This document shows positions 1-64,000 of a stretch of DNA of 64,000 nt, piece after piece. Source of the stretch: Podochytrium sp. JEL0797. Lineage: Eukaryota; Chytridiomycota; Chytridiomycetes; Chytridiales; Chytriomycetaceae. The stretch is from contig JADGJG010000003.1 of NCBI GenBank assembly GCA_027596195.1, positions 1-64,000 of the forward strand, written 5' to 3'. The notes under the pieces are model-generated. The model had not been told where the DNA came from and ran no database searches. It saw only the letters and a program-made list of their open reading frames with translations. Position numbers and translations under genes: made by a program. Numbering within the stretch: the first letter of the stretch is position 1; every line of letters begins with the position of its first letter.

Positions 1-67
1 ACCATCTTGCTCAATACTCTTCCCATCGCTCGTCTCTTGCTGCACAACTGCCAACAACTCCAACACA

Positions 68-231
68 TCAGAGTCGATCACCACCATCCACATGCGGAAA
101 GTCATCCGCACCACCATCTACCCCCAACCCCAAGAATGGAACCGGAAACATTTCATTCACTGCGTCGATATCCAACCCCGAGTTCAATAACGCTTCCAAA
201 TCAGATACGGCAACCCCGCTACTACTCCCTG
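68..231 (-). CDS. Possible 3'-terminal exon of an unidentified minus-strand gene
   Basis: On the minus strand an open frame of about 54 codons runs from an AAG acceptor near 231 to TGA at 68-70. It follows a branch-like GACTAAT sequence. The predicted peptide is acidic and Gly/Asp-rich at its end (contains SDLEALLNSGLDIDAV and ends GGDRL). I could not connect upstream exons between 232 and 672 and do not recognise the family, so this may be chance. No other gene is supported in the first 670 bases. Confidence 0.2.
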
Positions 232-672
232 CTTTGGTTCAAACAGATAATTAGTCATCGCTCCCCGAACATCCTCAATCCAAGCCAACACTCATCAAAA
301 CTCGGTGTTAAATTTAAGATATTTCTCAATGTTCCCTCGGAAATGTTTGTCCTTTGGTCCCGGTCATGGAACTGCGTTTTCCTCCATATTGTGGGATTTC
401 ATCCAAGTTACATTCAGAAGCGCCGGCAACCCCGGCCAGTATCTTTCGCGCAGAACTTCGATTGTGAATGTACGAAACCAGATATGTTGGTCAAAAAATT
501 CCGTAATTTGTGAAGAGGGTAGGTTGAATGAAATATATCGGCCTTCCTTCTCCGAGGGGGTGAGGAAGTGCGGGAGCGTGCTTCACGCTCCTTGGATGAG
601 TCACAATTCGTGGCGTCCGCAAATTCGCGCCTGCAAAACTCCAAGTCGAAAAAAGACACTCGACACCTCCAA

Positions 673-1960
673 ATGGACGCCATCGACAAAAGCGCCTCTT
701 CAGCGGGCTTCAAGGCCTTCTTTGCCGAAACAACGTGCGGAGACGTCATTGCGAACAAGGCCTCGGGGCCAAAGGTTCCCATCTGTCTCGACACGGATCT
801 CTCTGTCCAGGATGCGTGTAACGCACTGGCCACACACCATATTACATCGGCACCCGTTTATAAGTGAGTTGGGGTGCGTTTATTATACTAGTATAGTTCT
901 GATAGGCGCATTGTTATTCAGCCCGCACGAGGGTGGGTTTGTGGGCATGTTTGACTACCGCGACCTGGTGACCTATGTGCTTGAGGTGTTCCACAAGCTG
1001 CCCAAGGAAGCCACAGCGAGCCTGGATGCGGAGATGGTGAGTAAAAAGAAAAAGAAAACGAAAAATACCAATCGGTATTAATATTCCCCACCAGGAAATC
1101 TCCGACATTGTCAAACGCGCGTCGATGGACCGCACGGGTGTCCCCATCAAGCTCGTGTACAACCTCTCGCAAAAGAACCCCCTTGTCGCTGTTTACACCA
1201 CCACGCCCCTCGCTGCCGCCCTGCTCCAGTTCGCCGACAACCCGTCGATCCACCGTCTCGTAGTCCTCGAAAAGTGCGAAGATGACAAGGACAAGTTTGT
1301 CGGCGTCCTGTCGCAGTCGCTCGTGAATTCCCTGGTGGCCACAAAGTTTGGAAAGCTGCCGCGTTTGGTGGCCGGGCAGAGGGACGCGGATTTCGCGGCG
1401 GGGGAAATGACTTTGCAGGAGTTGGGGCTTGTGAGGGGGGAGGTGGGGATGGTGACGGTCGATTTGAATGATTCCGTGTTGGAGGCGTTGTATCAGATGC
1501 ATAAGCATGATATTTCGTCGGTTGCGATTGTGGATAAGGCGCATGGTCATTCCAAGGTATGACATTCTGTTTTCGCGTGTTCCTCGCACGCGTTTTTGTC
1601 TCTTGCTTGCAGTTTTTAACAGTTTTTTGTGCAAATCGCACGCTACAGCTCGAAGGTTCCATCTCCCTCTCCGACATCAAAGAAATCCTCTCCTCCCGCG
1701 GCGGATGGAGACTCCTGTACGACCCCTGTTTCCGGTTCTTTGTCCAACTCCGCAGCATGCAAGGACTCGAAGCAAACGGATCGGACCGCGTGCCCATGTT
1801 CACGGTGCATCCTTCCACCCCGCTCATTTCGGCGATTGAGAAAATGGCGGCCACAAAGACGCATCGTGTGTGGATTGTGAGTGAGGGTGGTGCGTCGCAT
1901 GTGGTGGGAGTGGTGGCGTTGTCGGATGTGATGCCGTTTGTGGAGAATGCTGCCAAATGA
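673..1960 (+). CDS. CBS-domain protein, AMPK gamma (SNF4)-like
   Basis: Exons 673-863, 922-1036, 1095-1556 and 1649-1960 join in phase to a 359-aa protein. It appears to be built of four CBS modules. Repeating signatures include a first module ending near ITSAPVY, a second with FVGMFDYRDLV, a third with HDISSVAIVD and ISLSDIKEIL, and a fourth with KTHRVWIV and GVVALSDVM. The order and spacing fit the nucleotide-sensing gamma subunit of AMPK/SNF1, which binds AMP/ATP in clefts between CBS pairs. The length is close to that of the family (about 330 aa). SNF1 regulation is inferred; another four-CBS protein cannot be excluded. The ATG at 673 is preferred over an upstream in-frame ATG because the protein then starts just before the first CBS. 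Confidence 0.75.
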
Positions 1961-2196
1961 TTCCCCTTTTGTTTTTTTATATCTTGTATTGTGGAAGAGA
2001 AAGAATTTCGTATAGTTTTGTGTATTTTGTTGCATTTTGACGCGCCATCACCGTCCACCGTGTTGCCCCCACTGCTGCTGTTGCTGAGGAGGTTGTGCAT
2101 ATCCAGGATATCCAGTAGGTGGCATGAATCTACAAGTCCACGGAATCAGAACGGAATCAGAACACCCAACCCCCAATGAAACCAAATTTCGATAAT

Positions 2197-3424
2197 TTAC
2201 CCCATTCCAGGCATTCCAGGCATTCCTGGCATCGGAGGCATCGGAGGCATACCCTGAGGTTGCCCATACTGCATCGGTGGTGGTGCGAATCCAGGAGGAG
2301 GCGCGAATCCGGGAGGTGGCATCGGGTCTGCCCGAGTCCGAAAAGTCGCGTCAAAAATACGCAAGAAAGACTCCCACACATAAAAGAGAAAACATACATC
2401 CAGGCATCGGTGGCGGCATTCCCCCCATTTGTTGCGGCGCATATCCTCCGTATTGCGGCATCCCCATCGGTGCGGGGGGCATCATGTTCGGAACGGGTGG
2501 CATTCCCATCTGGGGTTGTCCTCCCGGTGTTGGCATGTCGGCAAACATTCGGTTGGGCATGTGAGTGGGGGCGTTCTTTTGCGCTTGTGCGGCGAGGAGA
2601 CGTTCTGGTTTTTTTGAAATCGCACGCGAATTTAGAACAAATTTTATGGAAATCAAGTTGGTGGTCGGATTCTTACCAGCTGCAGATCCGTGACGCTCTC
2701 CTTGTCCGTCCTTTTTGAACGCGTAGCTGACAGTGACGGGACGGCCCATCAGGAATTGGCCGTTCATGGCTTCAATGGCGGCGTCGGCAGATTCTGGAGG
2801 AAGGTGGTTAGAAAGAGAGTTATCCCACAGTGGGGATATCCTTACCAAAGTTATCATACGCAACGAATCCATACCCCTTCGAAACACCAACTTCCGCATC
2901 CCTCGCAACCTTCACTCCCCGAAATCAATACACACATATCCCACGAATACAACATACCTTTGGAGTCTGTGCAATCACACCAAACGCCGAAAACGTGTCA
3001 TGTAACACCTTCTCATCCACCTCCGCGTCCAAGTTTCCAATAAACAAGTTCGCACCCACATCCACGGTCCGTTTGTTGTCGCTCGCCTTATTCACGCGGA
3101 TGGGTTTGCCAAAGATTTTGATCATGTGCATAATCTGATGCCCATTCGTGTTGGGCAGGTGGTTAGTTCCCCCTCTACACCCTCCCCACGCAACGGCCTC
3201 ACCTTAATCGCATAATCCGCATCATCCTCCGTCTGAAACTCAGCAAACCCGAACCCCTGGTGACTTTGCGTGACTCGGTCCTTGGGGAGGTGAACGTTGA
3301 CCACGGGGCCGCATTGGAGCATGAGTTCCCAGAGCATAGATTCGGTGACTTCGTCGGAGAGGTTGCCGACGTAGCATGTGTTTTGTTGGTTGCGCTCTTC
3401 GGTTGGTTTGTAGGCGTTTTGCAT
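2197..3424 (-). CDS. SF3B4: Splicing factor 3B subunit 4 (SAP49/Hsh49)
   Basis: Six exons (complement of 3203-3424, 2958-3134, 2846-2909, 2677-2793, 2398-2604, 2197-2327) give 305 aa. RRM1 spans about residues 16-92 ([18 protein letters not shown]) and RRM2 about 103-180 ([22 protein letters not shown]). The linker block [11 protein letters not shown] and the block [29 protein letters not shown] are hallmarks of SF3B4. The C-terminus is Pro/Met/Gly-rich (repeated [13 protein letters not shown]), as in metazoan and yeast homologues. The protein is part of the SF3b complex of U2 snRNP and contacts pre-mRNA near the branch site. The start at 3424 ([14 protein letters not shown]) matches the human N-terminus. 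Confidence 0.95.
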
Positions 3425-4120
3425 TGGCTGAGGGAGGGGGTGATGGTGGGACTGCGGATGGAGATTTTGGAGTTTTTCGAAAAAGGCGACCAAAACTAGC
3501 GGTCAAAATATTTTTATTTGTGCGAATGTGGTCGCCATCTTTCCTTGTGGAGAGAGGGAGATGGAGTTGTTGCGAATATTGGAATTAAAACGGGAGGGCT
3601 CTTCGATAAAGTTGACCCTTTCTCGCGCTCAAGCGACTGAGGAAGGATTAGATGTGATTTGGAGATTTGAAGGAGCTCACATCAATATCTTACCAGGCCG
3701 CGACGGCAGAATCCCTTTTGCCGATTCACCCGCAAGATTGAATGCGGTGGACCCATAACAATTTGGAATAAATGAACAAAAAAGATCGTGATCAATGAAC
3801 GAACGCTCGCATCCAAATTGTACAAATCTTCCAACGCATGGGTTATATTGACGAAGCGATCAACCTCAAAGGTCGTTACAATAAAACCCCGAAAAGGAAG
3901 AAAAGAAAATCCCCACAAATGAACGAAACGCGTGCAAATGAACAAACGCGCTCACACTCACTCACAGCGCCGTCTCAGGTGTGAGTCAGAAAGAAAGAAA
4001 ATCTCTCCAACGCCACCTCGAACGCCAGTCTCGTTCAGTGCCAGACTCAAGAAAACGAAACCGTTTCAAGACTGCAAGGAAATCGCAAACACTCCCCAAC
4101 CGTGCCACAAACACAACCCA
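3425..4120. other. Intergenic, divergent promoter region
   Basis: About 700 bases lie between the divergent starts of SF3B4 and the membrane protein at 4121. A 66-codon ATG frame at 3561-3758 (+) shows no recognisable domain and no paralogue here, so I do not call it a gene. The left end contains purine-rich stretches. No RNA gene was seen. Confidence 0.4.
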
Positions 4121-5155
4121 ATGATTCTTGCCACGCTGTGTGCCATCTCCTTGCTCGCGAGCATGACGCAAGGTTTGTAAAAAGCTGTTTGGAATAAGCG
4201 ATTGCACTACTTCCAATACGTTGATTCTCATGCCGATTCTCCCGCCCCGTCAGCCCAATCCAACGACCTGGCCATCGGATCCCACATCAGCGCCTCCTCC
4301 ACCTCCACCACCCCACCTTGCAACATCTACACCTGCGGGCCCAACCAAGCCCTATTCGACATCCCAGCCAACCCGACCAACCCGAACCAATGGGTCTCAC
4401 AGCCAAGCAGCTGTGACCCCGACTGGCACACTGCCGGACCGGGAACCATTTCCCTCGTAGGACGCCAGAACGCCTCACTAACACTCGATTGGAGTGTGAA
4501 TTACGGCACACAGTTGATGACGGAAGTGAGGTTCAAGTATGGCTCTGCAGTGTCGAACGCGTTGGCCGTGGAAGTCGTCGTGTTTAGTGAGGTGCCTATT
4601 ACGGTGCCTGTGGTGGCGGTTCCGTATGTCGATGGGAGTGGATGGTATGCGTTTCCGTTTGAAGTGCCGGTGACGGCTTCAGGGGTGCAGTTGGTGTGGT
4701 ATGGGTTGCAGAGTGGGGATGGGGGGAAGACGTGTTTTGTGGCGGTTGAGGAGGTGCAGGCTTGGAGTGGTGAGCTCTCTTTCTCTTGAGTTTGTTTTTT
4801 TGAAGGGGGGCTGACGGTTTTTGGCCTTCCCCGCCCAGGACCACCGCCCGATCCGCTTTTAACAGGAAATGGAGGTCACGGAATATCCTCACGAACACTG
4901 GCAGCCGCCATCCTCGTTCCCATCTTTGCCTTCTTGATTCTCTTTGCATTAGGATATTGGCTTGTAACAAAGCGTCGCGAGAATCTCGTGAAACGATTCT
5001 CGACGGGGTCCTCGGATGGGATCACGGGCTTCGATGCGTTGAAGTTGAGGATTAATCCGAGTAGGGCGAGGGGAGAGAGGTTGGTGGATGATGCGGAGGA
5101 GCCAGGGAGCGCGTTGAGTGAGGGTACGACTGTTTATGCGGGTTCGCCGATTTGA
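4121..5155 (+). CDS. Type I membrane protein of unknown function
   Basis: Exons 4121-4172, 4254-4769 and 4839-5155 join in phase (294 aa). Residues 1-18 form a cleavable-looking signal peptide (MILATLCAISLLASMTQA). A Thr/Pro/Cys-containing ectodomain of about 185 residues follows, with four to five cysteines (CNIYTCG, SSCDPDWH, KTCFVAV) that suggest disulfides. It appears beta-rich (alternating Val/aromatic segments). One TM helix lies near 208-232 (LAAAILVPIFAFLILFALGYW) and is followed by a basic stop-transfer KRRENLVKR and a polar tail of about 60 residues. I do not recognise the ectodomain. The architecture fits a cell-surface receptor or adhesion protein, but that is inference. Confidence 0.7.
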
Positions 5156-5295
5156 AGGGAGTTTGTCTATTGTTGTGCAAATAGTGTAAATATCTGTGAG
5201 GGATCCATTTCCTCCCGCACGATGAGTAAGCGCGGAAGAGGGAGAACTCGAACGCGAAATTCTCGTTTTGCGCCTTTTCGAATCTCCACCTGAAA

Positions 5296-6269
5296 ATGTT
5301 TGGCCTCCACCACGCCCTCAAGCGCAGCTTCACGCCAAAGACGACAGGTGAGGATCTATTCTCTATAGATCTATCGGAAGATGCTTCGAGACAAGATCCC
5401 CAGTGATGCCGTGATCTCTTTTGGGCCAATTGTTACTGACCGATCTTCAACCAAAGGACTCATCACTGCCTCGTCCGTCTTCACTGCCTCCCACCGCGTT
5501 GCCTCTGTGATGGTTCTGCACAAGGCCAGGTACGCATCCCTGGTTTCACCAAGCATCCGATTCTGACCACGAGGGTCATTCCCCGCTCGCAAATCCACAC
5601 AGACTTTTGACCACTGGACCCGACTCCTCCGTCAAAGGAACCGCCCTCCCCACCCTCGAAATTGACGCCTTCAAGCGCAGCGAGGCGTTCAAACGCCCCA
5701 TTTCGCCACACCTTTTCATTTACCAGCCGCAGTTGACGTGGTATTTGAGTATGTTTCATCGTATTACGGGGGCTGCTGTTGGGGCTGGTGAGTCTTGTTT
5801 TCGTGTTGGGGGAACGTGGGGATTGTGGGTTCGATCGGCACGAGGAATGGATCGAAACTTGGGATTGGTATTTGGAGGGAAGGTGATCACATTACGATCT
5901 GAGGAGAAAGAGGGAATCCGGAGTCTCGAATTGATACAGAATCGCCGAAACACCGAACCGCGTGTGACCCCATTCTAAAATAATCCCATTTCCCCAGCCC
6001 TGTACGGAGGAGCCATCTGGTACCTCGTGTGCCCCTTCACTAGCGCCACCGCCGCCGCCTACATTGCTTCGTTCCCCTGGATCGTCAAATTTGTGGCTAA
6101 ATCGGCGTTGGCACTGCCCCTCGCGTTCCACTCGTTCAACGGACTGCGTCACTTGATGTGGGACACGGCGTCCAAGTATGGGTTGAGTTTGACGGGGGTG
6201 TATAGCACGGGGTATGCGGTTGTCGCGGCGTCGGCTGTGGTTGGGTTTGGGTACGCGTTGTTTTACTGA
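5296..6269 (+). CDS. SDHC: Succinate dehydrogenase cytochrome b subunit, mitochondrial
   Basis: Exon 1 is 5296-5347, the middle exon ends at 5787 and the last exon is 5998-6269. The middle exon starts either at 5530 or 5554; both keep the frame, giving 185-193 aa. The N-terminus is short, basic and Ser/Thr-rich ([17 protein letters not shown]), consistent with a mitochondrial presequence. The family signature [20 protein letters not shown] precedes the first helix. SMFHRITG contains the conserved quinone/heme region, and [12 protein letters not shown] in the second helix contains the axial heme b histidine. Three TM helices are visible. The protein anchors complex II in the inner membrane and takes part in ubiquinone reduction. 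The exact 5' splice structure needs RNA evidence. Confidence 0.88.
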
Positions 6270-6425
6270 ATTCCTCGTGTGGGGAAGGAATTTTAGTGGA
6301 ATAAAAATAAGAACACGATTTGGTTGATGTTTTGGGATGGGGAGGCGAGACGGGATTGAGTTGTCACGCGTTGACAGTCGCGCATTCAGTTTTTTTTTTT
6401 TTTTTTGACGCCAAGTTTTCCACTC

Positions 6426-7922
6426 ATGTCACTCACTGCCCAAGAGAAAGATCTCCTGCCGATTGTCCACGCATTCCTCATCAAAGCTGGCGCATTGACG
6501 GCGGCCGAGAAGTTCAAGAAGGAAGTTGGCTTGAAATTGGTAAGTTGTGTCATATCCAACGGAGCGTATGATCGTGTTTTGTTCACACTTATCGCTTTCA
6601 GACTGCCAAGGATTCTGCCCCTTCCCTTGCTGCCATCTACACTGCATTCTTGAAGAGGTGAGGGCTTTACATTCTCTGGTCAAATCTGAAAGCTGATCTC
6701 AAAGTAACAGCAACCCCGATGACGAGGACGAATCTTCAGACAGCAGCGATGATGACGAACCTGAGGAGGTGAGCATATAGATTAGGATCACGAATTATAG
6801 CGTGTGATTAAACTTGGCAACTCAATTCCTTTCAAGGCTGCCGCCAAAGTGAGTAAATCGGACGACTCTTCAGACGAAAGCGAAGAGGAATCTTCAGACG
6901 AAGAGTTGAGTTTGATTTCATGAAGTGGAGAGTGACGGGAATTCGCGTACTTATCGTCATTTAGGGATGAAGCACCCAAAAAGTCTGCCGTCGTTGCCAA
7001 GAAGGCGGAATCGAGCGATGAGGAGGAGAGCAGTTCCGAGTGAGTTTTGTTTCTACCCCGTCCTCGTTCTCTACTGATACCTTCGTGCATTGCAGAGACG
7101 AATCGGAATCCGAGGACGACGCGCCTGCTCCCAAGAAAGCCGTTGCTGCCAAGAACGCCGAGTCCAGTGATGAAGAAGAGAGCAGCTCGGAAGATGAAAG
7201 TGATGAAGAGGAGAAGCCGGCACCAAAGAAGGCGGTGGCTGCCAAGAAGGAGGAATCGAGCGACGAGGAGAGCAGTTCTGACGAAGACGAGTCGGAAAGT
7301 GAGGATGAGAAGCCTGTCAAGAAGGTGGCTGTTGCCAAGAAGGAAGAGTCGAGTGACGAGGAGAGCAGCTCTGAGGACGAAGAATCCGAGGACGAAACCC
7401 CGGCCCCCAAAAAAGCTGCTGCTGCGGAATCGAGCTCCGAAGAGGAGTCATCCTCCGACAGCGAATCATCCGAAGACGAAACCCCCGCCCCGAAAACTCC
7501 CGTCTCCAAAAAACGCAAGGCCGAGTCCTCCTCGGACGAAGAATCCGAACCAGACACTACAATTCAAACCCCGATCGCGAAACGACCCAAGCCGAATGCG
7601 ACACCCGCGACCAAAACCCCACCCGTCAGATTCCAACGCATCAAAGCCGACCAAGTCGAGTTCCATGACGAACGCATGAAGGATAACCGATTTGAAGCGA
7701 AGGGTGGAGCGATTTCGGCGTATGGCATGAAGGCGCATCAGGATTTGATTGTTACGAGGGGGAAGGGGTTCACGGCTGAGAAGGTTTGTTTCTTTCGTGT
7801 TACTGGTCAACCGTTTGCTAATTCAATATCTATCACAGAACAAGAAGAAGCGCGGGGCATACCGAGGTGGACAGATTGATCAGGAGAGTTATTCGATCAA
7901 GTTCAATTATGACGATGAGTGA
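6426..7922 (+). CDS. SRP40: Nucleolar phosphoprotein SRP40/Nopp140 (NOLC1-like)
   Basis: Seven exons (6426-6539, 6602-6657, 6711-6768, 6837-6904, 6965-7039, 7096-7783, 7839-7922) give 380 aa. An N-terminal LisH motif (LLPIVHAFLIKAGALTAAEKF) dimerises such proteins. The middle is a run of acidic Ser/Glu/Asp clusters, predicted CK2 targets, alternating with basic Lys/Pro/Ala linkers (APKKAVAAKK). The C-terminal SRP40_C domain is clear (FQRIKADQVEFHDERMKDN, GGAISAYGMKAHQDLIVTRG, KFNYDDE). This is the standard layout of Nopp140, which chaperones snoRNPs in nucleolus and Cajal bodies. Four short exons each hold one acidic cluster, so the repeat grew along with its introns. Confidence 0.95.
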
Positions 7923-8052
7923 TTTAATCAAAATAAAACGCGTCTGAAGAGAAGTAAGATTTCGAATCAAATGTACAGTATGATTCCGAATCAAAAGATA
8001 ATTCCAGATTAAGAAGAAGAAGAAGTGGGAGAGAGAGATTCTGTTTTTCAAA

Positions 8053-8961
8053 ATGATCGCAACTCGACGCAGCACTCTCACCTTTGAGTCTGACGGCAGT
8101 GGCACCACCCACATTCTCTGGATCACACTCAACTCTGGACCCGTCAATCTCCTCTCACGGTCGCTGGTCCCAGCCTTGACAAGGGAGCTCGATCTTGCCA
8201 ATGCAGATCCGCAGTGCCGCGGGATCATCCTCGCATCCGCTGTGCCAAAGGTGCCTTGACCCCATTGCTTTGATTATGTATTGATCCATGGAGGATTGCA
8301 GGTCTTCAGCGCGGGCTTGGATCTGACCGAGTTTCTGCCCAGCGAGACAACAACTCTCGACTCAACCCGCCAATACGCCTCTGCCGTCAATCGACTCTTT
8401 GCGACACTCGCTTCTTCGTCCGTTCCTGTGGTTACCATCGTGAACGGCGCAGCACCGGCGGGTGGTGCCGTGATGGCCCTGCTGTCGGATTACAAAATCG
8501 CGTCGAGGGAAAGTGGAGGGTTCCAGATGGGGTTGAATGAGACGAGGTGATTTTTGATGATATTCTTGGGCAGGTGCTGACGTGGGCGTGATAGGGTCGG
8601 AATGCCGCCACCAACTTTTCTCCACACATTAGCTCGATTGAACCTCGCGAGTTATCGCGTCGCAGATCGATGTATCCAACTCGGGTATATTGTTTCGACA
8701 CCTCAAGAAGCCCTGGACCTTGGGTTCCTCGATGAACTCGTGGAGGACGCAAGCGGGCTTGAAGAATGTGCCGTTAAAAGAATTCGCGAGTTGGCTGATA
8801 TTCCTTGGAACGCGCGAGTGAGTGCGAAGCTTGGTGCGAGGAGGCAGTTGATTCAAGAGTTGGGGGACCAAGGGGTTGGGATGGCACTTGGGGGGGAGTT
8901 TCGGGAGGTTGCTGGGAGGGTGTTGGAAGAGCTCAAAAAGAGGCGAAAGTCCAAGTTGTGA
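8053..8961 (+). CDS. Enoyl-CoA delta isomerase 1-like (crotonase superfamily)
   Basis: Exons 8053-8250, 8302-8546 and 8595-8961 join in phase to about 269 aa. The protein is a crotonase fold enzyme: VFSAGLDLTEF forms the first half of the oxyanion hole and VNGAAPAGGAVMALLSDYKIA is the second. GLNETRVGMPPP matches the position of the catalytic glutamate of mitochondrial delta3,delta2-enoyl-CoA isomerase (ECI1/DCI, GLNET in mammals). The reaction shifts cis/trans-3-enoyl-CoA to trans-2-enoyl-CoA for beta-oxidation of unsaturated fatty acids. No obvious PTS1 is present; the C-terminus ends KRRKSKL, where SKL could itself act as a peroxisomal signal. That would place the enzyme in peroxisomes rather than mitochondria. 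Confidence 0.88.
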
Positions 8962-9013
8962 AGATTTAAACTGCGTTGGAAGAAGAAAAACGCGTGCTCT
9001 GCATCATTTATTT

Positions 9014-10167
9014 TTATTTCGGACTCAAAAAGAGTTTGGCCCAATCCGCCTCCCCCAATTCCCCATCCCCATCTGCATCATTCTCATCAATCATCATAGC
9101 CACATCCTCATCCGTCAATACCTCCCCCAACTCTTTCGCTACCCTCTTCAACTCGCGCACACCAATTTTCCCACGCTTGTCGACATCAAACAAGGCAAAA
9201 CTCGTGTGCAAATCTGCCGACACATCGCGCTGCGATAGTTTCACAGCCATCACGTACAAAAACTCTTCGAATGAAAGCGCGGGGTCTTGATCCCCCGTTC
9301 GCGGGAACCACGACGCGATTTCATCCACATCCGAAGGCAATAGAGCGAACCCGAGCGCGCGCATCACGATTCGGAGTTCCGAAGGGTCGATGGAGCGTGA
9401 ACCGTCTGTATCAAAGAGGTCGAATACTTCCCGGATTTCGTCGAATTGTGCAACAGAGAGGTCATAGCATTCAGGGTCGTCTGGTTTCGTGGTGGCACGG
9501 CGGGCCATGGATCCTCTGCCAAAGATGCTGGTTCGTGTTCCGCTTCCACTGGGGGGACGTGGTGGGGGGTTTTGGTTTGATGCGCTGGTTGGTCGTGGGG
9601 GGTCTGGGATGGAGTTCGAGGGAGTGGTTTCGATCGTGGAAGTGTTGCGACTCGTTGTATCGATGGTGGATTCTTCGTCGCATTCTTGTTCGGGAATGAT
9701 GAATCCGGGATGAAAAGTGGATTGACGACGGGAGGGTTGACCTGGAAGAACGCGTCGCAGGCGGAACAACCTGACAAAATCCGCGTTACTTTATCTCGAG
9801 ATATTTTTTATAATGTAATTAGAGAAAGATATGTATACCCTGCCGCTTTCGTGAGAAATACAGTCTGTTGGGGTGCCTTTTCTGTTTCATTGGGATCTCC
9901 AAACGCGTCCATCGCGTCGTCATCTTGGCTGTTATATTCCGATTCGGAAATCCCACCGGAAGCGTCCGTGCTGCCTGATTGTGGTCGTTGGGTTTGAGAT
10001 GCGCGGCGTTTCGGGGTGGACGGAGTATGCTTTGTTGTGGATGTTGTGGACGCGGCGCGTTGGGTTGTGGATGGAGCGCGTTGGGTTGTCGATTGGCCGC
10101 GTTGTTGTGCTTGGAGAATGGACTGTGTGCGTTGGGTTGAGGGTTGCGGAACGGAAAGAGAGGCCAT
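9014..10167 (-). CDS. Centrin-like EF-hand protein with long N-terminal extension
   Basis: Two exons, complement(9839-10167, 9014-9770), give 361 aa. The last ~160 residues are a centrin/caltractin. EF1 ([12 protein letters not shown]) is intact. EF2 is degenerate ([18 protein letters not shown]). EF3 ([12 protein letters not shown]) is intact. EF4 ([12 protein letters not shown]) has D at the last ligand position. [19 protein letters not shown] is typical of centrins. The first ~190 residues are unusual: low-complexity Gln/Thr/Ser with [12 protein letters not shown] repeats, then Pro-rich sequence. Centrins bind Sfi1-type repeats at basal bodies and centrosomes, and this fungus probably keeps a flagellum. 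Ordinary centrins are about 170 aa, so the extension may target or tether the protein. The start codon lies 80 bases from that of the TIR/TPR gene. Confidence 0.88.
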
Positions 10168-10247
10168 CGTTTTTAGAAGAATTTCATAACCTATGCCAAC
10201 GTGGCTTACGACAACGTGATTAAAAATTTCCCACCGCAATCAACAAA
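10168..10247. promoter_or_regulatory. Compact bidirectional promoter
   Basis: Only 80 bases separate the ATG of the centrin gene (10167, minus) from the ATG of the TIR/TPR gene (10248, plus). Both 5' UTRs and core promoters must overlap here. No TATA element is evident; the segment contains CAACGTGGCTTACGACAACG-type sequence with a CAACGT repeat. Confidence 0.5.
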
Positions 10248-12812
10248 ATGCGTCGATACGGTGCAGCCCGCCATCCCCCAGCCCACACTGCTACTGACGG
10301 TACACCAAATGCACTTGCGCATGACCTTGTTCCCTTCTGGAAGCGCCCGTTCCCCTGTTTCTTCCCAGAGTCTCGTGAGGTAACATTGGGTCGTGATCTT
10401 TTTTTCGATGCCCGTGCTGTCCACTGATTCATTTCTCTCGTCGTCATACTGTCATGCAGGTTTCTGGAAAGGCGAATACTTCTGTACTTGGTCTTGCTGG
10501 GGACTCAATCGTGGAAGGAGTGCCCCGTGAAGTAAGATGTGCTGAAGTGGCGAAATCTGCCTGCCATCCGACTGATCATTTCCTGCATACTTCAGGATAT
10601 TCTCAGTGATGTTTCCGACAGTCATTTGGGTGAACAGAGACGGTCCATCATTGTTGGTACGTCGCGATCGCCCGCGCGCCAAAATATTCATTTTTCCTGA
10701 CGCGATAAACCTGCAGTCCCTACACCCAGCTCATCAACTTTTACGGATGGATCGGAAGGAAAGGAAAGATTGGCGATGGTAATATAGGTTTCATTATCTC
10801 ACAACAGGCTTGTCACTAAAATCAAACCCCTTCAGGCCAATCCCAACAGTTTCTCCATCAAGGGGGTACCTCTCTCCTTTCTGTCAACACTCATTGATCA
10901 GTGGGGAGGCCGCAAGAATTTGGACACGTTAACCACCACGCAAGTCTGCACCCAATTCCTCAAACCCATGACCCAAGCCTCCAGATTGTCCTTGTGTGCA
11001 CAACTCTTCCTCTCCACCAACCCTGCAGAAACTTGCCTCATTCAAGATGCAACCTGGTTCATCTCGCATGCCTGGCTCTACCCATTCTTGGATGTTGTTG
11101 ACGCTGTCACTCACTTTGCTCATCAACAAGGTCTGGAGCCATCCACCACAATCATTTGGTTTGACCTCCTCTCCAACTCTCAACATGGGACTTCGGAAAA
11201 GCCGTTTTCGTGGTGGCAGACTGTTTTCATGAATGCCATCCAAAGCATTGGAAATGTGGTGCTTGTCATGCAGCCATGGAGTGATCCAGTCCCTCTGACA
11301 AGGGCTTGGTGTGTGTATGAGATTTACGCTGCCAATGTCACCAAGAGCAAGTTCCATGTTGCCATGACTGCTCAAGAAACCACCCGGTTCATGGACAAGC
11401 TGCAGTCTTCCACAGAGGAGTACAATACCGTTTTGGCCAACCTCAACAGCCAAAAGAGTACGAGTTTTTTGGAGTCGGACAAGATGGCCATTTTTGCGGC
11501 TGTTCAAGAAACTGTTGGGTTCACTGGATTGGATCAAATGGTGTTTGAAACACTCTCCAAGTGGACTGTTGAAGCTCTCCAAGAAGGTATTGGCAAGAGC
11601 ACTCGAGGCTCCCAGGAGATGTTGAAATGGGGAAAAGCGTTGGGCTTGTTTTATCGCTTGCAAGGCCAGTATGGGGATGCGGAACACATTCTGGTGGAGT
11701 GCCTCAAGACTAGCAAGGAAAACTTTGGTGACCTGCATGACTGTACTCTGTCATCACTCAACAACCTGGCTGCATTGTATGAGTCTCAAGGCCACTATGG
11801 CAACGCTGAACCACTGTATGTTGCATGTCTGGAGGCATACCAGAAAACTCTTGGAGCCTTCCATCCAAACACTCTCGTGTCCCTCAACAATCTGGCTGCC
11901 TTGTACATGTCTCAAGGGGAATACAAGAAAGCTGAACCAATGTACAAGGACTGCCTAGAGGCCAGCAAGAAAACCCATGGAGTCCTTCATCCAAACAGTC
12001 TCACCTTCCTCAACAACCTCGCTGTGCTGTGTGAGTCTCAAGGCCAATATGATGAGGCTGAACCAATGTACCTTGAATGCCTTGAAGGGCGCAAGAAAAT
12101 TCTCGGAGGCCTTCATCCCGACACTCTAGTGTCTCTCAACAATCTGGCAGTCTTTTACAATTCTCGGGGTCAATACGCAATGGCTGAGATTCTGTACGTG
12201 GAGTGCTTAGATGCACGCAAGAAAATCTTTGGTCCACTTCATCCCCTTTCTCTTGCCACCCTCAACAACCTGGCTGTAGTGTATAAAAACCAAGGCCAAT
12301 TTCAAAAGGCGGAGCTCATGTACCGCGAATGCCTTGCGGGATTCCAGAACACCCTTGGGGAACTTCATCCAAACACTCTCATGTCTCTCAACAACCTGGC
12401 TTCACTGTACGAGTCTCAAGGCGATTATGGCAAGGCGGAGTCAATGTATGTTGAGTGTCTGGAAGCAAGCAAGAAGCTTCTCGGAGACCTTCATCCAGAT
12501 ACTCTGGTTTCACTCAGCAACCTGGCGGCATTGTATGAGTCACAAGGGCAATATGGCAAGGCTGAACCACTATATGTTGCTTGCCTAGAGGCTCGCAAGA
12601 AATCCCTTGGAGACCAACATCCAAGAACTCTCTTGTCTCTCAACAATCTGGCTGCCTTGTATACAGCTCAAGGTCAATATCAGAAGGCAGAGCCAATGTT
12701 GATGGAATGTGTTGAGTCGAGCAAGAAAACTCATGGAGACCATCATCCAACCACTCTTGCATTTGTGAACAACTTGAATGAGATGAGAAAGCTGCAAGGA
12801 CAGTGTGAATAA
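10248..12812 (+). CDS. TIR-like domain protein with kinesin-light-chain-type TPR array
   Basis: Exons 10248-10379, 10460-10531, 10596-10656, 10717-10778 and 10836-12812 join in phase (767 aa). Residues 1-110 are poorly conserved. Residues ~120-310 form a TIR-like alpha/beta domain: a betaA-like strand with DATWFISHAW (~181-189), IIWFDLLSN, VVLVMQPW, and RAWCVYEI (~265-272). The last motif matches the WCxxE motif of plant TIR domains, where the Glu (here about residue 271) is the NADase catalytic residue. From ~377 to the end come about nine 42-residue TPRs of the kinesin-light-chain type (LNNLAALYESQGQYGKAEPL), ending in a partial unit. TIR plus TPR suggests an intracellular sensor or scaffold, possibly immune-like. 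NAD hydrolysis is inference; the fold assignment rests on motifs only. Confidence 0.75.
11757..12764 (+). repeat. Eight 126-nt tandem coding repeats (TPR units)
   Basis: Units begin with a CTCAACAACCTGGC-like sequence at 11757, 11883, 12009, 12135, 12261, 12387, 12513 and 12639, exactly 126 nt apart, with a partial unit from 12765. Each encodes one 42-residue TPR. Units are similar at nucleotide level (for example the YESQG segments), so the array may expand or contract by unequal crossover. Confidence 0.9.
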
Positions 12813-12949
12813 GCTCCATGAGTTAATTTGAATTGTTTGAAGACTTTTTTAAGGAGAAAAATAAACGTGACAATTACGAAAAGGATAGGAAGAGGAATGC
12901 TGCAGACGTCCATTTGGCAAACACGAAGGAAGTGAAGAAGGAATGGTGA

Positions 12950-15766
<2,817 letters not shown>

Positions 15767-15795
15767 CCATGCTCTTTGTTTTTTTGTTCAAAAAA

Positions 15796-16306
15796 ATGAA
15801 ATTCCTTCGCGCCAACGAGTTTTCCGCATTTGACCCGATCCTCGCGCACGCCCTCGCAACTTCCACTGGCCGCGTGTTTGTGGTACTTGTTGCCACCGAA
15901 GACCCCGCAACGGGCGAAAGTTGGTGAGTCGGTTCCGGTTGCGATTACAAGCCAATCGCCTGATTTCGAATTCCCTTCCTTCAGGTGTCCCGACTGCCGC
16001 GTGAGGTGAACCTCCTTCTCTTCCCGTTCTCTCTTCCTTTGTACCAACCTCCAAAACCAAACCAGCGAACCCCTCATCCGCACCGCCATCGAATCCGTCC
16101 CCGCCTCCACCCTCCTCGTAGTCCCCACAGGCGACAGACCCACCTGGAAGTCTTCAGACAACGCGTACCGCCACCACCCGCTCTTGAAGTGCACGGGTGT
16201 GCCCACGCTCTACGAGTTTGCAAAGAATGGCAGTTTGAAGCAGAAGTTGGTGGATTCGGCAGAGACTCCTATTTCGGAGGAGGCGTTGAAGAAGTTTATT
16301 CAATAA
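15796..16306 (+). CDS. TXNDC17: Thioredoxin domain-containing protein 17 (TRP14) homologue
   Basis: Exons 15796-15923, 15985-16005 and 16066-16306 join in phase (129 aa). The active site WCPDC lies across the exon 1/exon 2 junction; exon 2 is a 21-nt micro-exon that carries CPDC. The downstream blocks PTGDRPTWKSSDNAYRHHP and VPTLYEFAKNGSLKQKLVD match TXNDC17, a cytosolic 14-kDa thioredoxin-related protein. The start at 15796 aligns with homologues; an in-frame ATG at 15769 would add nine hydrophobic/basic residues. The gene starts only 29 bases after the CDC5 stop codon, so its promoter must lie inside CDC5. Confidence 0.9.
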
Positions 16307-16448
16307 ATAATAGTTGTAATAAGTGTTTATTTCGCCGGCGAAGCGCGTGAAAAAATAGACTGCAAAAGCAAAAGGTTGGCAAAAAGTCCAGGAAACAGAA
16401 AATTAAACAAAAGCTACAGCGGCAACAAATAGTGAGCTGGGTGCGCGC

Positions 16449-17603
16449 TTAATGCGTTGATCCCATAATCATGTACCTAAAAAACACGGGTCAATCCGTC
16501 ACTTCAACGGAGAAATTAGAAATAAACAAAAAAACACTCACCCATGCGACAACAACGTGCTCCTCTCCTCCCCCCAAACACTATACTTGGCCACCCAATC
16601 CCTCGACACCCCCACCACACTCTCAACCGCCGAACTATTCACATGTGCGATGATTTCGTCCAACGATGCACCCGCGAGTCCATCCTCTCCATCGTTTGAC
16701 ACTGTCAACGTGATCCCCCTTCTCGTGCACATTGATTCGAGACTGTCGAGCGCGTTTCGGATCGATGGGATTCGAATGTCTTCGAGGCGGTCGAAAGTGA
16801 CGGTTTGGAGTGGGGTTTTTGTGGGGTCGATTGCGGCGAGGAAGTTGAGGAGGGTGGAGACGGAGGAGGAAGAGACTCCGAGGGTGGGGATTTTGAATTC
16901 TGTTTTGGCGAGGGTGTGGAGGGACGTCCAAGTGAAGGAGTCGTGGTTTGACAGGGAGGTTGGGCTGGGTCCTGGGGACGGCAGGGTTTGGGAATCGAGG
17001 CGGCGTGATTTGCGGGGTGGGTGGTGTGGTGGGGAGGAGGGAGTGGTGGGTTCGAGGGGTTGGTGTGGGAGTTGGATCACGAGGGAATCGATTCGTGGGG
17101 TTTGGAGCAATGAGAGGGCGGATTGGATGGATTCTCGGATGGATTCGGTTGCAGAGGTTGATTTGGCGGTGGGGAGAAACACTTTGACTGTGAAGTGGGG
17201 GGAAAACTCCGATTAGTCATTATTGGTTGCTTGGTTTGAAACAAAATGTCATGGTTATCGCGTTGTAAACATACCCGAGACTCGCAGGTCTTCTCGCTCG
17301 GCAACTTCGTCGGCATTCAGAGGGACGCATTTGCCAAAGGCGAGGGGGGGGATGGATTCGAGGTCTTGGTTGGGGGCAAAGATGGAGGAGTCGATGTTGA
17401 GGGCCTGAGGGAAGTTCTATTAGCATCGTATAGTGATAGGAGTGATAGTGTATAGTAACCTCGATGGGCTGGTTTGATAAGGAGAAGCTGTCTGTGGCAA
17501 ACAGGAAGCGCTGCAGAGACTTGGCTGGCTTCACTACAGCTGGCTTGCGTCTAATCGAGGCGGGCTGCGCGTTGGAGACAAGGATGGGCATTTCGAGTTG
17601 CAT
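16449..17603 (-). CDS. Glutamate-cysteine ligase regulatory subunit (GCLM-like)
   Basis: Exons complement(17460-17603, 17275-17404, 16542-17187, 16449-16476) total 948 nt (315 aa). The fold is the aldo-keto-reductase-like modifier subunit. Recognisable blocks are EREDLRVSVKVFLPTA near the middle-exon junction, IDSLVIQLP, ITLTVSNDGED (GCLM: QLLTHNDPKE) and the terminal RDWVAKYSVWGEERSTLLSHG + YMIMGS, equivalent to the WLLRYSVIVKSRG..GYI ending. It would bind the catalytic subunit and lower its Km for glutamate in glutathione synthesis. Sequence identity is modest, so another AKR-like protein is possible. The start could instead be the ATG at 17591. Confidence 0.7.
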
Positions 17604-18952
17604 GCAAAGGGGAGATGCTGAGGGAGATGCACGGGCAGATTGCACGGGAGGGTGCCGCTTTTTTTGGTTTTTTCGTCGGAAATTTTTTCATCGCATAAGA
17701 TATTTCAAATCCACTTTGCGACCATATTCGAAATCACCATACAACGAAAACACGTGATTCAAACCGTGATTCAGAGCGAGAAAGAATCACCGCAAGCCAC
17801 AAGCACTATCCCACAAACCATCCATGAAAACCACGGAGTCGCCAGGGATACTTGTTCATCCATTTCGAAATGAAGTGAAACAAAGATAAGAAAAGACCCA
17901 CGCGTCATGAACAACAAAAAACAACAAAAAAGCGCGTAAAAAAAGAAATGATGCAATTCACCGCGCTGCCGAATTTGGAGAAGTTTGGTCGTTATGTGTG
18001 TTGCGAATCCCGTTGCAACACTCTTTTCCTTGATTACAAGGTTTCTAATTCATGACCACATTTATTTGATGATTCCCAACAATATAACGCAACATACGCA
18101 ATATGCGTTAGAAAATCTCCTCTTCCGAACCAGCCTCGTCTTCCAATTCCCCTGGCATTGGTCCCTCAAGCACTACACCCTCTCGAAACTCTGCTGCGCA
18201 AAAGACACCAGGACACCCATGAATTGTCCAAATTTTCCGGAAGCTCACCAAGTCAAACAGCACGGATGAATTCCAGCAATTCTCGAGAGTCGACCAAGCC
18301 CGTCCTCCAGATAAACTACAGCCACCCAAAATCGGAGAGAATTAAGCTCAACTGGGGGTTCCCTTTATTTTCCTCAATAGAAAGTATAAGAGAGAACACC
18401 AGTCGGGTGGAAATAACGGAGGGACAGAGTTATGGCTATCGCTCAGATATTCAAGTTTGGCGAGCAAACTGAGTACAAACTGGCAACACTCCAGACAAAT
18501 TGTACAGCAAGTTTTTGAGTTTCGCTTCGATCCCCTGCTGGTTGTCAGCGAGTTGTGTCAAAAGAGCGACGATGGCTGTATTCAATGGCGAATCCGTGGT
18601 GCATCAAAAGTGGTGTTGTTCTAATTAAGTCTTTCTGCGAGTATTTCGAAAATGGGAGAATGCAAGTGCTTCATCTACCTATTTTATTCCGAATTAATGG
18701 GATCTTTGTCCCTGGAGAATCGCGTTTGTGTATTTAAAGGATATTTATTGTCGCTGGAAACTGCGGCCAATCGGATCGAATTAACTAGAGACGTTCCATT
18801 AAAGGTGTGAGTATTAAGAAATCACCATCCCCCCCCCTCTTCCCCAGAATATGTCCCTATTTCCAAGTGTTTGAGTTTGTTGACTTAACTGAAATATATT
18901 TGAAGAAAATGTACCCCCCTCCCCAATCTCATGACCACTTTTATTTTCTTCC
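17604..18952. other. 1.35-kb region without a supported gene
   Basis: AT-richer than its surroundings. Short open segments occur on both strands: a 57-codon ATG frame at about 18655-18828 (+) followed by GTGTGAG; an open plus segment ending TAA near 18620; and minus frames around 18108-18329 (ending in an acidic GELEDEAGSEEEIF) and 18440-18580. I could not join any into a phase-consistent model and recognise no family. It may hold a multi-exon gene or a decayed one. Confidence 0.35.
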
Positions 18953-19998
18953 TCACACGACTGAGGACGTTTTTCTCGAAGAATTCATATACGGCATCAT
19001 TGAAGCCTTTCTAGACATGTTCACTACTGTGGATTCCTTTCTCGACTGGTGCGCCGACGGGTTCACTGAATTTGCCGCCGACAAACTCCTTTGTTCCTCG
19101 AAATACAATGCAATCTTGAGACCCAGCAGCAAAAAGAACGCGACATCCGCAATCATGAGAACGATTATCCCCATAAGAAAAGAACCGGGTATTTTTAAAG
19201 AGCTAATGACTCCATCGGCAACCCCAACCATCCAGAGAGCAGACGTGTACATGCCATAACGCGAAATAATGGTGAGGCGCGGGTCCATTTCGATTTCGGT
19301 GTCTTGGATCGTTGCGTGGATGAATTTGATGAAGGAGGTGAGGAGGAACACGTCGAGCACCAAAATGAGGCAGGCTGAGATGCCAATGAGACCGTTTTCG
19401 AGGCTTACCAAAGCCAGGGTCAAGGCTTTGCTTGGTTCGTTGACAAGAAAAGTGCGAGCCACCAAGACACATTGTGGTACGTTGGAGAGCAGCATGATGG
19501 CGGGAAATGCTGCCATTGATATTTGTGCGCCGTTGGGTAGACTTGCAGCACAATGGGACTTCCTCTTTTCCAAGAATAAGACGCGTAGCAGATTTCAATG
19601 ACAGAGAGCGGCAGTTTTTCCAGCGCGCGAAACAACTCATATAGAACTTGGCTCGTGCTCTCGAACTGAAAAGACTGCAGCAGATGTGCCAACAACAGCG
19701 AGAGTGAAAAAAACAGAAGCGACGCGTTGAAAGAGGTTGCAACGTTTTTCCAGCTGCGTGTGGGTTTGTCTGTTTTCTGTGCACCCGCTTCCAGCTTGTA
19801 GGAATCCCAGAATACCACGAACGACACGAAAGTGACGAATCCAACGGAAGAAACTCCAGCCATAGTGTAAGAGAGAAGGATAGCATTGTAGATTGAGATT
19901 GATCCATCCGAGACGGTGAGTAGGGTACTTGTCTCGTCGTTCATTTTCCTGTTACCGCGTCTAGTGATTTTCGGTTTCTTTGCGTATTTCGCCCCCAT
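18953..19998 (-). CDS. Putative seven-helix membrane protein with Ser-rich tail
   Basis: Two overlapping frames join by removing a 41-nt GT..AG segment (19542-19582), giving 334 aa; the donor (GTCTTA) is weak, so the junction is uncertain. Seven hydrophobic segments follow in order: around YNAILLSYTMAGVSSVGFVTF, SLLFFSLSLLLAHLLQSF, a helix before SYSW, AAFPAIMLLSNVPQCVLV, GLIGISACLILVLDVFLLT, TSALWMVGVADGVI and MGIIVLMIADVAFFLLLGL. The cytoplasmic tail is Ser/Arg-rich with three SRKxS motifs (SRKESTVV, SRKASMM, SRKTSSVV), possible phosphorylation sites. A GPCR-like topology is plausible, but no class motif (DRY, NPxxY) was found. An alternative start is the ATG at 19944. Confidence 0.6.
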
Positions 19999-20329
19999 TG
20001 TGTTTGCATGCGACGCGTTGCTTCACGTTAAGCATGCACGCGATCCGAATTTTCTTAACCATCCTACTACTTTATTTGAATTCGCATTCTTTCAACTCAC
20101 CATGGTTGAAGCCTTGGAGTAAGAAGGGGGGGTTGCTGCTCGAAAACGGCCGTCCTGTGAAAACAACCACCCCCTACTAAAAATTTCTCTTTTCCAACTT
20201 CTGCACCAGAAGGAAGGAGTAGCATCGCGGAATCAGATCTTCACACCAAAAAAAAACATATTTGAACGCATTTATTTCCGTTCAGGATCTGTAAGAATAA
20301 CTAAAACGACACAACTGGGTGACATGCAA
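19999..20329. other. Intergenic
   Basis: Lies between the 7TM gene start and the 3' end of the ABC transporter, both on the minus strand. It holds the 7TM promoter and the transporter's 3' UTR. No ORF or RNA gene is evident. Confidence 0.4.
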
Positions 20330-22433
20330 TCACTCCGACAACTGCGCCTCCACAAGCGTCCTAAACTTGCCATCCTCCTTCCCAATCAACTCGTCATACT
20401 TCCCCATCTCCACGACCCTCCCGTCCTCAATCACAACCACCACATCAGCCTGCTGAATCGTCGACAGCCGGTGCGCAATCGTAATCACGGTACGTCCTTG
20501 CACGATATGCTTCATGGCATCTTGCACGAGATTCTCACTATTCGCATCGAGCGCGGAAGTCGCTTCATCCATGACCAAAATCCTTGGGTTCTTGAGCAAC
20601 GCGCGAGCGATGGCAATGCGTTGTTTTTGACCCCCCGACATGGCGACACCCTTTTCCCCCGTGTACGTGTCAAAGCCGGACGGGAACGCGGTGATGAAGT
20701 CGAGAGCGTGCGCCTGGTCCGCAGCGGATTCGATTTCAGCTTGGGTTGCGGAGGGACGGCCGTAGGTGATGTTGTCGCGGATGGTGGTGGCGAAGAGGGT
20801 GGGTTCTTGGGAGACGAAGGAGATGAGGGAGTTGCGGAGGTGGGAGCCGGAGAGGGTGCGGATGTCGTGGCCGTCAATGAGGACTGGGAATTCGGTTTAG
20901 AGGCGCGATAAGGGAGTGATGGGAGACGAACAACAATACGTACTGGATCCACTCGCGGGGTCGTAGAAACGCAGGAGGAGTTGGGCAATGGACGATTTTC
21001 CGGAGCCCGATTTTCCAACCACGGCAACGTTGGTACCAGGTTCGATGGTGAAGCAGAGGTCTTTGAAGATCGGTGCATCAGGGCGAGTCTGAAAACATGG
21101 CAATCAGTTAGTTGCATTACATAGAAGGAGAGTAAGAAAAGCATACCGGATAAGCAAATTCGACGTTCCTGAATTCAATTTTTCCCTTCACATTCTCCAA
21201 CTCAATTCCAGACTGGCTTTCCTGAACGGTTCCCTTCGATTCGAGCAGTGCAAACAAGCGGCTGGAAGCACCAACGCCTTTCATGAGTTCTCCAAAAAAT
21301 GAACTCAATCCAATCATCGAAAAACCGGCGTAGGTCGAGTAGAGGAAGAACGAGGTCAACTCGCCAGGAGTAATGCCTCCCGAAGCAACCAGCGATCCAC
21401 CATAATACAAAATCGACAGAATGACCAAATTGCCCGAAAACCCAGCCCCACTGAAAAACGTGGCATTCGCCCAAGACTCCTTCATGCTCAACTTGTACAC
21501 TTCATGCGTCTCCTTGATGTAAAGTTTCGATTCTCTCGGCTCTTGCGCGAATGCGCGAACCGTACGGATCGCGTCGAGTTTTTCTTGAGCGAGTTGTGTG
21601 ATTTCGGAGGTCGCTTTTTGGGTTTGTTCCGAGAGTTTTCGCATGGCTTTTCCGTAGTAGATGGCGGCTACGGCTACGGGAGGGATAATCGCCATCATGG
21701 TCAAAGTGAGAGGGGCGCTGACGTAGAAACACATTCCAGTTGCCACGACGGCGGTTACACCGTTACGCAGCCCATCCGAAAAGTTCTGGGTCACGGATTT
21801 CCCGACAATCACGGTATCCGCTGAAAGCCGCGAGATAATCTCCCCGGTACGGTTCTCATCAAAGAAGCGAATGTCTTGGTTCAAAATGTTGTCGAAAATA
21901 CGCGTGCGGAGTCGTTCAATGATTCGTTCGCCTGCTTGACGCATGAGCATGATGCGGCCAAAGTTGGCTGAGGCGCCCACGAGGAACACGCCCATGAGAC
22001 CGGCAAAGAGGTGTTCGGTGGGGACGGAGGACATGAAGTGGAGGAGGGGGGAGTCGGCGACTTTGAGGCCCATTTGGATCATGACAAAGTCCATGATTTT
22101 GCCCATGGAGAAGGGGATTGACTGGGGGGGTGGTTGTGAACAAGTTCGTAAGGAGGTGTTAACAACACGTCACGGGAAGGAATGGATCAGTTTTACCATC
22201 GACACTGCCGACGACACCAGCAAACATCCGGCAGCTCCCGTCAGCAACCCGGCCTCTGGCTTCGCAAGGCGCAGGATGCGGGCCATCTCGCGGGTGAAGG
22301 ACGGTTTCTTGGGGTCCGCAGCCGGCTTTGTAACCGAGAAGGCTCGTTTGGCAACGAGGCCCGCGGAAAAGGAAGTTCTGAAGCCCGCCTTCGCATGAAG
22401 TGGCGAAAGAAGCACTTGGCGAACGGCAAGCAT
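20330..22433 (-). CDS. Mitochondrial ABC half-transporter (ABCB8/ABCB10/MDL type)
   Basis: Exons complement(22197-22433, 21147-22121, 20944-21088, 20330-20883) give 636 aa. The N-terminus (MLAVRQVLLSPLHAKAGFR) is a basic, acid-free presequence. One transmembrane domain of about six helices spans ~60-370, with the coupling-region block LAQEKLDAIRTVRAFAQE. The nucleotide-binding domain has Walker A GKSGSGKSS (~429-437), signature MSGGQKQRIAIARALL (~534), Walker B ILVMDEAT (~554) and the H-loop AHRLSTIQQADVV. As a half-transporter it would homodimerise in the inner membrane. Homologues export matrix peptides (MDL1) or act in heme/iron metabolism (ABCB10, ABCB8); the substrate cannot be read from sequence. 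Confidence 0.9.
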
Positions 22434-22523
22434 CCTGGTTTTTGACAAGCTGTCAAAAAAGGAAAAGGGAATAAATTTTGTTCGAGATTTTCAAGATTGC
22501 CAATCGAAACGAGCAAACCGAAT
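22434..22523. promoter_or_regulatory. Compact bidirectional promoter
   Basis: Ninety bases separate the divergent ATGs of the ABC transporter (22433, minus) and cyclic-nucleotide channel A (22524, plus). The interval is A-rich on the plus strand; no canonical TATA box was seen. Confidence 0.45.
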
Positions 22524-25500
22524 ATGAACGCGTCATCCGTGGCCGATCTGCACCGTCTACTGGTCGCAGATATCCTGGAATTGCGCACAGATATGATGGC
22601 GAAAACCGAACGCCTACTTTCGCTCCTCGGTTCGTCTGCGAGCACGGCGCTCATGTTACCGCCCTCCACAGCGGCAGGAACCAGGCCCTCTGCTACGCGC
22701 CAATCTTACGCTGGTATCAGACCGAGTAGTGTAGTTTTGCCCGCTCAGAATCATAAAACCGTTCAAGATTCTCACTCATCTCTTTTGTCATTGGGGATTC
22801 GAATGAGCGAAGACGATTATCGCGCTGATGTTGAAGCCAACAAATTCAATAACACGCCACCAAAGTACGGCAAAATGGAAAAATCAGAATCCATGTCTCG
22901 AAAAGAACTTGCGCTTCGTTCCGTAAAGAGTTTGCATCTTCCAGACTCCACTGTTCCTGTCAAACATGAACCCATGCCGTCAACGACCAAACACGCGTCC
23001 CAACTCTTAATCAACGGAAACCTCACGCCGGTTTTGTCGCGAAAAACAACCACCGGCTCGTTGGGGAGATCGCGTTCGTTGACGGGAAGGCCTGACCGTG
23101 GCGCGCCTCCGCGCAAGAGAAACTCCTTATTAATTGCATCCCATGAGCCGAGCAAGTTGAACGAAAGCGTGCTGAATCCTGAACAAGAAGCTGCTAGCCC
23201 CCAAAGTCAGGCTGTGAAACAAAGTTTCGGATTCATTGCAGCCCAGCCAGAAATTGAAAACCGCATGTCCTCACCAATCTTACCAGACTGTAGCAAATCA
23301 TTCAAACCAAACCATTCAACGGTCGAAATTCAGCTCGATGATATCAGCATCCGTCCACCCTCGTTCGTCGATGACATCTTGCGCGACAGTTTAGCATCGG
23401 GAACCGACGCGTCTCGAGCCAGTGGATCTAGTAAAGACATGCCTCGCGGGACTGAGATTGGGAAACCGCGCAACGAGTCTTCTGATACGATCGACAGCAT
23501 GTTTGGAGCCTACGCGTTTTCGAGTAAGCGAAACTCGTCGAGACCACCGCCACGCCGACGCGCGAGTCGTCTTGCGTCAACTGGGTCCATTCCTCCAGAA
23601 AATCTTCCGGAAGCGGTGGATGAAACGGAGCAAATCGCTAGTCAAATGTCACAAGCGCCGAAGCCGATCGTGAAACCTCAGACGTTTGAAATTCAGCACT
23701 TGGAAATGAAATACAGCCAATTCACATATATTGAACGCATCAGATTCTTTTTGATGTTACCTGCGTTCGATGCAAAAGGAAAGCGGATCCATTTGAATTA
23801 CTTTGACAAGTCGGATTTCGAAAACATCAACTTTTACAAAAATGGGTTGCACCCGAAATCATATTTCAGCAATCTATGGGATTTATACATGTCGCTGTTA
23901 TATTTTGCATGTTTGTGGTTGATTCCATTTTTGGTTTCGTATGATTTGAATACTTCGACTGTGGTGGCGCTACAAATAATGTAAGTTTCGATCACTTCAA
24001 TCTATCAGCCTATAAATTTGCTGTTTCAAGAATCACTGTAATCTTCGCGTCCGACACGATCGTCTCCGTCTTGACTCCACAACCACATGCCTCAAGTTCG
24101 TACACGAGCTTCCGAGAATATGAATCGTTGCGTTTGAAACTGGCAGATTGGAGTTTGCAATACTTAGCGGTTCACTTAGTGTTCGACGTCGTCTCTTCTG
24201 TAAGTATTTTCTGAACCTTCTACTAGAATGAAAATGAAAGGAAACAAATCAGATTCCCTTTGATCTCCTCATCACAAGCGCAAATAATTATAAAATCCTC
24301 CTTCTCCTCCTGCGTCTCATCCGGCTTTACAAACTTCCTGCTATGATCTCTCGGTGCGCGTTCTGCGTTCGTGTCAAAATGTGGATCGAAGAACGGTTCG
24401 GGACGGGCATTTCGAAAACCTTGCCGATTGCAGTCGTGATTTTCTACTTTATCCATTTCAACGCATGCTCGACTTACTATGCGGCCAAACGGACGGGGTT
24501 CGTGGGATGGCAGACGGCGTGGGTTGACTTTAACGGGGCCACGCTGTTTGACTTTTATACGTGGACCTTCTTTTTGGTGAGAGTGAATGTATCGGTTTGA
24601 TGTGCTAAATATGTTCCTGTTCCTGCAGTCTGTTGGAAATTTATTCCCCACGGCGACAAAGTGCGTGTTGAGAGGCCGATCGTTCAATTCAAAATATTGA
24701 AATTTATTCTCACAGACCACAAACAGCAGTAGAACAAATCGTGGCAATTTTTTATATCGTGTTTGGTGCAGTCTTGTACGCTGGATTCGTGGGTTATATC
24801 TCTTCAGCCGCCATCTCTTTCGACGCATCGGGCAGACTTTATAATCAGAAAATGGAGGAGCTCATAGACTATGTCAAGTGGAAGAAACTAGGCGAAGAAA
24901 CAAAGGATAAGCTGATCTCGTACTGTAAGCGGTTTGCGTTCTTTCACGCGATTTTTTTTTGCTCTCATCAACTCAAAAATCCATCGCAGACGAAACAAAA
25001 TATCGAGGCAAATATTTCGAAGAAGACGCCTTGTTGGCTGATATGAATGACTCGCTGCGCGAGGTAATCTCTTCCACTTTACCCTCTGTGTCACCAATCT
25101 GAACAGAACCCTCCAGGAAATCTCGAGCCACAACACACGAAAACTGATTGAAAAAGTTCCCTTCCTCCGACGCGCCGAAAACGACGGACGAGATGATATT
25201 TTCTTCAACAAGATGTCCACTATCTTGCGGGCACAGTATTATGTGGCAGGAGATTTCATCACAAAGCAAGGTGATTCTGGGAACGAAATGTTTTTCATCT
25301 TGTCGGGCAAAGTGGATGTGTTTGTGAATGGGAATAAGGTTGTAAGCATGTATGATGGTGCCTACATTGGAGGTTGGTTCGTTACTTCTATCCCCCTTGA
25401 TATTGTGAATATTGACACGAAATTAAACCAGAAATCTCGCTAATAACGAGAATGCTGCGAACTGCCACCGTCCAAGCTGCCTCCCCCACGATTCTATATC

Positions 25501-25601
25501 GCTTGACTCGGAATGATTTCCAGCTTCTGATCACCGAGTTTTCCGATATGAAGCGCAAAATTGATGGACTTGCAGAGGAAGGTCAGAAGTTTTTGAAATA
25601 A
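22524..25601 (+). CDS. Cyclic-nucleotide-gated HCN/EAG-type channel A
   Basis: Eight exons (22524-23980, 24031-24199, 24253-24576, 24629-24660, 24716-24924, 24990-25063, 25117-25372, 25432-25601) give 896 aa. About 395 disordered residues precede the core. GLHPKSYFSNLWDL is the pre-S1/S1 signature (HCN: IHPYSDFRFYWDL); S2 has FASDTIVSVL and S3 VFDVVSSIPFDLL. S4 is short with few charges (LLLLLRLIRLYKLPAMISR). In the pore, WTFFLSVGNLFP replaces the GYG/GFG filter. The C-linker (KLGEETKDKLISYYETKYRG, LREEISSHNTRKL) precedes a cNMP-binding domain with GGEISLITRMLRTATVQA, including the Glu and Arg that bind cyclic nucleotide. It is probably a plasma or flagellar membrane cation channel; selectivity is unknown. 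Confidence 0.9.
24828..25106 (+). repeat. Identical tract shared with channel B (copy 1)
   Basis: These 279 bases match 28098-28376 with no difference, across part of exon 5, intron 5, exon 6 and most of intron 6. The flanks and the third paralogue differ, intron 5 of channel C being unrelated in sequence. This suggests recent gene conversion. Confidence 0.85.
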
Positions 25602-25736
25602 TATGTATGCGAATGACTGCACTATTTGATTAAAAAACACGTGAATTGAGAACTGGTGTGGTTTCATGATCAGCGCAAATGGGATAAGTTCTTGGAGGTG
25701 ATCTTCAAGATTTTCATTGGAAAAGAGAGACCGAAT

Positions 25737-28700
25737 ATGAACGCGTCGTCCGTTGCTGATCTGCATCGTCTACTGGTCGCAGATATCGTGGAATTACGCA
25801 CAGATATGATGGCCAAAACCGAACGCCTACTTTCGCTACTCGGCTCTTCTGCGAGCACGGCTCTCATGTTACCTTCCTCCACAGTGGCCGGCGCTAGGCA
25901 CCATGCAACGCGCCATTCTTTCGCTGGTGTTCGACCAAATATTGGAGTCCCGCTAGCTCAAAATCATAAAGCCATGCAAGATTCTCACACGTCGCTTTTG
26001 TCTTTGGGGATTCGAATGACCGAAGACGATTATCTCGCTGATGTTGAAGCCAACAAATTCAATAACACGCCACCAACGCACGATAAAATGGACAAATCAG
26101 TATCCAATGTACCTGCCAAACATGAACCGTTGCCGTCAACGACCAAAGGCGAGCCCCACATCTTAACTAAAGGAGACCTCACACCGATCCTGCCGCGTAA
26201 AATAAACACTGGTTCGTTGGGGAGATCGCGTTCGTTGAGTGGAAGGCCCGTCCGTGTCGCGTCTCAGCGCAAAAGAAACTCTGTATTAATTGAATCCCGT
26301 GAGCCGAGCAAGTTGAGCGAAAGCGTTTCCATTCGCGGAAATGACAAGGTAGTCAACAAAAATCCGCGTTTGAAACCCAGTGTCGGGTTCGTTGGACTAG
26401 CTGATGAGTCGAATAAGATAAATGAAAGTGAGCTGGATCCTGAACAAGATAGTGCAGTCGATAGCTCCCGAAGTCAGCCTGTGAAACAAGGTGTCGGATT
26501 AAGTGCAGCCCGGCCTGACCAGATATCCTCACCAATGTTACCTGACAACAGCAAATCATTCAAACCAAACCATTCAACGGTCGAAATTCATCACGAAGAG
26601 ATCAACATCAATCCACCCTCATTCGTTGACGAGATGTTTCGCGATAGTATTGCATCGGGAATCGACGCGTCTGGAGCCAGTGAATCCAACAAGGACGCAC
26701 GTGGGAATGAGATTGGAAAACCACGCAACGAGTCGTCAGATACTATCGACAGCATGTTTAGCGGCTACGCGTTTTCGAGCAAGCGAAACTCATCGAGACT
26801 GCCGCCACACCGACGCACAAGTCGTCTTGCGTCAACTGGGTCCATTTCTCCAGAAAATCTTCCGGAAGCGGTGGAGGAACAAGAGCAAACCGTTAGTCAA
26901 ATGTCGCAAGGGCCCAAGCCAACCATGAAACCTCAAACCTTTGAAATTCAGAACATGGAAATGAAATACAGCCAATTCACGTATCTTGAACGCATCAAAT
27001 TCTTTTTCATGTTGCCTGCGTTCGATGCGAAAGGAAAGCGGATCCATTTGAATTACTTTGACAAGTTTGACTTTGGCTATATCGACTTCGTTAAGAATGG
27101 GCTACATCCAAAGTCATATTTCAGCAATTTATGGGATTTATGCATGTCGTTGCTGTATTTCGCATGCTTGTGGTTGATTCCATTTTTGGCTTCGTATGAT
27201 TTGAAAACTTCTGCTGTGGAGGTGCTTCAAATAATGTAAGTTTCGATCATCCCTCCAGCCAATCTGCCTTTAACATTGTGTTATTTCCAGAATCACCGTC
27301 ATTTTCGCGTCTGACACGATCATCGCGTTGTTGACTCCGCAACCACATACCTCGAGTTCATACACGAGCTTCCGAGAATATGAGTCTTTGCGTCTGAAAT
27401 TAACAGACTGGATTTTGAAATACTTAAAGATTTACTTGGTGTTCGACGTCGTCTCTGCTGTAATTATTTTCTGAACCATCTAATAGATCATTAACCAACC
27501 AACAAAAATTAGATTCCCTTTGATCTCCTCATCACAAGCGCAAATGATTATCAAATCCTCCTTCTTCTCTTGCGTCTCATCCAGCTTTACAAAATTCCCG
27601 CAATGATTTCGCGATGCGCGTTTTTCATTCGCGCAAAGCTTTGGATTGAAGAACGCTTCGGGACGGGCATTTCGAAAACCTTGCCGATTGCAGTCGTGAT
27701 TTTCTACTTCATCCATTTCAACGCATGCTCGACGTACTATGCGGGCAAAAAAACGGGGTTTGTGGGGTGGCAGTCTGGCTGGATTGACTTTAATGGGGCT
27801 ACGCTGTTTGAGTTTTATACGTGGACATTCTTTGTGGTGAGTGTGAATGTATCGGCTTGAAGTGTTAAACATGTTCCTGTTGCTACAGTCTGTTGGGAAT
27901 TTGTTCCCCACGGGGACAAGGTGAGTGTTGAGAGGCCGGTTGAATTCACAGATGCTGACGCACGTCTTTGAAAAAATAATTACAGACCGCAAACAGCAGT
28001 AGAACAAATCGTGACAATTTTTTATACTGTTTTTGGTGCAGTCTTGTACGCTGGATTCGTGGGTTATATCTCGTCAGCCGCCATCTCTTTCGATGCGTCG
28101 GGCAGACTTTATAATCAGAAAATGGAGGAGCTCATAGACTATGTCAAGTGGAAGAAACTAGGCGAAGAAACAAAGGATAAGCTGATCTCGTACTGTAAGC
28201 GGTTTGCGTTCTTTCACGCGATTTTTTTTTGCTCTCATCAACTCAAAAATCCATCGCAGACGAAACAAAATATCGAGGCAAATATTTCGAAGAAGACGCC
28301 TTGTTGGCTGATATGAATGACTCGCTGCGCGAGGTAATCTCTTCCACTTTACCCTCTGTGTCACCAATCTGAACAGTACCTTCCAGGAAATCTCGAGCCA
28401 CAACACGCGAAAACTGATTGAAAAAGTTCCATTTCTGCGACGCGCTGAAAACGACGGACGAGATGATATTTTCTTCAACAAGATGTCCACTATCTTGCGG
28501 GCACAGTATTATGTGGCAGGAGATTTCATCACAAAGCAAGGTGATTCCGGGAACGAAATGTTTTTCATCTTGTCGGGAAAAGTGGATGTGTTTGTGAATG
28601 GGAATAAGGTTGTCAGTATGTATGATGGTGCCTACATTGGAGGTGGGTTGGAGTGATGGAACGCTGTCGAATATTGAACTGTCCTCCAATCCAAAACAGA

Positions 28701-28869
28701 AATCTCACTGATCACGAGGATGCTACGAACTGCTACCGTACAAGCAGCATCACCCACGATTCTTTATCGGTTAACGCGGAATGATTTCCAGCTTCTGATC
28801 ACCGAATTTTCCGACATGAAGCGCAAAATTGACGGACTGACAGAGGAGGGCCAAAAGTTTTTGAAATAA
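25737..28869 (+). CDS. Cyclic-nucleotide-gated HCN/EAG-type channel B
   Basis: Eight exons (25737-27235, 27291-27459, 27513-27836, 27889-27920, 27986-28194, 28260-28333, 28387-28642, 28700-28869) give 910 aa. Exons 2-8 have exactly the same lengths as in channel A (169, 324, 32, 209, 74, 256, 170 nt). The N-terminal start MNASSVADLHRLLVAD and much of the disordered region are shared with A, plus a small insertion (about 14 residues net). The pore reads WTFFVSVGNLFPTGTRPQ, again without GYG. The cNMP-binding cassette is EISLITRMLRTATVQA. S4 has a similar low charge (LLLLLRLIQLYKIPAMISR), with one Arg of channel A replaced by Gln. It is a tandem duplicate of A. Confidence 0.9.
28098..28376 (+). 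repeat. Identical tract shared with channel A (copy 2)
   Basis: Partner of 24828-25106; identical through two introns although the neighbouring exon sequence has drifted. Confidence 0.85.
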
Positions 28870-29004
28870 TATGTACCAATGAATGCAATATTTAGTTTAC
28901 AAGCTGCAAAATCGTGCTTATCCTACATTTTATTTTACCGGTTCCATGTACGTTGATCGACAAGATTTACATCAAACCGGAGGATCAGCCCGCCCCCCAA
29001 AAAC

Positions 29005-31893
29005 ATGAACGCGTCCACCGTTGCCGACCTGCACCGTCTCCTCGTTAATGAAATTGTCGATATGAGAGCCGAGATGCTGTCCAAAACAGAGTACCTGTTG
29101 ACTCTTCTTGATTCGTTTGCCGCGCCCACGAGAAATCCCACAAAACAGTCGATTTCGCCGGCCCGACGCGCGTTTGCCCAAGATATGCAACGTTCCTCCA
29201 AGGCTGTATCTTATCAGTTCCTCTCACATGAATCACACGCTTCCATGTTGTCCCTCGGGATTCGGCTGACGGGAGAAGATTACAGCGCTGATATCGAAGC
29301 CAACAAGTCCCTGCCCCCAAAGTATGACAAAATGAAGGCAGAGAATGTAAAATCGAGCAAAAATCTGATGATTGAGTCCATGAGGAGCATGTTTTTGCCG
29401 GAAATCTCTGAACCAAAAAGAACGAATACGATGCGAAGGAAATCAATTTTGGGAAGTGAAATGATGTCTTTGCCTCGAGATGGCAGGAACTCCTCTGCAA
29501 TTCCCTATGTTACATTTTCTTCGAATCTAGACGCGGAGCAGCAGCTGCGATATCCTGAAAATACGCACCAAAGTCCACCACTGGTCCCAGATGTCCGGTT
29601 TACCGAGCACCCAGAGGCAGATGAGCAGACCAAATCAGCTCACGACTCTCATCTTGCAGGCATTTCCGGGATTGAAATCCAAATCAATGATAACACTAGT
29701 ATGTTTGCGAATAGTTTGAGACGCAGTGTCGCGTCGCGCGATACAGCGGAGCCCCGTGAGAACATCAGGGAAACATCTACTCCTGACGGCATGATTCGCA
29801 CATACGCCTTCTCTCCACCCACGCGCACCCCAGGAAAAAATTTCGATGATAATTCTGAGATTGAAGCCAAGCGAACCGAAAGTGTAAACTCCCATCCAAA
29901 AGGCAATAAGCAAAAGAACGTATCGGAGTTCGAAATTCAGCTGAATGAAATGAAATACGGCCAATTCACTTATCTCGAACGAGTCAAATTCTTTTTGATG
30001 CTGCCTGCGTTCGATACGAAAGGAAAACGGATCCATTTGAATTATTTCGACAAATCAGATTTCGAAAACATCAACTTTTTGAAGAATGGACTACATCCGA
30101 AATCGTACTTCAACACTCTATGGGATTTATTAATGTCGATGCTGTATTTGGCTATTTTGTGGCTAATTCCGTTTATGGTTTCGTATGATTTGAAAAATTC
30201 GACAGTGTTGGCGCTACAAATAATGTAAGTTTCGATTACTCCATTTTTGTCAGCCTTTAAATTTTAAATTTCAAGAGTCACCGTCGTTTTCGCGTCCGAT
30301 ACAATCGTCTCTTTGTTAACTCCGCAACCACAAATCTCGAGCTCATACACAAGTTTCCGCGAATTTGAATCACTGCGCTTGAAGCTTTTTGACTGGGTTC
30401 TCCAGTGGGCCAAGAACCATCTAATTTTCGACATCATCTCACTTGTAAGTTTTGAATCTTCTCCTTTTCGCCTTTTTTTTTGGCAACCCAGTTCCAGCTC
30501 TTGTTCAACCAAAAAAATAAGGTGCCTTTCGACCTTCTATTCACAACCACCAATCAAGATCGAGTCCTCCTCTTCCTCCTTCGCCTGGCTCGATTTTATA
30601 GACTCCCCGGAATCATCTCCCGTGGTGCTTTTCCCGTTCGTGTCAAGCTGTGGATTGAAGAACGCTTCGGAGCCGGCATCTCGAAAACGTTGCCGATAGC
30701 CGCAGTAATTTTCTACTTTATTCACTACAATGCATGCACTACTTTCTATGCGGCCAAGAAAACGGGGTTTGTGGGATGGCAGAACGCGTGGATGGATTTT
30801 GACGATGCGACCGTGTTTGAGTTTTATACCTGGACGTTTTTTACGGTGAGCTTACGGTGATTAGCGAAAAATTTGAAGTGGTACTAAACTTGCTGTTTGA
30901 AATATTCCAGTCTGTTGGAAACTTGTTCCCAACAGCCGCAAAGTCAGTTCAATCTCCCCCATGTGTTGCCGTTTTTAACCTCACCCAACCCCTCTTTTTA
31001 CAACACAGGCCGCAAACAGCTGCAGAACAAATTGTTGCAATCATATATATTGTATTTGGTGCAGTATTGTACGCTGGATTCGTGGGTTATATCTCTTCAG
31101 CGGCCATCTCTTTCGATGCATCTGGCAGACTTTACAATCAGAAAATGGAGGAGCTCATAGACTATGTCAAGTGGAAAAAACTAGGTGATGAAACAAAGGA
31201 CAAGCTGATCTCGTACTGTAAGGAATTGCATTGCTTCTCGCGAGTTTTTGTAGCTGTTCATCACAACCAAAAAAAATATGCCAGACGAAACAAAGTATCG
31301 CGGCAAATATTTCGAAGAAGACGCTTTGTTGGCTGATATGAATGATTCTCTGCGCGAGGTGGGTGGGCAAACCCTTGTTACATTCTCTCTGAACGCCCAC
31401 ATTGCAGGAAATCTCAAGCCACAACACGCGAAAATTGATTGAAAAAGTACCATTCCTGCGACGCGCCGAAAATGACGGACGAGATGATATTTTCTTCAAC
31501 AAGATGTCCACCATCTTGCATGCACAATACTATGTCGCTGGCGATTTCATTACCAAGCAAGGCGATTCCGGGAACGAAATGTATTTCATCTTGTCAGGCA
31601 AGGTGGACGTATTTGTAAATGGCAATAAGGTTGTGAGTTTGTACGATGGTGCCTACATTGGAGGTTCGTGATTGATTTGAGGGAATCAATGTCGAATATT
31701 GACGGCACTCCAACCCAAAACAGAAATCTCACTGATCACAAGAATGCTGCGAACAGCCACCGTGCAAGCTGCATCTCCCACGATATTGTATCGCTTGTCA
31801 CGAAACGATTTTCAACTTCTGATCACCGAGTTTTCGGATATGAAACGAAGAATTGATGCATTGGCAGAGGAGGGGTACAAGATTCTGAAATAA
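29005..31893 (+). CDS. Cyclic-nucleotide-gated HCN/EAG-type channel C
   Basis: Eight exons (29005-30224, 30276-30444, 30522-30845, 30911-30942, 31009-31217, 31285-31358, 31408-31663, 31724-31893) give 817 aa. Exon lengths 2-8 equal those of A and B; exon 1 is shorter because the disordered N-terminus lacks several blocks. It starts MNASTVADLHRLLVNE. Pore: WTFFTSVGNLFPTAAKPQ. S4: FLLRLARFYRLPGIISR, with one more Arg than B. The cNMP pocket EISLITRMLRTATVQA is intact. Introns differ in sequence from those of A and B, so this is the oldest split in the array. The donor after exon 4 (GTCAGT) is weak but keeps phase. Confidence 0.9.
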
Positions 31894-31964
31894 AATAAAC
31901 GGTTCGAAATTTATCATGAGCGAGCATTGTTACAAATCAAAATCGAAAAAAAACAAAAACAAAA

Positions 31965-34535
31965 ATGTCAAACAACTACCGCGGCTCGAATGGACACCCG
32001 GCAGCGGCGCCTTCGCTTTCGTCGTTTTCGTTCCAAAAGAGCGCCGCTCAAACAGCACCTCAGAAGGACTCGGACGCAGGAAAGGGACAATACTCGGACG
32101 CAGGAAAGGGCCGCCTGCGCTTCGACCTCAAAAAGACGTCGAATGCGCCGCCTTTGCAAAGGACACACAAACCACACGACTGGAGCAAGAAAGCGAACGA
32201 CGACAAAATGGCAATGCGGAAAGAGCGTTTCGCACAGCCGCAAAAGAAGAAGGTGCTGTACAAGCCAGAGAAGGGAATGCTCGACAACAAGGGCGTCAAG
32301 GAACAGTCCGATTTCATTGGCTTTGGTGACCTGGGGCTGCAAGAGGAAGAGCCCGAAGTGGACGCGCACTGGAAGCGGAGGCTGCCCATCAACGACAAGG
32401 ATCCATTGGATCTGGTCTATGACTTGCCACCGCCGATTTGGGCACACGATGGCCGCGAATATTCGTCGGATTTGACCGAAATGTGCGTAATCCTGTCAAT
32501 TGCCCGCTCCCTCGATTCATTGTCGATCCATCCCACACACTTTCGCCAAGAGCATTCTATCCAATTCCACCGGTTTCGATATATTCCTGAATTGCTTTGG
32601 ATCTATTCCGTGTTTGGGCGAGTGGGAGGTGGCGGCGCGAGGCGACGCGTTGTCAATTAATTGAAACCACCCACCCCCCGTTTTCGAATGTGATTCTGAT
32701 TTCCCATATGGTCTCTAGGTTCAACCAAGAAGTCCAGGACTACGTGCATTACATCTCGCCAACCCCCGCCGAACACTCTCTCCGCCATCTCACAATCGAG
32801 CGGCTCCGGTTCGTCGTGTCTCGGCTATGGCCTCAAGCGACCGTCGAAGTGTTTGGATCGTTTAGTACAAAGTTGTATTTGCCCACGAGGTGAGGCCACT
32901 TGTGTGTGCGATTTTGAATTCTGGGGTTATAATATCTTCTTATCGCACCTCCCCATAGTGATGTGGATATCGTGATTATGGGAACCGGATTACGCGCCCC
33001 CGCGTCCTTGTTTGAATTATCCGTCGCACTGAAGGATCACGGGTATGCCACCGCATGCCAAGTAATCGCCAAAGCCAAAGTAACTCTCGCCTTCCCCCCC
33101 CCCCATTCACGTGTTTCCTTTTACCAATCTAACGCGTTTTCACCCCACACTCGTTCCCCACTCCCACCCCGAAGGTCCCCATCATTAAATACACCGATGC
33201 CCTCACAACCTTCCCCGTCGACATTAGCATCAACATGCCCTCCGGTCTCCAAGCTGCGCAAATCGTGTCTCATTTCTTGCAGGAACCGAATGGCGTTGGG
33301 GAAGCGATCCGCGGGTTGATGTACCTGTTGAAACAGTTTTTGTTGGCGCGGTACCTCAATGAACCGTTTAACGGCGGGTGTGGGAGTTATGCGTTGTTGT
33401 TGCTTGTTAGCTCGTTTGTGAAGGTGAGTGTTTCGCGAAAAGCCGGGGTGGGGGTTTTCGAACGCGTTTCAAACGCGTTTTTATTCTATGCGCAGCGAAT
33501 ACTAATTTCCAGACTCCCCAGCTACACCCCCTCATCCAACTCGGTACCATCGATCCTTCCCAAAACCTCGGGTTTTTGTTTATGGAATTCCTCGAACTCT
33601 ACGGCCGCTTCTTCAATTTCGACCAAATCGGCATCTCATGTGACCTCAACAACGGCCCCGAATACTTTTTGAAACGCGATATGCCCCCGATGGCGAGAAA
33701 GATTGGGTTGTTGACTTTATTGGATCCTCAGGATTCTTGTAAGTCCGGACGCGGGAGTGTTTTTGATTCTTGAGGAAACTGACTCGTATTCCCAACAGCC
33801 AACGACGTGGGAGGCGGCGCCTTCAACTTTTACACGATCCGCGGAGAATTCTTTCGCGCTTTTCAGAGAATTCAATGCATCTTTGGTGCCGCGCAACACC
33901 GCAACCTCCACCAATCGCGTCGCAAATCACGCCGCGGCAACACCACCACACCCCCGAAACCTCCACTCAGTATCCTCAGCGCGATCCTGACGGTCCGCAA
34001 GGGGTTGTACGCGTACCGGTGTGGGATGGAGGAGTTGTGGGATAAAGTGCAAGCTGGGAATGTTGTGTTGGGGGTTGAAGCGGGGGTTTGGGAGGGGGTT
34101 TGTGAGGGGATGAAGCGGCAGGAGGTGGAGAAGCGGTATATGCGGCATGGGAAGCGGAAGCGGGATGTGGCTGTTGTAGGTGAGGAGGAGGAGAAGGAGG
34201 CAGCGGTGGGTAGTGAGGAGGAGGAGGAGGAGGGTGCGGTGCATATGGGTGTTCCAATGAGGGATGTGACTGGTGCGCGGGAGGAAGTGCCGTATAAAAA
34301 GCGACAAGAAACCGAATGGAAAGAGTGGGAACGAGAGTTTTTCGAAACGTTGAAGGAAGGGAAGGAAGAGTTGGGGTATGAGTCTGAGGTGAGTATGGAG
34401 ATTTCGGATGGGGAGGAGGAGGAAGGGCAGATTGTGAGTGTCGCGAAGAAACGGCGGGTTGGGAGTGATGATGAGGAGGAGGAGGGGAAGGGAGCGGGGG
34501 CGAGGAATCCGTTGAAGAAGAAGGCGAGGGTTTGA
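31965..34535 (+). CDS. Non-canonical poly(A) polymerase TRF4/PAPD5-like
   Basis: Exons 31965-32482, 32719-32889, 32959-33079, 33175-33423, 33513-33738 and 33799-34535 give 673 aa. Residues 1-170 are disordered and basic. The nucleotidyltransferase motif FGSFSTKLYLPTSDVDIVIMG (~218-238) contains the GS and the two catalytic Asp. VPIIKYTDALTTFPVDISIN supplies the third Asp. Central and PAP-associated regions follow (GEAIRGLMYLLKQFL, NEPFNGGCGSYALLLLV, NLGFLFMEFLELYG). The C-terminus is acidic and then Lys-rich (KKKARV), probably nuclear. Family members add short oligo(A) tails for exosome decay in the TRAMP complex. It begins 71 bases after the channel C stop. Confidence 0.92.
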
Positions 34536-35105
34536 GTGTGAGAGAGCGCGGTTTTTTTGTGTAAAATTTAGTATGTTTTGGTTCCCTTCCTTTTTCATTC
34601 CTCCCTCATATTCGTTTCGCTTGCTGAGTTGATTTGGAATGGATTTGGATTTGTGAGGGTCCAATCTCACGTTATACGGAACACCTACTTCCGTCTTTGT
34701 TAAGTCTAATTATTGGCCGAGCTTGTTGAGAGGATGCAAGTTTGGGATGCCCCAAAAAGTCAGATTTGACGCTTGTGTCAAACCAATACGTTCGTGCGAG
34801 TATCTTATCATGCCCGAACGGGTGTTATCCTTCACCGGGTGTCCAAATCAATTTCACAATTCCAACGCGACATACCAACCCATTCCCCGCCGATTGGTGT
34901 GCTGTGTTGATTCTTCTCTTTGCCCCCACTGTGATTGATAATAAAAAATAATAAGGGCCAATTGATCTCTCTCACGTTTTGATTAAATTCGTTATCGCGC
35001 AGCCGGAAAAAGGCTGACCAATGACCCTCCCCAAAAATTCTCCTTTCCCCCAAAAAAAAGCCGCATCACTTGGGATCCAAAGGCCCACCAGAAAACAATC
35101 CGAAA
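34536..35105. other. Intergenic, THI5 upstream region
   Basis: Contains the TRF4 3' flank and the THI5 promoter. I looked for a TPP riboswitch, as found in some fungal NMT1 leaders, and saw neither the CTGAGA nor the ACCTGA core. No ORF over 75 codons is convincing. Confidence 0.4.
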
Positions 35106-36406
35106 ATGAGCACCGACAAGATCACTGGTTAGCGCAGCACTCTTGCTACCCACTCCTGATCGCGTTTCGATTCTGATCAATCCACTCACTCCCCCTGCCC
35201 AAACACAGTGTTGCTGAACTGGGCCGCGAACCCTTACCACGCCCCGCTCTACCTCGCCCAGAAGCTCGGGTTCTTTGCCGACGAGGGCATCAAGGTGATT
35301 CGATTGACGATTGGGTTTCCCTTTATTTTATGCGCCAACGTTTCCCTTTACTCATGCGCGCCCACTATGTTTCAGGTTGCGATCCTTGAGCCGAGTGACC
35401 CATCCGATGTGACGGAGATCATTGGAAGCGGTGAGCTTCCCCCTGTTGGTTTTTGATCGCAAGTCTCCCCCACTGATAAACAAAAACCCCCTCGCCCACT
35501 CAAATCAAAAACAGGCAAAATCGATCTCGGCTGCAAAGCTATGGTCCACACGATCGCCGCTGCCGCCCGCGGGTTCCCCGTCACATCCATCGGAACGCTC
35601 CTCGACGAGCCCTTCACGGGCGTCGTGTACCTCAAGTCGCGCGGCACCATCACCGAAGACTTTGCGTCCCTCAAGGGTCGTAGAATCGGATACGTCGGTG
35701 AATTTGGGAAAATTATCATTGATAATTTGACGCAGAGGTATGGAATGACGCCGGAGGATTACACGGCTGTGCGTGTGGGTATGAATGTGTCGGATGCGAT
35801 TATTCGTGGGGTGATTGATGCTGGGGTGGGGCTTGAGAATATTCAGCAGGTAATTCTCCTTTTTTTTCCCACACCCAACCAACTCGAATCAAGTATTAAA
35901 TGATTCATTCCTCTTAACTAGGTCGAGCTCGAAGAATGGTCCAAGACCCAAGGCCGCGACGCCTCCGACGTCGGCATGTTGCGCATCGACGAGCTCGCCG
36001 ACTTGGGATGCTGCTGCTTCTGCTCCGTTCTCTACATTGGAAACGACAAGTTTATCCAAGAGAACCCAGACAAGGTGCGCGCCTTCATGAAGGCCATCAA
36101 GCGTGCCACCGACTTTTTGCTCGCGAACCCGACCAAGGGATACAACTTGTATGTCGAGATGAAGCCGTACTTGGGAAGTGACCTCAACCGCAAGATGTTT
36201 GACCGCTCGTTGCCTTACTTTTCGGCGAGTTTGGAGAATGTGCAGCGTGATTGGACCAAGGTTTGTTTTTTCTTCAATTTTAGCAGAGGGAACGAGACCT
36301 GACTTATTTTTTTTGCGACCCTTCCCAGGTGACCAACTTTTCCAAGACTCTTGGCGTCGTTGACGAGTCCTTTGTCCAAAACATGACGAACGAATTCCTT
36401 GCTTAA
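35106..36406 (+). CDS. THI5: 4-amino-5-hydroxymethyl-2-methylpyrimidine phosphate synthase
   Basis: Exons 35106-35127, 35209-35294, 35376-35430, 35515-35849, 35922-36260 and 36329-36406 give 304 aa. This is the fungal THI5/NMT1 suicide enzyme that makes the thiamine pyrimidine from PLP and its own histidine. Key residues are present at the same positions as in yeast: Lys62 and His66 in GCKAMVH, and the iron-binding CCCFC motif at about residues 196-200 (DLGCCCFCS). [20 protein letters not shown] is the conserved N-terminal block. The protein is about 35 residues shorter than yeast THI5, mostly at the C-terminus. Enzymes of this type work once per polypeptide, so strong thiamine-repressed expression is expected. 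Confidence 0.95.
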
Positions 36407-36820
36407 AAAACCGTGGATGCGTGTTGTTTCCGAATGCTTGTCTGCCTTGGCCTCCCTTGTTTCCTTTTTCTTGTTTCTTTTTTGCGCGAAGCGGGTGCAT
36501 TTTTTTTGCTGAGAATTGAACCGTTCGCACCCGATCACGATAATTCGTGCGTGGGGATATCGCGCAAATAATAAAAGATTTTGTGTCTTCTTTTTCTTTC
36601 GAGTCATAATCAGTCGCGTGAAGGGGTATCAATGAATTCAAGGAGAAGGGCTCCAACTTCTCGGCCCATTCATTTTGGGTGTCTTGGGATTTGTAAAGCG
36701 GGGGGTCCCGGTCCTGGAAGTATAAAATTAACTGGGGTCTTGATTTCTAATCACGTTTTGAAAGTCACTTTTATTCTTCATTTGAAGGGGGTATATTCCA
36801 ACAAAATTCTCAATAACATG
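36407..36820. other. Intergenic between convergent THI5 and GH76
   Basis: Holds the two 3' UTRs. Pyrimidine-rich tracts lie at 36440-36500. Nothing else was seen. Confidence 0.4.
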
Positions 36821-38773
36821 CTAAATCAACGCTACAACAAGCAACACCATCATCCCAAACGGAACCACCTCTTGGAAAACTCCGTGAGACGTGGTGGCCA
36901 AAATATCAGCGCTCGTGGGAGCTGGCGATTCCGACGTGAGAGCCGGGATGGTGACTTCGGTGGTGGTTGGGATCTCGCCGGCAGACACTGTGGATACAGC
37001 AGCTGTTAAAGTTTGGACGTTAGAAATCATGCCAGTTGTGACTTTGATAGTCAGGCTTGAGTTGCTTTGTGGCACAGTCACGACGACGGAGGTGGGATCA
37101 ATCGCTGAGGAGCTTGACGCCACACTTGGACTTGGCTGTACTTTCTGTGTGGTACTCAAGATGGCCTCAGAGGTGGTTGCCACAAACGCTGGTGTTGTGG
37201 TCCTCGGAGAATCAGCGGTGGTGGGCTCTGGAGCCAAAGTTGTGGTGTTTGGAAAGTCGGAGGTGGTGGGGTCGGAAGGAGGAGTAGGTGACGTTTCAAC
37301 GACGGTGGGAGCAAGTGCTGAAGTTGTAGAAGCTGACGTAGGCGCGACTGGGTAGTTGGGGAACTTTGGCAGTGTAACGAGCATCGCGCTTGGGTGCGTA
37401 GACGCGAATTCCGAAATGGAGATGATGGCAGTCAACAGTGCCGTTGCCTCGATTTGATCACGCATGTTCAATCCGTCGGGCTGGAAGAGAGTGAATGGAG
37501 TACCGGCTCCAAAATCGCGCATGCAGTTCCAGTTCGTGTCACAATGGGCGAGTACGACACCGGCCGTGGCGTGAAGAATCGTCGCGATCGAGTTGCGGAC
37601 TCCCGCATCATTCGAGGCCTTGAACAGGTACGACAAGCCCTTGTAAACTGGCCAAGAATAACCGCATGGGTTCTTGACACAAATCCCGATGGGTCCGAGA
37701 ACGCCATTCCCGTCGACAAAGATGTTCTTGAGTCCGTTGAAGAGCTTGGTCGCTTCCGCCACGTTTCCCATGATGCTCATTGCCGTGATGGCCTCGCCGT
37801 AGTGGTAGGAGTAAACGACCTTTTCAATGTGGCAGCCGTTGGTCATGATGTTGTCGTAAATGATGTAGCCTCCGTTGCCGTCGTCTACCACGAGTCCGGA
37901 TGACTTGAGCCAGCTCCAGATTTGGTTGAACTTTTCGGTCTCGCCCAAACGCGCAGCGAGGTCCATCATTTGCACGTTGGTGATGGTGCTCTTGAGGTAC
38001 GGGTTCGACGAGTTTGGGTTGCGATCTCTGCTCCTGAATTGGGTGTCGGACTGTCAGAATCACACCACACAAAGAAATCAAAAAAACAACAACAAACCAG
38101 TAGATTCCTCCACCGCAAGCGTCGTCCCAGTCTTGCCAAACTTGGTTGAATGTGGTCATTGACAGGCTTTTCAAAGTCGCGTCGCCGGTTGCTTCAGCTC
38201 CAGATTGACCTTAAAAATGCGTTCAGTCCATGCGTCCCATTAAATGAGCATATCAATTCACTCACTCGACAAAGCCCACCACGCAACGTCATCATTCCAT
38301 CTGTGGTCTTGAGGCGCGCTTCCAGAGCCGCCGAAAAAGTCCCCGTTTCCGTTATCACAAGCGTGCATCTGCGCGTTAGCGAACGCGTTGTTGCTCCCGT
38401 CTCCACTCGCGAGCGCGTACTGATAGAACACGTCATAAAACTGGCCGGACTCATGCCACTGCATACCCCACCGGCCCGATGATGATTGCTGAATGGAGAA
38501 GTGCTTTAGAATCAATCGTGCCGATTCCTGAGAAGCCCACAGAAAGCTCACCTCCTGCCAGGCACCAAGACCACCAAGATTGGGCGACTTGAAATATTGT
38601 TGAAGTGGTCCCATGGCATCCTTTGCAGCAGCAAGAACCCCGCCTTGGTAAGAAAGGCGATCAGTCAACTTCTTAGTTCGTTAAGAAGCACTCTTACCTT
38701 TATCGCCGAGGTTGAGAGTCTGTTGAGCTTGCGCAGAGAATGCCAGCGCCGAAAGAGCTATCTTGAGTTGCAT
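36821..38773 (-). CDS. GH76 (DFG5/DCW1-like) alpha-1,6-mannosidase, probable GPI protein
   Basis: Exons complement(38698-38773, 38552-38643, 38266-38488, 38098-38209, 36821-38033) give 571 aa. Signal peptide MQLKIALSALAFSAQAQQ. The GH76 catalytic pair is the Asp-Asp in HRWNDDVAWWALS (~122-123); other family blocks are GRWGMQWHESGQFYDVFYQY, WDDACGGGIYW, NPYLKSTITNVQMMDLAARL and CGYSWPVYKGLSYLF. After ~385 comes a long Ser/Thr/Pro stalk (TTTLAPEPTTADS-type), then a hydrophobic C-terminus (GMMVLLVVALI), typical of a GPI signal. DFG5/DCW1 enzymes process GPI-mannan links to attach wall proteins. A 3'-truncated second copy lies at 61,791-62,750. Confidence 0.9.
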
Positions 38774-40028
38774 GGATTGGTAATATTACGTTGTTTGTTA
38801 CACCCCCGTTCCTCCACGCTTTTATGTTCCTGGGCAAGGCTTCGAACCCTTTGTTGAATTGTTCGTTTCGTCGATCGAACCTGCCTTCAAGATACTTCAT
38901 ATTTTTTATTATTATCTTCTTCCATTTCTCGCAATTTCGTTTTCTTCTTTTAAACGCTCTGTTTGTTAAACAGAGAGATGGGGGTTGAAAATTTTCGGAT
39001 TTAATCAATTTGCAATGGTGAGCACATGTGTCTGTGATCCATCCTCGGTTCCCAGTGCTCTGCGCCTCACAGACACTGCTATTCTTACCGGCAATTTAAT
39101 CGCGTAGCTCCTTTGGCATCCTCTTGCGGAGTTGGAGAAGCGTTGCGGCTTTGGCAGTTTTGTCTGACTCCCACCTTGATCTCCTTCCTTGATCCAACTC
39201 CCTCTTCTGACTTCTCCATTCAGAATCCGCAACTTGTGGCCTCATCAACGGCCACGACGACGCTGGTCGACGACGGCGAAGTGATTGTCGAAACAACAAC
39301 AACAGAGACCCACGAGGTCAAAAAGCTCCGCGCCGTCGAAGTCGTTGTGGAGGAAGAAGTTCAGGTGGAGACGCAAACCGAGGAGGTTGGTGTATTCATC
39401 GCTGGGGGTGCTTCACGTTCTAAATTGATTCTAGGACGAGTTTAACGCGGCTGAGGTTGCAGAGCTGATCAGAAGCAGCGAGCCAATTGCTGCGGTGTGT
39501 TTTGTTGTATACTGTGGATTGGGTGAGAATCTGACTTTTTGCTTTGCAGTTGGATTTGACTGGCGTTGGGATGACCACGGACGATGTGATTCTCATCGCC
39601 AAGGTGGGACTTTTGCATTAACCCGATGATACTGTTAATTGACGCATGCCAAACTCATCAGGCCTTGGAAGTGGACGCCACAGTCGAAAAGATTTCTTTC
39701 GAAGAGAATGACATCAATGTTGACGCTTTGATGGCTCTTGTGCACGTGCTTGCCGTCAACAAGACTCTCAGAGAGTTGAAACTGGGTGAACAATCCGTTC
39801 TTTATGGAATCGAGGTGGAAAAGTTTTTGGCCGAGACGATCCACAACAATAAGACGTGAGAACCTTTTGTCTCAGGCGAAAATTGATTGCTGACGCGATT
39901 TTTCAGCATTTGTGTCTTCACGCTGAACATCCGCGACGAGTCCTGCCGCGTCCAAATCCAGGCTGCTCTGGAGAGAAACGCGCTCGCATACAAGAGACGC
40001 AACGTCAAGACCATCTTTGTTGAAGACA
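37813..40028. repeat. Segmental duplication, source copy
   Basis: Matches 61,791-64,000 at an offset of about 23,972-23,978. It spans the 5' two thirds of GH76, the divergent promoter and the first six exons of the LRR-membrane gene. The match continues past the window edge. The GH76 part differs more (substitutions and intron changes) than the LRR part. Confidence 0.95.
38774..39014. promoter_or_regulatory. Divergent promoter of GH76 and LRR-membrane gene
   Basis: 241 bases separate the two start codons. The segment is conserved in the second copy (62,751-62,986) apart from a few substitutions and a small deletion in a C-rich stretch near 38,806. It holds a short direct or inverted TGTTTGTTAAACAGAGAG-like element near 38,958. 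Confidence 0.5.
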
Positions 40029-43000
40029 TTGAGCAAGTCACGACCACCAAAGTCGACAAGAAAGTCTCCAAGAGTTCCGAGGAAATTGATGCCACTGAAA
40101 CGGAATCGTTTGTTGTTGTGGGTGATTCGACTGCGGGTTCTGAAGTTGTCGAGGAGATCGCGGAGGAGTTTGTTTCTTTAGGCAAGAATGGAGACGCGGT
40201 TGATTCTGTTGCGGACGCGGCTGCGGAGGTTGTATCTGGTGCCGAACTCGATGTTGCTCACGCTGCTCTGAATGCTGAATGCGACGCCACCACCGGTGCT
40301 GATCTCAATGCGACTCTCATTGCCGAACGTGACGCTGTTGCCAATGCTGAACGCGACGCTGCTCTCGACGCTGAGCGTGACGCCGCAGCCAACGCCGCTA
40401 CCAACGCCGAACGCGACGCTGTTCTCAGAACGGAGCGTGACTCCGCTCTCAAAGCTGAGCGCGACGCTGACATCAATGCCGAACGCGTCGCCGCCGGTAA
40501 TGCTGCCGCCCAGTCTGAATCGGCGTCTCGTGTCATTACGGTTGAGTCGACGGAAGTTGTGATAGAAGTTGTCGAGCCACAAGTGGAAACTGGAATTCTC
40601 GCTGAGCAAGTAACTGCCATTGAGGCTGTCGATGCGGAGAGCAGAAAAGCCGCGTTGGAGCAACCAGTTGTCAACGGTAAGAATCAGTTGAATGTTTGCT
40701 TTTTCTCAATTTGATCGCTCACTTTTTTTTCTTCTTCAAGATGCCCAAGTCGGAGCGGCCGACGCTGTCGCGGTGGAGACCAGCCAGGTCGAGGTCGTTG
40801 AAACTGTCAGCGACATTCAAGTTGAAGCTGTCGAAGTTTCGCAAGTCGTTGTGATTGAAACCGCGGAAGTGAACGTTGTTGAAATCGCCGAAATTCAAAC
40901 CGCTGGAGTCGAAACGACCGTGGTGCAAACGGATGTTGAGGCCTCTCGCGTCATTGTGGCCGAGGAGGAGGAGGAGGAAGCTTCTCAGCAGGCCAGAGGA
41001 ATTGGCGCTGCCGCAACCGAGGTGATTGTTGTCGAAGCTGCTGCCGATGAGGTTGTTGCTTCCGTTACGCAGTCGTCCAGCGAAATCTTCGCTACTGAGA
41101 CTACCGAGGTCGTTACCACTGAAACCGCCGAAGTCGTTTCCATTGAGACCAGCAAAGTCGTTGCCACAGAAGTTGTTGCCACTGAGACCACCGAAGCCAT
41201 TACCACTAAAGTCGTTGCCACTGAAACCACGGAAACCGTCTCGACCGCTGACAGATCTCTCGAAATCGAAACCATCAAACCCGTCATTATTGAAAACAAA
41301 AACAAGTCCGACGCGACCTTCCTCATCATCATTTTCATCTCCATCCTCGCGGCCATCCTCGCAGCCATCGTCATCCTCCTCCTCCCAGCCGAAATCGAAG
41401 TAACCGAAATAATCGTCTCCGAACAAATCCTCGTTGCCGGCGAAGTCCTCCCCTTGCTCCTCGTCGGCGGAGCCTACGCGTTCACCAACATCCTCCTCTG
41501 GGCCAACAACGACGTGAACCTCCCCGAATCCGTCCTCCCGCGCGTCATCTCTCTGTTGGAAAAGACAGTCCCAGACCAAGGTCTCGCGTTCGTCAATTCC
41601 ACTGAATCCCTCCACTCTGCCCTCGCTTCCACCACAACCCCCGAAAAGACACTCATCCTCTGCATCGGAACAAACGATTGCACGAATGACCTCATCTCCC
41701 CCGAAACCCTCGCCTCCCTCGGTTCCGAATCCTACCACATCCGAACCACCCAATCCCCCTCCAACGCAACCATCCTCGCCGTCAACGGCCGCAACGCGTT
41801 CGAAACCTCCCCACGCGCAGAAGGTACCATGCGTATCCAACCTGAATGGAAGCATGGCAACCGCGGACTCGCGTATGGTGTCTATGCGGCCTTGGAGGAA
41901 CTCGGGTTCGCGTTCTTGCACCCCCTCGCGCCGTCGGTTCCTTCGAGTGTGAATGTGACTGCTGGGATTGTGAAAGATGAAGCTCCAAGGTGGAGCAAGT
42001 TGCGTGCGATCCATTATCACACGCAGCATCCGTTGGAGTTGACGCCGTTTTTGCAAGGGTTTGGACCGGGGGGTGTGGAGGATCAGGAAGGGTGGGAATC
42101 ACAGGTTCCTGAATTCGCGTCTTTCTGTGAATGGTTGGTGGCGAATAAGCAGAATGGAGTCGAGTGGCCGCTTTTGGAAGGACACACGTGGATGGATTGG
42201 GCGCGATCGGATGTGAGGATCGAGAGGATGAAGCGGATTGTGGAGGTGGCGCATTCGTATGGGATTATGGTTGGTGTGGATGTGCCGATTGCGTTTGCGC
42301 AGCAGCATTCTTTTAGGCTGTTGAAGAATGGGACGGGGAAGAAGGAGCATTTGGGGGAGGAGAGGAAGGAGATTGAGGAGAGTTTGGATTGGGTTATGAA
42401 GGCTGGGTTTGATTTCTTGGGGACGGAGGTATTTGAGTTGTTTATTTTTGCATTCTACGAGGTTTTGTTGACGCGTTTTTTTTGCGGCAGAGCGGAACCT
42501 CCGAATTCACCCACTCTTCCCCCGAAACCATGCTCGCCTGGATGAACGCCGCCGCCGACTACGCTGCCGAGAAATACGACATCACCATGTTCATCAAAGT
42601 GCACTGCTCCGCGGGTCAAACGGCACCCGGATTCATTGACCCACGTGATGGAAAAGACATCAACTTCAACATGTTGCCGCATTACGCGACAAAGGAGATG
42701 GGTGTGTTGCCACACACGGTGGAACCTTACGCGTTGGATGATCGTATGTTACAAATTGACTTTTGCTTTTGGCTCTTCGCGAAAAAACTGACTGACCTGC
42801 CATTTTTTTCCGCAGCCGCACCAACTTATGGAAACAAGGACTTTTCCTATATCCGTGAATTCCTCAACTGGCAGCTCCAAGAAAACACGCACCCCGTCGT
42901 TTTCTACCCCGAAACCGCTTGTAAGCATTAACCCCCAAACCCCAAACGCGTCTAATTCCCGTGCAACCCCCTCACTCAACAAAAGACTGGGTCTCCGTCG

Positions 43001-44231
43001 ACATTGACGTCCCCCTCTTCACCCCCCTCTACTTTGACCGCCGCCTGCACGATCTCCGACTCCTTGCCGCCGACGAATCCGCCTCCAAATCCCAAAAGCG
43101 GATGGATGGACAGCTCCTTTTCACGTCCGGCTGGGAATGGGGGTACTGGCTAAATGACGCCATGTCTGCGCGTGCCGCGTGGAACCCGTTTGTCGAGGTG
43201 GAGAGTCATGCGGAGGCTGTGAAGGCTTTGTTGGGGCCTTTGGTGACGAAATTTGAGACGGTGGAGGACCAGGAGGAGGCGGGGGATGTGATTGTCGCGT
43301 GGGTTCAGGCGGAGAAGGAGTTGTTGATGTATGGCCAGTTGGAGGGTCTCCCCGCTTTGGAGAGTGTGGTCCGCAAGAATGGACAAGGGTACCTCCAAGG
43401 CTGGGACACATGGGACGACGTGAGTAAAGTGTTGGGCAAGTTGACGCAACCAGACCGATTGGGACTCGTTGAAATGAAACACGCGGACGGGTGGTTGTCG
43501 CATGTGAAAGACCACGTGTGGAAACACGACAAGAGTGTGGATGTTGAGAAGGAGTATGTGGATCATGTGAAGCCGCTGTTGGAGGAGATGGAGAAGCGGT
43601 TCGGGGAGTTGAGTGAGCGGACGGAGGCGGTGGCGAAGCGGGCTCCGGCATACATGGCGGATTTGTGGGATGATATTGCGGATGCCGGCAAGATGACGGC
43701 GTTGAGAGCGCGTCAGATTGTGAAGCTGTATGAATACGTTCATGACCTCAAGAAGGGGGTCAAGAATCACGTGGTGGCCAAGGAAGCGATGGATGCGTTG
43801 CATTCCGCGCAGGAAATTGTGAACGCGCGTGAGAAGAGATAGTTGAGTTGAGGGTATGAATATCTGGTAGCACATTCTAACGCGTTTTTTTTAGCCGTGT
43901 TGACGCCGAACGCATTGCGTCATGGACCCACCTCAACACTCCCTCTCAACCCACCGCTTACGCCTTCAACTACCTCTGGACCGTCCGCTCCCTTCACTAC
44001 TGGTGGCGTGACGCCGCGGAAGCCTTGGTCCCCGCGCACAGCACTCAGTCTGCATCCTTCGCCAACATTATTGACCCCGTCGAAGTCGGGATTGGTTCCG
44101 GATTGATGCTGACGGTGGCGGAAAACGTGAGCGAGTTTTTGAGCGCGTTTGGGGTGGCCAAGAATTACTTTGATTTGGCGGAGGTGGAGCCGCATTATCC
44201 CAGGGATATCAAGGGATGGGTGGATGTTTAA
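39015..44231 (+). CDS. Tropomodulin-like LRR / acidic repeat / TM / glycosidase-like ectodomain protein
   Basis: Eleven exons (39015-39017, 39224-39385, 39435-39494, 39550-39603, 39662-39855, 39907-40676, 40741-42428, 42491-42743, 42816-42920, 42986-43841, 43895-44231) sum to 1493 codons in phase. Residues ~75-180 resemble the tropomodulin LRR/C-cap (ENDINVDALMALVHVLAVN, LRELKLGEQ, QIQAALERNALAYKRR). Then come ~400 residues of AERDA-type and ETTEVV-type repeats, and a TM helix near 607-630 (FLIIIFISILAAILAAIVIL). The ~860-residue C-terminal part has N-glycosylation sites and glycosidase-like blocks (RGLAYGVYAALEELGFAFLHP, RAIHYHTQHPLELTPFLQG) resembling N-terminal regions of alpha-glucuronidase or hexosaminidase-type enzymes. 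Topology is probably type II. The function of the fusion is unknown. Exon 1 codes only the start Met. Confidence 0.75.
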
Positions 44232-44527
44232 GGGATCTCATGTGTTTGTTTTTGTTTTGCTTTTGTTGTTGTTTGTGCCTTATCGTTTTTATTTTGCTCT
44301 TGAATCTCATTTTATAGAATTAAAAAACCTCTTCTTCCTACTCCAGAATATTCATTAAGCAGCTACTGCGACTTTCAAATGTATTGTTTGTCGTGTACAC
44401 ACAAATACAAATGAAACAAAAAAAAGACAGAGATTCAGGAACAACTCGAAAAGAACCCCCCACCCCAAAAACCCCAACCGCTTCCATCGCCGCCTTCTCC
44501 GCGCCTCCAAATACGTACACTCCCTTT

Positions 44528-46478
44528 TCAATACTTGTTGCTGTACCCCCCTCGCGCCGCATTCGCTTCCACCAACCGCGCACTCATCCTCCGCGTCGAT
44601 ACCCCCGCCGCTGCAGCCGTCACGGAACCCTGCAGTACTGGTTGATACGCCCCACCACCTCCACTACCGCCTTCATTCCCGTTCCCGTTATACACCACCC
44701 CACTTGCCCCCGTTGCCGCCCGTTGCTGCTGCTGCTGTGTGTATTGTTGTTGGTGGTTGGGAAGTGGGGTTGGTACGACGCGAGTTCCGTTCGTTGGGAG
44801 GGTTGGGGTTGTTGCGAGGACGGGTTGCTGCTGTTGGGAGGTTTGGTTCGGGTCAAGGGGTGGTGCGTTGGGAAGGGCGTTAGAGGGACCACCAACGGCG
44901 GTCGGGGTTGCCGTGCCAGTCTTATTTCATTTTTTCGGTTAGAGAGAGAGGGGAAACACGGGGGCATAAAGGGAATCCACCTGTGTTCGGTTCGTCCAGT
45001 CAAATCCTTCCGGCTCTTCGACGTACCCTAACCGCGCGTAGAGGTCTTGAAACAGTTTTTTGAGGAACGTGTAGTCCGGTTTATCGTCGAACCGCAGACC
45101 GCGCACGTAGTTGAGGTATACTTCGAATTCTCGTGGGTATCCGCTGTTTGGTCCAAAAGCAAATAGGTGAGAAACGGAAACAGAAACCGGGAATGGGGAA
45201 AACGAAGCGAGCCCAGAACACCCCCTTCCTCCACAACTTGACGAAAAAATAGAACGTACGTGCACAGAGTCGCCGGAGACGTGCCGAGCTTCATGTCCCT
45301 TATCCGATCGTATTTTTGCTTTTTGGTGGTCGCTTTGAGTCCTTGCCACGGCAACGCGCCGCGCAAAAAGTACATCAACAGGTATCCAATGCTCTCCAAA
45401 TCGTCTCGTCTCGATTGCTCTGGTAAAACGCAAGCAAACGCAAGGGAGAAAAAAAACACGACACGTCAAAACAAACCCGATCGCGAAAAAAAAACAAAAA
45501 AAATAACAAACCAACTCCCAAATGCGTATTCACACTCGCATACCGCGCCGTCCCCGTCAAACTCTTGTTATCCTTGTACGGAATATGCATATGCGTGCGC
45601 GAATCGCGGTACTTTTTGGCTAATCCGAAATCGATAATGTGCACCGTGTTGGCGGTACGTCCGAGGCCCATGAGGAAGTTGTCGGGTTTGATGTCGCGGT
45701 GGAGAAAGTTTCGGTGGTGCATGTATTCGATTCGGGTGATCTGTGAGGGAGGGGTGGGGGGGGTTCAGAACGTGTTGTAATTTTTCGAGGGCGTCTGAGG
45801 GGGTACGGGGTCGGTGTATCGAAGTGATTCCAGAATCCAGAGCGAGAAGCGGATTCCTCAATGGGGATTCCTCATGAGCCCCTTTTCGAGTTTTCGATCA
45901 TGACTCCCCCACCGTGCAGACACTTATTCGCCCCCCTTCCCTGCACGATCCCCCCACGATCCCCCTCACACCCAAAACACATCTACCCCACTCCACACAT
46001 CGCATACCATCTGATTCGCCAGCAACAGCACCGTCTTGACTGAAAACTTGCGTCCGCAAAAGTTGAATAAATCCTCCAGTGACGGTCCCAGCAGGTCAAT
46101 GACCATGCAGTAATACTCTCCCTCGATGCTAAAGTGGTACATGGAGGGACATCCGACGGCTAGAACACCCAGTCAGGTTCTATAAATACAACCGCAAGAA
46201 ACCCCCTCACCTCCCCCCGCCAGACCCTTGTACACCCTGGCCTCAAACTCAAGCTGAGGGTGTTTTGACTTTGTGCTTTCGAGCTTGATGGCGAGTTCCT
46301 GGCCCGTCTGGATGTTTGTGCCTAGGAACGAGTGAGTTTTCCCTAGGGAGTGGTTCTAGGTTTTACCGTGGTAGATTTCGCCAAAGGAGCCGCTGCCGAG
46401 TTTCCTTCCGATGCGAAACTTTCCGGCCACGCGGAGATCCATCAGTTTGTGCGCGGTGCCTGTTTTTGGGTGGTCCAT
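44528..46478 (-). CDS. Casein kinase 1 (delta/epsilon, HRR25-like)
   Basis: Seven exons (complement of 46367-46478, 46211-46321, 46008-46159, 45512-45740, 45260-45419, 44981-45143, 44528-44920) give 439 aa. The kinase domain has [11 protein letters not shown] (P-loop), AIKLE (VAIK Lys), [12 protein letters not shown] (catalytic loop), DFGLAKKY (DFG) and the CK1-specific [12 protein letters not shown] with [10 protein letters not shown] replacing the APE segment. [16 protein letters not shown] is the usual late block. The ~130-residue tail is Gln/Pro/Gly-rich and ends in an Arg/Ala-rich segment, which may be autoinhibitory. The V in HLGVEQS depends on a GTTTGT donor at 45511. Homologues act in membrane traffic, DNA repair and ribosome maturation. 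Confidence 0.93.
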
Positions 46479-47331
46479 TTTGGGTTGGTGATCTTTTTGC
46501 GAATCTTTGGAAACGGGTTTCTTTCATTTCTAAACAGAAAAGGGAAAATAAATTAAAAAGAAAATGTAGAATCCGTCCAACCAATCCACGTCTCGCAGAG
46601 TGTTTACGTGGATGGGCTCTCACGGATCCCTTGCCTTCCTGTCCATCAAGCAAAACCAACTCCACTTCCTCCAATTCCAATAAAGAAACAAGAGGCGGAA
46701 GGAGGCTTCAACTGTCTGGGTTCTATTGCGGAAAGCCCCGATGAAAGGGACACACGTCCGACCTGTTTTTGTCAAACAGGGAGTGTTTTTTTTTGGGGGG
46801 GGGGGGTCGGGTTTTTTGTTCTCCCTAGCATGACCCCTGACGCTTTGAGTTTGGCGCGAAAGGGGTATTTTGAAGGAGGTGGGGAATATTTTGGGGGGTG
46901 GAGGTGCGGGGGTTGAGTGAAGAAAGGAGGGGGGAAAGGAATCCCAACGAGACGAGGAAAGGACCAGATTGAATCGACGCGCCATTGTAGTGAAGTGTGC
47001 AGTATAAAAAACAAGTCGCGAACAGACAAAAAACAGATAATGGGGAGAGAAGGGGGGAGGGGGGGGCGGTGGCGGAGGGGGGGAGAGGTCAACTGCAGAT
47101 CGGCTCAATCAGCCAGTATTCGAATCACCAAAATCGCGACAAACTCGTGTCCGGGTTGGGATCGTGGCGTAATGACATCGCGTACAGTCAATCGTCACGA
47201 ATGCGGGTTCAACAAAACTCCAATCAGCGAGCCAAAGTGAATCCAGACGCCACAAAGCACCACGATATGGAATATGACTCGAGACCAAATGAAACTCAAG
47301 GTTTATTCGATGGTTTCGAGATAAAAGGCCT
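46479..47331. other. Intergenic, CK1 promoter and TMEM70-like 3' flank
   Basis: About 850 bases with no convincing gene. A G tract occurs near 46793-46806 and a long purine-rich stretch at about 47040-47085, both candidates for non-B DNA or length variation. ORFs here are low-complexity. Confidence 0.4.
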
Positions 47332-48153
47332 CTATTTCTGAGACTTGATCTGCTCGTTGATCCTCTTCAACACAGGATCATCCTCCAACGTCGGAATATC
47401 CATCGCGAATCCAGGCTTCCACCTATACGGATACAAACCAAGAAAACTCAAAAAACGCGAAACCACAAATCAAAAAATTAACTCACCACGCATCCCCCAC
47501 TACCCTCCACGTTCCAAACACCCATTTCGGACGATACCGCAACTCACTGACTTTCACGATCCGTTCACATGGGGTTCCGAGGAAGAAGGACTGCGTTTCA
47601 AGCATGAGGGATTGGTTCTCGAGTGTGGTTGATTTGGAGGCGGGGGGCATCCATATCCGGGTCACGTAGCCGCGGGAGACGAGGCCGACGGCGAGGGTTG
47701 GGAGGGAGGCTGTTGTGGAGACTAAAAGGGGGGGAGTCAGGGGGGGACTGCGGAAATGGGGGATGGGACGTACACATTACGGCGAGGACTTTTGGGGGGA
47801 GGACCATCATTGGGTAGAGGAGGGGTGCGGCGATGGCGTTGGAGGCGAGCCAGAAGAAGGAGAAGAGGCGGCCCTGGGAAAAGGATGTCGCGTTGTTAAA
47901 CGGGTGCTTACAAGGCAATCTATTCATAACATTTTAGGGAGCTTACCTTGAAGATGAAGCTCGTGATGGGACCCTTGTAGATGAGGCTGGCTTTGGAGGC
48001 GTGGTGGTCGTGTGCACTGAGTGGTTTGGGTTTGGTGGAAGAGTCGAGGATGCGCACAGATGGTTTGGTGGAGAAGCGGCGCAGGGTGGATAGTGGGGAA
48101 GCAGAGAACGGGGCCATTCGCGTGGGGAACATCCGTTGGCGCAGAGACATCAT
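47332..48153 (-). CDS. TMEM70-like mitochondrial inner-membrane protein
   Basis: Exons complement(47947-48153, 47774-47873, 47487-47721, 47332-47422) give 210 aa. The N-terminus (MMSLRQRMFPTRMAPFSASP) is basic and acid-free, a likely mitochondrial presequence. Then comes LIYKGPITSFIFKGRLFSFF and two hydrophobic segments (SNAIAAPLLYPMMVLPPKVL, TASLPTLAVGLVSRGYVTRI) that form a hairpin, followed by LENQSLMLETQSFFLG. Order and spacing fit the TMEM70/TMEM186/TMEM223 family, whose members assist respiratory complex or mitoribosome assembly. Family is assigned from pattern only; TMEM223/MRX15 is an alternative. Confidence 0.6.
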
Positions 48154-48849
48154 CGGAGTGTTTTTTTTTCGCAGAGAAAACGCGAGCGGAGAACGCGTGA
48201 ACCGGATGTCAAAATAAAGAAGTTTTCGAGAGAAACTTATCTACCAATGAACGCGTTATCCAATGTGCGCATAAATTGAGACCCGCGATTCCTAAAACAA
48301 AGCAGGGTAAATCGAAATCTTGTAGTCATTTGGAACTGTGCAGGGAGACTGCGTCGACAATAACAGACAAGTGGTCATTTCCCACTTCATTTCAGATTCA
48401 TAATAATACCTATCAGATTTGAACAAAACGGGTGGTGGCTTACATCAGCCGCATTCGCTGGAGGGGGGGAAAAATTCGATTTAGAAACCAAAAGATGTCG
48501 GAAGTTAAAATGCCTGGATTGAAACACAAACGACTGAGCAAGGAGATGAAGGAAGCATTCAATTTCGGGTTTCGTTCAAATCATTACCCCATTCGACTGT
48601 TTCAGGCCACCCCACACAGCTGCGTTATCCTTCGCCACAGCTGCGTTATCTTTCGCATTATTGTAAATGGTAACGAAATCAATGAATTTTAATGACATTT
48701 CATATATTCATTCCCATGATGACTGATCTAAGGCTTCATCAAAACTGGGGGCACACGCGCTTGTCCCCGGATATCACAAAAAAAACAACGGATGAACTGT
48801 GCACTGCTATCCCCTTTCAATCTCTTTCACGTAAACCTGATCTCATCAC
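48154..48849. other. Intergenic
   Basis: Divergent promoter region between the TMEM70-like gene and zinc-finger gene 1. An 86-codon frame at 48432-48692 has no recognisable domain. It contains the 21-nt direct repeat listed separately. Confidence 0.4.
48615..48656 (+). repeat. Two tandem 21-nt units
   Basis: CACAGCTGCGTTATC-TTCGC is repeated twice (48615-48635 and 48636-48656) with one C/T difference. Each unit contains the E-box-like palindrome CAGCTG. It lies about 200 bases upstream of zinc-finger gene 1. Confidence 0.75.
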
Positions 48850-50328
48850 ATGACAAATAAAAGAGAATTTCCCAGTCAAGTTTTCCCGCAATCACTTCTG
48901 TGTGAAGAAAATCTTGAAATCACTCACGCCGCGGCCTCAATGCTGACTGATTCAGCCCAAGCCGCAGCTGCTATAACAGACAACCTCGCCTGCCACTGGG
49001 ACTCGTGCGCCAGACACTTTCCCACCGGCACCGCCCTCTACGACCACCTGGTGGAAGATCACGTGGGCAAACCGCCCGCCAAACCCATCAAAGGTCCCAA
49101 ATCGTTTTCTTGCCGATGGAATCCGTGTCCTCATGCCGATCGGCCGTTTACGAAGCGTGATAATCTCATCAGCCACTGTCGTGCACATGTTGGTGTTAAG
49201 CCGTATGTGTGTCCCGACTGCGAACGGAGTTTTAAATGGTAAAGTGGGGCGGCCGGTGGCGTATTGATCTTTGGATCTAACAACTGGGTACGGCAGGCCG
49301 CATGATCTCAAAAAGCATTGCATTCGAAAGGGACACACTTTCCCGCTCGATGAGCCTGGGCGGGCCAGGCGGCCGGGTCAAGCCTCAACTGCTGACAAAT
49401 CACTCCATATTTGTCTCTGGAAGGGGGAGGACGCGCTTCCGTGTCTCAAGGCGGTGGCTGATGTGGGCTTGTTTCTGGATCATGTGGAGGCGCATGCAGT
49501 GGGGCAAGGGGTTGGGGGGTGTCGATGGAAAGGGTGCCATGGTGCTGGAGTGCTGGATACACGGGAGAAGTTGGTGCAGCATTACCGGGGGCACGTTGTG
49601 AAGAGTCCTAGGTGAGTTTTTTTGGGTTTGATTGGCCTGAAACCGTGTAATGATACGTAATGATTAGCGAATCGGAATTACGCACGCATTCCGCACCGAT
49701 CTTTTCATCATCACATCCACCACCAGCCACTTCATCGCATTTACCGTTCTTTTCGCCTCTTCATTCTCAACACGCTACGCACCAGCCTCCATATGGACTT
49801 CCCAACCCCTCATCACAAGCATTCCAACCTCATCAGCAATACTACAGCGGCGCTGGTCCGTCGCAGTCGTTCCACCCACATTATTCAAGGGCTGTCTCAT
49901 CGTACCCGCCCCCCTTTCATATGCATCATGCCGGGCCTTCGCATCCTGTTCTGCCAGGCCTTACTTTTCAGCAACATATCGAGGCGTACCCGTATCATCC
50001 GACGCACCAGTCCCCGGTTTCTATACCTGCCGCTGAACATGGCAACTTGAACCCCATTTCACAACGGCCGTATCTTCCTACATTGTCCAGCAGCAGCGCC
50101 CCGCAACTTGGTCGATCTTACCCACATGAATACGCGTATTCGTTCTCACAAGGAAGTGGGGGTGGTGGTAGTGGATCGGGGAGCTCGCGGCATCATCCGT
50201 ATGGAAGGATCGAGTCTGTGTCGCTCGTAGAAAGTGTGTCGAGTAGTGGGCAAGGAGGAGCGGTGGAAGGGAAGGACTCGGGAGGGAGACAGGTCACGAA
50301 GATGTCGGTAACGGATATGTGTGAATAA
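48850..50328 (+). CDS. RIM101/PacC-like C2H2 zinc-finger protein 1
   Basis: Exons 48850-49238, 49297-49611 and 49668-50328 give 454 aa. The first three fingers match the RIM101/PacC/GLI-type arrangement: CHWDSCARHFPTGTALYDHLVEDH, CRWNPCPHADRPFTKRDNLISHCRAH and CPDCERSFKWPHDLKKHCIRKGH. Two further finger-like units (CLWKG..C..HVEAH, CRWKGC..HYRGH) follow. The C-terminal half is Pro/Ser/Tyr/His-rich and ends KMSVTDMCE, similar to the end of the other members. In PacC, finger 1 packs against finger 2, while fingers 2-3 read GCCARG. DNA-binding and a pH-response role are inferred by family only. Confidence 0.85.
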
Positions 50329-51042
50329 ACCAGAGGAATACGGGGCATTGTTCGAGGTCTGGCATCTCATCATTAATGTCTTTCGGCTGAAGTTTTTCTT
50401 ATTTTGAATATCATCTTTTCCTTTTTATTTCTCCTCTGCAAATGAACAAAAACTTTTGAAGGGGATAGAGTTGTCTCGACCCAGCCTTCAACCAAGTTTT
50501 TTTCTGTCGAGACGGACGGCATTCTCCCCGATCTCCTTCCCGTTTTTTTACTCCCGTGTTTGGGGGGCTTCAGCCTTTGATCCGGTGACGGCCACTCAAA
50601 CGATTTTTTTGTTTCATGTGCCCCCACCCAGTTTTTTGCAATTGATTTGGATTTTTGATTTATAATGAATTATGAGGAGGAGAGAAAGGGGGGTGCTCGG
50701 GCATTGACAGTCATATTTAGGACGATTTTGAGATCTGTGAGTCTCCTGTGTTTGACAATAATGCTGTGGAAGCTGTTATTGGCGCAAAAATAATTCCATT
50801 CCAGAGAAGATGGATTACATGATTTAAAGTGAAAACAATTACTTCCTAAGGTTTGAATTTCCCTTTGTTTCTCGGGTTATCGCCTCGATACAATTTTTGA
50901 CTCGTACCCGGCTTGCTTAGCTGGGACGTATTTAAGCTTCGATATAAAGAATTAGTTAAACGTTGACGACAATTTTTTTTTGGTCATTCATTTCCAAATT
51001 GGATTACTCGATAAAGAACTAAAAAGTAGTGCAAATAACAAA
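50329..51042. other. Intergenic
   Basis: Space between zinc-finger genes 1 and 2, AT-rich toward the 3' end. An AGATGGATTA sequence near 50808 recurs upstream of gene 3 (about 52760), suggesting that upstream sequence was duplicated with the genes. Confidence 0.4.
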
Positions 51043-52507
51043 ATGATGACTGGGCGACCCATCTCACCGATGCAAGAAGCAGCCGGCCAGGAACCAGGCA
51101 CACAGTTGCTCCTCTGCGAATGGGAATCTTGTCACCTCCACTTCCCTAACGGCTTTCTCTTGCTCGAACACCTCATGCGCGACCATATCCCACCTCCACC
51201 GGGCAAAACCGCCAGCTCACCCAAAGAGTGGTTCTGCCTTTGGGACGAATGTCGCCAGACCGAACGGTCGTTCACGAAACGCGACAACCTCTTGTCTCAT
51301 TGTCGATCGCACGTCCCGACCAAACCGTATGCTTGTCCGGATTGCAACAAAAGTTTCAAGTGGCCACATGATCTCAAGAAACACTGCTTGCGAAAGGGGC
51401 ATCGGTTTCCGTTGGATGAGCCTGGGAGGGGAACGCGCAGGAAGGCTGCAGGACAGGTGGCGTCGACTTCTTCGAAAGCGCCGGTGGCGTTTCATACTTG
51501 CTTGTGGACGGACAGTACTCAATTGCCGTGTCTCAAGGGGTTTTCGGATGCGGATTTGTTTTTTGAACATATCCAGGATCACGCATTTGAACAATCGTTG
51601 ATGCTGTGTCAATGGACGGGGTGTGGGGATCCGAGATATTTCTTGTCACGTGGGGAGCTGGCTGCACATTACAAGAGTCATACTATGCATCAACCGTTCG
51701 TTTGCGCGGTTTGCAAGATGGCTTTTACGGGGTATGGCGATTTTTTTTTCTCCTCTTTTTCCTCGTTATTTACTTTTTATTTTCAGGCCACAAGAGTTGA
51801 GACAGCATTGTGTCCAGACTTCTCATGATGAGCAGGCTCCAGAGGGGGCAGGTTCCTCCTCTACCTCTTCAAGCTCAGCGTCTGTCCCACAACCAACGCA
51901 CGCAGCATTCCAGTCCTTATTTGGAACTAGTTCCTCTCCACTTCCTCTATCAAGACCACGTGGACACACGTACCCGCCGTTGTATTTCCTACCCAATCCA
52001 AACCCTGCCTCCGCTGGTCCGTCGCAGGCGTCGTATCAATTCATGCACCCACCGCCGCCCCAAACTTATCCCTCTCGCCCGTATCTCTCCACCTCCCCGC
52101 TCTCGCACGAAGCGCCAGTCGAGTACCCCCAGTTCCAGAAAAGTACATCGTTGCCGACGTTTCCTTCTTTTGAAACAAGACCCGAATACTTTCCTACGCC
52201 TTCCCGATACGATACTGAGTACGCGCAGTCCCCGAGACGAGGCAGTGCCCCCGTTTCGCGGCGCTTGGTTTCGCTGCCTCTGCAAGGGTATGGCCCTGGG
52301 CCCGGCACGGCGGGATTAAAGCGGTATGCGCCGTATGGGAGACGTGAGGCTTTGGATAATACACCCGTGTCGGAGTATTTAGGTGGGGAAGGGCAGAGTG
52401 TAATTGGCGAGCAGGGCTCGGTTCATGGAGTGGAAATGAAGGTGGAAAGTTCGGCGACGGGGAGGGAAGGAAGGAGCAAAATGTCACTGGATGATATGGT
52501 GGAATAA
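51043..52507 (+). CDS. RIM101/PacC-like C2H2 zinc-finger protein 2
   Basis: Exons 51043-51731 and 51787-52507 give 469 aa. Finger 1 CEWESCHLHFPNGFLLLEHL-MRDH, finger 2 CLWDECRQTERSFTKRDNLL-SHCRSH, finger 3 CPDCNKSFKWPHDLKKHC-LRKGH, then CLWTDSTQLPC..HIQDH, CQWTGC..HYKSH and a C-terminal CAVCKMAFTGPQELRQHC-VQTSH finger split by the intron. The Ser/Pro/Tyr-rich tail ends KMSLDDMVE. It is very similar to gene 3 and lacks the intron that gene 1 has in finger 3. The ATG at 51043 is used because no closer upstream ATG is in frame. Confidence 0.87.
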
Positions 52508-52819
52508 TCCTGTTATTTGGAGATTTATATATATAACTGATTAACATTGTAAAATCTACGTCCAACGCACGTGCTGGTTCAATTGCGTTGGCCCTCGCTT
52601 GGCCGCAGGCGAAGCCGACAAAGTGAGGGATATTTTGCCCGCTTTCAGATGCACCCAGGCTGTTCCTTCGACGATCAGGAGCTTTTAGGTAATTGAGATT
52701 CAATTTCGGTAAAATTTGTCAGAAATTTGTCAGAAATTTGTTACAGATTCCATTTCAAAAGATGGATTATGCCAAGATTACGCAATTAGTGGAAATAATA
52801 AGACATTCAGATAACCAGG
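52508..52819. other. Intergenic
   Basis: Short spacer with the 3' flank of gene 2, including GCCGCAGGCGAAGC. A similar segment follows gene 3 near 54520, consistent with unit duplication. Confidence 0.4.
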
Positions 52820-54329
52820 ATGATGGGGCCACCCATCTCTCCAGGCGAAGAAGCTGCTGGACAGGAACCAGGCACAGAGGCACGCATCTGCGAATGGGAA
52901 TCTTGCCGCCTTCAGTTGCCTGACGGGTCACTCCTGCTCGAACACCTCATGCGTGACCATATCCCGCCGCCACCAGGCAAAACTGCCAGCTCACCCAAAG
53001 AGTGGTTCTGCCTCTGGGACGAATGTCGCCAGACCGAACGGTCCTTCACGAAACGAGACAACCTCTTGTCACATTGTCGATCGCACGTTCCAATCAAACC
53101 GTATGCTTGTCCAGAATGCGAAAAGAGTTTCAAGTGGCCACATGATCTGAAGAAACATTGCTTGCGCAAGGGGCATCGGTTTCCTTTGGACGAACCTGGG
53201 AGGGGAACGCGCAGGAAGGCTGCAGGACAGCAGGCTGCGTCCTCTTTGCAAGCGCCGGTGGCGATTCATACTTGCTTGTGGGTGGATACCAATCAATTGC
53301 CGTGTCTCAAGGGGTTTGCGAATACGGATTCGTTGTTTGAACATATCCTCGATCACGCATTGAAACAACCCTTGATGTTGTGTCTCTGGAAAGGGTGTGG
53401 GGAACAGAGATATTTCTTGTCACGCGAAGAGTTGATTGCGCATTACAAGAGTCATATTTCGAAGCAATCGCACATATGCGTGGTTTGCAAGATGGCATTC
53501 ACGGGGTATGGCGATTTTTTTTACGCCATTCTACAAAATCCTCGTTATTTACTTTTCGTTTTCAGGCCACAAGAGCTGAGACAGCATTGTATCCAGACTT
53601 CTCATTATGAGCAAAATCCAGAGGGGGCGAGTTCCTCCTATTCCTCATCAAGCTCCACCAGCAGGGCGTTAGCGCCACAAGCTACCCATGGCGCTTTCCA
53701 GTCCTCATTTGGAACTAATTCCTCTCCAATTCCTCTATCAAGACACACGTACCCGCCTACTTATTTCGTGTCCAACCCAAATCCTGCCGCTGCTGGTCCG
53801 TCGCTAGCGATATCCATCCAATACTCCCTTCATCCTCCCATCCCAGAACCAAGCGTATTCCTCTCACCCGCATTTTATCGCCTCCCCGCTCTCTCACGAA
53901 CCGCCTGTCGAGTTTTCCCAGTTTCGTCAAAGCACGTCATTGCCCACGTTTCCGTCGTTTGCGACAAGACCCGAAAACTATCCTCCATCTTCACAATATG
54001 ACACTGAGTACACGCAAGTACCGAGACGAGTCAGTGCTCCCGCGTCGCGGCGCTTGGATTTACCGCATGTGCAAGGTTTTGTTCCTGGGTCCAGTATCGC
54101 GAGACCAATGCAGCGGTATCAGCCGTATGGGAGACGGCGAAGCTTGTCGGGAACTGCGGAAGAGGGCGTTGGTGGTGGAGGGTTGCGCGTGTTGGTGAAT
54201 TTAGGTGGGGAAAGAGAAGGTGGCGTGGACGAGCAGGACTCGGTTCAGGGAGCGGATGTGAAGGCGCAAAGTTCGGCGACTGGAAGTGAAGGAAGAAACA
54301 AAATGTCACTCGATGATATGGTCGAATAA
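52820..54329 (+). CDS. RIM101/PacC-like C2H2 zinc-finger protein 3, reading frame shifted in tail
   Basis: Exon 1 is 52820-53505 and exon 2 starts at 53566. Fingers 1-6 are intact and close to gene 2 (CEWESCRLQLPDGSLLLEHL, CLWDECRQTERSFTKRDNLL, CPECEKSFKWPHDLKKHC). In the tail the frame matching gene 2 is lost near 53,800-53,860: compared with gene 2 there is a net gain of 10 nt. The original frame reaches a stop at 53,999-54,001. The other frame, 53,860-54,329, still encodes the conserved tail (SLPTFPSF, RPENYPPS, KMSLDDMVE). A 58-nt GT..AG segment beginning just after AAG of PAAAG (about 53,796) would restore the frame. So this is either a frameshifted allele, a new intron or a sequence error. 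Confidence 0.75.
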
Positions 54330-54686
54330 CCCTGGTGGTTTGAAGGTGCATATATATAATTACATATCAATAAATTGTATAGTTTAATTTGCTCGTAGAG
54401 CCAAAATGTGAATAATCATATCGGATTTGTAACTCGGTTGATTACTCATTTTTTTTGACTTTCCCTTCTCACTTCCTCGACTTGCATGTGCTTATACGGT
54501 TGTGTTGACCCTCACTCAAATGCAGGCGAAGAGAGAAATTGTTAGTGAAATCAGAATAAAAGCGTAGCTCGGGATTTTTTGTCAGCATTCATATGGCGAG
54601 GCGCCCAGGCAGTGACGCCAAGGCAGCCAAGCCGCCACATCATAAGTTAATTATTAAAGTCAGATGATTGATATTATATTAAAAAT
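54330..54686. other. Intergenic
   Basis: Spacer between genes 3 and 4. AT-rich with an ATATATATAAT stretch near 54,350; nothing coding. Confidence 0.4.
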
Positions 54687-55612
54687 ATGATGAATCAAAC
54701 TCGATCGCCTTTCCTGGAATCCAGCGTCGAGGGCACTTCCACGGAAGTGCCGCTATTTTGCCGATGGATATCGTGCGGCCAACACTTCCCAAGCGGCCCT
54801 GCACTCTATCAACACCTGGTCAGCCTCCACGTCAGCAAACCCTCAACCAAATCTGACAAGACCCCCAAAGTGCACATTTGCAGCTGGATTGGTTGCCCGC
54901 ACACAAATCGACCATTTGCCAAGCGTGACAACCTTGTTTCACATTGCAAGGTGCATGTTCCAACAAAGCCGCATAGCTGTCTTGGCTGTAACAAGTCCTT
55001 CAAGTGGTATGTGTGTGTGTGTGTTCTTGCTTGCTTTAACCAACCGGGTGAAGGCTGCATGATCTCAAGAAGCACTGCATTCGCAAGGGGCATGCCTTTC
55101 CAGCTGGCGACAACTCTTTACCTGATCCCAGATCATTGAACGACCTGGATCCTCGATTGCATCAGTCGCAGACATTGCCAACGCTTCCTCCACACCACGA
55201 AAAGAATTTGCAGCAACGCGGCAGTTCCTCCTCGCGATGGTTTCATGAGCTTGGGCCACAGCACAATCCATACGACTCGATACCTCATTCTCTTCCACTC
55301 GCAATGCAACCCAATCACGCAACTGGTCAATCTCCACCTCGTTATTCCTTTCCACGGGGCGATCCCAACGCTCCGCAGCTGAGTCAGTCGTATCCACCAC
55401 CAACTAATGAGGTACCTGGAAATATTTCGGGACCAAATCAAGCCTCATTTGGAGGCCAAGACGTGTCATTTAAGCCCGATTTCGCCAAGATGGAAATCGA
55501 CAGCGCGGGCGGAATGGGTGTATCACAAGAGGTGCAGAATTCATCGGCGCATCTCTTAGACGTTCCAACAGAACGGCGGCAAATACTTTCAATATCTGAT
55601 CTTTGCGAATAG
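54687..55612 (+). CDS. RIM101/PacC-like C2H2 zinc-finger protein 4 (short)
   Basis: Exons 54687-55006 and 55054-55612 give 292 aa. Only three fingers are present: CRWISCGQHFPSGPALYQHL-VSLH, CSWIGCPHTNRPFAKRDNLV-SHCKVH and CLGCNKSFKWLHDLKKHC-IRKGH. The intron interrupts finger 3 at the same codon as in gene 1 (after AAG TG), so genes 1 and 4 share an ancestral structure. Fingers 4-6 are missing. The tail is Pro/Ser/Gln-rich and ends ILSISDLCE, similar to the end of gene 1. The 3' neighbour begins 57 bases downstream. Confidence 0.85.
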
Positions 55613-55669
55613 ATTCATTGTTGTTTAATTTGTCATTGTTTGAGTCCTTTCCACCTCGAGCACTTGAAC

Positions 55670-58600
55670 ATGGCAGCAAACGAACGGCCTCATGATATTG
55701 TATCCCTCCTTCGAGATCAATATTACTATCGGAACGAGTCTTTCGTCTATAACTGCGGCAGCAAGACCCCAGTTATTGCATCGCCCACGAAATCCATTTT
55801 CGCATCACTTGCCATTCTGAAGCCAGCAGAATCAACGGAAAAGCTATCTTCCTCTCCTAAGAAGCAAATCACTTCAAAGTCGTACCAGACCGTACGGGCG
55901 CATATTGACCACGCGCTCTCTCAGACGCGGAATCAGGAGAATGTCATCTGCACAGACCTGCTGTTGGTGAAATCCATGCAAATCCTGCGTCCAGAACGCT
56001 ATAGACATAAATCTGCTCTGACTTTGAATGATGTTGAGATTGAATGGAGGAATTTTGGAAAGAATGAACGAACTGGCAATTTGAGGCCGATCCGATTGGG
56101 AGGATACACGTCTTTATCCAAACTGGTGCCAACTAGTAACATATCCGGAAGAAGTCATACCTCTGGAAAATTTGCGAATCCTTCGTCTTCTCGCGCACGA
56201 GAATTTCCAAGAAAGCTTGATTTCCGTGAGAAAATTCAGCTCGATTCGGTTGAGGACGTGGATGAAAAGTCGACTTTGCTTCCTGCCGAAACAAGAAACC
56301 TATCTCGCCTTGCGAGTTGCAAAAGACAACATTTGAAAAGGAAGGACTCTGTACCCCTGCTTCGAACGTCAAAAAGCAGCTCAGACATGCGATTATTTAA
56401 TGTGAGTCCTTTTCATGTGCAAAGCGTACTGATTTATCATATTTATAAAGGGCACCAATTCGAGAACCGTTTCAACTTCCATCTTCCCAAAATCGCGAGA
56501 GAATCTGTTTCCATCCACCTTTGATATTCATCACCAATCACGTCAATTGGCCCATCCAAAAAAAAAGTCGTTCACGGCACCTCACCCATCCACCCTCCAA
56601 CAAGCTCCCTTCCTTCCCCCCAAGCCAAAAACCACCAACATCCTCGCAGAACATCGCGAACACATTATTCTTCTCCAACTCAAACAGAAAGGCCCGCGAA
56701 AGCCACCATCGCCTCCACCCCCTGATGAGTTTGAATACGAGACACGTTTACGCAGTGCCCATGCAACGTTCCGAGTGCAGGACCTTGTCAGAAGGACAGC
56801 GAGGGTGGATCTCGAGGATAACAATATTCCTGGTGACTACGAATACGACAAGAAAATGCGTGGATTGTTTCTGCCGAGCTTGTTTTCTGGCTATGCACCA
56901 GAGGATTATCGCGGCAACAGTGCAAGGGAGAGGAAGGAAGCTTTGACGCCAAAGATGCCAGCAATGATTCAAAAGCCTGTTGCCCCTACTGGCCCTGAAA
57001 TAGTCAATCTGAATAGCCAGAAACGGAAAAGTTTATTCTTGCCACCTGCCGGAAATATAGGCAGGACCGCGGCCTTGTCAGGAGGGAAGAAGATGTCCCC
57101 CAATTCAAAAGGATCAGCAAAATTGCGAAGGGAATCGCAAAAAATCAACAAACCCAGCAAATCCGAGGTCACACGAAGCATCCCTCAGCCAGCCCCACTT
57201 GGAACTTTAGAGGCGGCCAAGAGCGCAGACGAGGAGTCTCCGCACGAGATCAATCTCGTCCAAATGAGATGGGAAAGGGCCCTCTACAGCGTGCTGAAAC
57301 AGATTCGCATCAAGAAAATGGTTCTCGAGGACGGAAACAGACCCGATTCTAGTGCGGCTCAGGTGAAGCTTTCAACTGCCAAGAAAGACGCGAAAGACTT
57401 GCTCGGCTTATCGCAGCTTCGGAGATTTTATGATTTGAATGTGGGAGAGAGGAATAATGACAAGGAAATGGATATACTTGATGGGATTTTGGGGAAATTT
57501 AAATGCTTTATCAAGTTGTCTCCAGTGGTGAGTGAGTTTGGAAGAGGCCATCCTTACTAATTCATTTTCCAGGTGCGATATAAACTGTATAACGCGGCGA
57601 CGCTTGTATCATATCCTCGCAACACTGTCATGATTCGCGAGGGACACCAGGCAAAATTCTGGTATATCGTCTTATCTGGAGAATGCCTTCAAGTTCTTCG
57701 CCCGAATACACCCATGACTGTCACGTCCAAAGTTTCAGTAGGTGGATCTGTTGGCGAATTCTCCGCCATGTTTGGAGCAACCAGTGACAGCGAGTTAAGG
57801 CACACCCAAGCGTATTGTCTGATGAGGACAGTATTTCTTCGAATTGAGAAGCAAGACTTTATGGCAATTTCCAGGGAAGCAAGAGGCCTTGATACCATTG
57901 TGATGGATTTCTTTACTTCTGTGCCCGCGTTCTTTGGGGTAGAAAAATCGCTGCTGACTCGCCTCTGCCAGAGAAGGTGATACTTTACCATTAACTTCTT
58001 CTGCATTTAACCAAAATACATATAGCATTGTGAGGCGATTCGATTCGGGTCAAGTGATTCTCCGCGCTGGCGATTTCTGTTCAAACTTGTACTTCATCAT
58101 CAAAGGCAAGGCTCGGGCTTTGCACATGGTCACATTCATCAAAGTTGACGGCGGCGAGCAGACAACAGGCCAATTTGGTGGCAATTCGAGACGCCACAAG
58201 TACTCATTGGCCCCTGGCGGTATGGATCCAACTCTCAAGCTTGGGCCCGACGATGAGATTGTTCGTGAGCTCGCAACTGTTCTCGATCTGCAAAACGGAA
58301 TGTTTTTCCCGCCCATCCGACCTTCCAAGATTGTTCTTGAGCAACAGCAAGCGCTTGCTAAACTGGAATCAAAGGCAACTGGTCAAGCACGACCGGGAAC
58401 CCAGCAAAGAAAACCATCCGCGGCCCCAGGGCTAGGAGATTTGAGCGCTGACATGCACGCACTTCAAGTTCCTTTTCATTTTGTTGCCATGGAAAAGACG
58501 GAACTTTGTGTTGTGGCCGTGCAAGATCTTCATGAGATTCTCCCAATCACGGCTTTAAATCGTATCATGGAAAACCGCTCAATGACGGATATCGGTACAC

Positions 58601-58782
58601 AGGAAATCGAAGAGCGATATTTGAGTGCCCAGGGGTGGCGGGACACGGAAAACATTGGATCCAAAACCTTGCAAATCGGAAACTTTTCGAAAGACTCGAG
58701 TTGGAGTCACCCAGTCACGGCAAACAAGTTCAAGAAATCGGGGGAGATAATGAACGATCCATTTTCGCATGGAAGATTTTGA
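55670..58782 (+). CDS. Protein with two cyclic-nucleotide-binding-like domains, copy 1
   Basis: Exons 55670-56401, 56568-57527, 57573-57976 and 58026-58782 give 950 aa. Residues 1-560 are mostly disordered but contain conserved EFEYETRLRSAHATFRV and KKMRGLFLPSLF..APEDYRGNSARER blocks shared with copy 2. CNB-like domain A starts at ~565 (KLYNAATLVSYPRNTVMIREGHQAKFWYIVLSGE; GGSVGEFSAMFG). Domain B has SGQVILRAGDFCSNLYFIIKGKARAL and then long insertions. The phosphate-binding cassettes are non-canonical (VGEFSAMFG..DSELRHTQA). The layout resembles CNBD2-type proteins linked to sperm or flagella. Whether it binds cAMP/cGMP is open. The acceptor for exon 2 (AAAAAAAAAG) is unusual. Confidence 0.75.
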
Positions 58783-58885
58783 ATAAAGGGGAATGGGGAA
58801 CGAGAGGAGGGGAGAAAAGAATGAAGTTTTAGTGTCGATCATCTGAATTTTCGAAGAGAGCGCGCATCCCAATCCCATTGATTCG

Positions 58886-61826
58886 ATGATCGCCGATGGT
58901 TCCAGGACACGAAATGGCCATGAGAATATTCTTGATTCATATCGGCATCTGAAATCCGCACCGAATCGTCCGAAACTTCAAAAAACAATCCCCGATCAAC
59001 GCGCCGCATCTGGAGCAACCCATTGCAAGCAAAGCTTCTTCACCGATATTATGATTGTGAAATCAATGACGATCGAGAATCAACGACCCCTGTCGAGTGT
59101 GTCGACAGTTCCCTCGCTCAAACGAGAGGACTGGACGCGTTTCGGAAAGCAAGATCGAATCAGAACAGCAAAACCCGCACGTATATGTTTTGGAACCAGC
59201 AATCCTTGTTCTCCATTATCGAAACATCCGGGATGGCAAAGTTTGCATCAAAATCGAACTGCTGATTCAAACTACGACGAAATTGACGACGTTGACATGA
59301 ACGCGACAATTCTAGGCCCCCCGGTGAAAAAGCCGATTAAAAAGGTGATTAATATTCATCTATTCTTCGTGGCTGAACAAGCATATGGACTAGATACCTC
59401 TCCTCCCAAAACCACGCCAAAATCCCTTTTCATCATCCTTTTTTGTCCACCAACCCCCCATCCATTTGCCGCTTCCAGCGGCAAAAAGACCATACACAGC
59501 TCCAGACCCCTCGACCTTCCAAAAAGATCCCTTCATCCCACCACGACCAAAAACATGCAACATCGAAGAAGACCATCGTGCCAACATCCAGCGCCTCAAA
59601 TCCAAAATCAAACCCCGTCCCGCGACCCCACCACCCCCCATCCCAGAAGAATTTGAATTCGAAACGCGTCCAAGAAGCGCTCATGTGCCATTCCGATTGG
59701 AAAATTACATCAAGCAAACCACGTTGATGGATATTAGTTCCGGAACTTCCCTCCAAACCGCTGAATACGACTACGAAAAGAAAATGCGTGGATTGTTTCT
59801 GCCCAGTTTGTTTGCTGCTGATGCGCCTGAGGATTATCGCGGAAATTCGGCGAGGGAGAGGAAAATCGTCTTGACTCCACGGGTTCCTGTTGCTGTTAGA
59901 AAACGAGTGAGCCATGTGGTTGGCGTAGTTGGTGGATTACGGGATGCACAGGGACGGAATTTTGTATTTCAACCGGACGGAATGAACGAGATGGCCCTTG
60001 AGGGTGCAAGGAGAAAGTCTGTTGCTGGCAAAGCACCTCCACGTCCGACCTCGGGCGAAGAATCAAGGCAGAAAAAATCGGCTGTTGTTCAAGATACTTT
60101 GCAGGATAGAATGGCGGCAGCCTCAGGAGGGGAACCCCCTCGCGCAAGAAAACTTTCTAGTCTCCTCCACAAGGACATGTTTTTACGACCGAAACCGTTG
60201 AAACCTGTAAAGCCAATGCACATGAAGGATGGGATGGTGTCGGATGAAATCAGCTTGGTGGAATTGCGCTGGGATTTGGCCATCTATAGTGTCTTGAAGC
60301 AGATTCGAATCAAAAAGAGCACACTGGAGGACACCATGCGACCGGCGGAGGAGGAATCAAAGGTTGCCAAAGCCGAGCGTGCGAAAAAGGAAAAAATCGC
60401 GCTGGCTGGGGTGGCGCAGGTTCGCAGGTTTTTTGACATCAACATGGGAGAGCGAACGGACAAAGAGCTCGACACCCTGGATGCTATTCTGGGAAATTTT
60501 CAGTGCTTTGCGAAGCTGCCTCCAGTGGTTCGGTTCAAATTGTACAACTGCTGCATGGTTGAAACCCATGCACGAGGCACAGTGTTGATCCGCGAAGGGC
60601 ATCAAGCAAAGTATTGGTACGTTGTTCTATCGGGAGAATGCCTCCAAGTCCTCCGCCCGGACACTCCCATGAGCGTGACAACAAAGATTGCGGCGGGTGG
60701 CTCCATTGGGGAATTTTCAGCAATGTTTGGAATGAACTCGAGCGAGCTCAGACACGCGCGATCCACTTGCTTGATGCGCTCCGTATTTCTGCGGATAGGA
60801 AAGGTGGGTTAATAAATTGGGACGCATGATGAGAGATTTCTGCTCACTCAGCTGTATTTCTTAACCTTGGATAGGAGGATTTTACGGCAATATCGAGGGA
60901 AGCCAAAGGATTGGATTCCATGGTATTAGAATTCTTTTCAACCGTTCCAGCCTTTTTCGGGCTTGAAAAAGAGGTTTTAACGCGTCTGTGTCAAAGAAGG
61001 TGGCGCGCTTGCGTTCTAGCATTATATCCTCAATTTCTAACATTTTTTTTCCAGCATCGTTCGTCAATTCAACGTCGAACAAGTGATTCTCCGAGCAGAA
61101 GACTACTGTTCGAATTTGTATATGGTAATCCGAGGAAAAGTGCGAGCCCTCAGCATGGTCACCTTTGTCAAAATGGACTGCGGAGAGCAATCCAAATTCT
61201 TGGCCACCGGAGGAAGTGCGCGACGCCACAAATACAGTCTCGTGCCTTTTGGATTAAACACGGGTCTCCACCTCGGTCCTAATGATGAGGTTGTGAAGGA
61301 GCTTGCAACTGTACTCGATTTGACTCCTGGAATGTCGTTTCCGCCCATGAAGCCTTCCAAAGTCGTGCTCGAGCGACGGCAGTATTTGGAAAAGATCCAA
61401 AAAGAAGGCGGGGCCGTATCGCTAATGGAAGAGCGGAAGAAAAGCATGGGATTGCCTCCAGCTGTTGTTGATACAGACGCACTGCAGCTTCCCTTTTCTT
61501 TTATTGTAGCCGAAAGCGTCGAAGTGGTGATTGTGTCGTTTCGCGACCTTCGAGAGATTTTACCAACCGTTGCGTTGAAACGATTGATGGAGCAGCGGTC
61601 GTTGACGGATGTGAGTGTTCAAGAAATTGAGGAACGGTACATGAGTCTTTTGGGGTGGCGAGATATTGATAACCTTGGTGGGAGGTCGTTGAGGATTGAT
61701 TCGTTCCGCAGTGATAGTTCGTGGAGCAACCCGGTCGTCAAGAACAAATTCAAAAAGAATGGAGAGATTGCGAATGATCCGTTTTCGAATAAACGACCTT
61801 TTCAATGTGACAGCCGTTGGTCATGA
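58886..61826 (+). CDS. Protein with two cyclic-nucleotide-binding-like domains, copy 2 (altered C-terminus)
   Basis: Paralogue of copy 1. Exon 1 from 58886 (to ~59344 if its donor is GTGATT), exon 2 ~59479-60803, exon 3 60875-60999, exon 4 61055-61826. The 59344/59479 pair does not keep phase; a donor at ~59236 (GTTTGC) would, so the first junction is unresolved. Blocks FEFETRPRSAHVPFRLENY and KKMRGLFLPSLFAADAPEDY match copy 1. CNB A has TVLIREGHQAKYWYVVLSGE and GGSIGEFSAMFG; CNB B has EQVILRAEDYCSNLYMVIRG. It lacks the intron that copy 1 has before CNB A, but has one inside CNB A. The ending NDPFSNKRPFQCDSRWS replaces the NDPFSHGRF of copy 1 because the segmental duplication joins here. Confidence 0.72.
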
Positions 61827-62750
61827 TGTTGTCGTAAATGATGTAGCCTCCGTTGCCGTTGTCCACCACAAGTCCGGATGACTTCAACCAGCTCCAGATT
61901 TGGTTGAACTTTTCGGTCTCGCCCAAACGCGCAGCGAGGTCCATCATTTGAACGTTCGTAATGGTGCTCTTGAGGTACGGGTTCGATGAGCTTGGGTTGC
62001 GATCTCTGCTCCTGAATTCGGTGTCAGACTATCAGAATCACAGCTACGCAACGGAATCAAGAAAGCAACCACAAACCAGTAGATTCCTCCACCGCAAGCG
62101 TCGTCCCAATCTAGCCAAACTTGGTTGAATGTGGTCATTGACAGGCTTTTCAAAGCTGCGTCGCCGGTTGCTTCAGCTCCAGATTGACCTAAACGTGCGT
62201 TCAGCCCATGCGTCCCAAAAAATGAGCTGATCAATTCACATACTCGACAAAGCCCACCACGCGACATCATCGTTCCATCTGTGGTCTTGCGGCGCGCTTC
62301 CAGAGCCGCCGAAAAAGTCCCCGTTTCCGTTATCACAAGCGTGCATCTGCGCGTTCGCGAACGCGTTGTTGCTCCCGTCTCCACTCGCGAGCGCGTATTG
62401 ATAGAACACGTCATAAAACTGTCCAGACTCATGCCATTGCATGCCCCACCGACCCGATGATGATTGCTGAATAGAGGAGTGCATTAGAATGAATCGTACC
62501 GATTCTCGAGCGCACAAGGAAAGCTCACCTCCTGCCAGGCACCAAGACCACCAAGATTGGGCGACTTAAAATATTGTTGAAGTGGTCCCATAGCCGCCTT
62601 TGCAGCAGCAAGAACCCCGCCTTGGTAAGAAAGATGATCAGTCAACTTCTTAGTTCGTTAAGAAGCACTCTTACCTTTATCGCCGAGGTTGAGAGTCTGT
62701 TGAGCTTGCGCAGATAATGCCAGCGCCGAAAGAGCGATCTTGAGTTGCAT
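61750..62750 (-). pseudogene. 3'-truncated GH76 copy
   Basis: Start ATG at 62,750 and the same exon pattern as the full gene (signal peptide, exon with WNDDVAWW, WDDACGGGIYW exon). The reading frame continues to CHIEKVVYS, then crosses the junction at ~61,791 and stops at 61,750 after about a dozen unrelated residues. The last ~325 residues of the full protein, including part of the catalytic barrel, the Ser/Thr stalk and the GPI signal, are absent. The catalytic Asp pair is still present. Because the barrel is incomplete it is probably inactive. Its 3' end overlaps the CNB copy 2 gene on the opposite strand. Confidence 0.85.
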
Positions 62751-64000
62751 GGATTGGTAATATTACGTTGTTTGTTACACCCCCCCCACGCTTTTATGTT
62801 CCTGGGCAAGGCTTCGAACCCTTTGTTGAATTGTTTGTTTCGTCGATCGAACCTGCCTTCAAGATACTTCATATTTTTTATTATTATCTTCTTCCATTTC
62901 TCGCAATTTCGTTTTCTTCTTTTAAACGCTCTGTTTGTTCAACAGAGAGATGGGGGTTGAAATTTTTTGGATTTAATCAATTCGGAATGGTGAGCACATG
63001 TGTCTCTGATCCATCCTCGGTTCCCAGAGCTCTGAGCTTCACAGACACTGCTATTCTTACCGGCAATTTAATCGCGTAGCTCCTTTGGCATCCTCTTGCG
63101 GAGTTAGAGAAGCGTTGCGGCTTTGGCAGTTTTGTCTGACTCCCACCTTGATCTCCTTCCTTGATCCAACTCCCTCTTCTGACTTCTCCATTCAGAATCC
63201 GCAACTTGTGGCCTCATCAACGGCCACGACGACGCTGGTCGACGACGGCGAAGTGATTGTCGAAACAACAACAACAGAGACCCACGAGGTCAAAAAGCTC
63301 CGCGCCGTCGAAGTCGTTGTGGAGGAAGAAGTTCAGGTGGAGACGCAAACCGAGGAGGTTGGTGTATTCATCGCTGGGGGTGCTTCACGTTCTAAATTGA
63401 TTCTAGGACGAGTTTAACGCGGCTGAGGTTGCAGAGCTGATCAGAAGCAGCGAGCCAATTGCAGCGGTGTGTTTTGTTGTATACTGTGGATTGGGTGAGA
63501 ATCTGACTTTTTGCTTTGCAGTTGGATTTGACTGGCGTTGGCATGACCACGGACGATGTGATTCTCATCGCCAAGGTGGGACTTTTGCATTAACCCGATG
63601 ATACTGTTAATTGACGCATGCCAAACTCATCAGGCCTTGGAAGTGGACGCCACAGTCGAAAAGATTTCTTTCGAAGAGAATGACATCAATGTTGACGCTT
63701 TGATGGCACTTGTGCACGTGCTTGCCGTCAACAAGACTCTCAGAGAGTTAAAACTGGGTGAACAATCCGTTCTTTATGGAATCGAGGTGGAAAAGTTTTT
63801 GGCCGAGACGATCCACAACAATAAGACGTGAGAACCTTTTGTCTCAGGCGAAAATTGATTGCTGACGCGATTTTTCAGCATTTGTGTCTTCACGCTGAAC
63901 ATCCGCGACGAGGCCTGCCACGTCCAAATCCATGCTGCTCTCGAGAGAAACGCGCTCGCGTACAAGAGACGCAACGTCAAGACCATCTTTGTTGAAGACA
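61791..64000. repeat. Segmental duplication, second copy (continues past window)
   Basis: Aligns to 37,813-40,028. The left junction is at about 61,791, where TAAACGACC is common to both flanks. Divergence is highest in the GH76 exons and introns and very low over the LRR gene (only a few substitutions from 63,085 to 63,890, then several in the last 60 bases). Distinct substitutions argue against a simple assembly duplicate. Confidence 0.95.
62987..64000 (+). CDS. Second copy of the tropomodulin-like LRR membrane gene (partial at window end)
   Basis: Exons 62987-62989, 63196-63357, 63407-63466, 63522-63575, 63634-63827 and 63879-64000+ follow the first copy exactly. Protein differences in the part seen are few; in the last exon DESCRVQIQAALERN becomes DEACHVQIHAALERN. 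All splice sites are intact, so this copy may be a working gene. The acidic repeats, TM helix and ectodomain lie beyond the window and cannot be judged. Confidence 0.8.

Follow-up and report, generated by a model that had tools for sequence, protein, structure and literature searches.

Three tandem chytrid genes for predicted HCN-like cyclic-nucleotide channels have a shortened pore without the GYG signature

The window (the whole stretch of DNA analyzed, 64,000 nt of Podochytrium sp. JEL0797) contains three tandem genes, c1, c2, and c3, on its forward strand. Their features are as follows.

22524-25601, + strand: channel gene c1, 896 aa, 8 exons; spliced reading frame, GT-AG introns of 50-65 nt
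22524-23980, 24031-24199, 24253-24576, 24629-24660, 24716-24924, 24990-25063, 25117-25372, 25432-25601, + strand: c1 exons
24629-24660, + strand: c1 32-nt exon; SVGNLF, the pore-helix end, then P-T-A-T and two bases of K; the filter equivalent, PTATKP, resumes at 24716-24719 (exon 5)
24862-25308, + strand: near-identical c1/c2 stretch, introns included; identity of 1.00, 0.98, and 0.97 in three 150-column blocks
25117-25601, + strand: c1 exons 7-8; C-linker end and CNBD, pocket motif IGEISLITRMLRTATV; PF00027 at residues 795-874
25737-28869, + strand: channel gene c2, 910 aa, 8 exons; spliced reading frame, GT-AG introns
25737-27235, 27291-27459, 27513-27836, 27889-27920, 27986-28194, 28260-28333, 28387-28642, 28700-28869, + strand: c2 exons
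27889-27920, + strand: c2 32-nt exon; SVGNLF in the pore helix; the filter equivalent, PTGTRP, resumes from 27986 (exon 5)
28387-28869, + strand: c2 exons 7-8; CNBD, from the spliced protein; C-linker and CNBD 99% identical to c1
29005-31893, + strand: channel gene c3, 817 aa, 8 exons; spliced reading frame, GT-AG introns
29005-30224, 30276-30444, 30522-30845, 30911-30942, 31009-31217, 31285-31358, 31408-31663, 31724-31893, + strand: c3 exons
30911-30942, + strand: c3 32-nt exon; SVGNLF in the pore helix; the filter equivalent, PTAAKP, resumes from 31009 (exon 5)
31408-31893, + strand: c3 exons 7-8; CNBD, PF00027 at residues 716-795

Each chain combines S1-S6 with a P-loop, a C-linker, and a CNBD, the makeup of the CNBD-channel superfamily. 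The nearest PDB relatives by sequence were HCN1 (5e-49), followed by CNGA1 (6e-25) and GORK (1e-22), and the HMMER match to HCN4 reached 1e-110. The preliminary description of this locus, which had called the proteins HCN-like cyclic-nucleotide channels, thus agrees with their nearest solved relatives by sequence; in structural comparison, HCN was not clearly separated from SthK and CNG. The binding pocket with its Glu and Arg, also proposed there, was confirmed as well: a scan of c1 and c3 identified the CNBD (PF00027, 60 bits in c1 and 63.7 bits in c3), and across the family described below, 168 of 174 rows retain the pocket Glu and 168 of 172 the Arg. In 156 of 171 rows the residue next to this Arg on its C-terminal side is Thr, which does not discriminate cAMP from cGMP preference. 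S1-S6, the pore helix, the C-linker, and the CNBD are all retained in the window copies under purifying selection, with a c1-c3 dN/dS of 0.05 in the 25-codon pore and 0.035 in the C-linker plus CNBD. Between c1 and c2, identity outside 24862-25308 is 0.67-0.95 per block; the near-identical stretch, just downstream of the filter, appears gene-conversion-like.

SVGNLFP is encoded by the 32-nt exon in c1, c2, and c3 alike, and the preliminary description took it for the selectivity filter, that is, for the EAG sequence SVGFGN minus FG, as in animal CNG channels. The letters SVG..N do look like SVGFGN, and a non-GYG filter (TIGE) exists in CNG channels (PMC7576140). However, this register would cost the pore helix six residues, and VGN was placed within that helix by MAFFT alignment with canonical channels, by two hhalign profile-profile alignments, and by HMMER against HCN1/HCN4; it is also helical in both AlphaFold models, which represent two relatives. 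At the "G" of SVGN, the 166 family rows have 120 Gly, 25 Ala, 19 Ser, and 2 other residues. Because this position varies so much (Ala and Ser together account for 44 of the 166 rows) and is helical in both models, its Gly is not a filter glycine; early branches of the family, moreover, show VGY or TGY further downstream. We dropped this register as very improbable: judging from the alignments and models, SVGNLFP comprises the C-terminal residues of the pore helix and a Pro, and is not the filter. The earlier statement that the change is identical in the three copies holds for SVGNLFP but not for the true filter (PTATKP, PTGTRP, PTAAKP). Likewise, the window copies lack three residues, not two, somewhere downstream of SVGNLFP: the pore Tyr and the S6 Glu are 24 residues apart in these copies, compared with 27 in seven canonical rows, and 39 of the 166 family rows fall short by just two.

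With the pore exon measuring just 32 nt, the missing signature might instead reflect the gene models, an alternative exon restoring GYG or GFG. We scanned both strands of 22401-31950 and found no GYG or GFG in a usable frame. The single G[YF]G match on the + strand, at 29258, lies immediately 5' of a stop codon, in a frame other than that of c3 exon 1, and two matches lie on the - strand. The introns on either side of the pore exon are small (52-66 nt), and proteins of other chytrids, annotated independently, carry the same kind of motif, which also speaks against an annotation artifact. This idea, which we rate as next to impossible, was dropped given the lack of a usable-frame G[YF]G and the agreement of the independent annotations. 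Gene models and frame scan together bear out the earlier claim of three tandem channel genes without GYG/GFG.

Three protein searches, each scoring about 8000 word-sharing candidates (one of them giving the best 120 of 128 matches), returned family matches from chytrids and environmental sequences only. A taxonomy look-up placed four less familiar genera among the matches in Chytridiomycota, to which we take the remaining named genera to belong. A search aimed at BeCNG1 or non-chytrid relatives yielded chytrid and environmental family members, along with CNBD proteins unrelated to the family and two weak Ion_trans matches of environmental origin. So far, the matches suggest a family restricted to Chytridiomycota. 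The same genome contains 38 further matching clusters, 23 of them with substantial S4-S6, as well as, on C912, a separate CNBD gene with TTTGYGD that matches CNGA1 best in the PDB. It also has a rhodopsin adjoining guanylyl-cyclase exons, an arrangement that would make a cGMP role plausible. Our literature search found no description of this filter or family, consistent with the earlier proposal of an undescribed class.

We took a census of the filter in the 166 of 185 family rows with an aligned pore, dropping the 19 without one and counting from the alignment. The chytrid homologues form a large family, and G[YFDE]G is kept in 0 of the 166 rows. Gly is likewise absent from the second filter-glycine position (0 of 166), Pro occupies the canonical Thr/Cys position, and the filter aromatic is most often followed by Lys or Arg and then by Pro. 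Among the early branches the prevailing pattern is P[VI]TG[YF][RKQ]P, with the first Gly retained in most. In a 109-row clade that includes the window copies, the first Gly is mostly gone too (PMSFKP), replaced by Ser, Ala, or Thr, and in the window copies the aromatic is also replaced, by Thr or Ala. Trees were built from 173 rows and from 149 rows (39 family and five canonical-set rows left out); P0239, a partial environmental sequence without GYG in the canonical set, was kept out of them. In these trees the first Gly is mostly lost within the 109-row clade, and their order indicates a probable stepwise loss, from VGYA and VTGYR to MSFK and then TATK, with the deep branching order uncertain because FastTree warned of long branches. 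Clade-wide loss and purifying selection together support the earlier view that the change is selected and no recent defect.

In S4, three positions spaced regularly by three carry a basic residue in 73, 83, and 73% of rows, and the next three positions in the same spacing in 14, 17, and 0%. A 19-residue S4 span holds 2-5 Arg/Lys (30, 56, 59, and 21 of 166 rows, respectively). The earlier remark that S4 has few charges is partly accurate, but the difference is modest, since canonical rows have merely 3-6 in the same span.

A four-site K+ filter presumably cannot form in pores of the window family, so the proteins would most likely be poorly selective cyclic-nucleotide-gated cation channels. We consider it probable that they are weakly voltage-dependent tetramers that cAMP or cGMP opens or modulates and whose short, wide mouth would pass cations with little selectivity, with a putative use in zoospore sensing. 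A less likely but substantial alternative is that they do not conduct but serve as sensors of cyclic nucleotides or as regulatory subunits, with the fold maintained for sensing ligand and assembling heteromers and the pore dead or merely modifying partner channels. The second Gly is gone in all aligned members and the first in most, a Pro sits at the filter base, the C-linker and CNBD are under the strongest constraint among the window copies (dN/dS of 0.008-0.037), and the numerous paralogues per genome would suit heteromers. However, there is no obvious need in a dead pore for the strongly conserved pore helix (Y0 in 164, Asn at +10 in 156, and Pro at +13 in 151 of 166 rows) or an S5-pore-S6 dN/dS of 0.09-0.16.

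We also considered whether the window genes are simply orthologous to BeCNG1, the zoospore K+ channel of Blastocladiella emersonii, homologues of which Galindo 2022 reports from Chytridiales, Synchytrium, and Spizellomyces (PMC9616733). BeCNG1 carries GYGD (PMC4046227), whereas the window family does not, and the separate TTTGYGD gene best matches CNGA1 while the window family matches HCN. Orthology is accordingly improbable, and identity with BeCNG1, compared by its description, was dropped on the filter difference and the separate GYGD gene. The conducting reading can be extended, more tentatively: an HCN-like lineage widespread among chytrids may have rebuilt its pore, with a filter two or three residues shorter and often ringed by Lys/Arg, into cAMP/cGMP-gated channels of a selectivity new for CNBD channels (nonselective or even anion permeable), and then expanded to dozens of copies in each genome, whose diversified filters would give zoospores a sensory repertoire.

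The family adds another whole CNBD-channel clade that deviates from the canonical filter, and it shows that channels have expanded greatly in a zoosporic fungus. Intermediate stages are still visible (VGYA/VTGYR, MSFK, TATK), and the family therefore offers a natural series for the dismantling of a K+ filter. Labels like "Potassium voltage-gated channel sub H member 7", which databases give to its proteins, are misleading.

Compared with known systems, the family is closest in sequence, among solved families, to HCN channels of animals and choanoflagellates (24-26% identity in the P0006 alignments), sharing the pre-S1 segment, S1-S6, the C-linker motif YYE.KY.GK.F.E, and the CNBD pocket. Unlike HCN, it has no CIGYG filter and a pore stretch three residues shorter. 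HCN channels are defined by a long S4 with seven Arg/Lys and a Ser/Thr midway (PMC7576140), whereas in the chytrid S4 three basic positions are regularly spaced and few others follow. Like EAG/KCNH channels, whose names some relatives bear, the family has 6TM, a C-linker, and a CNBD, but it lacks an SVGFGN-type filter and retains the cNMP pocket residues; to our knowledge, KCNH channels do not bind cNMP. No PAS domain was found in c1 or c3 (Pfam, E up to 0.1), where PF00027 was the sole match. BeCNG1 is likewise a fungal CNBD channel, from zoospores and with a cGMP signaling context, and its description links cyclic-nucleotide signaling to phototaxis in Blastocladiella zoospores (PMC4046227); the family differs in lacking the GYGD K+ signature, a distinction drawn from the described filter of BeCNG1. 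Like animal CNG, a weaker sequence match than HCN, the family consists of CNBD channels without GYG, but T-I-G-E is absent and Lys or Arg is commonest after the aromatic. In a survey of CNBD channels, deviations from TVGY/FG were single-channel features, with animal CNG the sole clade exception in its set and plant CNGC named as a further noncanonical clade outside it (PMC7576140). The chytrid family resembles plant CNGC in its noncanonical filter, the sequence comparison there being limited to PDB matches. Its loss of GYG would be analogous to that of animal CNG yet separately derived, a further loss beside those of animal CNG and plant CNGC.

Channel genes c1 to c3 have the architecture of cyclic-nucleotide-binding domain (CNBD) channels and belong to an HCN-like family of chytrids.

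22524-25601, + strand, channel gene c1
25737-28869, + strand, channel gene c2
29005-31893, + strand, channel gene c3

The preliminary description took SVGNLFP, encoded by a 32-nt exon in each copy, for the selectivity filter, equivalent to EAG SVGFGN. Five alignment and model tests disagree, and this register is rejected. In a MAFFT alignment of 185 family rows and 8 further channel rows (7 of them canonical), the EAG pore segment was paired with family YTWTFFTSVGNLFPTAA---KPQTAAEQ. When two family profiles were compared by hhalign with a canonical profile of five sequences, TTMTTIGYGDIVPIT was paired with GNLFPMAF---KPQT in one (E 2.5e-50) and with ANTFPITGF---RPV in the other (E 1.3e-54), and HMMER paired NtFpvTGY---rP with HMLCI-GYGRQAP of HCN4. 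AlphaFold2 models of two related proteins place the pore helix at residues 437-451 in P0006 (pore Tyr 441, Gly-Asn 450-451; pLDDT 93, falling to 79 over residues 451-460) and at 363-378 in P0129 (Tyr 367, Asn 377; pLDDT 97 and 92). On these alignments and models, VGN is therefore assigned to the pore helix and Pro to the place of the filter Thr/Cys. The distance from pore Tyr to S6 Glu is 27 residues in 7/7 canonical rows; among 166 family rows it is 24 in 119, c1-c3 included, 25 in 39 and another value in 8. The location of the missing residues is less sure, as the aligners differ: the gap falls at GYG itself against HCN1 in the PDB sequence match, after GY in both hhalign alignments and MAFFT, and further on in the HMMER alignment with one HCN1 entry.

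The loss of GYG/GFG that had been described for c1-c3 extends to the whole family, with G[YFDE]G in none of the 166 rows (of 185) that have an aligned pore. Counting from the pore Tyr (Tyr in 164/166), Asn occupies +10 in 156 rows and Pro +13 in 151. The first filter Gly position, +15, holds Ser (67), Gly (56), Ala (15) or Thr (11); +16 holds Phe (95), Tyr (52) or Leu (13), with Thr or Ala in c1-c3 only; and +17, the second Gly position, holds Lys (56), Arg (35) or Asn (21) and Gly in 0/166. TG[YF] occurs in 38 rows and [VILM]G[YF] in 11. Two Spizellomyces family members, P0134 and P0138, have an odd pore, ATVGGLQTSYNP instead of NTFPITGFRP.

The family is spread across the chytrids. Protein searches against 5.8 billion proteins (~8000 word-sharing candidates scored in each; one gave the best 120 of 128 matches) listed matches in Chytriomyces, Rhizoclosmatium, Obelidium, Entophlyctis, Spizellomyces, Powellomyces, Synchytrium, Polychytrium, Rhizophlyctis, Gorgonomyces and Quaeritorhiza, among others, and in unnamed environmental contigs. 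Taxonomy was checked for four matched genera, all Chytridiomycota; we take the others to be chytrids. Outside the family, the long matches that were aligned (a green-algal protein, insect EAG and environmental sequences) had the canonical GYG or GFG. In a 149-row tree built without pore columns and with a canonical outgroup, the family root is reconstructed with the first Gly, and its loss is placed at or close to the base of a clade of 109 rows (support 100) to which c1-c3 belong, although Gly occupies the position in 12 of these rows; a 173-row tree requires no fewer than 8 changes. FastTree gave long-branch warnings, which leave the deep order uncertain.

As had been proposed, the channels are under selection and are not a recent defect: pairwise dN/dS among c1-c3 was below 1 wherever computable (pore, 25 codons, 0.05-0.20; S5-pore-S6, 0.09-0.16; S1-S4, 0.13-0.15; C-linker and CNBD, 0.008-0.037; N-terminus, 0.42 for c1-c2, with dS against c3 saturated). 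Part of the downstream c1-c2 identity appears to be recent homogenisation, because 24862-25308 and the matching c2 stretch are 97-100% identical, introns included, which looks like gene conversion; other c1-c2 blocks are 67-95% identical. This stretch does not include the SVGNLFP exon, however; c3 has diverged much further, and relatives have the same kind of motif.

S4 has three basic positions at a spacing of three (basic in 73, 83 and 73% of rows), followed by three that are basic in 14, 17 and 0%, with Pro two residues past the third charge in 80/166 rows. Its description as poor in charge held only in part, with 2-5 basic residues in family rows versus 3-6 in canonical rows over the same span. 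The pocket Glu (168/174 rows) and Arg (168/172) are kept in nearly all rows, so the family likely binds cyclic nucleotides. The proteins would form tetramers that either cAMP or cGMP opens or modulates, lack the four-site K+ filter and have low or unusual ion selectivity, perhaps in zoospore signalling. That they are instead non-conducting sensors or regulatory subunits is the main alternative, which we consider rather unlikely.

Besides these putative channels, the same genome contains 38 clusters of exon matches to the family. Of these, 23 cover 60 or more residues of S4-S6; the remaining 15 are fragmentary or match the CNBD alone, and other proteins may be among them. The gene after c3 (31920-32660) resembles the second half of P0075 (31% identity, 5e-21), a Chytriomyces hyalinus gene model in which a channel is fused to nucleotidyltransferase-type domains. 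Gene order around c3 thus seems conserved, and the public model is likely mis-joined. Farther along, 55613-61826 (+ strand) apparently encodes a different cyclic-nucleotide-binding protein twice in tandem: ORF 59394-60812 scored 27 bits for PF00027, just below the 27.5 cut-off, and ORFs within 55613-58782 are similar to it. The one ORF scanned showed no channel domain and a weak match (E 0.003) to another CNBD protein of chytrids.

Elsewhere, PF00211 (guanylate/adenylate cyclase) gave 33 exon matches on 11 contigs, which suggests a rich cyclic-nucleotide network. Contig C845 (37449-43563; L049-L053) has two rhodopsin exons, each followed by guanylyl-cyclase exons on the same strand, resembling the rhodopsin-cyclases of zoosporic fungi (PMC7655827; PMC9616733). 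A third cyclase match there lies on the opposite strand. A separate CNBD channel gene (L006, contig C912, 9482-13027) has TTTGYGD and CNGA1 as best PDB matches; it is perhaps of the type of BeCNG1, which has GYGD (PMC4046227) and is assigned to blastoclads and sanchytrids in PMC8371127.

We found no description of a chytrid channel family with this filter among the published papers that our searches listed. PMC3410928 reports finding no CNG or HCN homologues in the fungal genomes that it covered. In PMC7576140, significant deviations from TVGY/FG are a property of single channels, with animal CNG as the sole clade exception and plant CNGC named as a further non-canonical clade outside that survey's analysis.
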